A stretch of 64,000 bases of DNA from Ferrimonas sp. YFM (GTDB lineage: Bacteria > Pseudomonadota > Gammaproteobacteria > Enterobacterales > Shewanellaceae): contig NZ_AP027368.1 in the NCBI RefSeq assembly GCF_030296015.1, positions 4,202,839 to 4,266,838 of the forward strand. Direction: 5' to 3'. The translations under genes were made by a program, and so were the position numbers. Below the pieces are notes generated by a model. The model ran no database searches, was not told the DNA's origin, and saw only the letters and a program-made list of their open reading frames with translations. Position 1 is the first letter of the stretch; every line of letters begins with the position of its first letter. Positions 1-64,000 of this stretch are shown piece by piece.

Positions 1-353
1 ACGAACTGCGTGCCGAAGCCACCGACGACAAGGTGGTGACCACCCTGATCGCCTCCGGTTCTCCCGCCACCTATCAACAGATGATGGAGAACGGCAAGCT
101 GGCCCAGGCCGAAGCCGCCGAAATTCGCTACGACATCCAGAAGCGCATCCTGACCCTGAAGGGGAAAGCGGAGATGCGCCAGTCCGGCAGCCTGGTCCAG
201 GGCGACACCATCCAGTACGACCTGGAGAAGCAGATGCTGGTGGCCGAAGGCAACAAGGATGAGCAGATCACCACCATCTTCCAGCCTGCAGAAACCGATC
301 TCAAATCCCTGGCCGAGCCCAAGGAAAAGAAAGAGGGTGAGAAGCAGCAATGA
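1..353 (+). CDS. lptA: LPS transport periplasmic protein LptA (5' end outside window)
   Basis: The reading frame is open from the first bases of the window, so this is the C-terminal part (about 117 residues) of LptA. LptA is the periplasmic bridge protein that carries lipopolysaccharide from the inner-membrane LptBFGC complex to LptDE in the outer membrane. The visible part has the OstA-type beta-jellyroll pattern, with short alternating strands such as [34 protein letters not shown], then a charged Lys/Glu-rich tail. A GTG at 33 lies inside the gene and is not the start. The stop overlaps the lptB start by four bases (ATGA), which implies translational coupling and supports the lptA-lptB assignment. 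The upstream part, including the signal peptide, is not visible. Confidence 0.9.
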
Positions 354-1081
354 CCCGCTCAACCCTGACCGCAGAGAAACTGGCCAAGGCCTACAAGGGC
401 CGGGAAGTGGTCAAGAACGTTGGCCTTGAGGTCAGCACCGGCCAGATCGTCGGCCTGCTGGGCCCCAACGGCGCCGGCAAGACCACCACCTTCTACATGG
501 TGGTGGGCCTGGTGCAGAACGACCGGGGCCGGATCCTCATTGACGGCGAGGAGATCACCCTGCTGCCGATGCACAGCCGTGCCCGCAAGGGGATTGGCTA
601 CCTGCCTCAGGAATCCTCCATCTTCCGCAAGCTGTCGGTGTACGACAACCTGATGGCGGTGCTGCAGACCCGCAAGGGCCTGAGCCAGTCCCAGCGGGTA
701 GAGAAGCTGGAACAGCTTCTGGAGGAGTTCAACATCACCCACATCCGCGACAGCCTGGGAATGAGCCTGTCCGGCGGCGAGCGCCGCCGGGTAGAGATCG
801 CCCGGGCCCTGGCTGCCGATCCCAAGTTCATCCTGCTGGACGAGCCCTTCGCCGGCGTCGACCCCATCTCGGTGATCGACATCAAGAAGATCATCCAGCA
901 CCTGAGAGATCGCGGCCTGGGCGTACTGATCACCGACCACAATGTTCGGGAGACTCTGGACGTCTGTGAACACGCCTACATCGTCAGCCACGGCGAGCTG
1001 ATCGCCCAGGGTGAACCCGCCGCCATCCTAGAGAACAAGCTGGTGCGCTCGGTATACTTGGGCGACCAGTTCAAGCTATAG
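350..1081 (+). CDS. lptB: LPS export ABC transporter ATP-binding protein LptB
   Basis: Cytoplasmic ATPase that powers extraction of lipopolysaccharide from the inner membrane with LptF and LptG. The 243-residue length is normal for the family. Walker [10 protein letters not shown] lies at residues 38-46, the signature LSGGERRR near residue 140, Walker [14 protein letters not shown] near 160-170, and the switch histidine in [11 protein letters not shown]. The insertion of a Q-loop in [15 protein letters not shown] is typical of LptB. Its ATG overlaps the lptA stop. The gene is followed by a 67-base gap and rpoN, the usual gammaproteobacterial order. Confidence 0.97.
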
Positions 1082-1148
1082 TAATTTGAACTCCCGACCA
1101 GGAATACAACCGGAAATAACAAGAAGGAATAAGGACAGGTTGTTGTAA

Positions 1149-2600
1149 ATGAAGACTTCTCTACAGCTAAAGCTGGGACAGCAGCTCACCATGACCCCGC
1201 AGTTGCAACAGGCCATTCGCCTGCTGCAACTGTCGACGCTGGATCTCCAACAGGAGATTCAGGAGGCTCTGGATGCCAACCCCCTGCTTGAGGTCGAGGA
1301 GGATCTCAGCCCAGCCGTCCCCGACACCCCGGACACCGCCACCCGGGATGAGTTGGAGCCCGCTCCGGAAGCCGCCAGCCTGGACACCAGCGAGGCCCTG
1401 AGTCAGACCGACATGCCCGATGACCTTCAGGTCGACACCTCCTGGGACGAATACTACACCTCCTCCCCGGCCCCCATGTCCAGCCGGGAAGACGACATGC
1501 CCTTTCAGGGCAGCACCGGCGACAGCCTTCAAAGCCATCTGCTGTGGCAGATGGAACTGACCCCCATGTCCGATACCGACCGCGCCATCGCGGTGGCCAT
1601 CATTGATGCCACCGACGAACGCGGCTACCTGACCCAGACCGCCGAAGACATTCTCGAAGCCATGGGCGACGATGAGGTGGAGCTGGACGAGGTGGAAGCG
1701 GTGCTCAAGCGGGTGCAACGATTCGATCCTGTGGGCGTCTGTGCCCGGGATCTGGCCGAGTGCCTGCTGGTGCAACTGAGTCAGTTTGATGGGGGAACCC
1801 CCTGGCTGGCAGAGGCCAGGATGCTGATCCAGGAGCACATGGATCTGCTGGCCAATCGCGACTTCCGCGGCCTGATGCGCAAGACCCGCCTCAAGGAGGA
1901 GGAGCTCAAAGAGGCGATGGAGCTGATCCAGACCCTCAACCCGCGTCCCGGCAGCGCCCTGGTCAGCGATAACGACCAGTACGTGATTCCCGATGTGGCG
2001 GTCTCCAAGCGCAAGGGGCGCTGGGTAGTGGAACTCAATCCGGACACCATGCCCAAGATCCGCATCAACGAACAGTATGCGGCCCTGAGCCGCAACAGCC
2101 GCAATCAGGCAGACAGCCAATTCGTTCGCGGTCACCTGCAGGAAGCCAAGTGGTTCCTGAAGAGCCTGGAGAGCCGCAACGACACCCTGCTCAAGGTGGC
2201 CAACTGCATCGTCCAGTTCCAGCAAGGCTTCCTGGAGTATGGTGACGAGGCGATGAAGCCCATGGTGCTCAACGATGTGGCGGAAGCGGTGGACATGCAC
2301 GAGTCCACTATCTCCCGGGTGACCACCCAGAAATACATGCATACGCCCCGTGGCATCTTCGAGCTGAAATACTTCTTTTCCAGCCACGTCAGCACCGACA
2401 GTGGCGGCGAGTGCTCATCCACGGCAATTCGTGCTTTAATTAAAAAATTGGTTGCTGCTGAGAATCCTAAAAAACCTCTCAGTGACAGCAAAATGGCGGA
2501 GCTGCTGGCAGAACAGGGAATCAAGGTGGCGAGACGGACCATCGCCAAGTACAGGGAAGCCCTGGGCATAGCTCCATCCAATCAGCGGAAACAGCTGTAA
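1149..2600 (+). CDS. rpoN: RNA polymerase sigma-54 factor RpoN
   Basis: Alternative sigma factor that directs RNA polymerase to -24/-12 promoters and needs AAA+ enhancer-binding activators. The 483-residue protein has the Gln/Leu-rich activator-interacting region I at residues 1-45 ([20 protein letters not shown]), an acidic linker at about 50-125, the core-binding region, a helix-turn-helix near 365-390, and the RpoN box [10 protein letters not shown] at about 461-470. All hallmark regions are present, so the gene looks intact. It begins the rpoN-hpf-ptsN-rapZ-NPr block, which links sigma-54 with the nitrogen PTS in most Gammaproteobacteria. Confidence 0.98.
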
Positions 2601-2623
2601 CCAGCAAAAAAGGAGGAACCTAT

Positions 2624-2911
2624 ATGCAAATCAATCTGACCGGTCATCACGTCGAGATCACAACCGCTCTGAGAGATTATGTGCACACCAAGTTCGACAA
2701 GCTGGAGCGCCACTTTGACCATATCTCCAATGTCTACGTGGTGCTGAATGTGGAGAAAGCACAGCAAACCGCCGAAGCCAAACTGAACCTGAGTGGCCGC
2801 GAAGTGTACGCGACCCACCACCACGACAACATGTACGCTGCCATCGACGGCCTGATCGACAAGCTGGACCGTCAGGTTATCAAGCATAAAGAGAAAATTT
2901 CACGCCATTAA
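2624..2911 (+). CDS. hpf: Ribosome hibernation promoting factor HPF (short form)
   Basis: A 95-residue protein of the short HPF/YfiA family. It binds the decoding region of the 30S subunit in stationary phase and promotes 100S ribosome dimers. The N-terminal pattern MQINLTGHHVEITTALRDYV and the internal run AAIDGLIDKLDRQVIKHK are typical. The strong ribosome binding site AAGGAGG at about 2609-2615 fixes the ATG. The gene lies 23 bases after rpoN and two bases before ptsN, as in the conserved rpoN operon. It lacks the long C-terminal dimerisation domain of the long form. Confidence 0.95.
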   Translation: MQINLTGHHVEITTALRDYVHTKFDKLERHFDHISNVYVVLNVEKAQQTAEAKLNLSGREVYATHHHDNMYAAIDGLIDKLDRQVIKHKEKISRH

Positions 2912-2913
2912 TC

Positions 2914-3360
2914 ATGGACATAACCACGTTACTCAGCCCGGAGTGCGCCACCATCGCCGCTCCGGGCCTTAGCAAAAAGCGCGCCCTGGAGATGATCTCC
3001 CAACTGGCGGGCGAGCATCACGGCAGTCTCAACCCCCAGCAGCTGTTCGAAAGCCTGCTGGCCAGGGAGAGGATGGGCAGCACCGGCATCGGCAAGGGAA
3101 TCGCCCTGCCCCATGGCCGGCTGGCGAACATCGAGCGCCCCATCGCCGTGTTCATCAAGTGCGACGAAGCGATCCCCTTCGACGCCATCGATGGCAAGCC
3201 AGTGGACCTGCTGTTTGCCCTGTTTGTCCCCGAGGACGCCGTACAGGAGCACCTGGCCACTCTGGCCGCCATGGCCAAGACCCTGCAGGACAAAGAGACC
3301 TGCCGGGCACTGCGCAAATGCAGCAATGACTCTGAGCTCTATGCCCTGGTGACCTCGTGA
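2914..3360 (+). CDS. ptsN: Nitrogen PTS enzyme IIA-Ntr (PtsN)
   Basis: Phosphoacceptor of the nitrogen phosphotransferase chain PtsP-NPr-PtsN. It has no transport role and regulates targets such as K+ uptake and stress functions. The 148-residue length is normal. The phosphorylated histidine is H67 in the motif [18 protein letters not shown]-2 features such as the region [16 protein letters not shown] follow. The stop overlaps the rapZ GTG start by four bases. The downstream NPr gene encodes the phosphodonor to this protein, so the whole small chain except PtsP is encoded here. Confidence 0.96.
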
Positions 3361-4223
3361 AACTGATCATCCTCTCCGGACGTTCCGGTGCCGGCAAATC
3401 CGTCGCCCTCCGGGTCCTCGAAGACCTGGGCTGCTACTGTGTCGACAACCTGCCCGCGGTGATGCTGCCCTCCCTGGTGGAGGAGATGCTGGATCAATGC
3501 GACACCCTGGCGGTCAGCCTGGACATCCGCAACCTGCCGGACCAGGCGGAACAGATTCCTGAGATACTCAAGCACCTGCCGGATTCCATCGAGCGACAGA
3601 TCTACTTCCTGGATGCGTCGGATGCCAGCCTGATCAAGCGCTACAGCGAGACCCGCAGACTGCATCCCCTGTCGCGCAGCGGCACTTCCCTGGCGGAGGC
3701 GATCGCCTCAGAGACCCAACTGCTGGCCCCCATTCGCGACCTGGCCGACCACAGTTTCATGACCGATGGCCTGTCGGTCCATCAGTTGGCCGACGAGATG
3801 CGTACCCGACTGCTGGGGCAGGCGGAACGGGAACTGCTGCTGGTGTTTGAGTCCTTCGGATTCAAGCATGGCATCCCCAAGGATGCGGACTACGTGTTCG
3901 ACGTACGCTTTCTGCCCAACCCTCACTGGGATCCCGCCCTGCGTCCCCTCACCGGCCTGGACAAGCCGGTGCAGCGCTACTTCGCCAAGGAGTGGATGGT
4001 GGCGCGCTTTATCGAACACACCGAAAACTTTCTGCTCAACTGGCTGCCGATGCTGGAGCGCAACAACCGCGCCTACCTGACCATCGCCATCGGCTGTACC
4101 GGCGGCCAGCACCGCAGCGTCTACATCGCCGAACAGCTGGAGCAACGCTTCCGCCAGCGGCAGAAGCAGACCTCGGTCCGTCATCGTGAACTGGACAAAC
4201 GTGAAGCTGACAAGAACCCTTAA
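3357..4223 (+). CDS. rapZ: RNase adapter / nucleotide-binding protein RapZ
   Basis: The 288-residue protein has a Walker A motif GRSGAGKS at residues 8-15 in the N-terminal P-loop domain. The conserved C-terminal signature [16 protein letters not shown] lies near residues 245-260. In enterics RapZ delivers the small RNA GlmZ to RNase E and so controls glucosamine-6-phosphate synthesis. Whether GlmZ exists here cannot be seen from this window. The GTG start overlaps the ptsN stop by four bases. The last few codons overlap the start region of the NPr gene, so translation of the three genes is probably coupled. Confidence 0.95.
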
Positions 4224-4473
4224 GGTGGTCAACAAGCTGGGCCTGCACGCCCGCGCCGCCACCCGGCTGGCGCAGCTGGCCCACAACTACGACGCCCACA
4301 TTCAGGTGGTCCATGGAGACCAGAGCGCCAGTGCCGACAGCGTGCTGGGGCTGCTGATGCTGCAAACCTGTCAGGGACAGGAGGTGACGGTGATCTGCGA
4401 AGGCCAGGACGCCGAGCCCGCCCTGGAAGCGGTCACCCAACTGTTCAGCGGGCGATTCGACGAATCAGAATAA
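4201..4473 (+). CDS. ptsO: Phosphocarrier protein NPr (HPr family)
   Basis: Small HPr-like phosphocarrier that passes phosphate from PtsP to the His of PtsN. The phosphorylated histidine lies in [17 protein letters not shown], and a second conserved region is [19 protein letters not shown]. Two in-frame GTG starts are possible, at 4186 and 4201. I chose 4201 because it gives the family-typical 15-16 residues before the active His and a length of 90 residues. Starting at 4186 would add five residues. The start lies inside rapZ. A strong intrinsic terminator follows directly, ending the rpoN block. Confidence 0.92.
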
Positions 4474-4506
4474 AAAAACCGGAGCCTGGCTCCGGTTTTT
4501 TGTTTT
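4473..4506. terminator. Intrinsic terminator after NPr, likely bidirectional with pmbA
   Basis: The perfect inverted repeat ACCGGAGCC/GGCTCCGGT is flanked by an A-run on the left and a T-run (TTTTTTGTTTTT) on the right. It sits between convergent NPr (+) and pmbA (-), so it can serve both strands. Confidence 0.9.
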
Positions 4507-4524
4507 TCGACACTAGGTCCCCAA

Positions 4525-5865
4525 TCAGTTACCGGCCACCTTCATGGCGCTCAGCAGGATGGACCCCGTCTTGATGCTGGTGCGGGGATCCACATCTGTG
4601 CCCACCGCCACCATATCCCGGTACATCTGCTTCAGGTTACCGGCGATGGTGATCTCGTGCACCGGATACTGGATGATGCCGTTCTCCACCCAGAAGCCGG
4701 CGGCGCCACGGGAGTAATCACCGGTCACGCCGTTCACACCATGGCCCATCAGCTCGGTCACATACAGGCCGGTGCCCATCTGCTTCAGCATGGAGGCCAG
4801 ATCGCCGCCATTGCTGGCCAGTTGCCAGTTGTAGATGCCACCGGCGTGACCCGTGGTGGTCATCCCCAGGCGGCGGGCGGAGTAAGCGGTCAGCAGGTAG
4901 GACTCCAGTACGCCGTCACGGACAATCTGCCGGGCACGGGTGGCCACACCCTCCCCATCGAAGGGAGCGCTGGCCAGGCCCACGGGCAGATGAGGATTCT
5001 CTTCGATTGAGAACCACTGGGGCAGAATCTCGGTGCCTAGGCTGTCCAGCAGGAAGGAGGACTGACGATAGAGTGACGCACCGCTGATGGCGCCCACCAG
5101 GTGACCCACCAGGCCGGTGGCGGTCTCGGCGGAGAACAGCACTGGCACTTCGCAGGTGTCGATCTTGCGCGCACCCAGACGGGCGCTGACCTTAGCGGCG
5201 GCGCTGATGCCCAGGGCCTCCGGGTTCACCAGATCGCCAAATCGACGCCCCACGGTGTAGTCATAGTCTCGCTCCATCCCCTGCTCATCCTTGCCGATCA
5301 GCACACAGGAGAGGCTGTGGCGGGAGGAAGCATAGCTGCCGATAAAGCCATGGCTGTTGCCGTACACCTTGATGCCGGCGTGGCTGTTGCAGCTGGCACC
5401 GTCGGACATCTCGATGCCGTGGTCGCTCTCCAGGGCCGCCTGTTCACAACGGGCCGCCAGATCGATCCCCTCCTCCGGGGTCAGGGCATGGGGGTGGTAG
5501 AGATCCAGGTCAGGAAGCGACGTAGGCATCAGTTCGGCTTCGGCCAGGCCGTTATGCTGGTCCGCCGTGGTATGTCGGGCGATGCCATCGGCGGCCCGCA
5601 CCGCATCGACAATCGCCTGGGCACTGAGGTCCGAGGTGGACGCATTGCCCTTGGCTCCCTCACGGTAGAGGGAGATGCCCAGGGCACCGTCCTTATTGAA
5701 CTCCACGGTCTCCACTTCACCCATGCGGGTGGAGACGCTCAAGCCCTGCTGCTTACTGATGGCCACCTCTGCGGCAGACACCCCCAGTTTTTTGGCCTCT
5801 TCCAGGGCCAGGGCTACCGCCTCCTCCAGCTGCTGACGCTGGGCTTCAATGCTGACTTGGGTCAC
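4525..5865 (-). CDS. pmbA: Metalloprotease PmbA (TldE)
   Basis: The 446-residue protein belongs to the TldD/PmbA (peptidase U62) family. PmbA is the partner subunit of TldD. The heterodimer degrades unfolded peptides, and in E. coli it matures microcin B17 and degrades the CcdA antitoxin. PmbA itself lacks the HExxxH zinc motif, and none is seen here. Typical stretches include RMGEVETVEFNKDGALGISL near residues 47-66 and GVNGVTGDYSRGAAGFWVEN near 375-395. The partner tldD is also in this window (12177-13625) but is separated from it by the efflux operon. Confidence 0.95.
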   Translation of the reverse strand: MTQVSIEAQRQQLEEAVALALEEAKKLGVSAAEVAISKQQGLSVSTRMGEVETVEFNKDGALGISLYREGAKGNASTSDLSAQAIVDAVRAADGIARHTTADQHNGLAEAELMPTSLPDLDLYHPHALTPEEGIDLAARCEQAALESDHGIEMSDGASCNSHAGIKVYGNSHGFIGSYASSRHSLSCVLIGKDEQGMERDYDYTVGRRFGDLVNPEALGISAAAKVSARLGARKIDTCEVPVLFSAETATGLVGHLVGAISGASLYRQSSFLLDSLGTEILPQWFSIEENPHLPVGLASAPFDGEGVATRARQIVRDGVLESYLLTAYSARRLGMTTTGHAGGIYNWQLASNGGDLASMLKQMGTGLYVTELMGHGVNGVTGDYSRGAAGFWVENGIIQYPVHEITIAGNLKQMYRDMVAVGTDVDPRTSIKTGSILLSAMKVAGN

Positions 5866-5985
5866 TCGTCGATTCCATAAAATTCAGTTGCAAGAAAGGA
5901 TAGCAAACCCCGCCCCTGCTCCGATAGGGGCATGACGGCTCATAGCCTGCTAGAATAGGCGCCCAAATCATTTAGGAGAACAGCT

Positions 5986-6510
5986 ATGGCAGCAAAACGC
6001 CCGGAACCGGAGCTCCAGGAAGAGGAGTGGATCAGCAAATCGGAGCTTAAGCGGGAAGCGGAACAGCTGCAGAAGATCGGCAACGAAATTGTGGCCCTGG
6101 GCAAGAACGACCTGGCCAAGGTGCCCATGGACGAAGAGCTGGAGGTCGCCGTTGCCCTGGCCCAGCGCCTGAAGGGGAAAAACGAAGCCCACCGCCGCCA
6201 ACTGCAGTTTGTTGGCAAGCTGCTGCGCAGCCGGGATCCCGAGCCTCTGGTGGCCGCCCTGGACAAGATTCGCAACAAGCACAACCAGGCCAACCAGGAG
6301 TTCCACAAGATGGAGCAGTGGCGCGACCGGCTGATTGCAGAGGGTGACGATGCCATGCAGGCGCTGTTTGCCGAAGTCCCCGCCATGGCCGAGGAGCGCC
6401 AGCGGGTGCGTCAACTGATTCGTCAGGCCGCCAAAGAAGCCAAGGCCAGCAAGCCGCCCAAGTCCTCCCGGGAGCTGTTCAAGCTGATTCGTCAGTACAT
6501 GGAAGAGTAG
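5986..6510 (+). CDS. darP: Ribosome biogenesis factor DarP (YjgA, DUF615)
   Basis: A 174-residue, highly charged, helical protein of the YjgA/DUF615 family, which associates with the 50S subunit precursor and promotes its maturation in E. coli. Conserved stretches include DEEWISKSELKREA-like sequence at residues 9-25 (EEEWISKSELKREAEQLQ) and HRRQLQFVGKLLR in the middle. The ATG has a good ribosome binding site (TTTAGGAGAACAGCT). The gene is divergent from pmbA, the same pair order as in many Gammaproteobacteria, and is followed by an intrinsic terminator. Confidence 0.94.
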   Translation: MAAKRPEPELQEEEWISKSELKREAEQLQKIGNEIVALGKNDLAKVPMDEELEVAVALAQRLKGKNEAHRRQLQFVGKLLRSRDPEPLVAALDKIRNKHNQANQEFHKMEQWRDRLIAEGDDAMQALFAEVPAMAEERQRVRQLIRQAAKEAKASKPPKSSRELFKLIRQYMEE

Positions 6511-6518
6511 ATACCAAG

Positions 6519-6546
6519 AGGGAGGCAAATGCCTCCCTGCTTTTTA
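6519..6546 (+). terminator. Intrinsic terminator after darP
   Basis: GGGAGGC-AAAT-GCCTCCC hairpin followed by TGCTTTTT, directly downstream of the darP stop and facing the end of the convergent outer-membrane protein gene. Confidence 0.85.
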
Positions 6547-6557
6547 ACTGAATCACC

Positions 6558-7415
6558 TCAGAAATGAGTGGTCACCACCACGCCCAAGGCACTTTCTGAA
6601 GACAGGTCCCGCTTGTCCCCGCCGTTAGGCCCTCGCAGAGAGAACTCCCCTTCGGAGCGGTGCCCCAGGTAGGCGGACAGACGCCAGCCCCCTTCGGCGG
6701 TGAAACTGCCCCGCAGGAAACTTAGGGGCTGTTCAATCTCAATGGCCCCCTCATCCACGGCAAAGTTCTGGGTCCGGAAAGCCATGCCCGCCCCAAACTC
6801 CCAGGTGGGATTGAGCCTGTAGGAGAGCTCCAGGCCGCCGCGGCCGGCGAAGCCGGGCTCGAAGGGGTTATCCAGCCTGAGCTTATCGGTGATCTGCCAC
6901 TTGATGAACAGCACCGGCATCCAGCGCACATCATAGGGGTCGTTGAAATAGCCCCCGCCAAAGCCCAGGGTCAGGGTGTCGCTGACCGGATAGCTGGCCC
7001 CTGCCAGCAGACCATAACCGAAGCCGTCACCGAACGAGGTGGTGTCCGCGTAGGCCCACTGAACCCTGGGCCCCAGGAACCAGGTCAGGCCGGTTCGGTT
7101 GGGCTTGGTGAAGTTCACCCCCACCCCCAGGGTCTTGACGTTATCCCAGGCCTCGAGCCGCCCGTCCATCAGCGAGCTTCTATTGAAATCAAAGTCACTG
7201 TAGGCCCCCTCCAGCTGCCAGCTCATCAGCCACTGGTCATTGAGGCGTCCCCCCTTATCCAGGGTAAAACCATAGATCTCCTGGCCCACCTTGCCATTGT
7301 CCTCGAGGGACGCCGAGGGAAAGGCCACGGTATAGGGAGTAAAGGTCAGGGCGGGCTGATTGGCGCTGGCGCCGAACGCCAGCAGCAGTAATCCAAGATA
7401 ACGGCAGTTCATCAC
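6558..7415 (-). CDS. Outer-membrane beta-barrel protein of unknown function
   Basis: A 285-residue protein with a short N-terminal signal peptide (RYLGLLLLAFGASA, cleavage near residue 18). The rest is made of alternating amphipathic strands rich in aromatic residues and Gly, ending in a terminal Phe (VVVTTHF), as expected for an outer-membrane barrel. The sequence resembles the DUF6268-type barrel group, but I cannot confirm the family without a search. The neighbouring efflux operon (7449-12008) reads in the same direction and ends 33 bases upstream, so this gene may be its last member. No transport function can be assigned from the sequence. Confidence 0.7.
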   Translation of the reverse strand: MMNCRYLGLLLLAFGASANQPALTFTPYTVAFPSASLEDNGKVGQEIYGFTLDKGGRLNDQWLMSWQLEGAYSDFDFNRSSLMDGRLEAWDNVKTLGVGVNFTKPNRTGLTWFLGPRVQWAYADTTSFGDGFGYGLLAGASYPVSDTLTLGFGGGYFNDPYDVRWMPVLFIKWQITDKLRLDNPFEPGFAGRGGLELSYRLNPTWEFGAGMAFRTQNFAVDEGAIEIEQPLSFLRGSFTAEGGWRLSAYLGHRSEGEFSLRGPNGGDKRDLSSESALGVVVTTHF

Positions 7416-7448
7416 GATTCCTTGTTAATCAAAACAACATGATACGAA

Positions 7449-8603
7449 TCAGACGTCGGTGGGATCATGGCTGCCCAAGGCCTGACGTCGTTTCAGCCCC
7501 AACAGGGCCAGGATGCCCCATGCTAGCACCTGTAGCCACAGGGAGGACAGTTCGTACCCCAATCCAGACAGCCCCAAATTCAATTGGTTCGCCTTGATCA
7601 TGGCGATCATCGCCGGCTGGGCCGGCAGCCAGGCAAACAGACCACTGAGCAGGGCGGACATGCTGTCCGTGGGCCAGACGAAACCACTGGTAAACAGGAT
7701 CGGCATGCCAGTCAGCACCATCAGCTGTACCGGCACCGCCCGACGCTGAAACAGGGTGCTGATGGCCACCCCGGCCAGGGCGGTGGCCAGCAGGAAGGGG
7801 GTCAGCACGCTGACCATGGTCGCCACAGAGGCCGCCATGGCCACCGACTGCCAGGGCAGCACCAGGTCAAAATAGAGAACGCAGGAGGGCAGATAGAGGC
7901 AGGCCAGCATCGCGGTGCGGGCGCACAGCCAGGTGACGGTGGGGTAGCCGGGCCAGGCGCCACGGGTGTTCCAGTTGTTGGCCCCCAGCATCGCCGCCAC
8001 CATCAGCAAAGTCTGGTGGAGAATCAGCACCAGGGCGCCGGGCAGCACATAACTGGAGTAGCTCATGCCCGGGTTGAACACCGGCTGGAACTGAGTCTCC
8101 ACCGGCTGCAACCGGCGCAGCTCTGTGGCGATGTCACCGCCGGAGGCCACGCTGCGTTGCAGCCGCACCGACGCCCCAAGGTAACCCGCCCCCTGCAGGG
8201 CAGCGGTGGCCAGATTGCTGTAGGGCAGCAGGAAACTGCCGTCCCCGGCGGCGGCCAGTTGCACCTGCTCTCCCCGATACAGGTTACGCTCGAACTGATG
8301 GGGGATGACGATCATCCCCTTCAGGTCCCCTTCGGTCAGGGCAGACTCCGCCGCCCGCTGATCAGGGTAAACCCGGGTCAGCGCCACCTTGGGCGAGGCC
8401 AGCCAGATTCTCAGGAGCTGACGACTGCTGGCACTCTGGTCCAGGTCCACCACCGCCACTGGCTGGTCCAGGGCCACATGATTGGAGTAGGGAAGAGGAT
8501 AGATCACCGCATAGAACAGGATGCCGCCGATGGCGGTGAGCATCGCCGCCTTGTCCGCCAGCAGCCCCTGCCACTCCTGCTTGAACAGTTGCCACCAGCT
8601 CAT
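7449..8603 (-). CDS. ABC-2 type transporter permease (YhhJ/YbhR-like), second of pair
   Basis: The 384-residue inner-membrane permease belongs to the ABC2_membrane_3 group. It has a membrane segment at about 20-38, a large periplasmic domain at about 40-180 (starting PVAVVDLDQSASSRQLLR), then five hydrophobic segments in the C-terminal half. The motif FLLATALAGVAISTLF followed by GFVWPTDSMSALLSGLFAW is typical of YhhJ/YbhS-type drug-export permeases. The start overlaps the upstream permease by four bases. No ATP-binding subunit is encoded in the operon, which is unusual and is listed as a finding. Confidence 0.85.
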   Translation of the reverse strand: MSWWQLFKQEWQGLLADKAAMLTAIGGILFYAVIYPLPYSNHVALDQPVAVVDLDQSASSRQLLRIWLASPKVALTRVYPDQRAAESALTEGDLKGMIVIPHQFERNLYRGEQVQLAAAGDGSFLLPYSNLATAALQGAGYLGASVRLQRSVASGGDIATELRRLQPVETQFQPVFNPGMSYSSYVLPGALVLILHQTLLMVAAMLGANNWNTRGAWPGYPTVTWLCARTAMLACLYLPSCVLYFDLVLPWQSVAMAASVATMVSVLTPFLLATALAGVAISTLFQRRAVPVQLMVLTGMPILFTSGFVWPTDSMSALLSGLFAWLPAQPAMIAMIKANQLNLGLSGLGYELSSLWLQVLAWGILALLGLKRRQALGSHDPTDV

Positions 8604-9673
8604 GGCATCCTCCGGTAGAGACAGGCCACGGGGATCAGCAGCAGGGACATCATCAACAGCGGCCAGGTGGCCGACCAGTTGTGGTTGGCCCCCGCCTGCA
8701 GCATCAGCGGCAGGTAGTGGGTACTGGGCATCAGCACCCGCCAGATCTGGGCGGCCGCAGGCATAGACTCCAGGGGAAAACTGATCCCCATGTAGGCGAA
8801 GGCCGGGGCAAACAGGGCACCGCCGACGCTGGTGGCCCGCACCGGGTCATCCACCACCATGGCCACCAGCAGGATGATGCCGGCGATGGCCCCCAGCAGG
8901 GGGATCATCCCCAGCCACAGGATCAGCATCGACCCCGCCATGGGCAAATTGAGCCCGGAATAGAGCAGCAGCAGACCAATGCCTCCCATCAGCCACCACC
9001 ACAGCAGCAGCAACATGATCCGCAGGGGGAGGCCTCGCTTGCCCCTGGCCACCGCATTCACCAGGGTGGCACTGACCAGCAGTTGGTAGAGTGCCAATAG
9101 CAAACCGGGCAGCAGGAAGGGCAGATAGCCCAGGTCCGGATTGAACATGGGGGTCATGGAGACATTCACCGGGGCCATGACCGCGGGCAGCGACTCCGTT
9201 GGGGTGCCGTCGGCGAGGGCCCCCTGGGCCCCCACCTCAGCCAGTCCGCCGCGAATGGCGCCGGCGGCGGCGGAGTAGAGCCGTTTGCCCATGAGCAGAT
9301 ACTGGGCGTTATAGCGCATCGGCAGCTGGGGCTGACGGCCAGCAATCAGATCTGCGGCAAACCTGGGCGGAATCACTACCTGGGCATACACCTGACCCCG
9401 TCGCATCGCCCGCTCTGCGTCCGCCTCGGTGGCGTAGGCCACCAGGCCGATGGCCGGACTGGCCTGCAACTGCCTGCCCAGGGCACGACTGACCGTGGTG
9501 TTGTCCATGTCTGTCCAGGCCACCGGCAATTGGGTGGGCAGGCTGCGGGCAAACACTCCCCACAGAGACAGGGCCAACAGCACCGGCAACCAGGTCATCA
9601 GACTGGCCTGCCAGGGGTCCGACAGCAGATCCCGGATACTGCGGTGCAGCAGGACGACGATGGATTTGGTCAT
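8600..9673 (-). CDS. ABC-2 type transporter permease, first of pair
   Basis: A 357-residue membrane protein with the same architecture as the following gene: one N-terminal membrane segment (LLALSLWGVFARSLP), a periplasmic domain starting PVAWTDMDNTTVSRALGRQL, and a C-terminal block of membrane segments. The middle contains FNPDLGYLPFLLPGLLLALY, which parallels FNPGMSYSSYVLPGALVLIL in the partner, so the two arose by duplication and probably form a heterodimer. It overlaps both neighbours by four bases, which shows one translational unit with the HlyD and TolC genes. Confidence 0.85.
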   Translation of the reverse strand: MTKSIVVLLHRSIRDLLSDPWQASLMTWLPVLLALSLWGVFARSLPTQLPVAWTDMDNTTVSRALGRQLQASPAIGLVAYATEADAERAMRRGQVYAQVVIPPRFAADLIAGRQPQLPMRYNAQYLLMGKRLYSAAAGAIRGGLAEVGAQGALADGTPTESLPAVMAPVNVSMTPMFNPDLGYLPFLLPGLLLALYQLLVSATLVNAVARGKRGLPLRIMLLLLWWWLMGGIGLLLLYSGLNLPMAGSMLILWLGMIPLLGAIAGIILLVAMVVDDPVRATSVGGALFAPAFAYMGISFPLESMPAAAQIWRVLMPSTHYLPLMLQAGANHNWSATWPLLMMSLLLIPVACLYRRMP

Positions 9674-10644
9674 TGCTCGATCAGCGCGGTCATCCCGGCT
9701 CGCAGACCGGGGATGGTGTCCACAGGCACCAGCTCCACCTCAAAGGTGCGCAGGTCGAAGGCCATGCCGGATTCGGTGGCGTTCCAGGTGGCGTAATCCC
9801 CCAGCACCGAGCGGTAGCGCACCTTGAAGGGGAAGCTGCTGTCCAGGGCGGGGATGCGCACCTGCACCTGTTCTCCCTCGGGGAAACGGGCCAGGCTGTC
9901 CTCTCGAACGTTAAACAGGGCCCAGGCATCGCTCATGTCCACCAGGGTCACCACAGGGAAACCTGTGGGCGCCAGCTCCCCCTCATCCAGCAACACCTGG
10001 CTGACCTCGCCGGTTCGCGGGGCTCGCATCTGGCTGTCCGCCAGTACCGCCTGCACCTCGTCCAACTGGCCCCGTGCGGCCAGCGCCTTGCCGGCGGCGG
10101 CATCCCGGGTCTCCTGGCGGGCACCCTCCTCCGCCATCTGGTACACCGCTTCCGCGGCCTTCTCGGTGAATTGGGCCGCCTGCCACTGGGTGTAGGCTTC
10201 GTCCCGCTTCTGGCGAGCCACCACCCCTTCGTCGAACAGGGCTTCCACCCGGTCAAAGGTCACCCGGGCCAGCTCGGCGGCGGCCTGAGCCTTGTGCCAC
10301 TGTTCGCGGGCCGCCAACACCTCCTGACGGCGGGCACCATTGTCCGCCTGGGCCTTAAGCGCCTCGGCCGCCTCCAGGCCGGCTCTGGCCTGAGTCTGCT
10401 TGGCTTCCAGCTCCGGGCTGCTGATGGCAAACAGCAGGTCGCCCCGCTCTACCTGATCGCCACGATGGACCAGAATCCGTTCCAGGCGCCCAGGCACCTT
10501 GGAGGAGACGTGGTATTGACGGGCTTCGATCTGGCCCTGGATAAACTTGGCGTCCGGCTGGCTCAGGGTCCAGGCGGCTCGGCCTGCCAGTCCCGCCAGC
10601 AGCAATACCGCCAGCAGACCAAAAAGTTGATTCAGTCGTTTCAT
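9670..10644 (-). CDS. HlyD-family periplasmic adaptor (YhiI-like)
   Basis: Membrane-fusion protein expected to link the two permeases to the TolC-type channel. The 324-residue protein has an N-terminal membrane anchor (LFGLLAVLLLAGLAGRAAW, about residues 7-25) and a biotinyl-lipoyl half-motif GRLERILVHRGDQVERGDLL near 52-71. A long alanine-rich coiled coil follows at about 80-205, then the second lipoyl half MRAPRTGEVSQVLLDEGEL. The C-terminal beta-barrel ends RAGMTALIEQ. It overlaps the neighbouring genes by four bases on both sides. It resembles E. coli YhiI and YbhG more than AcrA. Confidence 0.9.
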   Translation of the reverse strand: MKRLNQLFGLLAVLLLAGLAGRAAWTLSQPDAKFIQGQIEARQYHVSSKVPGRLERILVHRGDQVERGDLLFAISSPELEAKQTQARAGLEAAEALKAQADNGARRQEVLAAREQWHKAQAAAELARVTFDRVEALFDEGVVARQKRDEAYTQWQAAQFTEKAAEAVYQMAEEGARQETRDAAAGKALAARGQLDEVQAVLADSQMRAPRTGEVSQVLLDEGELAPTGFPVVTLVDMSDAWALFNVREDSLARFPEGEQVQVRIPALDSSFPFKVRYRSVLGDYATWNATESGMAFDLRTFEVELVPVDTIPGLRAGMTALIEQ

Positions 10645-12008
10645 TGGGTTTCGGTACTCATCAGAAGTTGGAACAGCAGCGACTGGTTGTCACTCATGGC
10701 CGCCAGTTGCCCCAGGGCCACCAGGTAGTGGTACTGGGCTGCGGCGCGGGCGGTCTGCACCTCCAGCAGCTTGTCACCGGCGTCCACCTGATCGATGGAG
10801 GTGCCCAGCCCCTGGGCAAACGCCAATTGACGCAACCTGAGGTTCTCCCTGGCCAGGGATTCGGCGCTGGCCAGGGCACGGTACTCATGCTGGGCCTGGG
10901 TCAGCTGCTGCTCCCTGGAGGCCATCAGCAGATCCAGGTCCTGCCGGGTTTGCGCCTTGAGGTGCTGCACCTGAAGCTGAGCGCTTTTGGCCGCACGAAC
11001 CCGGTCATTGCGCCCATCATTGGTGAAGATCGGCACCTTGAGGGTTACCCCTACCATCCACTCGGGCTCCAGCTCGGAGAGCAGGCTCTCATCCACATCG
11101 AAGCTGTAGTTGCCCACCAGCGCCAGCTCCGGTTTATAGCGGCCCCGTTCTGCCTCGATGGCCCCCTTGGCCTGGGCCTCTTTGGCGCCGAACAACGCCA
11201 AGGCAGGATGGGTGTCCAGCATCTGCCGGTGCCAGCTATCCAGATCCGGGCTTTGCATCGGCAGAGCCAGGGGTTGGCTCAATTCGCTGCCCTTCTGCTG
11301 CAACAGGGTATCCAGGGCCATCTGGGCCAGGACACGTCGACGGCTCGCCTGAGACAGGGCCACCTCCCCCTGCTCCATGGCCACCTGGGCATTGAGCTTC
11401 TCCACTTCGGCGATCTGCCCCTGACGCTGCAGCGCCTCGGCATTGGCCAGGTGTTGCTTCAATGTCTCCAGCCTCGCCTGATGCAGCTGCTCCACCTTGC
11501 GGGTCAATGCCAGGGCAAAGTAACGCTCCACCAGGGTGGTAAAGCGCTCCTGGGTATCCAGTCGGGTCTGCTGTTTCTGCTGCTCCGCTTCGGCGGCCTT
11601 GATGCTCTTGGCCGCCTCGATGCGCCCGCCCACATACAGGGGCCACACCGCCTGCAGGCTGGCATGGTAGATATCGCGGTCGGTGATCTCGGTTTTCCAG
11701 GCGGAGTCCGGCAAAGGGGGAAGCAATCCGGCCGGCAGCGCCGACAGCAGTTGCGGCAGGGGGTTGATTGCCCTGGCGTCCAGCTCCACCGGCCGGTCCA
11801 GCCTCAGGTAGCTGCCTCTCAGGGTCAGGCTGGGGTCACCCAACTGCTGCGCCACGCCCAGCTCCGCCTCGGCCCGCTGATGGGCCTGCTGCTGCGCCTG
11901 AAGCTTGTCACTGACGCTCTCCACCCGCTGCCAGGCCTGGTGCAGGCTCAGGGGCTGAGCAGACAGGGCGCCACTGAAGCAAAGCAGGGCACAGATCCAA
12001 TGTCTCAT
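10641..12008 (-). CDS. TolC-family outer-membrane efflux channel
   Basis: A 455-residue outer-membrane efflux protein that starts the four-gene operon. It has a signal peptide (ICALLCFSGALSA, cleavage near residue 17) and two OEP repeats with long helical stretches. The N-terminal repeat starts LSLHQAWQRVESVSDKLQA, and the second repeat covers about residues 260-445. It has no lipobox cysteine at the cleavage site. The first gene being the channel, then adaptor, then two permeases, is typical of co-transcribed tripartite pumps. Two related dyads upstream at 12022-12081 may be operators. Confidence 0.9.
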   Translation of the reverse strand: MRHWICALLCFSGALSAQPLSLHQAWQRVESVSDKLQAQQQAHQRAEAELGVAQQLGDPSLTLRGSYLRLDRPVELDARAINPLPQLLSALPAGLLPPLPDSAWKTEITDRDIYHASLQAVWPLYVGGRIEAAKSIKAAEAEQQKQQTRLDTQERFTTLVERYFALALTRKVEQLHQARLETLKQHLANAEALQRQGQIAEVEKLNAQVAMEQGEVALSQASRRRVLAQMALDTLLQQKGSELSQPLALPMQSPDLDSWHRQMLDTHPALALFGAKEAQAKGAIEAERGRYKPELALVGNYSFDVDESLLSELEPEWMVGVTLKVPIFTNDGRNDRVRAAKSAQLQVQHLKAQTRQDLDLLMASREQQLTQAQHEYRALASAESLARENLRLRQLAFAQGLGTSIDQVDAGDKLLEVQTARAAAQYHYLVALGQLAAMSDNQSLLFQLLMSTETQ

Positions 12009-12021
12009 CGTCTGTCCAAGT

Positions 12022-12081
12022 TAGAGTCGAAACTCTAGATCTTACTCCATCCAGTTCCACAGTCGAGTGCTTTCGTACTCG
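12022..12081 (-). promoter_or_regulatory. Two related dyads upstream of the efflux operon
   Basis: The first dyad is TAGAGT-CGAA-ACTCTA at 12022-12037. The second is CGAGT-GCTTTCGT-ACTCG at 12064-12081. Both share the pattern GAGT...CGAA...ACTC when read on the appropriate strand. They lie 14-73 bases upstream of the TolC-family start, a position expected for a repressor or activator site. No regulator gene is adjacent, so the factor is unknown. Confidence 0.4.
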
Positions 12082-12125
12082 TCTGATCTCTAAGTCGCAC
12101 CAACACCAGAGTTTTTTCACGGCAG

Positions 12126-12156
12126 CAACAAAAACGGGGCCCCAAAGGACCCCGCA
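12126..12156 (-). terminator. Intrinsic terminator after tldD
   Basis: On the minus strand CGGGGTCC-TTTG-GGGCCCCG (one G-T pair) is followed by TTTTTGTT. It lies 21 bases after the tldD stop and ends the mreB-to-tldD gene block. Confidence 0.85.
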
Positions 12157-12176
12157 TTTCTGTGCCTCAAGCAGGC

Positions 12177-13625
12177 TTAGTCTGTGCCGCCCACGGTCAG
12201 ACGGTCCAGCTTCAGGGTGGGCTGGCCCACGCCGACGGGGACACTCTGCCCCTCCTTGCCGCAAACACCCACCCCTTTGTCCAGGGAGAGGTCGTTGCCC
12301 ACCATGGAGATGGTCTGCATCGCTTCCGGACCGTTGCCAATCAGGGTCGCCCCCTTGATGGGGGTGGTGATTTTGCCGTTCTCGATCAGGTAGGCCTCTG
12401 AAGCGGAGAACACGAACTTGCCCGAGGTGATGTCCACCTGGCCACCGCCGAAGTTGGGCGCATAGATGCCCCGCTCCACGGACTCGATGATCTCACCCGG
12501 TTCCTTGTCACCACCCAGCATGTAGGTGTTGGTCATCCGAGGCATGGGCATGTGGGCGTAGGACTCGCGGCGGCCGTTACCGGTCGGCGCCATCCCCATC
12601 AGCCGGGCATTGAGCTTGTCCTGCATGTAACCCTTGAGGATGCCGTTCTCGATCAGCACGGTGTGCTGACCCTCGGTGCCCTCATCGTCGATGCTGACCG
12701 AACCGCGGCGCCCCTCCAGGGTGCCATCGTCCACCACGGTGCACAGATCGCTGGCCACCTTCTCGCCAATACGACCGGCAAAGGCACTGGAGCCCTTGCG
12801 GTTGAAGTCCCCTTCCAGGCCGTGGCCTACCGCTTCGTGCAGCAGCACCCCGGGCCAGCCAGGCCCCAGGACCACCGGCATCTCACCGGCGGGGGCGTCC
12901 ACCGCCCTCAGGTTGACCTCGGCCTGACGCACCGCTTCGTGACACAGCTGCAATGCGCGGCGACGATCCTGCTCGTCGGTCACATCCAGCTGTTCGAAGC
13001 CATGACGGCCGCCCATGCCGGCGCTGCCACGTTCCCGGCGATCCCCTTCCACCATGATCACCGAACAGTTCAGGCGCACCAGGGGCCGCACATCGGCAGC
13101 CAGGGTGCCGTCGGATGCGGCCACCAGCACCTCCTCGTAGGCGGCACTGAGGCTGACGATCACCTGCTGCACCCGGCTGTCCAGGGCGCGCACATAGGCG
13201 TCCATCTCCTGAAGCAGCGACAGCTTCTGCTGCTGCTCCCAGGTGCCGATGGGGTCGATGGCAGGATAACGCCGGGCACTGCCAACGCCGGCCAGGGCAT
13301 TGATCCTGCCCTCGCCGCCACTGGCGGCAATGCCACGGGCGGCATCGGCGGATTGCTGCAGGGAGTCCAGGGTCACCTCATCGGCGTAGGCGAAGCCGGT
13401 CTTCTCACCGTCGATGGCGCGGATGCCCACACCCTGCTCGATGTTGAAGCTGCCCTCCTTGACGATGCCATCCTCCAGCACCCAGGATTCATGGCGGGCC
13501 GACTGCAGGTAGATATCGGAGTAATCCAGTTTGTGACTGTGGATGCGGGACAGAATCCGCTCCAGATCATTGAGGTCCAGCCCGGCGGGCTGCAGCAGGG
13601 TTGCGCTGGCTTTCTCTAAAGTCAT
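12177..13625 (-). CDS. tldD: Metalloprotease TldD
   Basis: Catalytic subunit of the TldD-PmbA metalloprotease, 482 residues. The zinc-binding motif HEAVGH appears in [20 protein letters not shown], near residue 262. The N-terminal domain ([19 protein letters not shown]) and the C-terminal stretch [20 protein letters not shown] are typical. The heterodimer cleaves unfolded peptides and has been linked to microcin maturation and toxin-antitoxin control in E. coli. It is the last gene of the rng-yhdP-nitrilase-tldD series and is followed by a terminator. Confidence 0.97.
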
Positions 13626-13650
13626 GGCGTCCTAGGTTCCTTGTGCTGCC

Positions 13651-14463
13651 CTACAGGGGCAACCGAATATGATTGAGGCAAGGCATCGCCTGCCTCACCT
13701 CCTGAATACGTTCTCTGTCGAAGGGGGCATCAATCATCCCCTCCTGTTCACCGGCGTCGGCCAGCTGCTCACCCCAGGGGTCGAGGATCATCGAATGACC
13801 CCAGGTCTGCCGGCCGTTGGCATGCACGCCCACCTGACCGGCGGCCACCAGATACACCTGGTTTTCGATGGCGCGGGCCTTGAGCAGCGCCTCCCAGTGA
13901 GCCTCTCCGGTGACACGGGTGAAGGCGCTGGGCAACACCAGGATCTGTGCGCCCCGGGCGGTCATCTCCCGAAACAGTTCGGGAAAACGCAGATCGTAAC
14001 ACACCGCCAGACCCACTCGTCCCAGGGATGTTTCTATCACCTCAATCTGCTGGCCAGGATGGGTGGTGTCACTCTCCCGATAGTGGCCGGTATTGTCTCC
14101 AACGGTCACATCAAACAGATGAAGCTTGTCGTACCGCCCCACACGCCGCCCCCGGGAATCAAACACCAGGGACGAGGCGTAGGCCCGGCCATCCTCCGCC
14201 AGGATGGGCAGAGTGCCGGCCACCAGGGTGCACCCGGCCAGTTGGGCCAGCTCCGCCATCTGGGCCTGCATGGGCCCCTCGTCCAGGGGCTCCGCCAGTG
14301 CCTGCCATTGTCCCTTGGGACCATCGAAAGCCAGCACGCATTCGGGCAACACCACCAGCTTGTCGCCGGGTTGTGCCGCCAGTGGGGCGAGCTGCCGGCG
14401 CAACCGCGCCAGATTCTCTTCGGGGTCTGCTGTGGAGCAGCACTGCAGGGCGTACAGCCGCAT
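13651..14463 (-). CDS. Carbon-nitrogen hydrolase (nitrilase superfamily, Nit1-like)
   Basis: A 270-residue hydrolase with the complete Glu-Lys-Cys catalytic set of the nitrilase superfamily: Glu in VVLPECVLAF (about residue 41), Lys in GRYDKLHLFDV (about 115), and Cys in GLAVCYDLRFPELFR (about 153). Close relatives include Nit1/YbeM-type omega-amidases that hydrolyse deaminated glutathione, but the substrate cannot be read from the sequence. The position between yhdP and tldD is common in Shewanella-like genomes. It lies 25 bases upstream of tldD and 8 bases after yhdP, so it is co-transcribed. Confidence 0.93.
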   Translation of the reverse strand: MRLYALQCCSTADPEENLARLRRQLAPLAAQPGDKLVVLPECVLAFDGPKGQWQALAEPLDEGPMQAQMAELAQLAGCTLVAGTLPILAEDGRAYASSLVFDSRGRRVGRYDKLHLFDVTVGDNTGHYRESDTTHPGQQIEVIETSLGRVGLAVCYDLRFPELFREMTARGAQILVLPSAFTRVTGEAHWEALLKARAIENQVYLVAAGQVGVHANGRQTWGHSMILDPWGEQLADAGEQEGMIDAPFDRERIQEVRQAMPCLNHIRLPL

Positions 14464-14471
14464 AAACTCTC

Positions 14472-17400
14472 CTACTGACCTACCGTACGACTCTCACCTT
14501 CGGGTAAGGGCTCCGGCAGGGCTTCCATGTAATCGGGGGCCTGAGTGTTGGGCCTGACCTGAGACTGAGGCTCAGGCTGTGGTTCCTCTTCGATGATGCG
14601 GATCTCCCGCTTGTCCCGTTCCAGTTCCTCCAGAACCGGATCATCGAAGGTACCTGTAAGTTTATAGTTTAGCTGGGTAATCACCTCAATCACCGGTTCC
14701 AGAATCTTGGACACGGCGAAGGCGCCGACCCCGACGGTCAGGGAGGCACCGGACATCAGCGCCACCGCGGGGACACTGGCGGTCAGGGCGGGCGAGAAGG
14801 TGATGCGATAATTCAGCTCCCGGTTCACCAGGTTGGAGCTGCCGCGAATCTTCATGACCCCCGCATCCCCGTCCAGCTCGGTGTTGCGGGTGCTGGCCAG
14901 CCCATCATTGAACTGGATGGAACCGTCAAAACTGGTGTAATAGAAGCCTTTGCCGAAGACGTCGGTAAAGTCCAGCGACAGCTTTCTCAGCAGGGAATCC
15001 AGGCTGAACATGGAGAGAATCCGGGCGCCCTTGTCGGACACCTGGGACAGATGGCCCTTGCCGAAGGCAAACTCAAGGTCACCGTCCAGACTTGGCATAT
15101 CCATGGCCCAGGGCGCATCCTGCCAGCTCACGTCGAACCTGGCATCCAGGGTGGACTCCTCCACCCCCAGAGGCTGACCGATGACCGAGCTCATCTTGCC
15201 GAAGTCCTCGCTCTCCAGAGAGCCGGAGAGATCGAAGCGGGTCAGCTCCCCCTCAGGCTGCCAGAACCCCTGGGCCTGCAACTGATATTCGGGGCGCGAC
15301 AGCTGTAGTTGCTGAACCCGGTAACCGCCGGTTTCATGGGCGGTGGTCAGGGTCAGTTCACCCAGGTCCAGATCGCGGATGTGGAAACTGCCTACTTTGG
15401 CCTGCACCGCCGGCATCTGCGCGATCAGGGCAGCCGCTTCCGGCTCACTGGGGCCCTCTTTGCTGTCCCACTCCATCTGCAATCGGTCGGCGTCGATGCT
15501 CAGGCCATCCTGCTGCCAGTCCCGGCCGAACAGCACCTCGCCGCGCATCTGATCCGCTTCTGCCCTGAAACGCCAGCCCTGCTCCTCGGGCCAACCCTCC
15601 AGCAGGGTCTGGTCGAAGTGCAAACCAAAGATATCTAAGCGGGACAGGGAGCCACTCACCCGGGTCAGTGGCGGCACCACCCCCTGGGAACCGTCTCCTG
15701 TGGTGGTGACGAATCCGGTGATCAGAGGCAACCAGTCCTGCAGTTTCACCTGGGACATGGCCAGGTCGATGGACCCGGAGCCCACCCCAATCAGGCTGGG
15801 GCGCTTGCCGATGGCCAACTGGTATCTGGGCCAGTGGAACCCCATGCTGTCGACTTCAAACTCGGCCAGATACCCGACGCGCACACCCTGAGTCGCCATC
15901 AGCCGGGCCCCGGCCTGGTCACCATTCACCTCGAGCACGGTGCGAATCGGGGTAGAGGCACTCTTGCCCACAGGGGCCGGCAGGTCCACCTCCAGCCCTT
16001 CCAGACTGGTCTCCACCTTGGCCTGATAGGCATAGGCCCCATCCTGGCGGAAGTTCATCTCCAGCTTGCCCTGCCACTGGGCCTGCCCCTCGATATGGTC
16101 AAACAGGGGGAAGCTCTGCCCTTCGGGAATGTTGTCTGTGTGCCAGCGGCCGCTAAGGTCCACCTGGGCGCGATAGACGTCGCCATCGTTGCCCGTGTCC
16201 ACCTTGAGGGTCAGTGGCTGATTGAAGATCTGCGCCTGCAAGCCTTCTGAGCGGACCTTGTCGGAGTCGAAGCTCAGCTCACCCCGGACCGAGGAGAGCT
16301 CAGTCGAGAGTGCTTGGATATGGATGGGGTTGTCCCACAGGGCCACCCGCCCAAGAATGCTGGGGGATTGATCTGAAACGGCACTGCCCAGGGGGAAGGT
16401 GAGATCCAGGCTGGTGGCCACATCACCGCCGATCTGCAGCTGTTTCAGGGTGGCACCCACGCTGCTGGACAGAGAGGACTTGGCCATCAGTTCACTGGCC
16501 GCAGTGGCATCGGTGCGCACCGCAGCGGCCACGGTCAGAGTGGCACTGCGATTCAGGGTGGGAATGAACACATGGGCATTTTCCACCGGTACCTGATCCA
16601 GCAGTCCCTGGCGCAGCCAGATGTCCATGCGCATGTTCTCAAACATGGCATCAAGAGTGATGTCGGTGACCGCCGGCCAGGACTCGAGGAACTGGAACTG
16701 TCCCTGCTCCATGGTAAAGCCCGCCTGGAACACCCCTTCACCATGGGCATAAGGGTAGTCGGCAAAGTCGCCATGCCAGAGCACCTGGGCATTATCGGTA
16801 TGCCCACCCTGGATCGCCGCAGCCAGGTAGTCTGACAGACCCTCGCCCATCGCTTTGCGGGGGAACAGCTTGTCCGCTTCCTCCATCTGTTTCAGTCCGG
16901 CGTTTCCGTAGAGCTGCAGCCGCACCGGCTGCTCCTTGGGCAACAGCAGAGCCGCCTCAAGATCCGCCTCCAGGATCTCCCCGTCCAGGCGCAGATTGTC
17001 CGTGGTGATGACCCAACCATCCTGCTGATGAATGAACAGATCGCCACTGAGCTCGGAGAACTTGACCGTATGGCTGAACTGCCAGGGCCAGTACAGGGCG
17101 GCCTTCTGGCTGGGCAGGTGCAGGTGCCCCAGGGCGCCGGTCCAGGTCAGGCGGCCATTGATGCCGGCGACGCCGGGCACCTTGCCGCTCATGTCCCACC
17201 CCAGGTCTTTCAGGTCGGCAGCCAGGGCCCACTGCCCATCCCGCCGCTGGGCGCGGATCTGTTGAATCTCACCCCGGCCATTGGCCGCCAGCATGTCGGA
17301 CAGGGAGCGGTTCTTGATGCCCGGAATCACCCCCAGCAGGGGCTTGAGCTTATCCAGCTGCAGCCCACTGAACCACAGGCTGAGATCCCCCTGGCCGTGG

Positions 17401-18377
17401 CGCAGGGCAAAATGGGTAGGTTGCCAGGGCTCGCCGTTACTCTGAAACTGCAGGTCCTGGCTGGCCAGCAGGCCACCGGCTTCCGTCGGAGACCACACCA
17501 GGCGGCCGCCGCTGATGGCCATGCGCTGGGGTTCGGGCTGCTGCCAGCTGAAGTCACTCTCGCCAAACTCCACCTGGCCACTGCGCAGGCCATGTTCATC
17601 GAAGGTCACCCAGGATTCCATGTTCAGAACCCCGGAGAACTGGCGGCTGTCACTGCCCATCTGCCGTGCCAGCCAGTCACCGATATCCAGTTGCGCCGCC
17701 TGCACATAGCCGCGACCGAACAACTCATCCTGATCGCTGCGCAGTTCCAGCGCCAGCCTCATGGTTTCGTCCTGATTGCTGTCGCTGTCCAGGTAGAGGC
17801 GGCCCTCGCCCAGGTGACGGTTGCCCTGGTTACGCCATTGCAGATTGGCAAAATGGATGGGTTCCCCCTCCTGTTCAGACAGGGGGAGATAGAGTCGGGC
17901 GTCTTCCAGGTTCAACTGGCGCAGGCCGTGGAGGAAGGTGCGCTTGAAGGCGTCGATGGCGCCGCCAGAGCCGGTTCCGCTGCCGGTGCTAAGCTGCCCC
18001 ATCAGGCGCACCTCCACGCCGGAGAAACTGACCTGGTCAAAACGCAGGTCCAGATCGGCCAGCGACGCCCAGAAGTCCAACTGGGCCACCGCCTCCTCGA
18101 CCCTCACATCCAGGTCGAGATCTTCCTGGGCGGGCAGACGGAAGTTCTGAATCACCAGCTGCGGCCCCTTGGGCTTCCAGCTGGCCCCAAGGCGGCCAAA
18201 CTCCAGCTCAAGGCCACTCTGGGCACTCAGTTGGGCGGTCACTTCTTCCCGGATGGAATCCAGCTCAGGCAGCAGGGTACGCACCGCCGCCACCAACAGC
18301 GCAAACAGCACTATCAGGGTTGCAGCGGTGTACCAACAGAAGCTCAGCAGTCGCCGGAATCCGGGGCCCAGGGTCAC
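14472..18377 (-). CDS. yhdP: AsmA-like envelope protein YhdP
   Basis: A very large (1301-residue) inner-membrane-anchored periplasmic protein of the AsmA-like/YhdP family. These proteins are thought to form long hydrophobic grooves that move phospholipids between the membranes. One N-terminal membrane segment (SFCWYTAATLIVLFALLVAA, about 12-31) is followed by repeating beta-strand sequence across more than 1100 residues. The conserved C-terminal domain includes NYRITFSPALTASVPAVALM, and the tail is rich in Pro, Gln and Glu. Its ATG overlaps the rng stop by four bases. Length and position match the E. coli mre-maf-rng-yhdP-tldD order. Confidence 0.94.
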   Translation of the reverse strand: MTLGPGFRRLLSFCWYTAATLIVLFALLVAAVRTLLPELDSIREEVTAQLSAQSGLELEFGRLGASWKPKGPQLVIQNFRLPAQEDLDLDVRVEEAVAQLDFWASLADLDLRFDQVSFSGVEVRLMGQLSTGSGTGSGGAIDAFKRTFLHGLRQLNLEDARLYLPLSEQEGEPIHFANLQWRNQGNRHLGEGRLYLDSDSNQDETMRLALELRSDQDELFGRGYVQAAQLDIGDWLARQMGSDSRQFSGVLNMESWVTFDEHGLRSGQVEFGESDFSWQQPEPQRMAISGGRLVWSPTEAGGLLASQDLQFQSNGEPWQPTHFALRHGQGDLSLWFSGLQLDKLKPLLGVIPGIKNRSLSDMLAANGRGEIQQIRAQRRDGQWALAADLKDLGWDMSGKVPGVAGINGRLTWTGALGHLHLPSQKAALYWPWQFSHTVKFSELSGDLFIHQQDGWVITTDNLRLDGEILEADLEAALLLPKEQPVRLQLYGNAGLKQMEEADKLFPRKAMGEGLSDYLAAAIQGGHTDNAQVLWHGDFADYPYAHGEGVFQAGFTMEQGQFQFLESWPAVTDITLDAMFENMRMDIWLRQGLLDQVPVENAHVFIPTLNRSATLTVAAAVRTDATAASELMAKSSLSSSVGATLKQLQIGGDVATSLDLTFPLGSAVSDQSPSILGRVALWDNPIHIQALSTELSSVRGELSFDSDKVRSEGLQAQIFNQPLTLKVDTGNDGDVYRAQVDLSGRWHTDNIPEGQSFPLFDHIEGQAQWQGKLEMNFRQDGAYAYQAKVETSLEGLEVDLPAPVGKSASTPIRTVLEVNGDQAGARLMATQGVRVGYLAEFEVDSMGFHWPRYQLAIGKRPSLIGVGSGSIDLAMSQVKLQDWLPLITGFVTTTGDGSQGVVPPLTRVSGSLSRLDIFGLHFDQTLLEGWPEEQGWRFRAEADQMRGEVLFGRDWQQDGLSIDADRLQMEWDSKEGPSEPEAAALIAQMPAVQAKVGSFHIRDLDLGELTLTTAHETGGYRVQQLQLSRPEYQLQAQGFWQPEGELTRFDLSGSLESEDFGKMSSVIGQPLGVEESTLDARFDVSWQDAPWAMDMPSLDGDLEFAFGKGHLSQVSDKGARILSMFSLDSLLRKLSLDFTDVFGKGFYYTSFDGSIQFNDGLASTRNTELDGDAGVMKIRGSSNLVNRELNYRITFSPALTASVPAVALMSGASLTVGVGAFAVSKILEPVIEVITQLNYKLTGTFDDPVLEELERDKREIRIIEEEPQPEPQSQVRPNTQAPDYMEALPEPLPEGESRTVGQ

Positions 18378-19864
18378 ATCATCACCACGTCGAACTTATC
18401 CTGGGCATAGAGGGGTTCGGGTTGAAGACGGATGCGCTTGCCAATGAACACTTCAAGCTCAGCCAGGCTGTGAGCCTCATCCCCAATCAAGGCATCGTGC
18501 ACCGCGGGGGAAACGTAAACGGAAAACTCGTCGGCGTCGTACTGGCGATCCACCCGGATGATCTCCCGGAACATCTCGTAACAGACGGTCTCCACCGTCT
18601 TCAGGGTGCCGGTGCCCTTGCACACCGGACACTCACCGCAGAGCACGTGCTCCAGGCTTTCCCGGGTACGTTTGCGGGTCACCTCCACCAGCCCAAGGCG
18701 GGAGAAGCCGCTGACACTGGTCTTCACCCTGTCCACCGCCAGGGCGGCCTCCAGGGTGCTCAGGACCCGGTTGCGGTGCTCGTCCGAGGTCATGTCGATG
18801 AAATCGATGATGATGATCCCACCCAGGTTGCGAAGGCGCAGCTGGTGGGCAATGGCCCGGGTCGCTTCCAGGTTGGTGTTGAAGATGGTCTCTTCCAGGT
18901 TACGGTGACCCACGAAGGCGCCGGTGTTGATGTCGATGGTGGTCATCGCCTCGGTCTGATCGATGATCAGGTAACCGCCGTTCTTCAGCTCCACCTTGCG
19001 CTCCAGGGCCCGCTGGATCTCGTTCTCCACGTCGTAGAGATCGAACAGGGGCGATGGGCCGGTGAAGTGCTCCAGAACCGGTGCCACGTCGGGTACAAAC
19101 TCCTGGGCGAACTCGCTGAGCTCCTTGATGGCGGTACGGGAGTCCACCTGCACCCGCTCGATGTTGCAGATCGCCAGGTCCCGCAGCAGGCGTCTGGGCA
19201 GAGTCAGATCCTCATACAGGGGGATCACCTTGCCGCCGGGTCGCTGCTGACGCTCGCTGACTTTGCGCCACACCCGACGCAGGAAGGCGGCATCATGGGC
19301 CAGCTCCTTCTCACAGGCCCCCTCGGCGGCGGTACGGATGATGAAGCCGCCATCGGTGTCCACAAACTGGGCCACCAGTTTCTTCAGGCGCTCCCGCTCC
19401 TCCTCGGATTCGATGCGCTGAGACACCCCCACATGGGCGGCGCCGGGCATAAACACCAGGTAGCGGGAAGGCAGGGTGATGTCGGTGGTCAGCCGGGCGC
19501 CTTTGGTGCCCAGAGGGTCCTTGGTCACCTGGACGGTGATGTCCTGGCCGGGACGCACCAGGGAGGCAATGTCCTGAGCCTGAAACTGCTTCTGCTCAGG
19601 CTCCGCCACACATTCGGTGTGAGGGATGATGTCTGACGCATGGAGAAAAGCCGCTTTCTCATGGCCGATGTCCACGAAGGCCGCCTGCATGCCAGGCAAC
19701 ACCCGGGTCACCTTGCCACGGTAGATGTTACCGACGATCCCCAGTCGGCCACGCCGTTCGACGTGCACCTCCTGAAGTTGGCCACGTTCCAGTAGCGCCA
19801 CCCGGTTCTCGGTGGGGGTGACGTTGATCAGTAGTTCGGTACCGATGACTGATGAGGGATGCAC
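18374..19864 (-). CDS. rng: Ribonuclease G
   Basis: Endoribonuclease of the RNase E/G family that matures the 5' end of 16S rRNA and degrades some mRNAs. The 496-residue protein has an S1 RNA-binding domain at about 40-130 (NIYRGKVTRVLPGMQAAFVD). The catalytic domain carries the metal-binding region GGIIIIDFIDM near residue 345, and the zinc-link cysteines are in CGECPVC near 415. The start MHPSSVIGTELLINV gives a few more residues before ELLINVTPTE than in E. coli, so a slightly later start is possible. It lies between maf and yhdP in the conserved order. Confidence 0.96.
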   Translation of the reverse strand: MHPSSVIGTELLINVTPTENRVALLERGQLQEVHVERRGRLGIVGNIYRGKVTRVLPGMQAAFVDIGHEKAAFLHASDIIPHTECVAEPEQKQFQAQDIASLVRPGQDITVQVTKDPLGTKGARLTTDITLPSRYLVFMPGAAHVGVSQRIESEEERERLKKLVAQFVDTDGGFIIRTAAEGACEKELAHDAAFLRRVWRKVSERQQRPGGKVIPLYEDLTLPRRLLRDLAICNIERVQVDSRTAIKELSEFAQEFVPDVAPVLEHFTGPSPLFDLYDVENEIQRALERKVELKNGGYLIIDQTEAMTTIDINTGAFVGHRNLEETIFNTNLEATRAIAHQLRLRNLGGIIIIDFIDMTSDEHRNRVLSTLEAALAVDRVKTSVSGFSRLGLVEVTRKRTRESLEHVLCGECPVCKGTGTLKTVETVCYEMFREIIRVDRQYDADEFSVYVSPAVHDALIGDEAHSLAELEVFIGKRIRLQPEPLYAQDKFDVVMM

Positions 19865-19879
19865 CTGACCTCCAAGCTG

Positions 19880-20443
19880 TTAAAAACGGGATAAGAGTTC
19901 TCGGGTCTCTACCAAGGGTAGGCCCACCACGGCAGAGTAGCTGCCGTTTATCGCCTTCACATAGGCGCCGCCCAATCCCTGGATGCCATAGCTGCCGGCC
20001 TTGTCCATGGGCTCGCCACTGGCCACATATTCCTGAATCTGTTGCGGGGACATGGCGCTGAAGCTGACCTGGGTGGTCACCAGAGCCTGCTCCAGCCGCT
20101 CCCCCTGAACCAGGGCCACGGCGGTCATCACTTGATGGTCGCGCCCCTGCAGGGCGGCCAGGGTCTCCATGGCGTCGGCTTCATCCGCAGGCTTACCCAG
20201 GATCCGGCCGTCGAGCACCACCACGGTGTCCGATCCCAGCACGGGACGGCTGCGGTCGGTCAGGGCTTCACCCGCGCGGGCTTTTTCCCTGGCCAGGCGA
20301 GCCACATAATCAGTTGGACTCTCACCGACTCCCGGGGTTTCATCGATCTCTGGGCTGACACACTCAAATTGACAGCCCAGCTGTCCCAGCAGCTCCCTCC
20401 GGCGAGGGGAGGAGGAGGCCAGGAAGCAGTTTGGCAGGGTCAT
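19880..20443 (-). CDS. maf: Maf-family nucleotide pyrophosphatase (YhdE-type, dTTP/UTP)
   Basis: A 187-residue house-cleaning pyrophosphatase that hydrolyses dTTP, UTP and modified pyrimidine nucleotides. The N-terminal Maf signature [16 protein letters not shown] lies at residues 8-23. The conserved Asp region [16 protein letters not shown] lies near 69-84, and the late region [13 protein letters not shown] near 150. It sits two bases after mreD and 15 bases before rng, inside the cell-shape operon. The subgroup (YhdE rather than YceF) is inferred from this position. Confidence 0.95.
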
Positions 20444-20445
20444 GA

Positions 20446-20928
20446 CTATTTAACCTTGTAGTGACGGCGGGTACGCCTGAGCAACCAGAAAACCCAGGGC
20501 CACAGCAGGGGGGTTATCACCACCGGCTTCAGGTATTCCCAGGAGAGCTGGACACCGCTATGCAGATATTCTGCCCAGAATACCAGAAGATGGCTGAGCA
20601 GGCTCAGCATGGCAATGACGCTCATCTGCTGAACCCAGGCAAAGTGACGCAGCTTCTGGTACTGCAGCACCACCAGGTAGATCACCACGGACAGCGCCAG
20701 TGAGCGCACCCCCAGGGTGGCCCCCAGCAGCACATCCAGCAACAGGCCGACCACAAAGGCGGTCAGAATACCGGCCCGGTGAGGCAGGGCCAGGGTCCAG
20801 TAGGCCAGCACCAGCATCACCCAGTCCGGGCGCCAGTCTGCCACCAGTTGAGGCAGGGGCATGATCTGCAGGAACAGGGCAATCAGGATGCTGATCCAGA
20901 TGATGCCGTAACGCTGTGGCTTATCCAT
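20446..20928 (-). CDS. mreD: Rod shape-determining protein MreD
   Basis: Inner-membrane protein of the elongasome, 160 residues with about five membrane segments (for example [17 protein letters not shown] and [17 protein letters not shown]). The frame stays open upstream to 21021, but that part overlaps mreC and is not hydrophobic. The start at 20928 (MDKPQRYG) overlaps the mreC stop as ATGGATAA and gives the family length, so I use it. It works with MreC and MreB to set rod shape. Confidence 0.93.
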
Positions 20929-21769
20929 CTGAGTTCTCCTGAGAGGCATTGCCCTGTACTTCGTTCTGCCACAGCAGCAGCAGATAACGGATTCGATCCA
21001 GGTGGGCCACGGGTTCGGCACTGATCTGGGCCCAGGTCATCCCCTCGTCCCGCACCACCTGGGTTACGGTGGCCACCGGGTAACCTTCGGGGAAGCGCTG
21101 CCCCAATCCTGAGGAGATCAGCAGATCCCCCACGCGAACGTCGGTGCTCATGGGCACATTGGCCAGCTCCAGCTGATTCAGTTTGCCGCTGCCATGGGCC
21201 ACCGCTCGCACGTCATTGCGAGCTACCCGCACCGGAATGGCGTGGGTAAAGTCGGCGATCAGCAACACCCGGGCGGTGGTCTGAGCCACCTCGGTCACCT
21301 GCCCCACCACGCCGGAGTCGTCCAGCACGGGCTGGCCCACATACACCCCTTCGTTCAGCCCCTTGTCGATCAGCACCTGGCTCTTGAAGGGATCACGGTC
21401 CACAAACATCACCTCGGCCACCATGCGGCGGGCGTCTTTGCGGGTCGGGGATTGCAGCAGGGCACGCAGGCGGGCGTTCTCCTCCTGCAGGTTGGCCATC
21501 TTCAGCAGCTGCTCACTCATCAGCAACTGGCGCTGCTGCAGGCGGTCGTTCTCCTTGAGGAGTTCGGCTCGGGTAGACAGGTTGGTGGAGAGCTCATCCA
21601 GCACCAGAGCGGGCACATTCGCCAGGTACTGCAGCGGGCTCACCAGGGTGGCCATGGCGGAGCGCAGGGGCAACAGCCGGTCGTTGGCCAGAATCAGGGC
21701 GAGAGAAAGCAATACCGCCATGAACAGGCGGTATTGCGGAGACGCACCTTGGATAAAGAAGGGTTTCAT
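20921..21769 (-). CDS. mreC: Rod shape-determining protein MreC
   Basis: Bitopic periplasmic protein of 282 residues that links the MreB cytoskeleton to the peptidoglycan synthases. It has an N-terminal membrane segment (YRLFMAVLLSLALILAND, residues 13-30) and a coiled coil at about 65-110 rich in Leu, Gln and Glu. The beta-domain core follows from about 115 to 265 (VDRDPFKSQVLIDKGLNEGV). The position between mreB and mreD is the universal order. It starts 18 bases after the mreB stop. Confidence 0.96.
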   Translation of the reverse strand: MKPFFIQGASPQYRLFMAVLLSLALILANDRLLPLRSAMATLVSPLQYLANVPALVLDELSTNLSTRAELLKENDRLQQRQLLMSEQLLKMANLQEENARLRALLQSPTRKDARRMVAEVMFVDRDPFKSQVLIDKGLNEGVYVGQPVLDDSGVVGQVTEVAQTTARVLLIADFTHAIPVRVARNDVRAVAHGSGKLNQLELANVPMSTDVRVGDLLISSGLGQRFPEGYPVATVTQVVRDEGMTWAQISAEPVAHLDRIRYLLLLWQNEVQGNASQENSDG

Positions 21770-21787
21770 TCAGCGGTAATCCGCCAA

Positions 21788-22867
<1,080 letters not shown>

Positions 22868-23032
22868 TCAGCTAACTTTACCAACGCCCCGACCAATCCA
22901 CAACCCGCTTTACTACTGGGGTTAATGGTTATTTCGCAGTGACGAAAAATCGACTTGCTCCAATTTTCCGACACCAGCCTTCAGCCGCGGCTTAAAAAGC
23001 GCCTTTTTGTAAGGTTAAGTTTCCCAGAATCC

Positions 23033-26000
23033 TCAGAACACCTCTCGGCGGTAGATCACTTTATCGTGACCCCGATACCGACCAAGGGTCACCTCGGCGC
23101 TGGGGTTCTGCAGCACCGAGGGATGGTCTTTGTCCCAGTACCACTGCAGCCAGGTGGGCGCCATGGAGGACGCCTCCGGGAAGGTGCAGCCAGTCTGACT
23201 GGCAAAGGGGTGCTCCAGGTGATACTCCAGGGTCAGCGGCGGATTGGTCACCGCGCCGGCCCCTGCAATAGAGAGTGACCCAAAGATGCCGGACAGGGAG
23301 TACGCCTGACCTGAAGTCACCGGCAGCGGATTCAGGGAACCGGTCAGGGTGACCCTGCCCGAAGTGGCAGGAGATCCCGCGTTCAGGGCGCGTCCGTCCC
23401 CGTAGAAGCCGGTATCCAGCAAGTTGGTGGCGAACTGCAGACCGTTGAAATACTCCAGGGTCAGGGGCATTCGCACCACCTGATTTTCACTGCCATAGGC
23501 ACTGGCCAGCACGGCGCGTCCATAGCGCAGCTGCGGGCCCTGGATGTAACCCAGACTGGTACCGCCACTCAAGGTGGTAAAGGCGGCACTTTCACAGCTG
23601 CCCCACTGCCCCAGGCACAACTGATCGCCGCTGACGGTGAACGCGGCAGCTGGCAGGTTCAAGGTAGTCTGACTGCCGGAGGCGGTGGTGCCCAGAGGTG
23701 CAACCGGTGCGGTTGGCCTGGTAAAGCTTATCCAGCTCTTGTCGACGCTGAAGCGGCGGCTGCCATCCAGATCATTGGCGTCCGACTCGGTCACGGCGAT
23801 GCCACTGGGCTCCTGCACGCTGACCGATGCATTCTGGGTGGCATAGGCCCTGGAACTCATGGGGTTGGGCAGATTCCAGAATGCCGAATCAAAGTTTTGG
23901 GTGACGCTGCCGTCGACGGCATAGCCGGTCACGGTCAACACTGGGGACGAAGTATAGGGCACGGGCTGGCCCAGATAACTAAAGCTGTTGCAGTAGGCGC
24001 CCAGAGCCGTACTGGAGGTCTCTGCCCCCAGATAGGCTGGCGTCACCCGGCCAATATTGGCGGCACTGGCATTGCTCTTGGCCAGTTGATGACCCAGGTA
24101 GTCGATGTCGTTCTTGGGCACGAAACGGAATACGCCGACCTCATCCAGCACCCTGGCCACGGTACCGCTGCCGTCATTACCAATCACCGCATTGCCGCTG
24201 GCATCCGCCGGCAGGTCGGCGCTGTTCTGGCCGCCACTGGGTGCCACCAGCTCAGGCTCGAGATCGATGCCGCTGTGGCGGAAGTTGCGGGTTCTGGGGT
24301 TGTTGCCGAAATTCCCGTCATCATTGGAAACCCAGCAGTGGGCGGTCACATTCACGTCCACACTGTTCCCCGCCTTCATCAGGGGATCGCAACTTTCATC
24401 ACCGGCGGTGCACAGGGCGTCGCCGGCGCTGATGTGCAGCCCCGCCGGCAGCCAGTCCACATCCGCCTCCCCGGTCAGGGTGACCTGGCCAGAGCCAGTT
24501 CCCCGAAGCATGGTCGCCGACACCTTGAGCCTGCCCGCTTCATTGTATTGAATCGGCAGTTGATCGATGCCGTCGGTCTCAAAGTTCATCTGACGGGTCA
24601 ACGCTTCGCCGGTGTTCAGCGAAACACCATCAATCAGCAGGGGCTCAGAAACACTGAGGCCACTGGAGGGGTTGGCATACTGGAACGTAAAGGCCACAGG
24701 CTCATCCCCGGCGGTCACCGGCAAACACTGCTGAGGATCCTGAGTGTTGGTCTCCACCACGGACACCTGAAGATTGTCTCCGGTCTTACAGGAGGTCTGA
24801 TAGTTCTGGCCGGTGCTTAACAGCAAGCCGCTGGGGGTGAAGGTAATCAGGCAATCGCTGTCACCATCGCCACTCAGACACTGACTGGCGTGGGAAGACA
24901 CCCCTATGGTCACATCGACATTGTTGATGGCGTCGGATTGCCACAGGCGCAGCCGATCATTGTGCTGCACCTGCAGGGTCGAGCCGGTGTCGCCGGTGCG
25001 CAGGTTTTGCCAGGTCACCGAACCCGTGGCGGTCAGGGCCAGAGAATAGGTATTGCTGGTGTCGAACGCTGTGCAATTGCTGTTACTGCAGACATCCACC
25101 ACCACCTCGGCACCGGCACAGCTGATGGCAGTATCAGGGTGGCGCAGTCGCATTGTGGCCGCAGGCTGATCCTGAGGCCCCTCGATGGCCAGGAAACCGA
25201 ACTGCTCACGATAGTGCTGGCGATCATTATCGAGGGCAATGTCCTCCTCAATAACAACGTTTACCACGTCCTCAGTTAGGGTGCACACCCGGGCCCAGCC
25301 ACCGTCACCGCCGTGGCGAGTGTTCTTATCCGCAAACAGGTAAGGCACCGAAGGAAAGTTCTGGCTAAACGCTTGATCATTGCTGCTACTGCACTGCTGC
25401 TGAAGATTTCGGGTAACAGTATGGCTGCTGGCACTTTTGTCATGGCTAAACAGGTTGTTTCCGGACTCAACCAATCGATAGCTGCCACCAATCAGTACTT
25501 CACCTTCCCCCTCAACAGCAAGATAAGCCAAGGTTTCTTGATCAGTACCTGCCCAGTCTCTGTCTGAGAAACGGTTTGATACTTCACTGCCTTCCAGGCT
25601 GAAACTGGCGCCGCTTCCAGAGACATTTTGAATATTCACAGTGTAAAACGGGGCTAGAACACCGTACCACCAACTGTCATGAGCATTGTGCGTCTGAAGC
25701 TCACCAAGAACAGCCACAGAGCTTCCAAACCCATAGCTAAAGCTGATGTTATTCAAACCTTTACTGCAGCCGTCCCAACCGGAGGATTCCTTTCCTTGAT
25801 AAGTACATGTTCTGTAAGAATCCGCTTCTATGGTCACCCTTACTTGACCACTTCTGTCAGCAAGGTGGTGCAACCCTGGTTCAATAACAAGATAATCCAC
25901 TGTATTGATGCTTGACTGGGAAGAGCCAGGTGGCAACCAGGTAGAAATATTTGCACCATTAATATCAATGCCGTCAACCACTGCAGACTCTGGTTGCTGG

Positions 26001-26941
26001 TTGTTAATATTGGTCTTGCTGATGGGGGGCATCACAAACAGCAAAGGGGTTTCAGAACCTGTATAGCCGTCAAAGCTAACATAGGCCGCACCAGAGCTGA
26101 CATCCGCCCGGCCAAAACGGATGTACTTAGTGGTTGGCTCTGGGCCGGAAGAGCAGGAGTATCCCCCTTGCACCAGCGCCCCGGATTTGATGATGATCTC
26201 GTTGCCAGCAGTCAGGCTCCCCCTTAGGGTGGCATTTTCCTTTATCTCTGCTTTTTTCTTAACGTATACAAAGGCAGCCAGCTGAGATTGGGACTTCATT
26301 TCCAGATCGTCGTAGACCCAAAGGTCCAAACGTCCAGGCACATAGTTTCCAGATACCTGACTGATATTTATAGACGAAGACTCTTCCATCTTAAGGTCCT
26401 TCACATAAAGAACCGTATCGTCACTAAGAGAGATCTGAGCTAGATACTTCAGCTTAAGCTCATCAATCCAATAAGTTCCACTGCCAAAGTTAGCTGTAGT
26501 GCGCTCCTCCATCTTCAGCTCTTTGATTCGATACTCTTGCCCGGCAACAAAGTTCAATGAGCTGCCATACTTCAGTTTTATCTCTTTAAAATTGAAGCCA
26601 TCAGACGAGGTAAGTGTTCGAGAAGCATTGTTGTTCAGCTCAATTTCCTCGTTACCACTGGCATTTTTGAAGCTAGGGAAGGACACAGAATCAGCCCGAT
26701 CTCCCGAGGCAACACAGGAGCCACCGTCACAACGGAACTGCGATTTTAGGTCAAATTTATTGTCGTTGGAGAAGCCCAGGTTGCCACTGGTGGTCCCGGT
26801 AATATTGCCGTTTTCCTCACCTTTAAGCTTGGTACTCGACTTGTAACCATTCACCGGAGTCGGGAAACGTTCGTCACACTGCTCAATGGCCAGCGCCTGC
26901 CAGCTAATTAGGAGTAACAGTGAAGTGAAGATTCTCAGCAT
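23033..26941 (-). CDS. mshQ: MSHA biogenesis protein MshQ (giant, last gene of pilus operon)
   Basis: A 1302-residue secreted or surface protein with a signal peptide (LRIFTSLLLLISWQALA, cleavage near residue 18). Residues about 60-260 show short repeating beta-strand units such as FKEIKLKYGSSLNFV, YRIKELKMEERTTANF and VKDLKMEESSSINI, which suggest a beta-helix. The central region is Cys-containing and the C-terminal half resembles DUF6701 of MshQ proteins. In Vibrio and Shewanella MshQ is encoded at the end of the MSHA operon, probably as a tip or adhesin-like subunit. That role is inferred. The first third is visibly AT-richer than the rest of the operon. Confidence 0.85.
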   Translation of the reverse strand: MLRIFTSLLLLISWQALAIEQCDERFPTPVNGYKSSTKLKGEENGNITGTTSGNLGFSNDNKFDLKSQFRCDGGSCVASGDRADSVSFPSFKNASGNEEIELNNNASRTLTSSDGFNFKEIKLKYGSSLNFVAGQEYRIKELKMEERTTANFGSGTYWIDELKLKYLAQISLSDDTVLYVKDLKMEESSSINISQVSGNYVPGRLDLWVYDDLEMKSQSQLAAFVYVKKKAEIKENATLRGSLTAGNEIIIKSGALVQGGYSCSSGPEPTTKYIRFGRADVSSGAAYVSFDGYTGSETPLLFVMPPISKTNINNQQPESAVVDGIDINGANISTWLPPGSSQSSINTVDYLVIEPGLHHLADRSGQVRVTIEADSYRTCTYQGKESSGWDGCSKGLNNISFSYGFGSSVAVLGELQTHNAHDSWWYGVLAPFYTVNIQNVSGSGASFSLEGSEVSNRFSDRDWAGTDQETLAYLAVEGEGEVLIGGSYRLVESGNNLFSHDKSASSHTVTRNLQQQCSSSNDQAFSQNFPSVPYLFADKNTRHGGDGGWARVCTLTEDVVNVVIEEDIALDNDRQHYREQFGFLAIEGPQDQPAATMRLRHPDTAISCAGAEVVVDVCSNSNCTAFDTSNTYSLALTATGSVTWQNLRTGDTGSTLQVQHNDRLRLWQSDAINNVDVTIGVSSHASQCLSGDGDSDCLITFTPSGLLLSTGQNYQTSCKTGDNLQVSVVETNTQDPQQCLPVTAGDEPVAFTFQYANPSSGLSVSEPLLIDGVSLNTGEALTRQMNFETDGIDQLPIQYNEAGRLKVSATMLRGTGSGQVTLTGEADVDWLPAGLHISAGDALCTAGDESCDPLMKAGNSVDVNVTAHCWVSNDDGNFGNNPRTRNFRHSGIDLEPELVAPSGGQNSADLPADASGNAVIGNDGSGTVARVLDEVGVFRFVPKNDIDYLGHQLAKSNASAANIGRVTPAYLGAETSSTALGAYCNSFSYLGQPVPYTSSPVLTVTGYAVDGSVTQNFDSAFWNLPNPMSSRAYATQNASVSVQEPSGIAVTESDANDLDGSRRFSVDKSWISFTRPTAPVAPLGTTASGSQTTLNLPAAAFTVSGDQLCLGQWGSCESAAFTTLSGGTSLGYIQGPQLRYGRAVLASAYGSENQVVRMPLTLEYFNGLQFATNLLDTGFYGDGRALNAGSPATSGRVTLTGSLNPLPVTSGQAYSLSGIFGSLSIAGAGAVTNPPLTLEYHLEHPFASQTGCTFPEASSMAPTWLQWYWDKDHPSVLQNPSAEVTLGRYRGHDKVIYRREVF

Positions 26942-26956
26942 CGTCTTCTCCTGACC

Positions 26957-27388
26957 CTAATCAAACGCCTGGGACTCGAAGGCGCGGCTAACCGCCAGAC
27001 CTCCGGTTCCGCAACTGGCGTTGGAGCTGATGATAAAGCGATTACGCACATCGCCACCCAAAGAGAAAGCCGTGTGATCGCAACTGACCTGAACCCGACA
27101 ACTACCCAAACCGGCGCCAGTCGGCAAGCCGGCGCCGCCACTCAAAGTGGTGCTGGCCGCAGTACAGGCGGTATTGGCTGCCACCGCGCCCCGATTAAGA
27201 ACCTGTGCCAGCCCCCAATCCAGGCCGGCCTGGCCGGCGGACCAGGTGCGAGCGCCGTTGACCTCAAGCACCATCTGGTCATCCTGGCTGTCCAGCATCT
27301 GCACCAGAGTCACCCCCAGCACCAACATCACCACCACGATAAACAGGGCGATGATCAGGGTAGAGCCACGCTGTTTGTCAGGGGACAT
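26957..27388 (-). CDS. mshP: MSHA biogenesis protein MshP
   Basis: A 143-residue minor pilin-like protein (PilX-type). The N-terminus MSPDKQRGSTLIIALFIVVV has the short charged leader and hydrophobic helix of this class, with Gly-Ser before the helix. The start at 27388 overlaps the mshO stop (ATGTCCCCTGA). The frame is open further to 27412, which would add eight residues and is less likely. The order mshO-mshP-mshQ is the same as in Vibrio cholerae and Shewanella. It probably helps start or terminate the pilus fibre. Confidence 0.88.
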   Translation of the reverse strand: MSPDKQRGSTLIIALFIVVVMLVLGVTLVQMLDSQDDQMVLEVNGARTWSAGQAGLDWGLAQVLNRGAVAANTACTAASTTLSGGAGLPTGAGLGSCRVQVSCDHTAFSLGGDVRNRFIISSNASCGTGGLAVSRAFESQAFD

Positions 27389-28151
27389 TTTCAACCTGGA
27401 CCTCCTGAGCAAAGCGTTGGGTCTGACCCGCCTCGGTCAGCCAGAACTGCAGCTTGACCACATTGTTTCTGGCAAGACTGGGGGGCAATAGAGTGAAGGG
27501 GCACTGTTCATTGTCTCTGTCCGACAGATCGCAACCACCCAGGTTGTTGCTGAACCCCTCCCCCATCAAGCTGGTGCTCCCATTCGATGAACGGCTGAGA
27601 TTGCCTGTGTTACTCAGGCAGTAGCTGACACTGTTTCCCGCCACGAAGAAGCGCTTACCCACGGAGAAATCCCCCTGAGTCAGGTCCTGATCCAGAGTCA
27701 GGGTACAGATGCCATTGCTGCAACTCGATGCGTTCACTTGTGGCAAAGTCGCTGGCACTGAGTACCCATCAAGAATCGCCAGCCCTTGTCCCATGTTGCA
27801 GGCATTGCAGTTCGCCGTCGTGCAGCAAGGCATGGCAAAAATGGAGATCTGCCGTGCATTATTGTGCACCGGCGCCTCAATGAAGTGACCGCTATCGATA
27901 ATGGGACGGAAGTTCACACACTGACTGGTGCCATTGGCACCGACAGAGACACTGCCTGGCAGAGCATCCCTCAGCTCTCTCGACAGGCGCTGCAGGCCAA
28001 AACGATACTGGCTGATGGACTCTGACCATGCCTGACTGTCCGCATAGATGCGGGTGGCGTAGGTGACAAAGCTGGAGACACCGATGGAGACAATGCTCAG
28101 CAACATGATAGTTATCACCAGCTCCATCAGGGTAAAACCGCGCGCTCGCAT
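27378..28151 (-). CDS. mshO: MSHA minor prepilin MshO
   Basis: A 257-residue prepilin-like protein. Its leader is only five residues (MRARG) before FTLMELVITIMLLS, with the conserved Glu at position +5 after the predicted prepilin peptidase site. The body is larger than that of the major pilin and has a Cys-rich patch (PCCTTANCNACNMG). It matches PilW-like minor pilins and MshO of Vibrio. Its start abuts the mshD stop by one base, and its stop overlaps mshP, so it is part of a compact chain mshC-mshD-mshO-mshP. Confidence 0.9.
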   Translation of the reverse strand: MRARGFTLMELVITIMLLSIVSIGVSSFVTYATRIYADSQAWSESISQYRFGLQRLSRELRDALPGSVSVGANGTSQCVNFRPIIDSGHFIEAPVHNNARQISIFAMPCCTTANCNACNMGQGLAILDGYSVPATLPQVNASSCSNGICTLTLDQDLTQGDFSVGKRFFVAGNSVSYCLSNTGNLSRSSNGSTSLMGEGFSNNLGGCDLSDRDNEQCPFTLLPPSLARNNVVKLQFWLTEAGQTQRFAQEVQVENVP

Positions 28152-28639
28152 CAGAAGTTCCCCCTCACCATCTGGAAGGGGTAGCGGCTGCCGTCCGGCG
28201 CCACGGCGGTAATGGTGATCACCTTGGCACCGCCGGACCAGTTGGTACTGCCGACCGCTGCGGTGTTGCAGCTGATATCCACCTCCAGTTGGAAGCGCTC
28301 ATAGGCACTGTTCCCCAGCAGGTCATCGGCATTGCCACGATAGCCGTTGTAGTCCTCTAAAAAGGCCCAGGCCGTCGGGTCGTTGCCGGCCGTCACCTTG
28401 GTGCAATTCAGGTTGGTGACCCGACCGCCACCATTGGGCGTATTGCGATCAAACTGCCTTCCCATCAGCTCGCCCATCACCGCCTGCCCAAGCTGGGCAG
28501 CGCGAACCTGATAGAGACTCTGAGCCGCCCGCTCCGCCTGGGGGAACACCAAAGTGGCCAGCATCACCAGAGCGATGCCCATCACCACCATGCCCACCAC
28601 CATCTCCAGCAGGGTAAAACCGCGGTTGTTAGCAGCCAT
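28151..28639 (-). CDS. mshD: MSHA minor prepilin MshD
   Basis: A 162-residue prepilin. The leader MAANNRG precedes FTLLEMVVGMVVMGIALVML, with Glu at +5. The frame is open upstream to 28681, but I use 28639 because it gives the usual short leader and overlaps the mshC end by 11 bases. The body contains a few Cys residues. MshD is one of the minor pilins needed for MSHA assembly. Confidence 0.9.
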   Translation of the reverse strand: MAANNRGFTLLEMVVGMVVMGIALVMLATLVFPQAERAAQSLYQVRAAQLGQAVMGELMGRQFDRNTPNGGGRVTNLNCTKVTAGNDPTAWAFLEDYNGYRGNADDLLGNSAYERFQLEVDISCNTAAVGSTNWSGGAKVITITAVAPDGSRYPFQMVRGNF

Positions 28640-29108
28640 GGATGTACCCCTCAGATTCGATGCACACCGCGAGGGTTTCACTGCCGGTGAGGGTCAAACG
28701 GCAGATGCCGCCGGTGAGAGTACAGCCTGTGATTCGCCCCAGATCATCCATCCCCAGGGTGAAGGTGGTATTGCCTGCCATATTCAGGCCGACGCCATCA
28801 TTAAGGCAGACACCGTTGGTGATGGTATCCCCTGAGTCACACTGCTCCTGGCGGCTTTGCCGAGCCGGTGAACCACAGGTGGCGGACAGCCAGAAACCGC
28901 GAGGCGCGACGCTCAGTTGGCAATTTTGCCCAGCCAGGGAGAGTTGTTGCAGATAGGAGAGTTCAGAAAGGAGTTGGTCCTGGGCGGCGCGGACCGCGAA
29001 TTGGTCCGCCCCCAGAAACCGGGTCATGGCGGCGACAGAGAGTATGGTGACCAAAAGAATGATGGTCACCAGCTCTACCAGAGTAAAACCTCGATTCTGC
29101 CGCCCCAT
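28629..29108 (-). CDS. mshC: MSHA minor prepilin MshC
   Basis: A 159-residue minor prepilin. The leader MGRQNRG is followed by FTLVELVTIILLVTILSVAA with Glu at +5. The body has cysteine pairs spaced like GspH/FimT-type pseudopilins. It follows the major pilin gene by 19 bases and overlaps mshD. This is the third position after the major pilin, as in other MSHA operons. Confidence 0.9.
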   Translation of the reverse strand: MGRQNRGFTLVELVTIILLVTILSVAAMTRFLGADQFAVRAAQDQLLSELSYLQQLSLAGQNCQLSVAPRGFWLSATCGSPARQSRQEQCDSGDTITNGVCLNDGVGLNMAGNTTFTLGMDDLGRITGCTLTGGICRLTLTGSETLAVCIESEGYIHGC

Positions 29109-29127
29109 AGGCCAATCCTAAATTGGA

Positions 29128-29598
29128 TTAACAGCCAGTACCGTCGACAACGTAACTTACTACACCGGCGGTATTGGTGTAAGTCAGCTTACAGGTGCCA
29201 TTGGAAGCGAAACCGTTAGGCACAATAGTTGCGGTATTGGTGCCTTCGAAGATGCCCCATTCTGCAGTAGCAACAGTGTCAGCCGCAGCCAGTTTGGCAC
29301 TGCCGAAGTCAGCATCTACCGCTTCGTCCAGAGCAGCAAAGGTAGGTGCAACGTAACCATTCACGATGGCCACACCAGCTACGCTGTCGCTTGATTCATT
29401 CTCTTTGCCTTCGATGGCTGCCTTGGCGTAGACCAGGGAGTTGGCCCCCTGTACCGAGGCTTTCATGCCATCCAGAGTGGCCTTGCGGGCATCATTCTGC
29501 AGGTTGATGAACTTAGGAGCGGCAGTAACGGCCAGGATACCCAGCACGATAATCACTACCACCAACTCAATCAGGGTAAAACCGGACTGTCGCTTCAT
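29128..29598 (-). CDS. mshA: MSHA major pilin MshA (copy 2, downstream)
   Basis: A 156-residue type IVa pilin. The leader MKRQSG is cleaved before FTLIELVVVIIVLGILAVTA, with Glu at +5. The helix continues APKFINLQNDARKATLDG. A C-terminal disulfide loop is likely between Cys in GTCKLTY and the final Cys. The body is about half identical by eye to the upstream paralogue at 29683, with nearly the same N-terminal 50 residues. One or both could be the fibre subunit. I call this copy mshA because it directly precedes mshC. Confidence 0.88.
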   Translation of the reverse strand: MKRQSGFTLIELVVVIIVLGILAVTAAPKFINLQNDARKATLDGMKASVQGANSLVYAKAAIEGKENESSDSVAGVAIVNGYVAPTFAALDEAVDADFGSAKLAAADTVATAEWGIFEGTNTATIVPNGFASNGTCKLTYTNTAGVVSYVVDGTGC

Positions 29599-29682
29599 AA
29601 CAAGAATCCCAAAAGGTCAAAAGTCGCCACTCGTGGCGATTAAACCGGGAAGCGCAAAGCGCTTCCCAAAAATTACGACTGA

Positions 29683-30189
29683 TTAACAGCCATTATCTTC
29701 GATGGTGTACTGAGCTACCGCACTGCTGGTCGCAGGAACATACTCCAACTGACAAGCTTTGGACTTATCAGCGCCAGTCACCACACTAACGCCTTCAGGA
29801 GTGATATACACAGTTCCGGAAGTAGTACTATCATCCACGCCCCATTCTGCATCAGTAAGATCAGCAGCGGCTTGAATTTGATCCTTGTCGGCAGCAAGAG
29901 AGCCAAAAACTGGGGTCACAGCAGTAGAGCTTCCCTCTACACTAATGTCATCGCAGCCTGCAGGTTTGGAAGCCAAAGTACAGTTCAGTGACAAATCGTT
30001 ATTGATGGCTGCTTTGGAATAAACCAGAGCATTGGCACTTTGCAAAGCACCCTTGGCACCTTGCAAGGTCGCAGCGCGAGCATCAGTCTGCAGGTCAATA
30101 AACTTAGGTGCGGCAGTCACTGCCAGGATGCCCAGAACGATGATCACCACCACCAGTTCAATCAGGGTAAAACCACGTTGTGCTTTCAT
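29683..30189 (-). CDS. MshA-like pilin paralogue (copy 1, upstream)
   Basis: A 168-residue type IVa pilin. The leader MKAQRG precedes FTLIELVVVIIVLGILAVTA, and the helix runs on as APKFIDLQTDARAATLQG. The body has an extra Cys pair (NCTLASKPAGCDD) absent from copy 2, and it ends in a Cys like copy 2. Tandem MshA-like genes are seen in some Shewanella and Alteromonas relatives. The pair probably arose by duplication and diverged in the surface-exposed part. A strong ribosome binding site is not obvious, but the start is fixed by the pilin leader. Confidence 0.85.
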   Translation of the reverse strand: MKAQRGFTLIELVVVIIVLGILAVTAAPKFIDLQTDARAATLQGAKGALQSANALVYSKAAINNDLSLNCTLASKPAGCDDISVEGSSTAVTPVFGSLAADKDQIQAAADLTDAEWGVDDSTTSGTVYITPEGVSVVTGADKSKACQLEYVPATSSAVAQYTIEDNGC

Positions 30190-30220
30190 AATCTTAATTC
30201 CGTACTAGTTACAACAAGTC

Positions 30221-30811
30221 TTAGTTGGAGAAGGTCACAACCTGGCCAGTACCAGGGTTGTATTTGAAGCCTTTTCCTTGGCCGCCATCGAAGCTGGCTG
30301 GCATGTTACTGGTGTCCAGAGTCGCCAGCTGGACGTAGTAGCACTCATCCAGGCCGGTAATATCAGTTCCACCGGGAATCACCAAGCTGCCACCAGTGCC
30401 GCCGCTCACATCTACTGCGTAACGGGCATCTGCCAAATCAGCCGCGTTTGCGCTACGCAGTACTGCTGGCGGTGGGCTTTGTAGAATTTCGTTAAAGACG
30501 TTCAGGCAGCGCGTTGCGTTCATGCTTGTAGGCGCCTGACCCTGCTGGCCCGACGGGTAGCCGTAGTCATTTACATTCACGTACTGACCATCGAGGACCA
30601 CATTTCCGTCATCCGGACGACCTTCCACTTCCCACTGAGCACGGGTAATGCCCACGGCAGAAGCAAAGCCACCTGCTACGCCCTCAGAGGCCGCGTCTTC
30701 GGCCTGATCGGTAATATCAATAAAGTGGGGAAGCGCTACAGCGGCCAGCAGGCCCAGCACTACAACCACGATAACCAACTCAACCAGAGAGAAACCGGTT
30801 TGTCTTTTCAT
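30221..30811 (-). CDS. mshB: MSHA pilin protein MshB
   Basis: A 196-residue prepilin that precedes the MshA genes. Leader MKRQTG then FSLVELVIVVVVLGLLAAVA with Glu at +5. The frame is open to 30835, but the start at 30811 gives the correct leader and is preceded by AAAAGGAAGCGAAAC. The body has two Cys residues (RCLN and ECYY). MshB is the minor pilin encoded just upstream of mshA in Vibrio and Shewanella. It is somewhat larger than typical MshB. Confidence 0.87.
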   Translation of the reverse strand: MKRQTGFSLVELVIVVVVLGLLAAVALPHFIDITDQAEDAASEGVAGGFASAVGITRAQWEVEGRPDDGNVVLDGQYVNVNDYGYPSGQQGQAPTSMNATRCLNVFNEILQSPPPAVLRSANAADLADARYAVDVSGGTGGSLVIPGGTDITGLDECYYVQLATLDTSNMPASFDGGQGKGFKYNPGTGQVVTFSN

Positions 30812-30912
30812 GTTTCGCTTCCTTTTGTCGCTCAAAAAAGAAAAAGTGTGATCCCAAACAAATTGTACCCTTAGGGTACCTAAAACAAAATCTTATATGC
30901 CAAAAGTGACGA

Positions 30913-31389
30913 TTATTCGTCGTCCGACAACAAAATGACGCTTCCTGTGGCGGAATCATACCGTAGAAACGGCTGTGAGTGAAAACTGACCCAGCAACTC
31001 TTGCCATCTTTACGAAGAGTTACATTGCTGTTGGACAACTCCCTCCCCATCATCATAGACCACCAATTAGCACAGTTACTTACAGGATCGGGCCAACCTC
31101 GATCATTTACCTGCATTTTTGTCTGAATCGGGCCCGACCCTGCGTCAGAGGTCGGAGCAGTCCAAAAAATCTCTTTCGGTCTGCCCTGTTGCATCCAGCT
31201 AACCCGCGCCAGGTTGACACTGGTCACAAGTCTCCCCTGCAGGATATAGGCCAAATTTCTGTCAATCTCGGGCTGCTTATTGTTCCAGCCACGCAGCAGC
31301 AAAAACATCACCGCCAACACCACCACCAGGGTGAGCAACTGGGAAAAATCGCGTTTTAAGCGCAACTCCACCCTCTGATGCAGATTCAT
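30913..31389 (-). CDS. mshF: MSHA biogenesis protein MshF
   Basis: A 158-residue protein with one N-terminal membrane helix (FSQLLTLVVVLAVMFLLLRGW, about 15-35) and a small periplasmic domain. MshF proteins are poorly conserved and have no known enzyme motif. The call rests on position between mshG and mshB and on this topology. The start at 31389 (ATG just past the mshG stop TAG) is preferred over the further-upstream in-frame start at 31425, which lies inside mshG. Confidence 0.8.
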   Translation of the reverse strand: MNLHQRVELRLKRDFSQLLTLVVVLAVMFLLLRGWNNKQPEIDRNLAYILQGRLVTSVNLARVSWMQQGRPKEIFWTAPTSDAGSGPIQTKMQVNDRGWPDPVSNCANWWSMMMGRELSNSNVTLRKDGKSCWVSFHSQPFLRYDSATGSVILLSDDE

Positions 31390-31391
31390 CA

Positions 31392-32609
31392 CTATCCGCC
31401 CTTGTAGGCACTGAACATGTCCCACATAGGCAGATACACACCCAGGGCCAGCACCATCACCATGGCCGCCACAATGATCAGCAGGATCGGCTCAATCTTG
31501 GCGGTCAGTGTCTTGAGGTCGTAATCCACCTCCCGCTCATAGTACTCGGCAGCATCATCCAGCAGTTCGTCGATGCGTCCGGTTTCCTCGCCCACCGACA
31601 ACATCTGCAGCACCAGAGGAGTGAACAGCTGCGACTGGGCCGCAGTACGGGTGATGGATTCGCCCCCCTCAATGCCACGGCGCATCTCAACAATGCGGTC
31701 GTGCATATAGCGATTGTCCACCGCATCGGCCACCAGAGAGAGGGACTGGTTCACGGGCACGCCGCCTCGCAGCATCATCGACAGGCTTCGGGCAAACCGG
31801 GCCAGAGTCGCCCTGTCGAGGATGGTGCCGATAATGGGCATGCGCAGCTTGAATCGGTCGAAGGTCCAGCGCCCCTTGTCCGTATTCAACCAAACACGCC
31901 AGCCGAAGATGGTGCCCACCAGCCCGACAATCAACAGCGGCCAATAGTTGAGGAAAAAGTCTGAAGTGCCAATCAGGATACGGGTGGGCAGAGGCAACTC
32001 GGCGCCAAACTTGGCAAACATCTTGGCAAACTCAGGGATCACCAAAACGTTAATCACCACCAGGGCGATGGCGATAAACGCCAGCACCAGGATAGGGTAA
32101 CGCAGTGCAGTATTGATGCGGCGCTTGGTGTCCTGCTCCATCTCAAGGTGAACGGACAGACGCTCAAACGCCTGGTCCAACTGACCGGTGTTTTCGCCCA
32201 CGTGCACCATGGCCACATACAGCTCGTTGAATACGTGGGGGTGCTGATTCAGGGCCGACGAGAGGGCATAGCCCGACGTCAGTTGACTGGCCACCTCTTT
32301 AAGAGCCTCAGACAACACCTTGCAGTGGGTGGACTCCGCCAGACCGTTAATAGCACGCAGCAAAGGGATGCCTGAGCGAGTCAGAGACAGCATCTGGCGG
32401 GTAAACATCTGCAAGTCTGCCATCTTCACCTTGCGGCGGAACAGCACCTTGAGATCGATGCTCTGAGACTCCCGCTTCAGCTCGATGCGCAGCGGCACTA
32501 TGGCGCGGCGCATCAGTTGATCGGCGGCGGCACTCTCATTGGCCGCTTCCAGCACCCCTTCCACCTGGGTACCACTGCCATCCCGCCCCTGATATCGGTA
32601 GTGCGCCAT
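31392..32609 (-). CDS. mshG: MSHA inner-membrane platform protein MshG
   Basis: A 405-residue GspF/PilC-family platform protein. It has two GspF domains, each of about 120 residues: the first starts FTRQMLSLTRSGIPLLRAI near 70, the second FARSLSMMLRGGVPVNQSL near 270. Three membrane segments are visible at about 170-190, 220-240 and 375-397. It transmits the motor force from MshE to the growing fibre. The start is one base after the mshE stop. Confidence 0.93.
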   Translation of the reverse strand: MAHYRYQGRDGSGTQVEGVLEAANESAAADQLMRRAIVPLRIELKRESQSIDLKVLFRRKVKMADLQMFTRQMLSLTRSGIPLLRAINGLAESTHCKVLSEALKEVASQLTSGYALSSALNQHPHVFNELYVAMVHVGENTGQLDQAFERLSVHLEMEQDTKRRINTALRYPILVLAFIAIALVVINVLVIPEFAKMFAKFGAELPLPTRILIGTSDFFLNYWPLLIVGLVGTIFGWRVWLNTDKGRWTFDRFKLRMPIIGTILDRATLARFARSLSMMLRGGVPVNQSLSLVADAVDNRYMHDRIVEMRRGIEGGESITRTAAQSQLFTPLVLQMLSVGEETGRIDELLDDAAEYYEREVDYDLKTLTAKIEPILLIIVAAMVMVLALGVYLPMWDMFSAYKGG

Positions 32610-32610
32610 A

Positions 32611-34365
32611 TCAGCCTCTCATCTCGCGGGCACGGTCAATCAGAGGGGAGGCCAGTTCACTGACATCCTCGGCCAGGCGCATGGCATCTTCGATGCTGGT
32701 GATCCCTTGAGAGGCATACTCCAGCGCACTGTCCACCAAGGGGCGGAACTGACCGCTGTTGCGCACCGCGGCGGCAAACTCATCCGGGCTGCCCTTACGC
32801 AGCGCTTCCACCATGGGCTCATCCAGCTCCAGCATCTCGAACACACCGATACGGCCACGATAACCAGTATGGTTGCAGTATTGGCAGCCCCGGCCTTTAC
32901 GGTAATTCTGGGATTCGTGCTCCACCTGGGGCTGAATATGGCGCAACCAAGCCATCTCGGAAGGTGGCGGCGTGTGGTCCTCACCACAGCGTGGACAGAT
33001 GCGCCGTACCAGTCGCTGGGCGATGATCGCCCGCAGGGCACTGGCCACCAGATAAGGGGCCGCCCCCATATCAATCAATCGCAGGGTCGAGGTGATGGCG
33101 TCGTTGGTGTGCAGGGTCGAGAGCACCAGGTGACCGGTGATCGCGCCTCGCAAACCAATCTCGGCGGTTTCCTGGTCTCGCATCTCACCGACCATGATGA
33201 TGTCAGGATCCTGACGCAAAGTGGTGCGCAGTACTTCGGAGAAGCCCAGGCCAATTTTCTGATTCACCTGCACCTGATTCACTCGAGGCAAACGGTATTC
33301 CACCGGGTCCTCTACGGTGATGATCTTGGCGTTGGGCTTGTTCAGCTCATTCAGTGCCGCATAGAGGGTGGTGGTTTTACCCGAGCCGGTCGGCCCGGTC
33401 ACCAGGATCATGCCGTGTGGGCGATTAATCTGGTGTCGCAGGCGGGCAATGATCTCCGCCGGCATCCCGGTCTGTTCCAGCTCCAGTAAGCCAGCGGACT
33501 GGTCCAGCAATCGCATCACCACAGACTCACCAAACTGAACCGGCATGGTGGACACCCGCACATCCAGTTGGTGCTTACCCACTTCGAAGTGGAAGCGGCC
33601 ATCCTGGGGAATCCTTTTCTCGGAGATATCCAGGCTGGCCATCAATTTGATCCTCAGCACCAGAGCACCGGCAATGCCGTACTCGGTCAGCACGGTTTCC
33701 TGAAGCTGACCATCCACCCGCTGGCGAATCCTCAGCTCCTTGTCACCGGGCTCAATGTGGATGTCCGAAGCCCGGATACGGATGGCATCCTCGAAGATGG
33801 AGTTGAGCAGCCGAACCACGGTGGCTTCGTTATCTGCATCCTGGGCCGTGATGCTGGCCAGGTCGAACTCCTGCTCCTGCTGGTGCTCCTGCTGCAGCTC
33901 ACCGGCGATGGAGGCGATGCGATCCGTCTGGCGATAGAGGCTGTCGATCCCCTCAAACAACTGGCTTTCGGTCACCAGGGCCAGCTCCACCATACGGGGA
34001 GATAGCATAGGCACTATGGCGTCGTAAGCCGCCAGGTCCGCCGGGTCGCTCATGGCCACGGTGGCGCGATTGTCGTCGGCGTCGATCACCAGGGCGCGGA
34101 AGCGGCGGGCGTGCATCTCGGGGATCAACTTCACCACATTGGGGTCGAGCCGACGCTCACTGATGTCCACGAAGGGCACATTCATCTGCCTGGAGAGGAA
34201 AGAGAGCAGCTGCTCCTCGCCGATAAATCCGAGATCGATCAGGGTACGCCCCAGCTTACGGCCACCACTGCGCTGGGCGGTCAGTGCCTGATTCAGCTGC
34301 TCTTCGGTAATGATCTGCTGACTGACCAGCAAATCACCCAAACGCTGTTTTAACTGAGGTTTCAT
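32611..34365 (-). CDS. mshE: MSHA pilus extension ATPase MshE with N-terminal c-di-GMP domain
   Basis: A 584-residue secretion-type ATPase. The N-terminal domain has two 24-residue MshEN motifs, RLGDLL...LTAQ at residues 8-31 and KLGRTLIDLGFI...LSRQ at 37-60, which bind c-di-GMP in the V. cholerae homologue. The ATPase domain has Walker A GPTGSGKTTT near residue 325, the Asp box RTTLRQDPDIIMVGEMRD, and the His box. A zinc-binding Cys4 set (CPRCGEDH and CQYCNHTGYRG) follows near 455-500. It should drive MSHA extension under c-di-GMP control. It overlaps mshN by four bases. Confidence 0.95.
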   Translation of the reverse strand: MKPQLKQRLGDLLVSQQIITEEQLNQALTAQRSGGRKLGRTLIDLGFIGEEQLLSFLSRQMNVPFVDISERRLDPNVVKLIPEMHARRFRALVIDADDNRATVAMSDPADLAAYDAIVPMLSPRMVELALVTESQLFEGIDSLYRQTDRIASIAGELQQEHQQEQEFDLASITAQDADNEATVVRLLNSIFEDAIRIRASDIHIEPGDKELRIRQRVDGQLQETVLTEYGIAGALVLRIKLMASLDISEKRIPQDGRFHFEVGKHQLDVRVSTMPVQFGESVVMRLLDQSAGLLELEQTGMPAEIIARLRHQINRPHGMILVTGPTGSGKTTTLYAALNELNKPNAKIITVEDPVEYRLPRVNQVQVNQKIGLGFSEVLRTTLRQDPDIIMVGEMRDQETAEIGLRGAITGHLVLSTLHTNDAITSTLRLIDMGAAPYLVASALRAIIAQRLVRRICPRCGEDHTPPPSEMAWLRHIQPQVEHESQNYRKGRGCQYCNHTGYRGRIGVFEMLELDEPMVEALRKGSPDEFAAAVRNSGQFRPLVDSALEYASQGITSIEDAMRLAEDVSELASPLIDRAREMRG

Positions 34366-35531
34366 CCTGCGTCTCCAAGCTGTTGCAAGCGCTGCTCAAT
34401 GTATCGTCTGGCGCTGTCCGACAGAGTGCGGGTGGACAACGCCTGGCGGTAAGCGGAAGCCGCCTCGCCATAGTTGCCGAGCCGGTCCAGGCTGTGGGCC
34501 AGACCCAGCCACCAGCGCCCCTGACGGGGATCGGCATTGGCCAGTCCCCGGTAATCATTAACCGCCAGCGTGAGCATCGACAACTCCCTGGCCAGATCCG
34601 CCCGCCGGGCCATCATCGGCAGCGACAGGGGTTGTTGGTTCAGTTGTCCCAGCCACAGGGCCGCCTGCTCACGGGCACCGGAGCCCAGGGCGACCTCGGC
34701 GGCGGTAAGAGGGTAATCCAGCTCCCCGGGCCAGCGGCGGCTGGCCTCCGCCAGAATCACCAGAGCCTCCCCTGGATCACTGACTGCCAGACGCTGAGCC
34801 AACAGCACCCGGGCCTGATGCAGAGACGCGTCCAGGGCCAGGGCCTGACGCAATGCATCTGTGTCTTGCTGCTCCTTCCCCTGCTGGTAGAGCGCCTGTG
34901 CCTGCTGCTTATGGGAAAGTTTGGCCGGCGCCACCACCATCACCTGCCGCTTGGGCTTCGGCTCGGTAACCTGTGCCGTCTCTTCGGTTTGTGGCGACCT
35001 TAGCGGCTCATCAACATCGGTCGTCTCGACCTCCTCTACCCCGTTGGTTTGGGTTGAGGCCAGATCCAGGGTCACCGGCTCGGTCACCCCTTTGGGCTTG
35101 GCGAGGGGCTCGGGCGCTCCAGGTGCTGCCTTTATCTCTGGCGGAAGTTCGGCAACAGTTGAATGGGCCAGAGCCTCAGGTTCGGGTTGCGGCACAGGCT
35201 CAGGCTGTGCCTCAATCGGTGCGGCTTCAACATCAGGTGTGGTGCCCGGCTCACTCGCCACAGCCGGTGCCTCTGTAGGCACAACTGGCATCGGATTCAC
35301 CGCCTCAACGCCCTGCTGTGGGGAGTTGTCGGCCAGACGCACCTGCAGTCTTGGCCAGAGTCCCACCCAGATCACCAGGGTCAGCACCAGGCTGAGCAGC
35401 AGAATCCACCACCAGCCGCTGCGCTTATTCTGCCCCTGATGAGGCAGGGTGGCACTGGCCAGATTCGGCTGGAGAATCCTCTGACGCTGCTGCTGGTCCA
35501 GGTCCTTCAGCATCTTGTTGATGACGCTCAT
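34362..35531 (-). CDS. mshN: MSHA biogenesis protein MshN (TPR)
   Basis: A 389-residue bitopic protein. A short cytoplasmic start (MSVINKMLKDLDQQQRQR) precedes a membrane segment (WILLLSLVLTLVIWVGLW, about 43-60). A long Pro/Glu-rich linker at about 75-210 and TPR-like helical repeats at about 230-385 follow. I use the ATG at 35531, which overlaps the mshM stop as ATGA. The open frame upstream to 35624 lies inside mshM. The function is structural in MSHA assembly, partner unknown. Confidence 0.87.
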   Translation of the reverse strand: MSVINKMLKDLDQQQRQRILQPNLASATLPHQGQNKRSGWWWILLLSLVLTLVIWVGLWPRLQVRLADNSPQQGVEAVNPMPVVPTEAPAVASEPGTTPDVEAAPIEAQPEPVPQPEPEALAHSTVAELPPEIKAAPGAPEPLAKPKGVTEPVTLDLASTQTNGVEEVETTDVDEPLRSPQTEETAQVTEPKPKRQVMVVAPAKLSHKQQAQALYQQGKEQQDTDALRQALALDASLHQARVLLAQRLAVSDPGEALVILAEASRRWPGELDYPLTAAEVALGSGAREQAALWLGQLNQQPLSLPMMARRADLARELSMLTLAVNDYRGLANADPRQGRWWLGLAHSLDRLGNYGEAASAYRQALSTRTLSDSARRYIEQRLQQLGDAG

Positions 35532-36445
35532 AAGGGCCCCTCCAGATAGAGGCTCAACGCCAATCCGGCACCCGCCAGCAGCAACATGGTCAAAGAGAGC
35601 ACCATCAGCAGGTTCTCCCGCCACCAGGGGAGCAGGGTCTGCGCCGCTTCGGTATCGGATACTGCAGAACGAATCATCTCATTGCTGACCTTTTCCCGTT
35701 CACCGGCCCCGTAAGCAAGCATCAGCGCCTTATGGCAGAGCACGTTCAGCAACCTGGGAATGCCCCCGGACGCCCGGTGCAACCAGGCCATCTGCTGCCA
35801 GTTGAACAAGGGTTTGCCCTGATAACCAGCAACCGCAAGCCGGTGCTCCACGTAACCGCAGGTCTCCTCCAGAGTCAGCCCTCTCAGCTTGTAGCTGAAG
35901 GTGATCCTCTGCCGAAGCTGACGGAACTTGCTCTCGGCCAGCCGCTGTTCCAGCTCGGGCTGGCCAAACAGCACCACCTGCATCAGCTTGGCGTACTCGG
36001 TTTCCAGATTGGTGAACAGCCTCAGGGCCTCCAGGCTCTCATCAGGCAGCGCCTGGGCTTCATCGAGCAGCAGTACCACCCGCTTACCCTGACCAGCCAG
36101 CTCCATCAGCCTGTGGCTGATCGCCTCGGTCAGGTGATGCTGGTCTCCCTTGGGGACTATGCCCAACTCGGCGGCGACGGCCTGGCGAAGCTCATCGGCT
36201 TTCAGGTAGGGGTTGGGCAGGTAGGCGATCTGATATTGATCCCCCAGCTCGTTCAGCATCTTTCGGCACAACAGGGTTTTACCCGTGCCCACTTCGCCGG
36301 TCACCTTGATGAACCCCTCACCCGCCGCCAGGGCGGTATGCAGAACCTGAAGCGCCTCCACATGGGGCGCTATCTGCATAAAGAACTGAGTGTTGGGGGT
36401 CAGGGAGAAAGGCAGCTCCCTTAAACCAAAGTGATACAGATACAT
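35528..36445 (-). CDS. mshM: MSHA biogenesis ATPase MshM (ExeA/GspA-like)
   Basis: A 305-residue AAA+ ATPase with Walker A GEVGTGKTLLCRK near residue 50 and Walker B VVLLLDEAQALPDE near 120. It has a sensor region and one C-terminal membrane segment (LLMVLSLTMLLLAGAGLAL). It resembles ExeA/GspA, which help insert the secretin through peptidoglycan. It is encoded directly after the secretin gene mshL (four bases apart) and overlaps mshN. Confidence 0.92.
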   Translation of the reverse strand: MYLYHFGLRELPFSLTPNTQFFMQIAPHVEALQVLHTALAAGEGFIKVTGEVGTGKTLLCRKMLNELGDQYQIAYLPNPYLKADELRQAVAAELGIVPKGDQHHLTEAISHRLMELAGQGKRVVLLLDEAQALPDESLEALRLFTNLETEYAKLMQVVLFGQPELEQRLAESKFRQLRQRITFSYKLRGLTLEETCGYVEHRLAVAGYQGKPLFNWQQMAWLHRASGGIPRLLNVLCHKALMLAYGAGEREKVSNEMIRSAVSDTEAAQTLLPWWRENLLMVLSLTMLLLAGAGLALSLYLEGPL

Positions 36446-36449
36446 AAAC

Positions 36450-38144
36450 TCAGTTTGTTGGGTACCAGGTGTCGATCAGTGTCTGAGACTGTTCCAGCTG
36501 CTGTTTCCAGGTGCCGTTCTCAATCACCGTGGGTTTGAGCAGAATCACCAACTCCGTCTTGGACTCCCGCTGAGACGTGTTGGTGAACAGCATACCCAGG
36601 CCGGGAATGTCCCCCAGCAGAGGCACCTTAGACTCAATGTCCTCTTTCAGGGTCTTCATCAAACCGCCAATTACCACCACATCGCCGCTGCTGGCCCGCA
36701 CCAGGGTATCGGACTCACGGATGTCGCTCTGGGCCAAAGGCAGCTGCACCAGGTCACCCAGTACGTTGATGGACTTCACCTGCTCGGAGATGTCGGACAC
36801 AGAGGGACGAACGTGCAGCAGCACTTCACCCTCTTTGGAGATCTGCGGGGTCACATCCAGGGCAATGCCGGAGAAGAAGGGGGTCAGCTCAATCTCAGGA
36901 TTATTGATGGCGGTATTACCAGCTACCGTGGTGGTACTGGACACCTCGGTGACGAAATACTCATCGGTGCCCACCTTGATGATGGCCTTCTGGTTATTGG
37001 TGGCGGTTACCCTTGGGCTGGACAGGGTATCCACGTCGCCCTGGGTATCCAGCAGATTGATCACCGCATTGAAATCGGAGTTGGAGAAGGTCAGGCTGGT
37101 GAGATTACCCAACGCCTGAGTGACTTGGTTACCAAACTCACCCTCACTGGTGCCGCCGGACCAGACGTTGCTGGCGCCCTGACCATCGTCCAGCAGAGTC
37201 CACTGAATTCCCTGTTGGAATCCATCGTTCAACCGCACTTCCAGAATGCGCGCTTCCAGAATCACCTGGCGTTGCATATGCTCCTGAGCCTGCCCCAGGA
37301 ACTCGCCCACCAGGCGCAGCTCCTCAGGATTGGCCCGTACCGTTACCAGGCCCGCCTGGGGCAAAACCACCACAGAGCGGCCCTGACCGGATCCCACAAG
37401 GGTGGTCACACTCTCTTTCAGTTCACCCCAGAAGTGACTTTCATTGAGCGTCTCGATGCGAGTGCCAGTTGCGACCTCGCCACTGCCTGAGGGGTCATTG
37501 CTGCTGTCATTCTGGTTGTTATTGCCGGAACTTGAATTGTTATTGCTGTTGGAGTCGTTGTTGTTGGAGCCACTGCCGTTGTTGTTGTCATCAGTCAGAC
37601 GACCAGAGCTGACACTGGTCACCGTCAGGCCCGCACGCTTCATGTGCAGGTAGTTCACCGCAAAGGTTTCGGAGCGCATACCCGTTGGGTAGACCTGCAA
37701 CACCCGGCCGCTGCGACGCACATCGTAACCGTAGATATCCTCGACGGTCTTCAGTACCTCATCGATGGTCACCTGCTTCAGATTCAGGGAGATGGTGCCC
37801 TGAACGCCGGGATGCACCGCCACGCTGTAACGGCTGCCCTCCACCAGGCTGGCAAAGAACACCTGTGCATCCACATCCTTGGCTGCTACGTCCACCAAGG
37901 GCTGGGCACGGCGGCTATCCGGCAAGCGCGGGACCGCCAGTTCCTGGGCAACGTCCGTCGGCAACGCCATGGGCGGCGCTACCTTATTGCTCTTTACTTG
38001 CTGCTCCTCCAGCGCCCGGTTCAGCGCCTGCTTAGTATCCACCGGATCTTGACGGTCCTCCGGCAGAGACTGACAGCCGGCCAACAGCACAGCCGCCAAT
38101 GGCAGGCAACGAAGTAGGGTCATCGATTCCCTGATATTTCTCAT
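36450..38144 (-). CDS. mshL: MSHA outer-membrane secretin MshL
   Basis: A 564-residue secretin lipoprotein through which the MSHA fibre crosses the outer membrane. The lipobox LLAGC ends the signal peptide near residue 24. N-domains occupy about 75-290, and the secretin core lies at about 330-555 (SKVPLLGDIPGLGMLF). Between the N-domains, about residues 185-222 form an Asn/Ser/Gly low-complexity linker encoded by GTT-rich DNA at 37485-37590. The ATG at 38144 overlaps the mshK stop; the second ATG at 38123, preceded by CAGGGA, is an alternative. Confidence 0.93.
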   Translation of the reverse strand: MRNIRESMTLLRCLPLAAVLLAGCQSLPEDRQDPVDTKQALNRALEEQQVKSNKVAPPMALPTDVAQELAVPRLPDSRRAQPLVDVAAKDVDAQVFFASLVEGSRYSVAVHPGVQGTISLNLKQVTIDEVLKTVEDIYGYDVRRSGRVLQVYPTGMRSETFAVNYLHMKRAGLTVTSVSSGRLTDDNNNGSGSNNNDSNSNNNSSSGNNNQNDSSNDPSGSGEVATGTRIETLNESHFWGELKESVTTLVGSGQGRSVVVLPQAGLVTVRANPEELRLVGEFLGQAQEHMQRQVILEARILEVRLNDGFQQGIQWTLLDDGQGASNVWSGGTSEGEFGNQVTQALGNLTSLTFSNSDFNAVINLLDTQGDVDTLSSPRVTATNNQKAIIKVGTDEYFVTEVSSTTTVAGNTAINNPEIELTPFFSGIALDVTPQISKEGEVLLHVRPSVSDISEQVKSINVLGDLVQLPLAQSDIRESDTLVRASSGDVVVIGGLMKTLKEDIESKVPLLGDIPGLGMLFTNTSQRESKTELVILLKPTVIENGTWKQQLEQSQTLIDTWYPTN

Positions 38145-38458
38145 AATTGGACACCTAGCTTGGGAAACAGAACCAGCTTGCGACCATCCGCCAGCCAGAC
38201 TGCATCTCGTTCAATTCTTTTTATTGTTGAACCCATCAGGGCGGCTCCCGTTTCGAAGGATTGCCCACCTATGATGGCGACACGCTTATCTTTGGACACC
38301 AGAATGGACTGCAACTGGCCGTTGGACGCCACCGGCGCCGCAGCCTGAGGTACCTGAGCCGCCCAGGTGGGTGGCTTAGTCGGATCCCTCAGGGACTCGG
38401 CCTGAATGTCAGCGACCAGAGAAAAGCTCAAAGTCAGTGCGAGGACGCGTACCAACAC
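38141..38458 (-). CDS. mshK: MSHA biogenesis protein MshK
   Basis: A 105-residue periplasmic protein with a signal peptide (VLALTLSFSLVADIQA, cleavage near 20). The motif SLRDPTKPP at about 22-30 is typical of MshK and the GspC-like PilP group. It probably assists the secretin and is encoded right before mshL. Its first codons overlap the end of mshJ by 50 bases in another frame, which is a longer overlap than elsewhere in the operon. Confidence 0.85.
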   Translation of the reverse strand: MLVRVLALTLSFSLVADIQAESLRDPTKPPTWAAQVPQAAAPVASNGQLQSILVSKDKRVAIIGGQSFETGAALMGSTIKRIERDAVWLADGRKLVLFPKLGVQL

Positions 38459-39080
38459 GAATCAACTCCTTCTCAGTTCCGAGGGTGTAAATGTCCAGAG
38501 TCATCACCGCTATGGGGTAGGACTCCACCTGATAATCCACTTTCTGCCAGTAAAACTGCTGAGGCAGAGCTTCCATTTTGCCCAAGACCTTCATAAGGCT
38601 GAAGAACTCCCCTTTCAGCTTCAGGGTCAGCCCGTGCTGATACAGGGAACTGCCCGCCGCCAGAGGCTCTGAGGGATTCGATACCAGAGACACCAGCTCT
38701 ACCCCTGAGGCACTGGTCAGCATCTGCGCCAACACCGAGGGCATCTGCTCTGGCAGAATCAGGCCAATCACCCTGTCTCCCAGGGCTGCCTGAGCCTGTT
38801 CAATCTCCGAGGACAGGGTTTGCAGCCTGTTGCGACTGTCTTCGTTGACGTCCAGAGTCAGGCGATCATTGAGCTCCAGCACCTGGGCCTGAAACTGAGG
38901 CAGCTGACTCTCCAACTGAGCCGTCGAACTTCGCAGTTTTTGCAGCTTCAGCCACATGGGCTCGGCCACCATCAGCAGCCCGATGGCCAGCACCATCACC
39001 TGCAGGGCGCCAAAAATCAGCACCCGCTCCCTGGAGGTCATCGCCTCAAACTGTTGTCTCAACCGATCCAGCTGCTTCAT
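38409..39080 (-). CDS. mshJ: MSHA biogenesis protein MshJ (PilO/GspM-like)
   Basis: A 223-residue bitopic protein with a membrane segment at about 20-42 (VLIFGALQVMVLAIGLLMVA). A coiled coil at about 45-95 and a small C-terminal alpha/beta domain follow. This is the topology of PilO/GspM proteins of the inner-membrane alignment complex. It overlaps mshI2 (four bases) upstream and mshK downstream. Confidence 0.87.
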   Translation of the reverse strand: MKQLDRLRQQFEAMTSRERVLIFGALQVMVLAIGLLMVAEPMWLKLQKLRSSTAQLESQLPQFQAQVLELNDRLTLDVNEDSRNRLQTLSSEIEQAQAALGDRVIGLILPEQMPSVLAQMLTSASGVELVSLVSNPSEPLAAGSSLYQHGLTLKLKGEFFSLMKVLGKMEALPQQFYWQKVDYQVESYPIAVMTLDIYTLGTEKELIRVGTRPRTDFELFSGR

Positions 39081-39679
39081 GGCTTAGCCTCCTCGGTTTC
39101 GATTTCATGCCCCACGGTGAAGGTCACCGGACCGGTGTCGTTACCGCTGATATTGAACTGGCTTAGTGACCGGCCACGCAGAGAGGGCTTAAGGCCAAGC
39201 TGCCCAAGCCACTGAGGCACCGCTGCCGGAGACTGGGCCAACCCCTGCAGCAGGATGCCGCTGTCGGACACACCGAAACGCTGCAGCCACACCTGTTGAT
39301 CACTGCTCTGGGCCAGATCCCGCATCAGGTTGGAGAACCCTGGGTTGGCCATCACACTGCGTCGATCCAGCTCCGCCGCCAACAGGTCCATCGCTTCCAA
39401 CTGGCGCTGGAGTATGTCCACCTGCTGCAGCAATTGTTCATCCGGCTGCCGGGCAGAGACTTCGGCGGTCAGGGTTTTAATCTGCTCTTCGGCCTGGGCC
39501 TGCTGACTCTGCAGCGCCGTCAACTTCGTCTGGGTCTGGCTGGTTTCATAGCTCAGCCAGCCAATCAAACCCGATAGGGCAACCACGGCAACCAGGGTGG
39601 CCGCCAACATGCGATTGAAGCTCAGGCGCAGCTCGACCGGCAGCAGGTCCTCACGGAATAGATTGACTCTATGCTTCAT
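39077..39679 (-). CDS. MSHA biogenesis protein MshI2 (PilN-like)
   Basis: A 200-residue PilN-type protein. The start MKHRVNLFREDLLPVELRL carries the conserved short cytoplasmic peptide (VNLFR) by which PilN proteins bind PilM-like actin-fold partners. A membrane segment follows at about 25-42, then a coiled coil. The start at 39679 overlaps the mshI stop by 11 bases; the open frame upstream to 39703 lies in mshI. It forms the inner-membrane alignment complex with MshI and MshJ. Confidence 0.87.
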   Translation of the reverse strand: MKHRVNLFREDLLPVELRLSFNRMLAATLVAVVALSGLIGWLSYETSQTQTKLTALQSQQAQAEEQIKTLTAEVSARQPDEQLLQQVDILQRQLEAMDLLAAELDRRSVMANPGFSNLMRDLAQSSDQQVWLQRFGVSDSGILLQGLAQSPAAVPQWLGQLGLKPSLRGRSLSQFNISGNDTGPVTFTVGHEIETEEAKP

Positions 39680-40529
39680 CCTGCACCTCCGGAGTCTCCT
39701 CAAGGACCGCCGCGGCGATGCAATTCACCACGTCCCGATCCACTGTGGCGATGGACTCCACCGGCAGTTCGAACAGAGTCTGAATGCGCGGCTCCAGCCA
39801 CTGCTGCAACTCCACCGGCAACAACAGAGAGATGCTGGCAGGCATAGGCATCCTCAACTGACGATCCAGGTAATCCAGGGAACGCTGCAACTCCAGGGTC
39901 AGGGAATCGAACTGCATCTGGCGGGTCAGCTCGTCCTGCTCCTCGGCAAACACCACCCCGTTGATGGGGCGCTGCAGTACGAACTCTCCGCCCACGGACA
40001 CCAGCAGACTCAGCTGATTTTCCCGCAACTGGCCCAGCATAAGGTGAGGACGGTCATCCTTGGGCATCAGGTTGGTCAGGGCGATCTCCTCGATGGTGAT
40101 CAGCTCAATCTTCACCTTGAGGCTGTTCAGCAGGGTCACCAGAGGCTGAACCTTGCGGCGATCGGCCACCACCACCTGCAGCTTCTTGGGGCCAGCAGGC
40201 TGAACCTTCAGCTCGAAGTAATCGATCTGCTGATGCTCTAAAGGGGTCGAGGAAAGGTCTTTGACCGACCAGGTCAAGGCGGCCACCAGCTCAGACTCGT
40301 CCACATTGGGGCGGTCCACGGTGATCACTTCGTAGCAATCGGAAGAGAGCAATAAACGGAAGGTTTTCTGGCTCTTGGGCAGCTGGTTCAGTACAGCACG
40401 CCACCCCTCGACGCTCTCGACAGACACAGGAGAAAGGCGCAATTCCTTAGCGGCCAAATGGCACAGATTGCCTGATAAATATCCACCAATGTAAATCGGC
40501 TCTTGAGACCGATTGGAAAATATCCCCAT
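39669..40529 (-). CDS. mshI: MSHA biogenesis protein MshI (PilM-like)
   Basis: A 286-residue cytoplasmic protein with an actin-like/PilM organisation. The region RLLLSSDCYEVITVDRPNV at about 58-76 and the later hydrophobic strand set are typical of MshI. It is expected to bind the VNLFR peptide of the MshI2 protein encoded next. It is the first gene of the MSHA structural operon, with a sigma-70-like promoter at 40584-40612 and a 5' leader of about 50 bases. Confidence 0.88.
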   Translation of the reverse strand: MGIFSNRSQEPIYIGGYLSGNLCHLAAKELRLSPVSVESVEGWRAVLNQLPKSQKTFRLLLSSDCYEVITVDRPNVDESELVAALTWSVKDLSSTPLEHQQIDYFELKVQPAGPKKLQVVVADRRKVQPLVTLLNSLKVKIELITIEEIALTNLMPKDDRPHLMLGQLRENQLSLLVSVGGEFVLQRPINGVVFAEEQDELTRQMQFDSLTLELQRSLDYLDRQLRMPMPASISLLLPVELQQWLEPRIQTLFELPVESIATVDRDVVNCIAAAVLEETPEVQDEA

Positions 40530-40583
40530 AAACCCGCCAGTTGAAGATTATTTGAATTAGGTTATTTAGCAACGCTTTTAGTA

Positions 40584-40612
40584 TATATACGTGTGCGGCA
40601 ATAGTATCACAA
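40584..40612 (-). promoter_or_regulatory. mshI: Probable sigma-70 promoter of the MSHA operon
   Basis: On the minus strand TTGTGA is followed after 17 bases by TATATA, embedded in the AT-rich run TATATATACTAAAA. This lies about 55 bases before the mshI start and after the csrD stop, so the operon can be transcribed apart from csrD. Confidence 0.5.
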
Positions 40613-40662
40613 GACCTAATGCTAACCATCATTCCTGTCAGAAATGCGTCAGTGTCAAAAAA

Positions 40663-42576
40663 TCAGAACGCCTGCTTCAATGCATCCAGATCATCACTGG
40701 CTTTTCCGGCCAGCGCGCCCTGATATCCAACCACATCAAGCTCTTCCAAGCGCTCCCGTTCCTCCTCCAGCTCAACCCCTTCCGCCAGGATAATCACCTT
40801 AGCCTGCTCCAGGCTATTCACCACACTGCCGATATACAGTTGATTCTCCGGACGAAGATGGACTCTTTGAGCAAGACTGTTGTGAAGTTTGATCAGGTCC
40901 ACACCGAATCGCTCCACATAGTCCAGCTTCTCCACCGATTGACCAACACCGTCCACCGCCAGCAGGCAATCCACCGATTTCAGCTGACTCAAAGGCTGCT
41001 CCAACTGATCCGCCTGGGTCACCAGCTCACGCTCATTGATCTCCAGAATCAGCTGCTGGCGACGGCTGCTGTAACTGGCCAGCAGCATCTTCAGCCGCTT
41101 GATGAAGCGTTCGTGCAGCAGGGACTCCGCGGAGATATTCAGGGAAACCCGCACAGGCCAGTCGTGATCCCGCAATTTACGCAGGGCGATCTCCACCAGC
41201 CTCAGTTCAATCTGAGGGATCAGGCCGCAGCGCCAGGCCATGGTGCGATACAGGGTGGCACGCAGCAGCTCGCCCTGGGGAGAACGCATTCGGCTGAACA
41301 CCTCCAGGTGTGCCAGCTCCCCCTTCTGAGTCAGAACCGGTGCCATAAACAGCACCAGCCCGTCTCTGGCCAGCGCATTCTCGATCATGCTGCGCCAGCG
41401 TACCGAGCCCTGAGCCAGCTCCCGGTCCACCGCGCCTTTGTCGTACATGAACCAGCCGCTCTCTCCTTGCAGCAGCGCCGCTTTCAGCGCCATCTCCGCT
41501 TCGGTCATCACCTGGTCCGGCGTATCACCCCGGTTGTAGTAGGCAACACCGATGTAGATCAGCTCATCCCGATACACCCCTTTGGGCAGGGTGATCATCT
41601 CGATGCACTTCATCAACTTGGAGACCAGCCCCTCGCACTCCTTCAGGGGAAGCTGAGGCACCATCAGTGCCAGCTCCAGGGAGTTGCGACTGGCAAACAC
41701 CGTATCGAAGTGCTCGGCAATCAACGGGCGGGCCAGCTCGATAAACTGGCGCTTCACCTTCTTGCGCTCAGCCACCGGCAAGCCTTCGAGACCGGTAAAC
41801 TGCAGCAGAGCCACCATCCCCTGCTGGGTGATCTCGTCACCTTCGGCCTGGGCCTGCAGTCGGTGCTCGAAGAAGGAACGGTTGCCGATGCCCAGCTCGG
41901 CATCCAGGAAGGTGTTAGCCCGAATGAAGTGATCCAGCTTGCGCTTGGCGGCCTTTTCCGCCTGCCAGGCGCGATGAAGTTTGCCCAAGGCCTTGGCCAC
42001 ACTGATGGGGCGCTCCGCCCTGTTACGTGTGGCTGCGGCTCCCCATTCGCCCTCGAGAATTCGCCGCCCCCGGGCCGCCAGCAGTTCCACCCCGTTCATC
42101 TCCCGGGTCAGCCAGAAGTAACCGATGAGCACCATGGCCAGAGACGCCAGCAAACCGGCGCCGATCACCACCCATTCCCGGGCGGTGAACCCCATTAGGA
42201 TCTGCGGTGCCGGCATCACCACCTTCATGCTGACGTCATTGGACAGGCGCACCTCGAAGTGACTCTGATGACGCTGCAAAGGATAGGGAGCCTGCCATTG
42301 ATAAAGGTCGCTACCGTCCCGCTCAAGGCGGAAACGGGAAAATTCGTAGCTCACCAGAAGGTCTGGCAGCCAGCGGTCCAGGGCGGACAGATCCGAATTG
42401 CGGAAAAACTGGCGCTCCATGGTCGCAGCCAGAGCTTCGACGTTCTGTTGCTGATTGCGGTTAGCGTGGGAAAACGCCGCGGTCCACGCACTGACCATCA
42501 GCGCGAATACCACGATGCTCAGTGAAGCTACCCAAAAGGAGAGCAGTCGTTGGGTCTGTTCCCTGGTTGTTGTCAT
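40663..42576 (-). CDS. csrD: Degenerate GGDEF/EAL regulatory protein CsrD (MshH)
   Basis: A 637-residue inner-membrane protein. It has a membrane segment at about 12-32, a periplasmic part to about 130, a second membrane segment (VVIGAGLLASLAMVLIGYFW), a GGDEF-like domain at about 225-380 and an EAL-like domain at about 390-630. The GGDEF signature is replaced by RNSLE in SRNSLELALMV, and the EAL site reads LEVFSRM, so neither enzyme activity is expected. In E. coli CsrD targets the sRNAs CsrB/CsrC for RNase E decay. It lies upstream of mshI, as mshH does in Vibrio and Shewanella. The start at 42576 is chosen over an upstream frame extension. Confidence 0.92.
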   Translation of the reverse strand: MTTTREQTQRLLSFWVASLSIVVFALMVSAWTAAFSHANRNQQQNVEALAATMERQFFRNSDLSALDRWLPDLLVSYEFSRFRLERDGSDLYQWQAPYPLQRHQSHFEVRLSNDVSMKVVMPAPQILMGFTAREWVVIGAGLLASLAMVLIGYFWLTREMNGVELLAARGRRILEGEWGAAATRNRAERPISVAKALGKLHRAWQAEKAAKRKLDHFIRANTFLDAELGIGNRSFFEHRLQAQAEGDEITQQGMVALLQFTGLEGLPVAERKKVKRQFIELARPLIAEHFDTVFASRNSLELALMVPQLPLKECEGLVSKLMKCIEMITLPKGVYRDELIYIGVAYYNRGDTPDQVMTEAEMALKAALLQGESGWFMYDKGAVDRELAQGSVRWRSMIENALARDGLVLFMAPVLTQKGELAHLEVFSRMRSPQGELLRATLYRTMAWRCGLIPQIELRLVEIALRKLRDHDWPVRVSLNISAESLLHERFIKRLKMLLASYSSRRQQLILEINERELVTQADQLEQPLSQLKSVDCLLAVDGVGQSVEKLDYVERFGVDLIKLHNSLAQRVHLRPENQLYIGSVVNSLEQAKVIILAEGVELEEERERLEELDVVGYQGALAGKASDDLDALKQAF

Positions 42577-42809
42577 TGACGCCCCTGTCAGGCCCGGTCT
42601 TCTGTTGCCGGGCTTAATCACTTTGATACTGTCTATGGCACTTGGCAGGAGTGGCTGTACTCCGCCCATTTTTGCCTAAGTTACCGCAATGCGGCGGGAA
42701 TCCCTACTCAAATGTAACGGAAAGTGTCGCCCTTGAAGCCAGAAATTAGAGCCGTTAAACAGGAAGGTCGTCCCTGAGAAACGGCCCCTTTAACCTTTTG
42801 CCGTTCAAA

Positions 42810-43229
42810 TTACACCGACACCTGCAACCTGACCTCCACATTTCCCCGGGTGGCATTGGAGTAGGGACACACCTGATGGGCCTTTTCAGTGAGGGCATTC
42901 GCCGCCCCCTGATCCAGGCCGGGAAGGTGAATGTACAGATCGATATCCAGGCCAAATCCGCCGGGTATCTGGCCTATGCCCACTTCGGCGCGAATGTTGG
43001 TATCGTCGGGAATCTCCATCCCCTCCTGGCCAGCGACAAACTTGAGCGCCCCAATGAAGCAGGCGGAGTAGCCCGCAGCGAAAAGTTGTTCCGGATTGGT
43101 GGCACGACCGCCTGCGCCCCCAAGCTCCTTGGGCGTCGCCAGAGGCAGGTCGAGCAGACCGTCACTGGAGCGGGCATAGCCGTCCCGACCGCCCGTTGTG
43201 GTCACACTTGCCTTATAAAGCACATCCAT
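42810..43229 (-). CDS. ohr: Organic hydroperoxide resistance protein Ohr
   Basis: A 139-residue thiol peroxidase of the Ohr/OsmC family that reduces fatty-acid and other organic hydroperoxides. The two catalytic cysteines are in AAGYSACFIGAL (about residue 60) and HQVCPYSNATRGN (about 123), and the conserved Arg lies in GRDGYARS. The ribosome binding site CAGGAGGC precedes the ATG. No OhrR regulator is encoded next to it. It lies in accessory DNA between csrD and ssb, and the 442-base gap upstream holds regulatory-looking repeats. Confidence 0.95.
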   Translation of the reverse strand: MDVLYKASVTTTGGRDGYARSSDGLLDLPLATPKELGGAGGRATNPEQLFAAGYSACFIGALKFVAGQEGMEIPDDTNIRAEVGIGQIPGGFGLDIDLYIHLPGLDQGAANALTEKAHQVCPYSNATRGNVEVRLQVSV

Positions 43230-43344
43230 AAAGGTCGCCTCCTGTTCAGAGAAAATGCGGCCCAGTTCAACAGGCCGCCGCCTCTAAGGGTAGGCTTGAA
43301 TGGCCACCAACAGGTGACCAAGGGAGAATTTAACTGAAGAGAGG

Positions 43345-43507
43345 GGAACACTCCCCAGCTGCGCGTTTCTTTCAACAAACAGGCAAATGAGAAAGGGATA
43401 TATGCAATTCCCGCCCAGCAGTCACCCCATCCGCGGCAGGCAGTCCGCATTAAGGGGGAGCAGGCACCCGACCAATAGGGCACCGGGGCTCAGTGGGGAG
43501 TGTTCCA
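43345..43507. repeat. 13-bp perfect inverted repeat pair, 136 bp apart
   Basis: GGAACACTCCCCA at 43345-43357 and its exact reverse complement at 43494-43506 bound a 136-base segment in the gene-free gap 43230-43671. No convincing ORF lies inside. It could be a small non-autonomous element, a structured RNA or chance. Apart from the dyad at 43567-43605, nothing else is recognisable in this gap. Confidence 0.5.
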
Positions 43508-43566
43508 TGTCGCCTAACCTGAGATTGAAAAGCGACAAACCAAGGCTACGCCCAGACAATACGAAT

Positions 43567-43605
43567 AACAATGGTTATCATTATGAAATGGCATGTTAAC
43601 CATTG
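43567..43605. promoter_or_regulatory. Fur-box-like sequence inside a larger dyad
   Basis: AACAATGGTTATCATTATG (43567-43585) matches 14 of 19 positions of the classic Fur consensus. CAATGGTTA at 43569-43577 also pairs with TAACCATTG at 43597-43605, so a 9-bp stem with a 19-base spacer is an alternative. It lies about 340 bases upstream of ohr and just after the stop of the 441-residue gene. Confidence 0.4.
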
Positions 43606-43671
43606 ATTTTGGGATCCACTCCGCAATTTCTCTTAAGAGACAATAACCTGAACGAGCCCCCACCGATTCAA

Positions 43672-44997
43672 TCAGGGCTGACGATGAGACAACTGTGCCA
43701 CCCGCTCCTGAATGCAACTGCAATAACACTGATGCTCATACCAGTTGGCCACGTTGATGGAGTGCACCCACGCAAAGATTCGCCACTGCTTCCACAGTGC
43801 CGGGTAGAGGGTCTCCCGATCGGTTTTGTGTGTCTGATACAGCGTCTTGGCACTGACGCTGATGCCAAACTTCTGTCGCAACCTGTTGGACAACTCGGTG
43901 GCCATGCTTGCCTTCTGATCATCACCGCCTGAGAACACCGGCAAGTCCAGCCTGTCTCGCTGACCGAAGAGGAACAGATGGAACTGCAGGGCGCAGGTCA
44001 TGGAGAGCATCTTGCCGAAGCGATACTCGCGACCCTGTTCATCCACAAACAGCTGCCGGGAATAGTCCGAGGCAACATACTCCAGTAACTTGGCCAAAGA
44101 TTGGCGAGACCGCTCCATGGTTGTGATGGGCACCACAGTCATGGCGGAGCCCTCCGCCGCTGGCCCGGAAAACAGCGAGCGGATCAGCCGCTGACCTGCA
44201 GAGGTTTCCATCAGCGCCATATCGACGGTCAGTTTGCGGCTGGTGTGCGTGAGGGGGGTGGACTTACCATCAATCAACAGCTCAGAGTTGAGATCGATAG
44301 CCTCCTCCTTGATGCCAAAGCGAAACTCGGTCTCCCACACCTTATGGGCCACAGTCAGAAACTCCCGCCATAAAGCCAGCCGGATTATCGGCTGGGCAAA
44401 GTGGTCCGGCACATCATCTCGACATTGAATCGCTTCGGTGCGCAGAAAGCCTTCGCTGACAGCAAAGCTGAGCAGCTTCAGGGAGGCCAGCGGGTCAGAG
44501 ACCAGGTAGGCGTTCATCACCAGATCCAGCAAATACTCCGGCGGTACCTCGGTGGGACTCAGTTCCGGGTCCTGCAGAAGCTCATAACACAGCTGCTCAA
44601 CCAGAGAGAACTCCAGGCCAATCCGCTCAGTCAGCGCTTGCAGCAAACTGCGCACCAGGGCACGGCGAAAGTCAGCGTTATATTCCTGGAAAGCTTTCAC
44701 CTTCTGCTCATCAATCCCGGTGCTGCCCGAGGCGTTAGCCGTCATAAACTCCCGCCAGTCCGTCGCCTTCCCATGCAGCTCGCAGGCCTCGGTCTGGAAC
44801 AAGCACAACACATAATGGGCCAGATAGGGCCGGTGACTGTCCGGCTGCGCTTCCAGTTTCCGCGTAAGCCGGTCTGTAAGCTTTAGCAACCAGGCGTAGC
44901 GATCCGGGTCCCGCTCCGGTGACAGGCGGGTCTGGGCTGACACCAACAGATCCAGTGCATGGTGGACCCCCATGGCCCTGCGGTCGATTCTTGGCAT
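43672..44997 (-). CDS. Hypothetical protein, 441 residues, accessory island
   Basis: I do not recognise this protein. It looks cytoplasmic and soluble, with no signal peptide or membrane segment. It is mostly helical, with Leu-rich segments (RSLLQALTERIGLEFSLVEQ) at about 135-155 and a C-terminal Cys patch (CYCSC). The ATG at 44997 is preferred to the GTG at 45006. The start region has a good promoter (TTGCTG, 16 bases, TACAAT) whose -10 lies inside the dyad GGTACA...TGTACC. It is divergent from two small genes at 45100-45644 that probably belong to the same accessory island. Confidence 0.6.
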   Translation of the reverse strand: MPRIDRRAMGVHHALDLLVSAQTRLSPERDPDRYAWLLKLTDRLTRKLEAQPDSHRPYLAHYVLCLFQTEACELHGKATDWREFMTANASGSTGIDEQKVKAFQEYNADFRRALVRSLLQALTERIGLEFSLVEQLCYELLQDPELSPTEVPPEYLLDLVMNAYLVSDPLASLKLLSFAVSEGFLRTEAIQCRDDVPDHFAQPIIRLALWREFLTVAHKVWETEFRFGIKEEAIDLNSELLIDGKSTPLTHTSRKLTVDMALMETSAGQRLIRSLFSGPAAEGSAMTVVPITTMERSRQSLAKLLEYVASDYSRQLFVDEQGREYRFGKMLSMTCALQFHLFLFGQRDRLDLPVFSGGDDQKASMATELSNRLRQKFGISVSAKTLYQTHKTDRETLYPALWKQWRIFAWVHSINVANWYEHQCYCSCIQERVAQLSHRQP

Positions 44998-45016
44998 GGC
45001 AAACACTTCCCATTTT

Positions 45017-45055
45017 GGTACACCACAATTGTACCTTTCAAGGATTGTGCAGCAA
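45017..45055 (-). promoter_or_regulatory. Promoter with overlapping operator-like dyad (accessory island)
   Basis: On the minus strand -35 TTGCTG (45055-45050) and -10 TACAAT (45033-45028) are 16 bases apart. The -10 lies inside the palindrome GGTACA-CCACAAT-TGTACC at 45017-45035. This arrangement suggests repression of the 441-residue gene, and perhaps shared control with the divergent small genes. Confidence 0.5.
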
Positions 45056-45099
45056 TTTTATCCTGATTTCATCGATTTAGTCAGCTCTTGGAGCAGCAG

Positions 45100-45303
45100 A
45101 TGAAATACAGCAGAGAACCCAGCATCGCCGCCCTGGTGAAACAGTTCATCGCCAAGGGCTGGACCTTCAGAAAGGGGCGCAAACACGGCAAGCTGATTAC
45201 CCCCTGGGGCAAGGTGGCGGTCATTCCCGCCACCCCGAGCGACCGCCGCGCCTATCTCAACCTGCGGAGCCAACTGCGCCGCATGGAAGCCACTCCTTGT
45301 TAA
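45100..45303 (+). CDS. Small basic protein, HicA-like fold suspected
   Basis: A 67-residue basic protein (MKYSREPSIAALVKQFIAKG). The pattern VKQFIAKGWTFRKGRKHGKL followed by ITPWGKVAVIPATPSD resembles the HicA toxin layout, in which a helix and 'GW' are followed by Gly-Lys-His and a beta-strand ending in a proline. No HicB antitoxin is encoded next to it, so a toxin role is not established. The ATG at 45100 has a good ribosome binding site (TTGGAG, six bases away); a TTG at 45088 is less likely. It lies 26 bases upstream of the Ala/Gly-rich gene and is probably co-transcribed with it. Confidence 0.6.
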   Translation: MKYSREPSIAALVKQFIAKGWTFRKGRKHGKLITPWGKVAVIPATPSDRRAYLNLRSQLRRMEATPC

Positions 45304-45329
45304 TGCCACCAAGCCAAAGAGGAACTCTT

Positions 45330-45644
45330 ATGTCTAAACCATCATCCGTTATTGGTGCTGCCGGCGTCACCGCCACAGCGGGTACCGCAGCCTCCACCGC
45401 TTCCGCCGTTGCCGGGGGCTCGGCGGCCACCATCATGTCGGCCACCGCTGGCACCACCGGGGCCGCAGTGGCCTCAACTCTGGGGGCAGCGGGTACCTCA
45501 GGTGCCGCCGCCATCTCCTCGGGCATGGCGACCGCAGGAGGCCTGGTTGGAGGAGGCATGGCCACCGGCGCCGTGGTTACCGCCGCCGCGCCTGTGGCAC
45601 TGGTTGCCGCAGTCGCCTGGGGCATCAGCAAACTCTGGGATTGA
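45330..45644 (+). CDS. Ala/Gly-rich glycine-zipper protein
   Basis: A 104-residue protein made almost entirely of Ala, Gly, Ser, Thr and Val, with GxxxG-type spacing throughout (for example AGGLVGGGMATGAVVTAAAP). It ends in a hydrophobic helix with an aromatic close (VALVAAVAWGISKLWD). There is no typical signal peptide and no double-glycine leader of the kind seen at 52406-52734. Such glycine-zipper proteins often oligomerise in membranes. The function is unknown. The ATG at 45330 follows AAGAGGAACTCTT. A strong terminator follows, shared with ssb. Confidence 0.65.
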   Translation: MSKPSSVIGAAGVTATAGTAASTASAVAGGSAATIMSATAGTTGAAVASTLGAAGTSGAAAISSGMATAGGLVGGGMATGAVVTAAAPVALVAAVAWGISKLWD

Positions 45645-45655
45645 GCGCCGCAACG

Positions 45656-45685
45656 AAAAAGCCCCGTCAGTGACGGGGCTTTTTG
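45656..45685. terminator. Bidirectional intrinsic terminator between Ala/Gly-rich gene and ssb
   Basis: AAAAAGCCCCGTCA-G-TGACGGGGCTTTTT, a nearly perfect palindrome with A- and T-runs on both sides, between the convergent genes at 45644 and 45712. Confidence 0.92.
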
Positions 45686-45711
45686 ATATTCGCTAGGAAA
45701 CCGGGCCGGTT

Positions 45712-46365
45712 TTAGAACGGGATATCGTCGTCCCAACCGTCGTCCAGATCCGGGGTGTAGCTCTGCTGCTGGTTCTGCTGCTGAGGTGCGGCAGGCTTTT
45801 GCTGAGGCGCTGCAGCGGCAGGCTTCTGCTGAGGGGCTGCCTGACGGGGAGCAGACTGCTGCTGACCGTAGCCACCACCTTGCTGCTGGCCACCCTGGAA
45901 GCCACCACTTTGCTGGCCACCCTGGAAGCCACCGCTTTGCTGGCCACCCTGGAAGCCACCGCTTTGCTGGCCGCCCTGGAAGCCGCCACTTTGCTGGCCA
46001 CCCTGGAAACCGCCGCCTTGCTGGCCGCCACGGGAATCCAGCATCTGCATCTCTTCCGCAACCACTTCGGTGGTGTAACGGTCCTGGCCGTTGTTGTCCT
46101 GCCACTTACGAGTTTGCAGTTTGCCTTCCAGGTAAACCTTGGAGCCCTTGCGCAGGTACTCACCGGCGATCTCGGCCAGACGACGGAACATCACAACACG
46201 GTGCCACTCAGTACGCTCCTGCTGCTGACCCTGCTGGTCTTTCCAGGTTTCACTGGTTGCTACGGTGATGTTCGCCACGGCATTACCGTTTGGCATGTAA
46301 CGAACCTCGGGATCCTGTCCCAGGTTACCAACGAGAATCACTTTATTGACGCCACGGCTGGCCAT
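45712..46365 (-). CDS. ssb: Single-stranded DNA-binding protein
   Basis: A 217-residue SSB. The OB-fold lies at residues 1-112 ([20 protein letters not shown]). A Gly/Gln-rich linker follows, with five copies of GGFQGGQQ(S) encoded by a 27-bp DNA tandem repeat at about 45890-46025. The acidic tip DDDIPF recruits replication and repair partners. The start at 46365 has GGAGACAACG before the ATG. The linker is longer than in E. coli SSB (178 residues). The frame is open further upstream to 46401 without a better start. Confidence 0.97.
45890..46025. repeat. ssb: 27-bp tandem repeat in the ssb linker
   Basis: Five imperfect copies of a 27-base unit (for example GCCACCGCTTTGCTGGCCAC, then CCTGGAA) encode GGFQGGQQS. 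Copies differ by one to a few bases, mostly silently. Confidence 0.9.
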
Positions 46366-46429
46366 CGTTGTCTCCAATGTTGAACTTGTTGTAATCGGCA
46401 AAGGTTACCACAGCACAGGGCCGGAATCA

Positions 46430-47128
46430 TCACTTGCCAGAGGCTTTCATCAGCTCCTTGAAGCGAGCTTTGGCTGCGGCTTCATCCTGCCACTCCCGCA
46501 GAGAATCGGGGTCTGGACACCTGAGTTCTTTGCAGATCAATTGATTGGGATTTCCACCCGGGAAACACTCCGGATTGGTCTGGAACAGCGCCAACATGGC
46601 GCCATAGTGGCCCACGCCCAACGCCGGGGCCGTCTCCCGGGCCATGCTCCAGAAAGAGCGCCCCTCCATGGGGCAGAGCTTCAGCTCCTGCTTACGAAGC
46701 TTCGGCTTGGGCGCCACCTCGGTAGCCTTGGCCACGGAGGCATCCTGAGCCACCTTGCGCGTCACCGTAGGTGCCCCACCGGAGGCGGGTTCCAGGTCGA
46801 TATTGAAATAGATCAGCTTGTCCGGCTCATCCTGAAACAGGCTGGTGACCACCACCTGGATGCGTGAACCCCGGGCAGGCACTTGTGAGTGCAGGTGGAT
46901 AAGGAAGTCGCCATCCATCTGCCGGGCCAGGGGGTAACGGTTGCCGTTCTGCAGCAGATAGAAACGCAATTGCTGCACCACGAAGGGATCGCCAACGACA
47001 TTCATGGTCAGGTTGAGTGGCTCATTGGAGCGGGACACCACCTGGTTCACACTCAGGTGATCCACCTTCTGAGCCGCCGACGCCACGCTAGCCCAACACA
47101 GCAGTGCCAGGAGCAAACCTCTGACCAT
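46430..47128 (-). CDS. FimV-like periplasmic protein with LysM-like segment
   Basis: A 232-residue protein with a signal peptide (VRGLLLALLCWASVASA, cleavage near 18). Residues about 25-125 resemble the FimV/HubP N-terminal domain (HLSVNQVVSRSNEPLNLTM). A short charged linker follows, then about 160-215 read SFWSMARETAPALGVGHYGA and MLALFQTNPECFPGGNPNQL, which mirror the LysM/FimV pattern for peptidoglycan binding. It lacks the long acidic cytoplasmic TPR part and has no transmembrane helix, so it is not a true polar landmark protein. The start at 47128 has TCGGAGGACAAT. Confidence 0.65.
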   Translation of the reverse strand: MVRGLLLALLCWASVASAAQKVDHLSVNQVVSRSNEPLNLTMNVVGDPFVVQQLRFYLLQNGNRYPLARQMDGDFLIHLHSQVPARGSRIQVVVTSLFQDEPDKLIYFNIDLEPASGGAPTVTRKVAQDASVAKATEVAPKPKLRKQELKLCPMEGRSFWSMARETAPALGVGHYGAMLALFQTNPECFPGGNPNQLICKELRCPDPDSLREWQDEAAAKARFKELMKASGK

Positions 47129-47150
47129 ATTGTCCTCCGAGTTGACCGAA

Positions 47151-48509
47151 TTAGCCCGCCAGCACCTGCCTGGCCTGCTCGATATCAAACTCCGACTCCA
47201 CCTTCAGATAGGCGGCCTGCTGATCCAGGATCAGGGTCACCTCGGCGACACCGGCCAGAGTCAGCAATCTGCCCGCCAGCGCCTGGGCGTGGGCGTCATC
47301 ATTGATATGAGCATCCATGGTAATGCTCTTAACGGACTTGGGATTTTTCAGTCCCAGCATGGGGACAAACCAAATAAGGGTCAAGCCTGCACACACCAGG
47401 AACACCCCTTCGGCACCAAAGATGGTGTACATGCCACCACCGATGGAGCCACCGAAGAAGGCCCCCATAAACTGGCTGGTGGAGTAGATCCCCATGGCGG
47501 AGCCCTTATCCCCGGCGGGGCTCAGGCGGGAGATCAACGTCGGCAGGGACGCTTCCAGATAGTTGAAGCCGGTGAAGAACACCAGGGTGGCCGCACCCAG
47601 CACCCACAGGTTGTGGTGGGCTGAAGCCATGATCAGCATGGACGCCGCCAGCAGCAGCATCGCCATCAGGAAGGGACGACGGCTGTCCTGCTTGCGCACC
47701 GAGTAGATGATCATCGGCGCCATAAACACGAAAGACAGCAGCAGGGCCGGCAGGTACAGCATCCAGTGAGAGGTGGCTTCCAGGCCGCTGTCGACCACGA
47801 CGATGGGCAGGGCCACGAACAGGGCGCACATGATGAAGTGCAGGGCGAAGATGCTGATGTCCAGGCGAACCAGCTGGCCATGCTTGAGCATCTTCAGGAA
47901 GCGCTTGGGCACCGCCACCACGTCGCCGGTGGGCGCCTGACGCACCGCGTTGGGCACCAGGCCATGCACCACCAGCAGGGCGGCGGAGGCCAGCACTGCG
48001 GTCAGGTAGAACAGGCCGGAGAGGCCCATGGTGTCAGCCAGCGCCGGGCCGGCCACCAGGCTGATGGCAAACGCCAGGCCGATGAAGGAGCCGATCACCG
48101 CCATCACCTTGGGGCGCTGCTCTTCTCGGGTCAGATCCGAGGCCAGAGCCAGCACCGCTGAGGCCACCGCGCCCATGCCTTGCAGGGCACGGCCAACGGT
48201 CACCATCTGAATCGATTCGGCCATGCCGGCCACCAGGCTGCCGAGGATAAACAGGATCAGACCTATAGTAATCACCGGCTTGCGGCCAATCTTGTCGGAC
48301 AGCATCCCCGCCGGGATCTGCAGCAGCGCCTGAGTCAGGCCATAGCCACCGATGGCCAGGCCCACCCACATAGGGGAGAAGCCTTCCAGGTGCTGGCCGT
48401 AGATCGCCAGCACCGGCATGATCAGGAACAGACCAAACATCCGCAGCCCATACACGCTGGCCAGGGTAAAGGCCGCTCTGCGTTCAGTTGGGTTTAACCC
48501 ATTACTCAC
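47151..48509 (-). CDS. yajR: MFS transporter, YajR type, with C-terminal YAM domain
   Basis: A 452-residue major-facilitator protein with twelve membrane segments over about 1-395. The conserved motif A, GMLSDKIGRKPV, lies near residue 67. The soluble C-terminal tail (about 398-452, starting MDAHINDDAHAQALAG) matches the ferredoxin-like YAM domain of E. coli YajR. The substrate is unknown; YajR relatives are proton-driven exporters. It is encoded 22 bases upstream of the FimV-like gene and divergent from uvrA. Confidence 0.88.
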   Translation of the reverse strand: MSNGLNPTERRAAFTLASVYGLRMFGLFLIMPVLAIYGQHLEGFSPMWVGLAIGGYGLTQALLQIPAGMLSDKIGRKPVITIGLILFILGSLVAGMAESIQMVTVGRALQGMGAVASAVLALASDLTREEQRPKVMAVIGSFIGLAFAISLVAGPALADTMGLSGLFYLTAVLASAALLVVHGLVPNAVRQAPTGDVVAVPKRFLKMLKHGQLVRLDISIFALHFIMCALFVALPIVVVDSGLEATSHWMLYLPALLLSFVFMAPMIIYSVRKQDSRRPFLMAMLLLAASMLIMASAHHNLWVLGAATLVFFTGFNYLEASLPTLISRLSPAGDKGSAMGIYSTSQFMGAFFGGSIGGGMYTIFGAEGVFLVCAGLTLIWFVPMLGLKNPKSVKSITMDAHINDDAHAQALAGRLLTLAGVAEVTLILDQQAAYLKVESEFDIEQARQVLAG

Positions 48510-48725
48510 AATCTACTTCCTCAAAATCGTTGTTTTTCTCGGCGCCAGAGGGGCGACAGTTTAACAGAGCTTCGCCACCTTCACAGAGTCGATTCGGCAC
48601 TGATTGTCCCACTCTTCCGAAAACACGCCTTTACAATGCAGATTAAGACCATCGATTTCCTTGAAGTGCCCTGCCAATAGAGAATATGCGATACTGCTCA
48701 AATTCTTTTTCCAACCGGCAGCATC

Positions 48726-51560
48726 ATGGATCAGATTGACGTTCGCGGCGCCCGCACCCACAACCTGAAAAACATCTCCCTGACCCTACCCCGAGACCAA
48801 CTTATTGTGATTACCGGCCTATCCGGCTCAGGTAAGTCGTCTCTGGCGTTCGATACCCTGTACGCCGAAGGTCAGCGGCGCTACGTGGAATCCCTCTCCG
48901 CCTACGCCCGTCAGTTCCTGTCGCTGATGGAGAAGCCGGATGTGGACCACATTGAGGGGCTGTCCCCGGCGATCTCCATCGAGCAGAAGTCCACCTCCCA
49001 CAACCCGCGTTCCACCGTGGGCACCATCACCGAGGTGTATGACTACCTGCGTCTGCTGTTTGCCCGGGTGGGTGAGCCCCGCTGCCCCACTCACGGCCAG
49101 CCTCTGGCAGCTCAGACTGTCAGCCAGATGGTGGATAAGGTGTTGAGCCTGCCAGAAGGCAGCAAACAGATGCTGCTGGCCCCCGTAGTGCAGGGACGTA
49201 AAGGCGAACACACCAAGCTGCTGGAAGGCCTGGCGGCCCAAGGCTACATCCGTGCCCGCATCGACGGCGAGGTGTGCGACCTGTCCGATCCACCGCCGCT
49301 GGAACTGCACGTCAAACACGACATCGAAGTGGTGATCGACCGCTTCAAGGTGCGCCCGGACCTGGCCCAGCGCCTGGCCGAGTCTTTCGAAACCGCCCTG
49401 GAGCTGTCCGGCGGCGTAGTCAAAGTGGCGGCCATGGACGACGCCGATGCCGAGCCGCTGGTGTTCTCCGCCAACTTCGCCTGCCCCATCTGTGGCTACG
49501 CCATGGCCGAGCTGGAACCGCGCATCTTCTCCTTCAACAACCCCGCCGGGGCCTGCACCAGCTGCGACGGCCTGGGGGTTCAGCAGTTCTTCGACGAGCA
49601 GCGAGTCGTCACCAACCCCACCGCCTCCCTGGCCGAAGGCGCCATTCGCGGCTGGGACAAGCGCAACTTCTACTACTACCAGATGCTCAAGTCCCTGGCC
49701 GAGCACTATAAGTTCGACTTGGACGAGCCCTTCGAAGACCTGCCTAAAAAGGCACGGGACGTGATTCTTAATGGCTCCGGCCGCACCAGCATCGCCTTCA
49801 AGTACGTCAACGACCGCGGTGATGTGGTCACCCGTAACCACCCCTTCGAGGGGATCCTCAACAACATGAACCGCCGCTACAAGGAGACCGAATCCAACTC
49901 GGTGCGCGAGGAGCTGACCAAATACATCAGCACCACCAAGTGCCGCAGCTGTGATGGCTCCCGCCTGAGGGAGGAGGCGCGCAATGTGTTCATCGAGGAC
50001 ATCAACCTGCCGATTCTGTCGGAGTGGTCCATCGGCCAGGCGCTGGAGTGGTTCAGCAGCATCGAACTGCAGGGCCAGCGGGCGCAGATTGCCGAGAAGG
50101 TGCTCAAGGAGATCAACGACCGTCTGGGCTTCCTGGTGAACGTGGGCCTGAACTACCTGACCCTTCACCGCTCCGCCGAAACCCTCTCCGGCGGTGAAGC
50201 CCAGCGTATCCGCCTGGCCAGCCAGATTGGTGCCGGCCTAGTGGGGGTAATGTACGTACTGGATGAGCCCTCCATCGGTCTGCACCAGCGGGACAACGAG
50301 CGACTGCTGGCCACCCTTACCCACCTGCGGGATCTGGGCAACACGGTGATCGTGGTGGAACACGACGAAGACGCCATCCGCACCGCCGACCACATCGTGG
50401 ACATTGGCCCTGGTGCCGGCGTTCATGGCGGCCAGGTGGTGGCCCAGGGCGACTACAAGGCGATCTGCAATAGTAAGGACTCACTCACCGGCCAGTACCT
50501 GTCTGGCAAGAAACAAATTGCCGTACCCGAGGAGCGTACCCCCTACAACGCCAAGAAGGTCATCGAGCTGACCGGCGCCCGCGGCAACAACCTGAAGAAC
50601 GTGGATCTGACCATCCCCTGTGGCCTGATGACCTGCGTCACCGGCGTGTCCGGCTCAGGCAAGTCCACCCTGATCAACGACACCTTCTACAAGATTGCTC
50701 ACAAGGAACTTAACGGTGCCACCGTGGATGAACCGGCGCCGTACACCGCCGTCAAGGGGCTGAACAACTGCGACAAGGTGGTGGACATTGACCAGAGCCC
50801 CATCGGTCGCACCCCACGTTCCAACCCGGCCACCTACACCGGCATCTTCACCCCCATCCGTGAGCTGTTCTCCGGCACCCATGAAGCCCGCTCCCGTGGC
50901 TACAAACCGGGGCGCTTCTCCTTCAACGTCCGCGGCGGCCGCTGCGAGGCGTGTCAAGGGGATGGTGTAATCAAGGTAGAGATGCACTTCCTGCCGGACG
51001 TGTACGTGCCCTGTGACCAGTGTAAGGGCAAGCGCTACAACCGCGAGACCCTGGAAGTGCACTACAAGGGCAAGAACATCAACCAGGTGCTGGAGATGAC
51101 CGTCGAAGAAGCCCGCGAGTTCTTCGACCCGGTGCCCGCCATCGCCCGTAAGCTGCAGACCCTGATGGACGTGGGCCTGTCCTACATCCGCCTGGGTCAG
51201 TCGGCCACCACCCTCTCCGGCGGTGAAGCCCAGCGGGTAAAACTGGCCCGGGAGCTGTCCAAGCGCGACACCGGCAAGACCCTGTACATCCTGGATGAGC
51301 CCACCACCGGCCTGCACTTCCAAGACATCCAGCTGCTGCTGGACGTACTGCACCGCCTGCGCGACCACGGCAACACCGTGGTGGTGATTGAGCACAACCT
51401 GGACGTCATAAAGACTGCCGACTGGATTGTGGATCTGGGCCCAGAAGGCGGCTCCGGCGGCGGCGAGATTCTGGTGCACGGCACCCCGGAAGAGGTGGCG
51501 GTTCACAAAGAATCCCACACCGCCCGCTTCCTCAAGCCGATGCTGCCCAAGCTGGCGTAA
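48726..51560 (+). CDS. uvrA: Excinuclease ABC subunit A
   Basis: A 944-residue nucleotide-excision repair ATPase that detects DNA damage with UvrB. It has two ABC cassettes, with Walker [15 protein letters not shown] at about 31-44 and [13 protein letters not shown] near 640-652, and two signature sequences ([14 protein letters not shown] and [14 protein letters not shown]). Zinc modules are [16 protein letters not shown] near 255-280 and [17 protein letters not shown] near 740-770. It is close to E. coli UvrA along its length. No canonical LexA box is obvious in the 216-base upstream gap. A terminator follows. Confidence 0.98.
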
Positions 51561-51582
51561 GCACCAACCACGCATTGACGAC

Positions 51583-51612
51583 AAAGGCCCAGTCAACGAG
51601 ACTGGGCCTTTT
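51583..51612 (+). terminator. uvrA: Intrinsic terminator after uvrA
   Basis: AAAGGCCCAGTC-AACGA-GACTGGGCCTTTT followed by CTTTTT, 22 bases after the uvrA stop. Confidence 0.92.
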
Positions 51613-51636
51613 CTTTTTCAGAGCACAGCAACCACA

Positions 51637-51903
51637 GTGAAACCCGACTGCCGCACCGCCATGGCCCAACTGATTGAACAGGTGAGGGACGCCTTCCCCT
51701 TCGGCGTGCCCGAAGCTGAGATCTGTGGCGACACCTGCGTAGGCTGCCCAAAGAAACTGTTGGAACTGGTGGACACTGAGCTGTGCGACTGGGAAGCCCG
51801 ACTAGAACACGGCGAAACACCCAAGCTGGGGGACATCTCCCGTCTGGCGAAGCTGTGTAAGAACGTGTATCGGGGATTGAAGCGGAATAAGCTAGTTACC
51901 TAA
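51637..51903 (+). CDS. Small conserved Cys-rich hypothetical protein
   Basis: An 88-residue cytoplasmic protein. It has a cysteine cluster CGDTCVGCPKKLLELVD near residues 31-47, plus Cys in KPDCRTAM, WEAR-adjacent LCDWE and LAKLCKN. The spacing could bind a metal or an iron-sulfur cluster, but no known site is matched. I chose the GTG at 51637 because the family-like KPDCRTAM stretch is then included. The ATG at 51661 would give 80 residues. The start overlaps the end of the uvrA terminator region by a few bases, so it probably has its own promoter or read-through supply. Confidence 0.65.
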   Translation: MKPDCRTAMAQLIEQVRDAFPFGVPEAEICGDTCVGCPKKLLELVDTELCDWEARLEHGETPKLGDISRLAKLCKNVYRGLKRNKLVT

Positions 51904-51931
51904 TGTCTATCCAAGAGTAAAGCTAACACAC

Positions 51932-52015
51932 TTAAGGCGCTAAAAAGTAAGCCAAGCACATCACTATAGTTCCAAAAACAAAGCCCAGAGCGAAAAAAGA
52001 TAATGCAATCTTCAT
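51932..52015 (-). CDS. 27-residue single-span membrane peptide (bacteriocin cluster)
   Basis: A 27-residue ORF, MKIALSFFALGFVFGTIVMC then LAYFLAP, with a strong ribosome binding site (GAGG, five bases before the ATG). It is almost all hydrophobic and forms a single membrane helix starting after Lys2. It lies 48 bases after the zinc-ribbon gene on the same strand, at the end of the bacteriocin-like cluster. Very short membrane peptides often act as immunity, toxin or regulatory partners, but no family can be assigned. It is too short for standard gene finders. Confidence 0.55.
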   Translation of the reverse strand: MKIALSFFALGFVFGTIVMCLAYFLAP

Positions 52016-52063
52016 CCAAACCTCATAACAACAAAAAACTATCCAGAGAAACTTTAAATAAAA

Positions 52064-52363
52064 TTAATCAACTTCGCTCGAATCAAAAGATCTTAGCCCC
52101 ATAATGGGCTCAAAGAGTTTCATAACTGCAAACGCAAAAGCATAACCTATAGCGCTGGCAGTCGCAGGATCTACATACTCTTTCAAAAAAAAGTAGACTC
52201 CAAGACTGACTACCGTCCCTATAGTAAATCCTGATAAAATCGCGTACCGTAATCTTGACGCTAGTATCTGGCAGCATGAGGGACAATTAATATATTCTCG
52301 CCAAGCTAAAGGCCACCTATCTTTGAAATGCAATTTCACGTTGCAATTAGGACACCTATACAT
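52064..52363 (-). CDS. Zinc-ribbon membrane protein, candidate immunity/accessory protein
   Basis: A 99-residue protein that starts MYRCPNCNVKLHFKD and has a CxxC...CxxC zinc ribbon (CPNC and CPSC, 19 residues apart), similar to the TIGR04104-type putative zinc finger. Two membrane segments follow, AILSGFTIGTVVSLGVYFF (about 45-63) and ASAIGYAFAFAVMKLFEPIM (about 71-90), then an acidic tail. The ATG at 52363 has GGAG six bases away and is preferred to 52375. It is the gene immediately after the two double-glycine peptide genes, the usual place for an immunity gene. That role is inferred. Confidence 0.65.
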   Translation of the reverse strand: MYRCPNCNVKLHFKDRWPLAWREYINCPSCCQILASRLRYAILSGFTIGTVVSLGVYFFLKEYVDPATASAIGYAFAFAVMKLFEPIMGLRSFDSSEVD

Positions 52364-52376
52364 TTCACGCTCCATT

Positions 52377-52397
52377 CAAGGGCCTTAACGGCCCTTG
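52377..52397. other. Hairpin between peptide A and the zinc-ribbon gene
   Basis: CAAGGGCC-TTAAC-GGCCCTTG, a perfect 8-bp stem with a 5-base loop. On the minus strand it is not followed by a T-run, so it may attenuate or stabilise the peptide transcript rather than terminate it. On the plus strand TATTGTTTTT follows it. Confidence 0.7.
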
Positions 52398-52405
52398 TAT
52401 TGTTT

Positions 52406-52555
52406 TTAGTCCTTTTTAAAGAACTCTTCTAGTGCTTTCCAAGCTTTTTTTCCATACTTTCCACCGATAACAGCACCGGCGATGGCTGCAGCTCCCAAAA
52501 GTACTGGATGACCACCTACGACCTTCTTGAATTCGTGAGAAGATAATTCAACCAT
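52406..52555 (-). CDS. Double-glycine leader peptide A (microcin/bacteriocin precursor)
   Basis: A 49-residue precursor read directly from the DNA. The leader is MVELSSHEFKKVVGG, 15 residues, with L-12, E-8, F-7, V-4, G-2, G-1. The mature 34-residue peptide starts HPVLLGAAAIAGAVIGGKYG and ends KKAWKALEEFFKKD. Its N-terminal half is a hydrophobic Ala/Gly helix with a GxxxG motif (GAVIG). The C-terminal half is an amphipathic Lys-rich helix, with net charge about +3. It has no Cys. The ribosome binding site AGGAGAGG lies five bases before the ATG, and the start overlaps the peptide B stop as TAATG. A C39 ABC exporter is encoded upstream. This is a strong candidate for half of a two-peptide bacteriocin. 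Confidence 0.85.
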   Translation of the reverse strand: MVELSSHEFKKVVGGHPVLLGAAAIAGAVIGGKYGKKAWKALEEFFKKD

Positions 52556-52734
52556 TAGTCCTCTCCTATCGCAGATTTAAAAAACTCAGTACCAAATCCA
52601 GCCGCAAAGCTCTGAGAAAACACTCTTACAATAGATGAGGCACGATACAGGTGCACAGCACCAACTCCAACCCAATAAAGTGCAACAAACCCACCAGTCA
52701 CACTTTGCATTTCTGCTTTGCTAAGTTTTTCCAC
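52555..52734 (-). CDS. Double-glycine leader peptide B (microcin/bacteriocin precursor)
   Basis: A 59-residue precursor with a GTG start. The leader is MEKLSKAEMQSVTGG (GTG read as Met), with L-12, E-8, M-7, V-4, G-2, G-1, the same pattern as peptide A. The mature 44-residue peptide starts FVALYWVGVGAVHLYRASSI and ends EFFKSAIGED, with no Cys and about neutral net charge. It carries GVG, AAGFG and other small-residue motifs that suit helix packing. The ribosome binding site is AAGGA, six bases before GTG. An out-of-frame ATG at about 52756 leads only to a short meaningless frame. Its stop is coupled to the peptide A start. Confidence 0.83.
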   Translation of the reverse strand: MEKLSKAEMQSVTGGFVALYWVGVGAVHLYRASSIVRVFSQSFAAGFGTEFFKSAIGED

Positions 52735-52767
52735 AATTTATCCTTACCTACGTCCATGTTGAGATAA

Positions 52768-52804
52768 GCTTAGTTAGTAATACTAGTCTGCTAACCAACT
52801 AAGC
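52768..52804. other. Inverted repeat upstream of the peptide genes
   Basis: GCTTAGTT at 52768-52775 pairs perfectly with AACTAAGC at 52797-52804 across a 21-base loop. It lies 34 bases before the peptide B start and after the exporter stop. It may be an operator or an RNA hairpin that separates exporter and peptide expression. Confidence 0.55.
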
Positions 52805-52851
52805 ACCAGTACAGAGGTTCGAACACCCCTGATTTAGGCCCCCGAAGGCAC

Positions 52852-54996
52852 CTAAATTCCTTTTAGAGAAAAAATTTCATCGAAAGTGTCAATCTCCGTT
52901 ATACCACCATCATCAACCTTCAATATTCTGGTAGCATTCCTAACTGTTTCCAATCGGTGAGATATAACGACTCTGGTAATCGGCAACCTGTCAATCTGAT
53001 TACATATACTCGTTTCGTTTTCCAAATCTAAGTGACTAGTAGCCTCATCCAAAAACAAGACTTTTGGACGTTTGTACAAAGCCCGAGCGAGCAAAATCCG
53101 TTGAACTTGGCCACCTGAAAATTGACTTCCCATATCTCCAACTAAACTGCTATACCCCATCGGCAACTTTTGTATATCATTATCAACGGACGCAATCTGA
53201 GCACACTTTTGCATCCATAGCATGTTCGGCTCAGGATCAAAAAATGTTATGTTATCTGCCACAGAACCAGTAAGAAGTGTGTCATCCTGCATAACTGCAG
53301 CAACCTCCGTCCGAAAACGCCTAGTGCCAAGCCCTCGGATCTCTACTCCATCCAAATAGATACTTCCGGCATTTGGCTCCAAGAGCCCAAGGAGCAACTT
53401 CATCAACGTTGTTTTTCCACTTCCTGACGGCCCGACAAGCGCAACATGCTCTCCCGGCAAAACATCAAAATCTAACTGATCAAATAAAAGTGATTCTGAT
53501 GAATCATAACCATATGTCAGACCACGAACTCTTAAGCCGCCCTGAGCCCGCTCTAAAGTATCCGTTCCTTCCCTATGTTTCTCTTCTTCAGCCAAAGCAA
53601 TATCTGAGATCCGCTCAATGTGTAACCTTAACATCCTGAAGATAATTAGTTGTTCGAGAAAGTTGGAAGCACGCTGGGTAAGTTGCTCTTTATAAGCCAT
53701 GTAGGCCAAAACCATTCCAACACTCAAGCCTCCACCCATTACTGCGAGTGCCGCAACATAAACTACGACTACATTCTCTATTCCAAATAGTAATTTATTG
53801 GCAGAATCGAAGCTGATTTCTAATTTCCCCAATCTAATATCCGCATTGATTACTTCTGAGTACTGGTTCTGCCAAAGGTTTTGCCTCTGAGACTCTCGCC
53901 CAAACAACTTAATTGTTTGTATTCCTCGAATGCTCTCCAAAAAGGTACTTTGCTCTGCTGCGGAAGCTCGTATAGACTCCTCTGTGGTCCTTTTCAAAGA
54001 GCGATATAGAGCTAGTCTTAAGATGGCATAAAGGCAAACAGCGGCTAAAACGATGAAGGTTAGTCTAACATCATAAACAAACATCACAATCAAGACTGTA
54101 AGTACCATTATCCCATCAACAAATGTTTCAACTAGTCCTGTAGTCAACCTTTCTCGTATCTGAGCTAAAGAACCAAATCTAGAAACCAAATCCCCTATGT
54201 GCCTGGACTCGAAAAAATTCATCGGAAGCCGAAGAAGATGATGAAGTAGGTTTACACCCAGGTAAAAATTAAACTGAGCAGACAGCCTCACGATTAACCA
54301 ACTACGGATGACTGAGATAATTACATTTATAAGCACCAACAAAGAGAACCCTATTGCAAGCACTTTCAAAAGAGATGTATCTCTACTTAATAGTACTTCA
54401 TCAACCACCCACTGCATATAGTAAGGCGACAATAATGAAAGCAACTGAATTAGTAAAGTCATGGCAAGAAGAGAAACTAAGCTTCTCTTAAAACCAACCA
54501 TTTTGGTCCAAAGCTGATTCAACGCCATTCTTTCTCGGTCATCTTTACGTGTAAAATCGGCCGTTGGCGTGAGCTCCAGTGCAATCCCGGTAAAATGCTC
54601 TGCAAACTCGTTTAACTTCATTTGCTTCCGGCCTGTAGCAGGGTCAATTAGAGTGACCACAGCTTTACTGGCTTTGCTCAACACAACAAAATGGTTCATA
54701 TCCCAATGAATTACACATGGAGTTTTTAACTTACCAATCTCCTCCAATGGACATTTCAGCGCTCTGCTTGCCAATCCCAACGAGTCAGCAACCTCTACCA
54801 TCTCCTGAAGGTTCATTCCTTTCAGATTAGCTTTAAATCTCCTCCTCATCGCTGGGAGATCAACCTTTCTCCCAAAGTAACTGGCTACCATGGCAAGGCA
54901 GGCCAAGCCACACTCCGCGACTTCAGCTTGAAGGATCACCGGTACTCGCCTTATGCCGCTAAAATCCAGAGAGACTGTACTTACAGCATCAGACAT
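52852..54996 (-). CDS. Peptidase-containing ABC exporter (C39 domain, CvaB-like)
   Basis: A 714-residue exporter that cleaves double-glycine leaders and exports the mature peptide. The N-terminal C39 peptidase domain has the catalytic triad C29 (AEVAECGLACLAM), H102 (WDMNHFVVL) and D118 (LIDPATGRK), with the oxyanion Gln at 23, so it should be active. Six membrane segments follow over about 165-445. The ATPase domain has Walker A GPSGSGKTTLMK near 535, signature FSGGQVQRILLARA, Walker B VLFLDEATSHLD and the H-loop VISHRLET. The start shares one base with the adaptor stop (TGATG). The DNA is AT-rich with many rare-type codons for this genome. Confidence 0.95.
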   Translation of the reverse strand: MSDAVSTVSLDFSGIRRVPVILQAEVAECGLACLAMVASYFGRKVDLPAMRRRFKANLKGMNLQEMVEVADSLGLASRALKCPLEEIGKLKTPCVIHWDMNHFVVLSKASKAVVTLIDPATGRKQMKLNEFAEHFTGIALELTPTADFTRKDDRERMALNQLWTKMVGFKRSLVSLLAMTLLIQLLSLLSPYYMQWVVDEVLLSRDTSLLKVLAIGFSLLVLINVIISVIRSWLIVRLSAQFNFYLGVNLLHHLLRLPMNFFESRHIGDLVSRFGSLAQIRERLTTGLVETFVDGIMVLTVLIVMFVYDVRLTFIVLAAVCLYAILRLALYRSLKRTTEESIRASAAEQSTFLESIRGIQTIKLFGRESQRQNLWQNQYSEVINADIRLGKLEISFDSANKLLFGIENVVVVYVAALAVMGGGLSVGMVLAYMAYKEQLTQRASNFLEQLIIFRMLRLHIERISDIALAEEEKHREGTDTLERAQGGLRVRGLTYGYDSSESLLFDQLDFDVLPGEHVALVGPSGSGKTTLMKLLLGLLEPNAGSIYLDGVEIRGLGTRRFRTEVAAVMQDDTLLTGSVADNITFFDPEPNMLWMQKCAQIASVDNDIQKLPMGYSSLVGDMGSQFSGGQVQRILLARALYKRPKVLFLDEATSHLDLENETSICNQIDRLPITRVVISHRLETVRNATRILKVDDGGITEIDTFDEIFSLKGI

Positions 54997-56240
54997 CAGC
55001 CGATCCTCCCTTTCAGGCTATAAATGGGATCGAGTAGCCACTGCATCAGCGATCGGCGTTCTAAGATAATGTCAGCTTCGAGTAACATCCCACTTCTAAG
55101 GGGAATAGCCTGACCATAGGCATCGATGCTTTGTTTAGGTAGAACTGCTCGAACGCGGTAAAAAGATTCTCCTAAATTAATCGGTAGTCGAACATCGTGG
55201 GAGGTTAAAATCGCCTTGTCTACTTGACTAACGGTAGACTCAACAGAGCCAAATCGTTGGTAAGGAAATGCATCAAACCTGAGCCTTGTAAGAGCACCGT
55301 TCTTAACAAATCCTACTGAGCGGCTCGGGAGCAACAATTCTGCGACCAAAACTGCTCCCTCCGGCAAAATACTAAGCAAAGCCACTCCTGACTTTAAGAA
55401 CTCTCCGTTGGAAATACGAATTGCGGTAACTACTCCAGAAGTAGTGGCACGAATTACGTATCGAAATCGATTCTCCACCTCTTTCTGCTGGCGAAGAAGC
55501 GATACACGACGCCTATCCAACTCTACCTGTTCCAGTTGGCTTCGCTCCGGAAGGTCTGCTAACTTCAGCTCAGTCTGATTTTGCTTCATTCTTACATTAG
55601 CAATGTCGGACTCAGCCTGTTCTACAGCATGGCGAACAAGTAGCAGTTGCTCTTTCTGACTCTGGTATTCAACGTGTGAAATAAACTGCTCTTTATATAA
55701 AGATTCAGTTCTTGCGAACAACTTGGTTTTCAGTGACAGCCTTTGGAGCAAAGTTTTTCTTTGACTCTGAAGGGTATTTAAGTATAGCTCTAGCGACTTT
55801 GATTCTTCATGCAGTTTATTTTCCTCTAACTCCATTACTTTATTTCTTTTATCCCTTTCTCTCCGAATCAGTACCAGCCGCTGTGAAATCTCTTCAGTCA
55901 AGGAATGCTCCAATTCTCCTCCCGACGCTAAAGAACGGACTTTAGAAATAGTCACCAAGGGCTGGCCCTTACGAATGATTTCACCTTCTTTAACATGCAG
56001 TCGCCAAACGGAACCTGCCCCATCAGCAAAAACATTGACCATTCCTTTGTCCGGCTTAAGATAGCCTTTCACCGTCTCTTTTCGCGCATAGTCTGACATC
56101 GCAATAAAGATCCCCACCAACAAGACAAGGCAAACCAAAGTCGCAGCCAACACATGCAGTGACAAAGGTTGGGAAAGCCAAACCTCGCCTTGCAGGCGCT
56201 TTCCTTGCGCCTCGACAGCCTGACGACGAAAAAGAGACAT
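54996..56240 (-). CDS. HlyD/CvaA-type adaptor for the bacteriocin exporter
   Basis: A 414-residue membrane-fusion protein that should connect the C39 exporter to a TolC-type channel. It has an N-terminal cytoplasmic tail and a membrane segment (VLAATLVCLVLLVGIFIAMS, about 30-49). A half-lipoyl motif GSVWRLHVKEGEIIRKGQPL lies near 75-94, and a long coiled coil at about 105-250 rich in Leu, Arg and Glu follows. The second half-lipoyl is TTSGVVTAIRISNGEFLKSG near 266-285, then the barrel domain. It is the first gene of the AT-rich cluster. No TolC gene is present here, so the housekeeping TolC must serve. Confidence 0.93.
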   Translation of the reverse strand: MSLFRRQAVEAQGKRLQGEVWLSQPLSLHVLAATLVCLVLLVGIFIAMSDYARKETVKGYLKPDKGMVNVFADGAGSVWRLHVKEGEIIRKGQPLVTISKVRSLASGGELEHSLTEEISQRLVLIRRERDKRNKVMELEENKLHEESKSLELYLNTLQSQRKTLLQRLSLKTKLFARTESLYKEQFISHVEYQSQKEQLLLVRHAVEQAESDIANVRMKQNQTELKLADLPERSQLEQVELDRRRVSLLRQQKEVENRFRYVIRATTSGVVTAIRISNGEFLKSGVALLSILPEGAVLVAELLLPSRSVGFVKNGALTRLRFDAFPYQRFGSVESTVSQVDKAILTSHDVRLPINLGESFYRVRAVLPKQSIDAYGQAIPLRSGMLLEADIILERRSLMQWLLDPIYSLKGRIG

Positions 56241-56294
56241 ACGTTCAACCTCCGCTCAGAATCACATCGAACTTGCATCGAATTTAGCAGTGGT

Positions 56295-56326
56295 ATTTGT
56301 GACGATTAGAGTAATCACAAATTATC
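56295..56326 (-). promoter_or_regulatory. Operator-like dyad over the -10 of the bacteriocin export operon
   Basis: ATTTGTGA-12 bases-TCACAAAT at 56295-56302/56315-56322 is a perfect 8-bp inverted repeat. A -10-like GATAAT (minus strand, 56326-56321) abuts it. Several further TTGTGA/TCACA half-sites lie at about 56352-56390. The 324-base gap 56241-56564 otherwise holds the two divergent promoters and no ORF that I can support. Confidence 0.5.
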
Positions 56327-56564
56327 ACCTGATGACCTCTCCTCAATTTCGTTGTGATTAATTGTGACGTACGATGCGCATCACATATATGACTAAATTT
56401 CCCTCTATAGCTCAGACACATACATTTCGACAACAAAGCTCAGTCAAATTGGATACAAGGCCCAACTGCCCCTCCTCTTTGGACTTTATAGGTATATCCC
56501 TACTGCGGTTCGACGACTAAAATCGACTCATCCTTACCCTACTCTCGACCAAAAAGGACCCTGG

Positions 56565-56825
56565 ATGCGCCCGTTTGAGCGTCTGCTCGCTGTGATGTTG
56601 TGGCTGGAAGTCGCTGTGGCTCCGGCTTTGCTGTGTGCATTGCTGGGCAGTGTCTATTGCATCATCGCCGATCACTTGGAACTGACTTTGGTGGGTTGGT
56701 GGGCATTAGCAGGGTTGGTGCCTGGAGTGATTGCCGCCGAGTACATTCGGCGCACCCGGGGGTTGGTGATGCCCATTGCCAACTGCCTGCCTGGTGCTGA
56801 AGGTAAGAAGCGCAGGCTTAGTTAG
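56565..56825 (+). CDS. Small membrane protein of unknown function
   Basis: An 86-residue protein with two membrane segments (LAVMLWLEVAVAPALLCALL, about 8-27, and LVGWWALAGLVPGVIAAEYI, about 42-61) and a basic C-terminal tail. The ribosome binding site AAAGGACCCTGG precedes the ATG. No family is recognised. It is divergent from the bacteriocin export operon and ends seven bases before the convergent CAP-domain gene. It is GC-rich like the core genome, so it marks the edge of the AT-rich island. Confidence 0.7.
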   Translation: MRPFERLLAVMLWLEVAVAPALLCALLGSVYCIIADHLELTLVGWWALAGLVPGVIAAEYIRRTRGLVMPIANCLPGAEGKKRRLS

Positions 56826-56831
56826 ACACTG

Positions 56832-57365
56832 CTATTCGAATGGTGCGGCGAATACCTGCACCCAGTAAAAGCGATACTCGGTCCCCGGATTAGCCACACA
56901 AGCAAATCCTGTTTCTTTGTACTCCGCCGCCATCAGATTTTTACAATGCTCCGGGCTGGCCAGCCATTCCTCTATAGCTATCCCCACCTTGGGTTGCCCT
57001 GCCGCGATATTCTCGCCAACCAACTGCCAGCGGTAACCATAAGCCCACACTCGCTGGCCCACATCACTGCCATCATGGCCGGTATGACTTAAGAAATCGT
57101 GGGCAGCCATGTTGTAAGCGTGTTCAAAGGCGGCATGTTCCAAGAGCGGGTTTGGTTTCAAAAGATCTACGGGCTTCATGTAGAGGTCGCCGCAATTGGC
57201 TCCTTTGATGCGAACGGCGTTGATTTGTCGAAGAAGGTTGTCGAGATTCTCGGTGCAGGGAAGATAACGAATCGTCGTCTTTTCCTGTGGGCCATCGTCA
57301 GCCATGGTCTGGTCAAAGAGATTTAACCCCGAGGCCATCACAACGGCACTCAGCAACCCGTTCAT
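56832..57365 (-). CDS. CAP/SCP-domain extracellular protein (YkwD-like)
   Basis: A 177-residue protein with a CAP (SCP/PR1) domain at about 50-175. The key motifs are HAYNMAAHDFLSHTGHDG, GYRWQLVGENIAAG and WLASPEHCKNLMAAEYKETG, with the usual His, Glu and His residues. Four Cys could form disulfides. The N-terminus MNGLLSAVVMASGLNLF is hydrophobic and could be a weak signal peptide. A GTG at 57377 is an alternative start, and the frame is open to 57554, which overlaps the divergent RluA gene and is unlikely. Bacterial CAP proteins are secreted; the function is unknown. Confidence 0.8.
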   Translation of the reverse strand: MNGLLSAVVMASGLNLFDQTMADDGPQEKTTIRYLPCTENLDNLLRQINAVRIKGANCGDLYMKPVDLLKPNPLLEHAAFEHAYNMAAHDFLSHTGHDGSDVGQRVWAYGYRWQLVGENIAAGQPKVGIAIEEWLASPEHCKNLMAAEYKETGFACVANPGTEYRFYWVQVFAAPFE

Positions 57366-57528
57366 TGGAGCTTGCACATCTGTCCCCCATCCAATACCAA
57401 TACCAATACCATCCCAATTGTAGCCCCTCCTCCAGTTCACTATGGATTGCCCTATTTGGCCTAGGCAGCCATCAGTTTTGGTTGTCTGTCCTTTCGGGTA
57501 CACTGCCCCCACTTCAGGAGGACACTCT

Positions 57529-58482
57529 TTGACCACCAGCTTCAACGACACCATTACCCCCAGCGATTCAGGCCAGCGCCTGTATGGCTTTTTGCGCGCT
57601 CGATTCCCCTATCTGAATCAGCAAACCTGGCAAGCCTTCGTCGATGAGAGCGCGGTTTGTGTTGATGGTGTTCAGGCCGAAGGGGACCCCGTGCTTGAAG
57701 CGGGGCAACGGCTGAGCTATCGCATCGGTGATTACTTCGAGTCCCCGGTGGACACCGGCTGGAAACTGCTGTGGCAGTGCGAGGAGATCATCGCGGTACA
57801 CAAGCCCCATGGCCTGCCGGTCAGCCGCACCACCCGCAACATCATCAACACCTTGGTGGCGCTGGTGCGCCGCGAGAGCGACTGGCCCGATGCCCACCTG
57901 CTGCATCGGTTGGACTTGGAAACCGGCGGCATCGTATTGCTGGGCAAAGACAAGGCCGCCGCCAGCCGCTGGCAACCCAGGTTGAAGGAGCTGATGCTGC
58001 GCAAGGTCTACCACGCGGTTGTGTGTGGCTTGCCTGATTGGGAGCAACAGGAGTTGGAGTGCCGCCTGGGCACCAGAGAGGACAGCCCCATTCGCTGCCA
58101 GATGCATGTGTGTGGGGATGACGAGAAGGGCAAACTGAGCCACACCAAATTCCGGGTGCTGGCCAGAGGTGAAAATTGCGCCCTGGTGGAGTGCGAACTT
58201 GTGACCGGCCGTAAACACCAGATCCGCGCCCACTTGGCGCACCTGGGCCATCCCATTGTCGGCGATAAGATCTATTCCAATAATGGCGACTACTACCTGA
58301 AACGACTGGAAGATGCGGTCACCGACGCCGATGAGCTCGCCCTGGGCGCCCCTCACCACCTGCTGTTGGCCAAAGAGGTAACCATAAACAATTGCCCAGG
58401 CAGTGAGCAAGTGCTTACCAACCCTCACCATTCCGAGGCTTGGCGACAGTTCTGCCAGACGAAGGGACTGCCCCTGCTCTAG
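57529..58482 (+). CDS. RluA-family RNA pseudouridine synthase
   Basis: A 317-residue pseudouridine synthase. The catalytic Asp is in HRLDLETGGIVLLGKD near residue 120, and the conserved late motif is TGRKHQIRAHLAHLGHPIVG near 230-250. The N-terminal part at about 10-75 resembles an S4-like region. The start is TTG at 57529, set by AGGAGG seven bases upstream; the frame is open to 57442 but has no ribosome binding site. The substrate RNA cannot be read from sequence. A bidirectional terminator lies just downstream. Confidence 0.88.
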   Translation: MTTSFNDTITPSDSGQRLYGFLRARFPYLNQQTWQAFVDESAVCVDGVQAEGDPVLEAGQRLSYRIGDYFESPVDTGWKLLWQCEEIIAVHKPHGLPVSRTTRNIINTLVALVRRESDWPDAHLLHRLDLETGGIVLLGKDKAAASRWQPRLKELMLRKVYHAVVCGLPDWEQQELECRLGTREDSPIRCQMHVCGDDEKGKLSHTKFRVLARGENCALVECELVTGRKHQIRAHLAHLGHPIVGDKIYSNNGDYYLKRLEDAVTDADELALGAPHHLLLAKEVTINNCPGSEQVLTNPHHSEAWRQFCQTKGLPLL

Positions 58483-58491
58483 CCCCAAAAA

Positions 58492-58525
58492 CAACAAACC
58501 CGGCGAGTTAGCGGGGTTTGTTTTT
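58492..58525. terminator. Bidirectional intrinsic terminator between RluA and cytochrome genes
   Basis: ACAAACCC...GGGTTTGT stem with inner GGCGAGTTAGCG, with A-rich sequence on the left and TTTTT on the right, between convergent genes. Confidence 0.85.
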
Positions 58526-58542
58526 AAGTTGGAGGTAAGTCC

Positions 58543-59937
58543 TTACTCAGCCGCAAAGTGCTGGCTGAGGCTGGTCATCACCACCGAAGGCACCACCACC
58601 TTATCGCTGAGCAGGAAGTCAGCCACGCTCTGATCGAAGGAGCGGTAATGCAGCTTGGCCTCTACGCTGTAGCCGCCCTCGGGCAGATCAAAGCCGTACT
58701 CCACTGTCTTGTTCCCCTTGGCAGGGATGGTGTTCTCCTGGGCGAAGCGGGCCACCTTCCAGGGTTTGTGCTCTGGTTTCCCCTTCGCATCCACCGAGGC
58801 ATCCTGGAACACCACGGTACCCTCCGGCAGCAGGTTTTCGTCGGTCAGGGTACCGGAGCGCAGCAGTTCATGGCCGGCGTCGTCGCGCACCACCACTTCG
58901 AGCCAGATCTGGCGGATGAAGGTCAGGCTGGTTGGCAGGGCATGACCGGCGCGGCGGTTGTGCACCGTCAGTTGCAAGGTGGCTTTGTCGTCCTCTGCTA
59001 CAACCTTGGCATTCAGAGAGGCGGCGCTCTGCAGACGTTTAATCGCTTCCATGGCGTGCGCTTCGCCGTTCTTGACGCCCAGCAGAGGCGCCAGCACCGC
59101 GTTGCCGCCGACAAAACCGTGGTCGTGCACCAGGGCGCGCTCTTTACCGCCGCGGGCAGCCTTGCCGCCCAGACCATGATCCGCCAGCTCGGAGACCGGT
59201 TTCATCTCATCGGCCACCCGAATGGCGGCCTCCACCGGCACCATGTGGCAGTCCTGACACTGAATCCCCTTGGCGGCATATTCAGACTCTTTCCACTCCT
59301 GGTAGGTGTGCTCCAGGGCGAAGTCGTGGGCCGGGTTAAACACGTTGTGGCAGTTGGCGCAGAACTCCGATTTGGTGTGCAGCTCGTTGTACTGGGCTTT
59401 GTGGCCCCGGGCCTTGGCATCTTTCAGCGGGCCGCGTTTCACGCCGTCATTGGCCAGCGCCAGGGAGGCGTTGCCATGCTCTCCCATGGAGGTGTGGCGC
59501 ATGTTGGTGTCTTCGACGCTGTGGCAAACGTCACAGGAGACCCCGGTGGTGGCCATCTTCTGAGTGGTGAAGCCACCGTATTTAGCAGTCTCAGGGTGAA
59601 ACTCCACCTTCTGGGTAACGGTACCCACAGCAGTGTGGCAACCGCCGCACAGGTTTTTGGTGGCGCCGTCGGTTTCCCGGTCGCCCAGGGCCCACTCCGC
59701 CTGGAACACAGGATCGATGAAAGCGATGGAGTGCATGGAGCCCTGCCAGCCGTTCCACTGACGGGGGTGACAGCCTTTACAGCGTTTGGGGTCACTCCAA
59801 TCCTTCAGCTCCGGAGCTTTGTCTCCTACTACGCTGAGGTAGGAAGGGGCGTAAGGCTGGGTGTCTGAGGCCTGGGCCAGCATGGGCAGGGCGGCGCACA
59901 GCAGCGCGGGTAAGAGTTTGAGTTCCAACTTCATCAT
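58543..59937 (-). CDS. Periplasmic multiheme (five-heme) cytochrome c
   Basis: A 464-residue exported cytochrome. The signal peptide is LKLLPALLCAALPMLAQA, cleavage near residue 24. Five CxxCH heme sites are visible: CKGCH, CGGCH, CDVCH, CANCH and CQDCH, all in the first 260 residues. The arrangement resembles the cytochrome c554/hydroxylamine oxidoreductase-like group. The second half has no heme and is beta-rich, with HNRRAGHALPTSLTFIRQIW. The ATG at 59937 follows CAGGAAAATA. It probably carries electrons to a periplasmic or outer-membrane acceptor; the acceptor is unknown. It is divergent from a porin gene across a region with a CRP-like site. Confidence 0.88.
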   Translation of the reverse strand: MMKLELKLLPALLCAALPMLAQASDTQPYAPSYLSVVGDKAPELKDWSDPKRCKGCHPRQWNGWQGSMHSIAFIDPVFQAEWALGDRETDGATKNLCGGCHTAVGTVTQKVEFHPETAKYGGFTTQKMATTGVSCDVCHSVEDTNMRHTSMGEHGNASLALANDGVKRGPLKDAKARGHKAQYNELHTKSEFCANCHNVFNPAHDFALEHTYQEWKESEYAAKGIQCQDCHMVPVEAAIRVADEMKPVSELADHGLGGKAARGGKERALVHDHGFVGGNAVLAPLLGVKNGEAHAMEAIKRLQSAASLNAKVVAEDDKATLQLTVHNRRAGHALPTSLTFIRQIWLEVVVRDDAGHELLRSGTLTDENLLPEGTVVFQDASVDAKGKPEHKPWKVARFAQENTIPAKGNKTVEYGFDLPEGGYSVEAKLHYRSFDQSVADFLLSDKVVVPSVVMTSLSQHFAAE

Positions 59938-60256
59938 TATTTTCCTGATAATCCCGGTCTCGGGTACTGCATCACGGCGAAGGTTATTATTTTCTCTGAC
60001 CGCCCCACTGAACTTGAATCGATAATACTCTTTAAATCCAAATGGATAGGCCGATGCGCATGGTACTTCAACCAGCTCCTGTGCTCTGCCGCCGGGCACA
60101 CACTCTGACGAAAAGAAGCGATGGATTGGTCAGGACGGGAGCGGGGTAACAACAAGACGGTGAAGCCTGTGAGGTGGATCGGCTTAAGACGTTGGTGTCA
60201 AAGTGAAAAAAGTTTCTCAATGGGCCTCAAGAAAAACCTTTCTCACCCTGGGGAAG

Positions 60257-60272
60257 TGTGACTGTCCTCACC
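60257..60272. promoter_or_regulatory. CRP-like site in the cytochrome-porin intergenic region
   Basis: TGTGA-CTGTCC-TCACC matches nine of ten conserved positions of the CRP site (TGTGA-N6-TCACA). It lies in the 591-base gene-free region 59938-60528, where I find no other convincing ORF or RNA. In Shewanella relatives CRP activates respiratory cytochromes. Confidence 0.5.
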
Positions 60273-60528
60273 CGGAACTGATCTCCAGCCCTTTAGAGTA
60301 ACTCCCGCTAGTCAGAGCTGGCCGGTCGAACGCAACGGACCGTGCTGCTCTTGGTGTTTTTGCTCCCCGGCAGTGTGCATGAGTGTCCCGCGACTTTACA
60401 CTCTGGCATCAGCGTTTGCAGGGTTTATCCCCTTGTCCCCTGCCACTCACATCATCGATGCACGTCGGGGAGCCTTTCTCTTTTTAGGTCGCTGCCATCC
60501 AGGCGGCGATCCGGACTCGCAAGGAAAC

Positions 60529-61566
60529 ATGAAGAAATTGATTCTGGCCGCATTGACGCTGGCCTCCCCCCTCTGCTGCGCCACCGACGTTGATCTCAGC
60601 GGCTTCATCAAGGCCGATCTCAAGTCGGTTCATGGCGACATCCCCTACGCCGGCATCTGGACCGGCGCCGACACCCCGGCGGAGCAAGACACCGCCAAGA
60701 CCCAGTTCAGCGGCCAGGAGAGCCGCATCCGCCTGGCCCTGAAGGAGACCAGACTCAGTGCGGTGATCGAGGTAGACTTCGCCGGATCGGCCCAGGGCAA
60801 TACCGTGGTCTCCAACTCCTACAGTCCCCGCCTGCGCCACGCCTACCTGACCTACCGCGACTTCCTGGCGGGCCAGACCTGGTCCACCCTGGTCAATACC
60901 GCCAGCTTCCCGGAAACCACCAACCTCGGTGGCCCCCTAGTCGGTGAGGCCATGGTGCGTCAGGCCCAACTGCGTTACCAGGGGAAGCACTGGCAACTGG
61001 CTCTGGAGAACCCCAAGACCTACGGCACCCAGTCCAGCGGGCAGAGCATCGATGACAACAACGACTGGATGCCGGATCTGATCCTGCGACGGGACTGGCG
61101 CGGTGACTGGGGAGAGTTGTCCATAAGTGGTCTAGCCCGCTATCTGGACCCGGATGGACTGGCAGAGCTGGGAGTGGGCGGCTCTGTCTCCGCCAGCCTG
61201 CCCCTGGGCCAGGACAGGCTTCAAATACAGCAGCACCACGGCAACCTGGGGCGCTACGTCGGCACCTCCGCCGCCAAGGACATCGCCTACGGTGAGTTGG
61301 AGACCACCAGCGCCACCATGCTGGGTTACCAGCACCATTGGAATGGCACCCTGCGCTCCACCCTGTTTGTGGGCAAAATTGTCACCGATGTGGAGAAGGT
61401 GGACCGCACCCACCTGGGCATCAACCTGTTCGCCTCCCCCGAGCCCTATCTGGACCTGGGACTGGAGCTGGGCCACATCCAGGTGCAGGACGAGGACACC
61501 GAGTTCCAGCGGCCCCAGCGCGGCGGCTCCAGCTACCTGCAGGCCACCGCCCTCTACCGCTTCTAA
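60529..61566 (+). CDS. Outer-membrane porin, DcaP-like
   Basis: A 345-residue outer-membrane barrel. The signal peptide is MKKLILAALTLASPLCC, and the mature part starts DVDLSGFIKADLKSVHGD. Alternating strands follow (RLRHAYLTYRDFLAGQTWST near 105-125), and the protein ends in Phe (ATALYRF). The pattern matches DcaP-like porins, which import dicarboxylates or other small anions. The start at 60529 follows CAAGGAAAC; the frame is open to 60373 but without a signal peptide at that point. It is divergent from the cytochrome gene. Confidence 0.83.
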   Translation: MKKLILAALTLASPLCCATDVDLSGFIKADLKSVHGDIPYAGIWTGADTPAEQDTAKTQFSGQESRIRLALKETRLSAVIEVDFAGSAQGNTVVSNSYSPRLRHAYLTYRDFLAGQTWSTLVNTASFPETTNLGGPLVGEAMVRQAQLRYQGKHWQLALENPKTYGTQSSGQSIDDNNDWMPDLILRRDWRGDWGELSISGLARYLDPDGLAELGVGGSVSASLPLGQDRLQIQQHHGNLGRYVGTSAAKDIAYGELETTSATMLGYQHHWNGTLRSTLFVGKIVTDVEKVDRTHLGINLFASPEPYLDLGLELGHIQVQDEDTEFQRPQRGGSSYLQATALYRF

Positions 61567-61572
61567 CCATAA

Positions 61573-61601
61573 GAAAAGCCCCGGATGACCGGGGCTTTTC
61601 T
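61573..61601. terminator. Bidirectional intrinsic terminator between porin and Aer-like gene
   Basis: AAAAGCCCCGG-ATGA-CCGGGGCTTTT with T- and A-runs, between convergent genes. Confidence 0.92.
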
Positions 61602-61615
61602 CTGTTTGATGCGGC

Positions 61616-63190
61616 TCAGTATTCCCGCTGAACGCTCTGCTTCCAGAACTGCTGGGACAGGCCGTGGGTCTTGGTGGACAGGCGGCTCATCTGCTCGCAG
61701 CGGTCCTTGGCCATCTCGGTCTGCTCCAGGCTCTGCTCCGCCAGTTCGCTGATCACCTGAATTGCCCCGCTGATTTCACTGGCCACCGTGGTCTGCTGAC
61801 CCATGGCGGTGGCATTGTGCTCGGACATCTCGGTGATGCGGTTGATGGAGGCGCGCAGCTGCTCGAAGGCGGCGTCCGCTTCCTCGGCCAGCTCCACGGA
61901 GCGGCTGGCCTGGGTCTGGCCGGCTTCCATCGCCTCGGTGGCACGGCGGGTGCTCTCCTGGAACTTGTTGACGATGGTTTCAATCTGGGCAGTGGATTCG
62001 CTGGTGCGGCTGGAGAGCTGACGCACTTCGTCGGCCACCACGGCAAAGCCGCGACCGGACTCGCCGGCACGGGCCGCTTCGATGGCGGCATTCAGCGCCA
62101 ACAGGTTGGTCTGCTCGGCGATGCCACGAATGACGTCCAGCACACCGCTGATGTCTCGGCTGTCGCGCTCGATGGAGGCCACCACTTCGGAGAAATGGCC
62201 CACCTCTTCGCTGAGCTTGTTGATCGCTTCGATCACCGTCACCAGACGGTCGTGACCCTGCTCGGCGGCAGTATGGCTGCGACCCATCTCTTCGGCGGCG
62301 GTCTGGGTGTTGTTGTTCACCTCGGCGAAACTGGCGGTCATCTCTTCCATGGCGGTGGCCGCCTGGCTGGTTTGCTGACTCTGGCTGTCGGCCCGCTCAC
62401 GGGTGTCGTTGATGGTGGAGGTCAGGTTCAGGCTCTGCTCGCTGATGGAACCGGCGGAATCCGCCATGCGTCCCACCACGCCACCGGTCTCGGTGACCAG
62501 GTAATGCATCGCCAGATCCAGCTTACCGATCTCATCCTGACGACCTGTGTACACGCCCTGGGCGATGGGATCTTCGATGATGTTGGTGGCGGTCTGCACC
62601 AGGGTCCGGAAGGGCGCCAGCAAACCATAGATGCCTGCCACACCCAGCAGACCACCGGCAACGCCGGCGGCCACAGGGGAGTACACGGCTCCGGCGGCGG
62701 TGGCGGCACTCACCGAGGCTGCCCACAGCATCAGACGGCCACTGAAACCCAGCACATCTTTGCGAAGCTCTTTGGGGGTCTTGCCCTGATTGATCGCCGA
62801 GTAGATGCGCTCCGCCGAAGCCACCTGCGCGTCAGTGGGTTTGCGGCGCACCGACTGGTACTCATGAATCTTGCCGTTCTCATACACCGGCGCCACATAG
62901 GCGTTCACCCAGTAGTGATCCCCGCTCTTGGCGCGGTTTTTCACCACCCCCATCCAGGGCTGACCCGATCTCACTCTCTCCCACAACGACTTGAACGCCG
63001 CCGGAGGCATATCCGGATGACGAACGATGTTATGGGGTTGACGGTGCAGCTCCTCGAAGGAGTACTCCCCGACCTCGATGAAGGTCTCATTGGCGTACTT
63101 GATGTTGCCATCCAGGTCCGTGGTGGACAGCAGGATGCAATCGCGACTGAGCGTCTTCTCTTTCTGGGTAACCGGTTGATTATTGCGCAT
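61616..63190 (-). CDS. Aer-type PAS chemoreceptor (methyl-accepting chemotaxis protein)
   Basis: A 524-residue chemoreceptor. The PAS domain at about 15-130 ([38 protein letters not shown]) is close to E. coli Aer, which binds FAD and senses redox or oxygen. A membrane hairpin lies near 155-195, a HAMP-like region follows, then the signalling domain with the hairpin tip [20 protein letters not shown] near 350-370. The start at 63190 ([12 protein letters not shown]) matches the family; an ATG at 63223 with AAGGGG upstream would add 11 residues. There is no CheR-binding pentapeptide at the end. It lies next to a close paralogue at 63403. Confidence 0.9.
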
Positions 63191-63349
63191 GGTAATCGGG
63201 GCTTTTTTTATAAGAGGCGCCATTCTGGCAAACCCCTTCGAACCGGGATATGACCCACATCACGTTATTGATACGTTAAATGAGCTGGTCAATAAAATCA
63301 GGGGGAAAGAGAGGAGAAGCGGGTCATTTATGACAGCTTTGTGAACAGA

Positions 63350-63376
63350 ACCGCGGGCGCTTGCGCAACCCGCGGT
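63350..63376 (-). terminator. GC-rich hairpin after the second chemoreceptor gene
   Basis: ACCGCGGG-11 bases-CCCGCGGT, a perfect 8-bp stem downstream of the stop at 63403 on the minus strand. It is followed only by TTCTGTT, so it is a weak terminator. Confidence 0.55.
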
Positions 63377-63402
63377 GGTGAATCCATTCGGATAAGTCGA
63401 AA

Positions 63403-64000
63403 TCAGTATTCGCGTTGAACGCTCTGTTTCCAGAACTGCTGAGACAGGCCGTGGGTCTTGTCCGCCAGCCGGTTCATCTGTTCGCTGCGATCCTTGGCCA
63501 GCTCGGTCTGCTCCAGACTCTCCTGGGCCAGCTCGCTGATCACCTGAATTGCCTGGCTGATCTCGCTGGCCACCGTGGTCTGCTGGCCCATGGCAGTGGC
63601 ATTGTGCTCGGACATCTCGGCGATGCGGTTGATGGAGGCGCGCAGTTGCTCGAAGGCGGCGTCCGCTTCTTCCGCCAGCTCCACGGAGCGGCTGGCCTGG
63701 GTCTGGCCCGCTTGCATCGCCTCGGTGGCGCGACGGGTGCTCTCCTGGAACTTGGAGACGATCTCCTCAATCTGCGCGGTGGACTCGCTGGTGCGGCTGG
63801 AGAGCTGACGTACCTCGTCGGCCACCACCGCAAAGCCGCGACCGGACTCACCGGCACGGGCCGCTTCGATGGCGGCGTTCAGCGCCAGCAGGTTGGTCTG
63901 ATCGGCGATGCCCCGGATCACCTCCAGCACACCGCTGATCTCGCGGCTGTCCTCTTCGATGGAGGCCACCACTTCGGAAAAGTGGCCCACTTCTTCGCTG
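63403..64000 (-). CDS. Methyl-accepting chemotaxis protein, partial (5' end outside window)
   Basis: The C-terminal signalling domain (about 199 residues visible) of a chemoreceptor. The tip motif [20 protein letters not shown] and the region [20 protein letters not shown] are conserved, and it ends WKQSVQREY exactly like the gene at 61616. The two C-termini differ at only about a dozen residues by eye over the visible length, so they arose by recent duplication or gene conversion. The sensor half is outside the window, so ligand and domain type are unknown. It is encoded on the same strand upstream of the Aer-like gene. Confidence 0.93.

What the first reader, a model, noticed from the sequence alone, without database searches (positions are those of the whole stretch)
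51932..56240. AT-rich cluster encoding a probable two-peptide double-glycine bacteriocin/microcin with its own C39 exporter
Seen: on one strand, in order, a HlyD/CvaA-type adaptor, an ABC exporter with complete C39 triad (C29, H102, D118), two tiny genes whose products begin with 15-residue double-glycine leaders, a zinc-ribbon protein with two membrane spans, and a 27-residue membrane peptide. Known: C39 exporters cut after GG leaders and export class II microcins and bacteriocins. Inference: an antibacterial system that is easily missed, because both peptide genes are below usual ORF cut-offs and one starts with GTG. Two coupled, sequence-unrelated, unmodified peptides are typical of Gram-positive class IIb and would be unusual in a Gammaproteobacterium.
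Basis: partly seen in the sequence, partly recalled or inferred. Interest (0 to 1): 0.93.

Follow-up and report, generated by a model that had tools for sequence, protein, structure and literature searches.

The report
Marine microcin-like peptides with zinc-ribbon partner
A marine bacterium carries a small exchangeable gene cassette that looks like a secreted antibacterial peptide system: two tiny peptides, the pump that would cut and export them, and a zinc-binding membrane protein that probably protects the producer; the type is known, but I found no described family for the peptides or their protector.

Summary
In detail: HlyD adaptor, C39 ABC exporter (C29/H102/D118), two double-glycine peptides (59 and 49 aa; predicted mature 44 and 34) and a zinc-ribbon protein with two hydrophobic helices, in that order on one strand. 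A leader detector finds only these two peptides in 64 kb.

Relatives show a real cassette. PepA (core VALYWVGVGAV-AYR-VRFVSQ) was found in 12 genomes. The zinc-ribbon gene lies directly behind the peptide gene(s) in 11 of 12, and all 12 hold a C39 exporter of this type (one with an in-frame stop). Among close relatives PepA is under purifying selection (dN/dS 0.08-0.13 in 5 of 6 pairs). In one species PepA is broken and the zinc-ribbon gene intact, as expected of immunity. Against G009, the relative with the most similar exporter, an 850-bp peptide/partner segment is cleanly swapped. A stem-loop separates peptide and zinc-ribbon genes in 11 of 11 loci folded.

The class IIb reading is only partly supported: 8 of 12 genomes show PepA without PepB, and the window's PepA lacks GxxxG. 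Two-peptide double-glycine toxins are already known in Gram-negatives (Cdz). New variant of a known kind; activity untested.

The parts
54996..56240 (-). HlyD/CvaA-type periplasmic adaptor, 414 aa
   Evidence: HlyD_3 E=2.1e-13, HlyD_D23 E=4.3e-12; a homologue lies within 2 kb of the exporter in all 20 related loci fetched
52852..54996 (-). C39 peptidase-containing ABC exporter, 714 aa, triad C29/H102/D118
   Evidence: Pfam, triad and motifs, 20 relatives at 45-90% identity
52555..52734 (-). pepA: double-glycine precursor, 59 aa (GTG start), predicted mature peptide 44 aa
   Evidence: leader detector and Markov control; family found in 12 genomes; dN/dS 0.08-0.13 in 5 of 6 pairs among four close copies from other genera, not including the window's own copy
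52406..52555 (-). pepB: double-glycine precursor, 49 aa, predicted mature peptide 34 aa with GxxxGxxxG; start codon shares one base with the pepA stop
   Evidence: similar peptides in L021, in L077 (no standard start codon) and weakly in L082
52376..52408 (-). stem-loop between pepB and the zinc-ribbon gene, -16.1 kcal/mol, z=-5.3; possible leaky terminator or processing site (no T-run after it on the operon strand in the window)
   Evidence: a stem-loop of different sequence at the same place in 11 of 11 loci folded
52064..52375 (-). zinc-ribbon protein with two hydrophobic helices, 103 aa; candidate immunity protein
   Evidence: directly behind the peptide gene(s) in 11 of 12 PepA genomes; model pLDDT 74.6; TIGR04104 match below its cut-off
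51932..52015 (-). 27-aa hydrophobic ORF, inside the swapped segment; no conservation seen
   Evidence: no family match
51899..52748 (.). exchangeable cassette: segment with no aligned counterpart in G009, bounded by 94% and 87% identical flanks

Best explanation
It is a class II microcin-like (double-glycine bacteriocin) locus with an exchangeable cargo/immunity cassette. PepA and PepB are made as precursors; the C39 domain of the exporter is expected to cut after the two glycines and the ABC-HlyD pair, with a TolC-type outer-membrane protein encoded elsewhere, to export the mature 44- and 34-residue peptides (inferred from family knowledge). PepA is a conserved, membrane-active-looking peptide that most likely harms the inner membrane of close relatives (inferred). 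The zinc-ribbon protein most likely sits in the inner membrane and protects the producer from PepA-type peptides (inferred from association and retention). A stem-loop between the peptide genes and the protector probably sets more peptide than protector mRNA (inferred, weaker in the window). PepB is probably an accessory or partner peptide added to a PepA-protector core in some lineages.
For: Only two GG-leader ORFs found in 64 kb, both behind the exporter. Two search directions gave the same association. (1) Searching 394 order genomes with zinc-ribbon profile A1 matched 17 genomes besides the two in the profile; 4 of these 17 loci lie beside GG peptides, including the three best (E below 1e-6). 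(2) Scanning the 84,980-species collection with one PepA pattern gave 10 loci, 9 with the zinc-ribbon gene next to it, of which six loci were new. With L068 and the window this makes 11 of 12 genomes. All 12 hold a C39 exporter of this type, also where the cassette stands alone (the Rheinheimera copy has one in-frame stop). PepA: 5 of 6 close pairs dN/dS 0.08-0.13, the sixth with two silent and no amino-acid changes. Broken pepA with intact zinc-ribbon gene in Alteromonas lipotrueiana. Cargo segment swapped between flanks of 94% and 87% identity; empty site in G005. Leaders alike, cores unlike: mean pairwise identity 0.50 against 0.26 over 19 cargo peptides picked by hand. Stem-loop in 11 of 11 gaps folded. 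TolC-type OEP genes present.
Against: No activity, export or immunity was measured. GG peptides with a C39 peptidase need not kill competitors: the Neisseria nap peptides showed no antimicrobial activity and act in autolysis (PMC11798529, abstract and section 5 read). Generic zinc-ribbon proteins of similar layout are common and not near GG peptides: 0 of 24 and 0 of 21 weak-hit loci, partly the same places; two of these (L052, L053) scored better with profile A1 than L054, which is near GG peptides. Rheinheimera has a PepA-like and a PepB-like peptide without the zinc-ribbon protein. One zinc-ribbon pair shows more amino-acid than silent changes (5 against 1). About a fifth of ordinary gaps fold as stably as the weakest stem-loop (5 of 23). 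The PepA model is of low confidence (pLDDT 59.9). The window's own pepA and pepB could not be tested for selection.
Confidence: 0.72

Rival explanations
1. True class IIb two-peptide bacteriocin: PepA and PepB are one toxin, both needed, with the zinc-ribbon protein as shared immunity. (A narrower form of the best explanation, so the odds overlap.)
For: One-base overlap of stop and start; PepA+PepB+zinc-ribbon order kept in Ferrimonas aestuarii and, with a second frame lacking a standard start codon, in Thalassotalea; adjacent GG pairs recur; PepB has tandem GxxxG; the zinc-ribbon proteins of PepA-only loci group apart from those of PepA+PepB loci, but at support 81/93, with no branch of that tree reaching the tool's star.
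Against: No PepB-like gene seen in 8 of 12 PepA genomes; in the seven of these that were measured the peptide-to-zinc-ribbon gap is 48-59 nt, no room for one (L079); the window's PepA has no GxxxG; PepB is poorly conserved (29-43% to F. aestuarii, depending on the gapped alignment).
Confidence: 0.35
2. Two independent one-peptide bacteriocins sharing one exporter, PepB with its own protector (for instance the 27-aa membrane ORF).
For: Related loci hold several peptide-plus-membrane-protein units in a row (L020, L077); PepA stands alone with the zinc-ribbon gene elsewhere; the 27-aa ORF lies in the swapped segment.
Against: No counterpart of the 27-aa ORF was seen elsewhere; behind PepB in F. 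aestuarii I saw only the zinc-ribbon gene before the next transporter genes.
Confidence: 0.25
3. Not antibacterial: the peptides act on the producer's own population (autolysis, signalling, biofilm), and the zinc-ribbon protein is a receptor or regulator.
For: Precedent of nap peptides in Neisseria; zinc-ribbon proteins are often regulatory (general knowledge).
Against: Cargo swapped beside a conserved exporter, loss of peptide with retention of partner, and orphan peptide-partner cassettes fit toxin-immunity better.
Confidence: 0.15
4. The small ORFs are chance and the exporter serves another substrate.
For: Short ORFs, one with a GTG start; the GG leader is a weak motif.
Against: 0 of 3000 Markov sequences with two hits; purifying selection in relatives and conserved homologues.
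Confidence: 0.02

Closest known systems
Class II microcins (MccV, MccN, MccE492 and others) with PCAT/MFP/TolC export
   Same: Small GG-leader precursors, C39 ABC exporter, HlyD-type adaptor, small membrane protein as candidate immunity (components as listed in PMC9746304, passages read)
   Different: The window's PepA and PepB reach no curated family cut-off (one other PepA member matches E492_microcin at E=0.014); mature peptides of only 34-44 residues; a zinc-ribbon candidate protector; the main text of that survey has 0 mentions of Ferrimonas or Shewanella
Cdz (CdzC/CdzD, contact-dependent glycine-zipper proteins of Caulobacter) and Cdz-like systems
   Same: Gram-negative, type I secretion, two adjacent GG-leader peptides, small membrane protein giving immunity, glycine zipper in PepB
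   Different: The window's PepA has no glycine zipper; both precursors are below the 60-151-residue feature of the Cdz-like set (PMC5380434); CdzI is predicted with three membrane spans and no obvious homologues (passage), here a zinc ribbon plus two hydrophobic helices
Class IIb two-peptide bacteriocins (lactobin A/cerein 7B family TIGR03949; Pfam Bacteriocin_IIc PF10439)
   Same: PepA members match weakly (TIGR03949 at E<=0.1 in 8 of 10, best 0.0017; PF10439 in 6 of 10, best 7.2e-06); in the two matches whose range was shown (window, L068) they cover the leader and the first 9 and 15 residues of the core
   Different: The window's pepA is below the TIGR03949 cut-off (14 against 21.5 bits) and has no PF10439 match at E<=1; pairing is not consistent; GxxxG is lacking in the window's PepA
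Neisseria nap island
   Same: Low-GC island with several GG peptides and a C39 peptidase (PMC11798529, section 5 read)
   Different: Immunity-like gene resembles LagC, not a zinc ribbon; peptides not antimicrobial in the tests reported
TIGR04104 (cxxc_20_cxxc) zinc-finger proteins
   Same: CxxC-about 20-CxxC followed by hydrophobic stretches; 10 of 12 members match at E<=0.1, best 3.2e-07
   Different: Window protein scores 26.8 bits against a cut-off of 45; no paper in the library names the family (0 papers)

Membership tests
Class II microcin / GG-leader bacteriocin of Gram-negatives | Precursor with short double-glycine leader | tested here: met
   Both peptides; leader pattern shared with 17 other cargo peptides picked by hand, V at -4 in 19 of 19
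Class II microcin / GG-leader bacteriocin of Gram-negatives | C39 ABC exporter with catalytic triad, and membrane fusion protein | tested here: met
Class II microcin / GG-leader bacteriocin of Gram-negatives | TolC-type outer membrane protein available | tested here: met
   16 OEP (PF02321) matches in the own genome, 15 over the cut-off; which one serves this exporter is unknown
Class II microcin / GG-leader bacteriocin of Gram-negatives | Cognate immunity protein encoded next to the peptide | tested here: inconclusive
   Zinc-ribbon gene adjacent in 11 of 12 PepA genomes; protection not measured
Class II microcin / GG-leader bacteriocin of Gram-negatives | Antibacterial activity | not testable with these tools
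   Needs culture
Class IIb two-peptide bacteriocin | Two adjacent GG-leader peptide genes in one transcription unit | tested here: met
   Adjacent, one-base overlap of pepA stop and pepB start; co-transcription itself is inferred
Class IIb two-peptide bacteriocin | GxxxG motifs in both peptides (criterion recalled; [quoted passage not shown]
   PepB has two, the window's PepA none; F. aestuarii PepA has at least one
Class IIb two-peptide bacteriocin | Pairing kept in relatives | tested here: not met
   PepB-like peptide in 4 of 12 PepA genomes, one without a standard start codon and one weakly similar
Class IIb two-peptide bacteriocin | Both peptides needed for full activity | not testable with these tools
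   -
Cdz-like system | Toxins of 60-151 residues with one or two glycine zippers | tested here: not met
   59 and 49 residues; zipper only in PepB
Cdz-like system | Contact-dependent killing | not testable with these tools
   -
TIGR04104 (zinc-ribbon protein) | Score above curated cut-off of 45 bits | tested here: not met
   26.8 bits

The most novel reading that the evidence does not exclude
A previously unnamed family of Gram-negative GG bacteriocins (PepA) with a dedicated class of zinc-ribbon membrane immunity proteins, caught in the act of becoming two-peptide toxins: a one-peptide PepA-immunity core is spread over several marine genera, a second peptide has been inserted between PepA and the immunity gene in some lineages, and the immunity protein has changed with it. 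The cassette is swapped as a unit beside a resident exporter, and a stem-loop between toxin and protector tunes their ratio. If so, metal binding may be part of how the protector recognises or disarms the peptide.
Probability: 0.35. Interest if true: 0.7.

Novelty: new variant of a known kind. Interest (0 to 1): 0.52.

Why it matters
If right, it adds a peptide family and a new sort of immunity protein to Gram-negative class II bacteriocins, known from few validated cases (PMC9746304 of 2022 counts 10 class II microcins; start of abstract seen), and shifts the search from enteric to marine bacteria. Immunity proteins are hard to find by sequence (same paper, passages); a recognisable zinc-ribbon mark beside GG peptides gives a handle. 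The PepA-only and PepA+PepB lineages offer a direct test of how two-peptide toxins arise from one-peptide ones. The common GG leader and swappable cassette suggest that exporter loci in these bacteria are slots for interchangeable peptides.

Tried and rejected
Chance ORFs: rejected by the Markov control and conservation. Zinc-ribbon proteins in general as GG partners: rejected; weak-hit loci lack GG ORFs, 0 of 24 and 0 of 21, with some places in both sets; the detector missed one of six strong loci (L096, where pepA is known by homology). The gap in score between the six strong zinc-ribbon hits and the rest (44 of 394 genomes matched at E<=0.001) is circular, since the strong ones are in the profile. 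PepA in the class: 2 of 369 genomes, the window's own and one weak partial hit. In the order: 11 of 394 genomes at E<=0.01, five full-length and six with short weak hits, of which three hits in two genomes (L089, L090, L095: G442 twice, G295) are other GG-leader peptides. No match in 72,556 plasmid records. PepB profile in 60 relatives: full-length only in the window and F. aestuarii, three weak hits over the leader and the first part of the core in G008, G013 and G021. The related-loci scan used one pattern (GG[FIV]V[AS]L[YF]W[VI]), so PepA copies departing from it were not sought. Structure of the zinc-ribbon protein against solved structures: no match with E below 1. PepA model: one helix at low confidence, not interpreted. 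Sigma-70 promoter and terminator scans: no clear excess over shuffles (5 against a mean of 7.1, and 5 against 4.2). Literature: full-text searches (25, 82 and 100 gave no paper); in their listings I saw no paper on these peptides or on a zinc-ribbon bacteriocin immunity protein; most subscription papers are not in that library. Rows left out: L078 (broken pepA) and L082 (divergent) from PepA alignment A7; L075, L076, L073, L081 as copies or near-copies of rows in it; L075 and L079 from zinc-ribbon alignment A8. Background count (10 of 65 windows with a GG ORF) includes the exporter loci themselves and is not a clean null. Stem-loop control: 5 of 23 ordinary gaps at -11.9 kcal/mol or below and 4 of 23 at -15.8 or below, against 10 of 10 and 9 of 10 of the short gaps folded alike.

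Full report
What is there. On the minus strand, in order: HlyD-type adaptor (56240-54996), C39 ABC exporter (54996-52852), pepA (52734-52555, GTG start), pepB (52555-52406), zinc-ribbon protein (52375-52064) and a 27-aa ORF (52015-51932). Pfam confirms the two large proteins and the C39 triad is C29/H102/D118. The stretch is 41-44% G+C between flanks of mostly about 60%. A leader detector finds only pepA and pepB in the 64 kb; two hits never arose in 3000 Markov sequences of the same segment.

Species. That the genera named below are mostly marine and Alteromonadales-like is recalled.

Exporter loci in relatives. The exporter was sought in 60 genomes and 20 neighbourhoods were fetched; all 20 hold the adaptor within 2 kb of it. 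Counting by eye, GG-leader peptides lie near the exporter in 15 of 21 loci (window included), as one, two or more small genes with different cores; I saw none in L024, L028, L032, L033, L034 and L035. Over 19 cargo peptides chosen by hand for having GG, leaders share the pattern M-x-E-L-x-x-x-E-[LI]-x-x-V-x-G-G; mean pairwise identity is 0.50 for leaders and 0.26 for cores. So these exporters seem to serve changing cargo.

The cassette is swapped. Against G009, the relative with the most similar exporter (90%), the window aligns at 93.8% over 47,001-51,898 (47,001 being the start of the comparison) and at 87.2% over 52,749-57,227; the 850 bp between, which hold both peptides, the zinc-ribbon gene and the 27-aa ORF, have no aligned counterpart, and G009 carries another GG peptide and other small ORFs there. 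In G005 the uvrA side and the gene at 56.8-57.6 kb lie about 0.8 kb apart, against 5 kb in the window: an empty site.

PepA and the zinc-ribbon partner. Ferrimonas aestuarii has similar peptides and a similar zinc-ribbon protein in the same order. Searching 394 order genomes with the zinc-ribbon alignment A1 alone matched 17 genomes besides the two in the profile; 4 of the 17 loci lie next to GG peptides (G206, G213, G353, G362), three of them with PepA, and these include the three best scores; the next two, G412 and G312, are not near GG ORFs. Scanning the 84,980-species collection with a PepA pattern gave 10 loci: Neiella, two Salinimonas, three Alteromonas, Thalassotalea, Glaciecola, F. aestuarii and a divergent one in Rheinheimera. 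The zinc-ribbon gene directly follows the peptide gene(s) in 9 of 10, not in Rheinheimera (the Salinimonas profundi copy). With the window and G213 that is 11 of 12 genomes. In 6 of 12 the exporter is adjacent; in the others it was not seen in the stretch fetched (two of these stretches, L075 and L078, are cut by contig ends), but an exporter of this type exists elsewhere in the genome: 10 of 10 genomes tested (best copies 43-56% identical; the Rheinheimera copy has one in-frame stop), plus G000 and G002. In the 394 order genomes full-length PepA hits occur in 5, all 5 with the partner beside it.

Evidence that PepA is a gene under selection and its partner a protector. Among four close Alteromonas/Salinimonas copies, 5 of 6 pairs have dN/dS 0.08-0.13 and the sixth only two silent changes; the nine more distant pairs are saturated at silent sites. 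In Alteromonas lipotrueiana pepA has an in-frame stop in the core while the zinc-ribbon gene is intact. That is what loss of a toxin with retention of immunity looks like, though one case is not proof. Its zinc-ribbon gene gives dN/dS 0.21-0.23 against two relatives, but the pair A. indica/A. aquimaris has 5 amino-acid and 1 silent change, which does not show constraint.

Stem-loop. Between the last peptide gene and the zinc-ribbon gene each of 11 loci folded (nine PepA loci, plus L018 and L066) has a stem-loop, different in sequence; energies -13.1 to -25.0 kcal/mol, z-scores -1.88 to -5.54; in 9 of 11 at most 2 of 200 shuffles fold as well, in L065 8 and in L079 10 (the L079 stretch as folded there gives two other helices rather than the single hairpin). 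Of 23 ordinary gaps, 5 are as stable as -11.9 kcal/mol. T-rich sequence follows the stem in about half of the loci by eye (for instance L021, L065, L077, L018), but not on the operon strand of the window, where the T-run lies on the other side. A leaky terminator or processing hairpin that keeps the protector message below the toxin message is the simplest reading (inference).

One peptide or two. PepB-like peptides are in the window, in F. aestuarii, in Thalassotalea (a frame similar to the F. aestuarii one, BLASTP E=5e-14 for the single pair, but without a standard start codon) and weakly in Rheinheimera. In the other 8 genomes I saw no PepB-like gene; Glaciecola has PepA twice. In the tree the zinc-ribbon proteins of the PepA-only loci form one group (support 81/93) apart from those of PepA+PepB loci, whose own order is unresolved; no branch reached the tool's star and several rows are long. 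So PepA plus protector looks like the common core and PepB like an addition; whether it is a synergistic partner is open. Outside PepA, adjacent GG pairs recur (L018, L027, L066, two or three in L023), and two of these (L018, L066) also have zinc-ribbon proteins next to them.

What it is like, and whether it is one. It works like a class II microcin or GG bacteriocin: leader, C39 exporter and adaptor are shown, TolC-type proteins are present; immunity and killing are inferred. It is not filed as class IIb: pairing is not kept and the window's PepA lacks GxxxG. It is not filed as Cdz-like: size and zipper features fail for PepA. Family libraries give only leader-level or sub-threshold matches for the window's small proteins. 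Two-peptide GG toxins in Gram-negatives are known from Caulobacter (PMC5380434, section 13 read, passages), so that part is not new; the zinc-ribbon partner and the PepA family are what I did not find described (searches listed under Tried and rejected).

Verdict. Real, functional-looking, best read as an exchangeable microcin-like cassette with a zinc-ribbon immunity protein (0.72). New variant of a known kind; interest 0.52.

Noticed in passing
L026 10165-12765 and 12922 onward: A lanthionine synthetase (DUF4135 E=1.6e-63 and LANC_like E=9.5e-18) and a GG-leader peptide with several cysteines stand behind a related C39 exporter in G050: the same exporter type seems to serve a class II lanthipeptide as well.
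   Followed up: partly
L020 10839-13240 (exporter strand): Three GG peptides with an identical 20-residue leader and different cores, with small membrane proteins between them, in a row behind one exporter: looks like repeated capture of cargo units.
   Followed up: no
L019 12966-13577 (exporter strand): Four GG-leader ORFs of 34-53 aa in a row about 2 kb behind the exporter, a dense peptide array.
   Followed up: no
window 52409-52555 (PepB), L018, L023, L027, L082: Several otherwise unlike mature peptides begin with H, N or M followed by proline and hydrophobics right after the GG; may be a second loose family or a processing need.
   Followed up: partly
L066 7600-7773: The first GG peptide of a pair next to a zinc-ribbon gene weakly matches Pfam MccV (E=0.0011, 20 bits, below the cut-off of 27).
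   Followed up: no
window 56832-57554: The neighbouring gene, which looks like a CAP/SCP-domain secreted protein (name recalled, no call), matches in 7 of 14 genus genomes including the own and marks the far side of the insertion site.
   Followed up: partly
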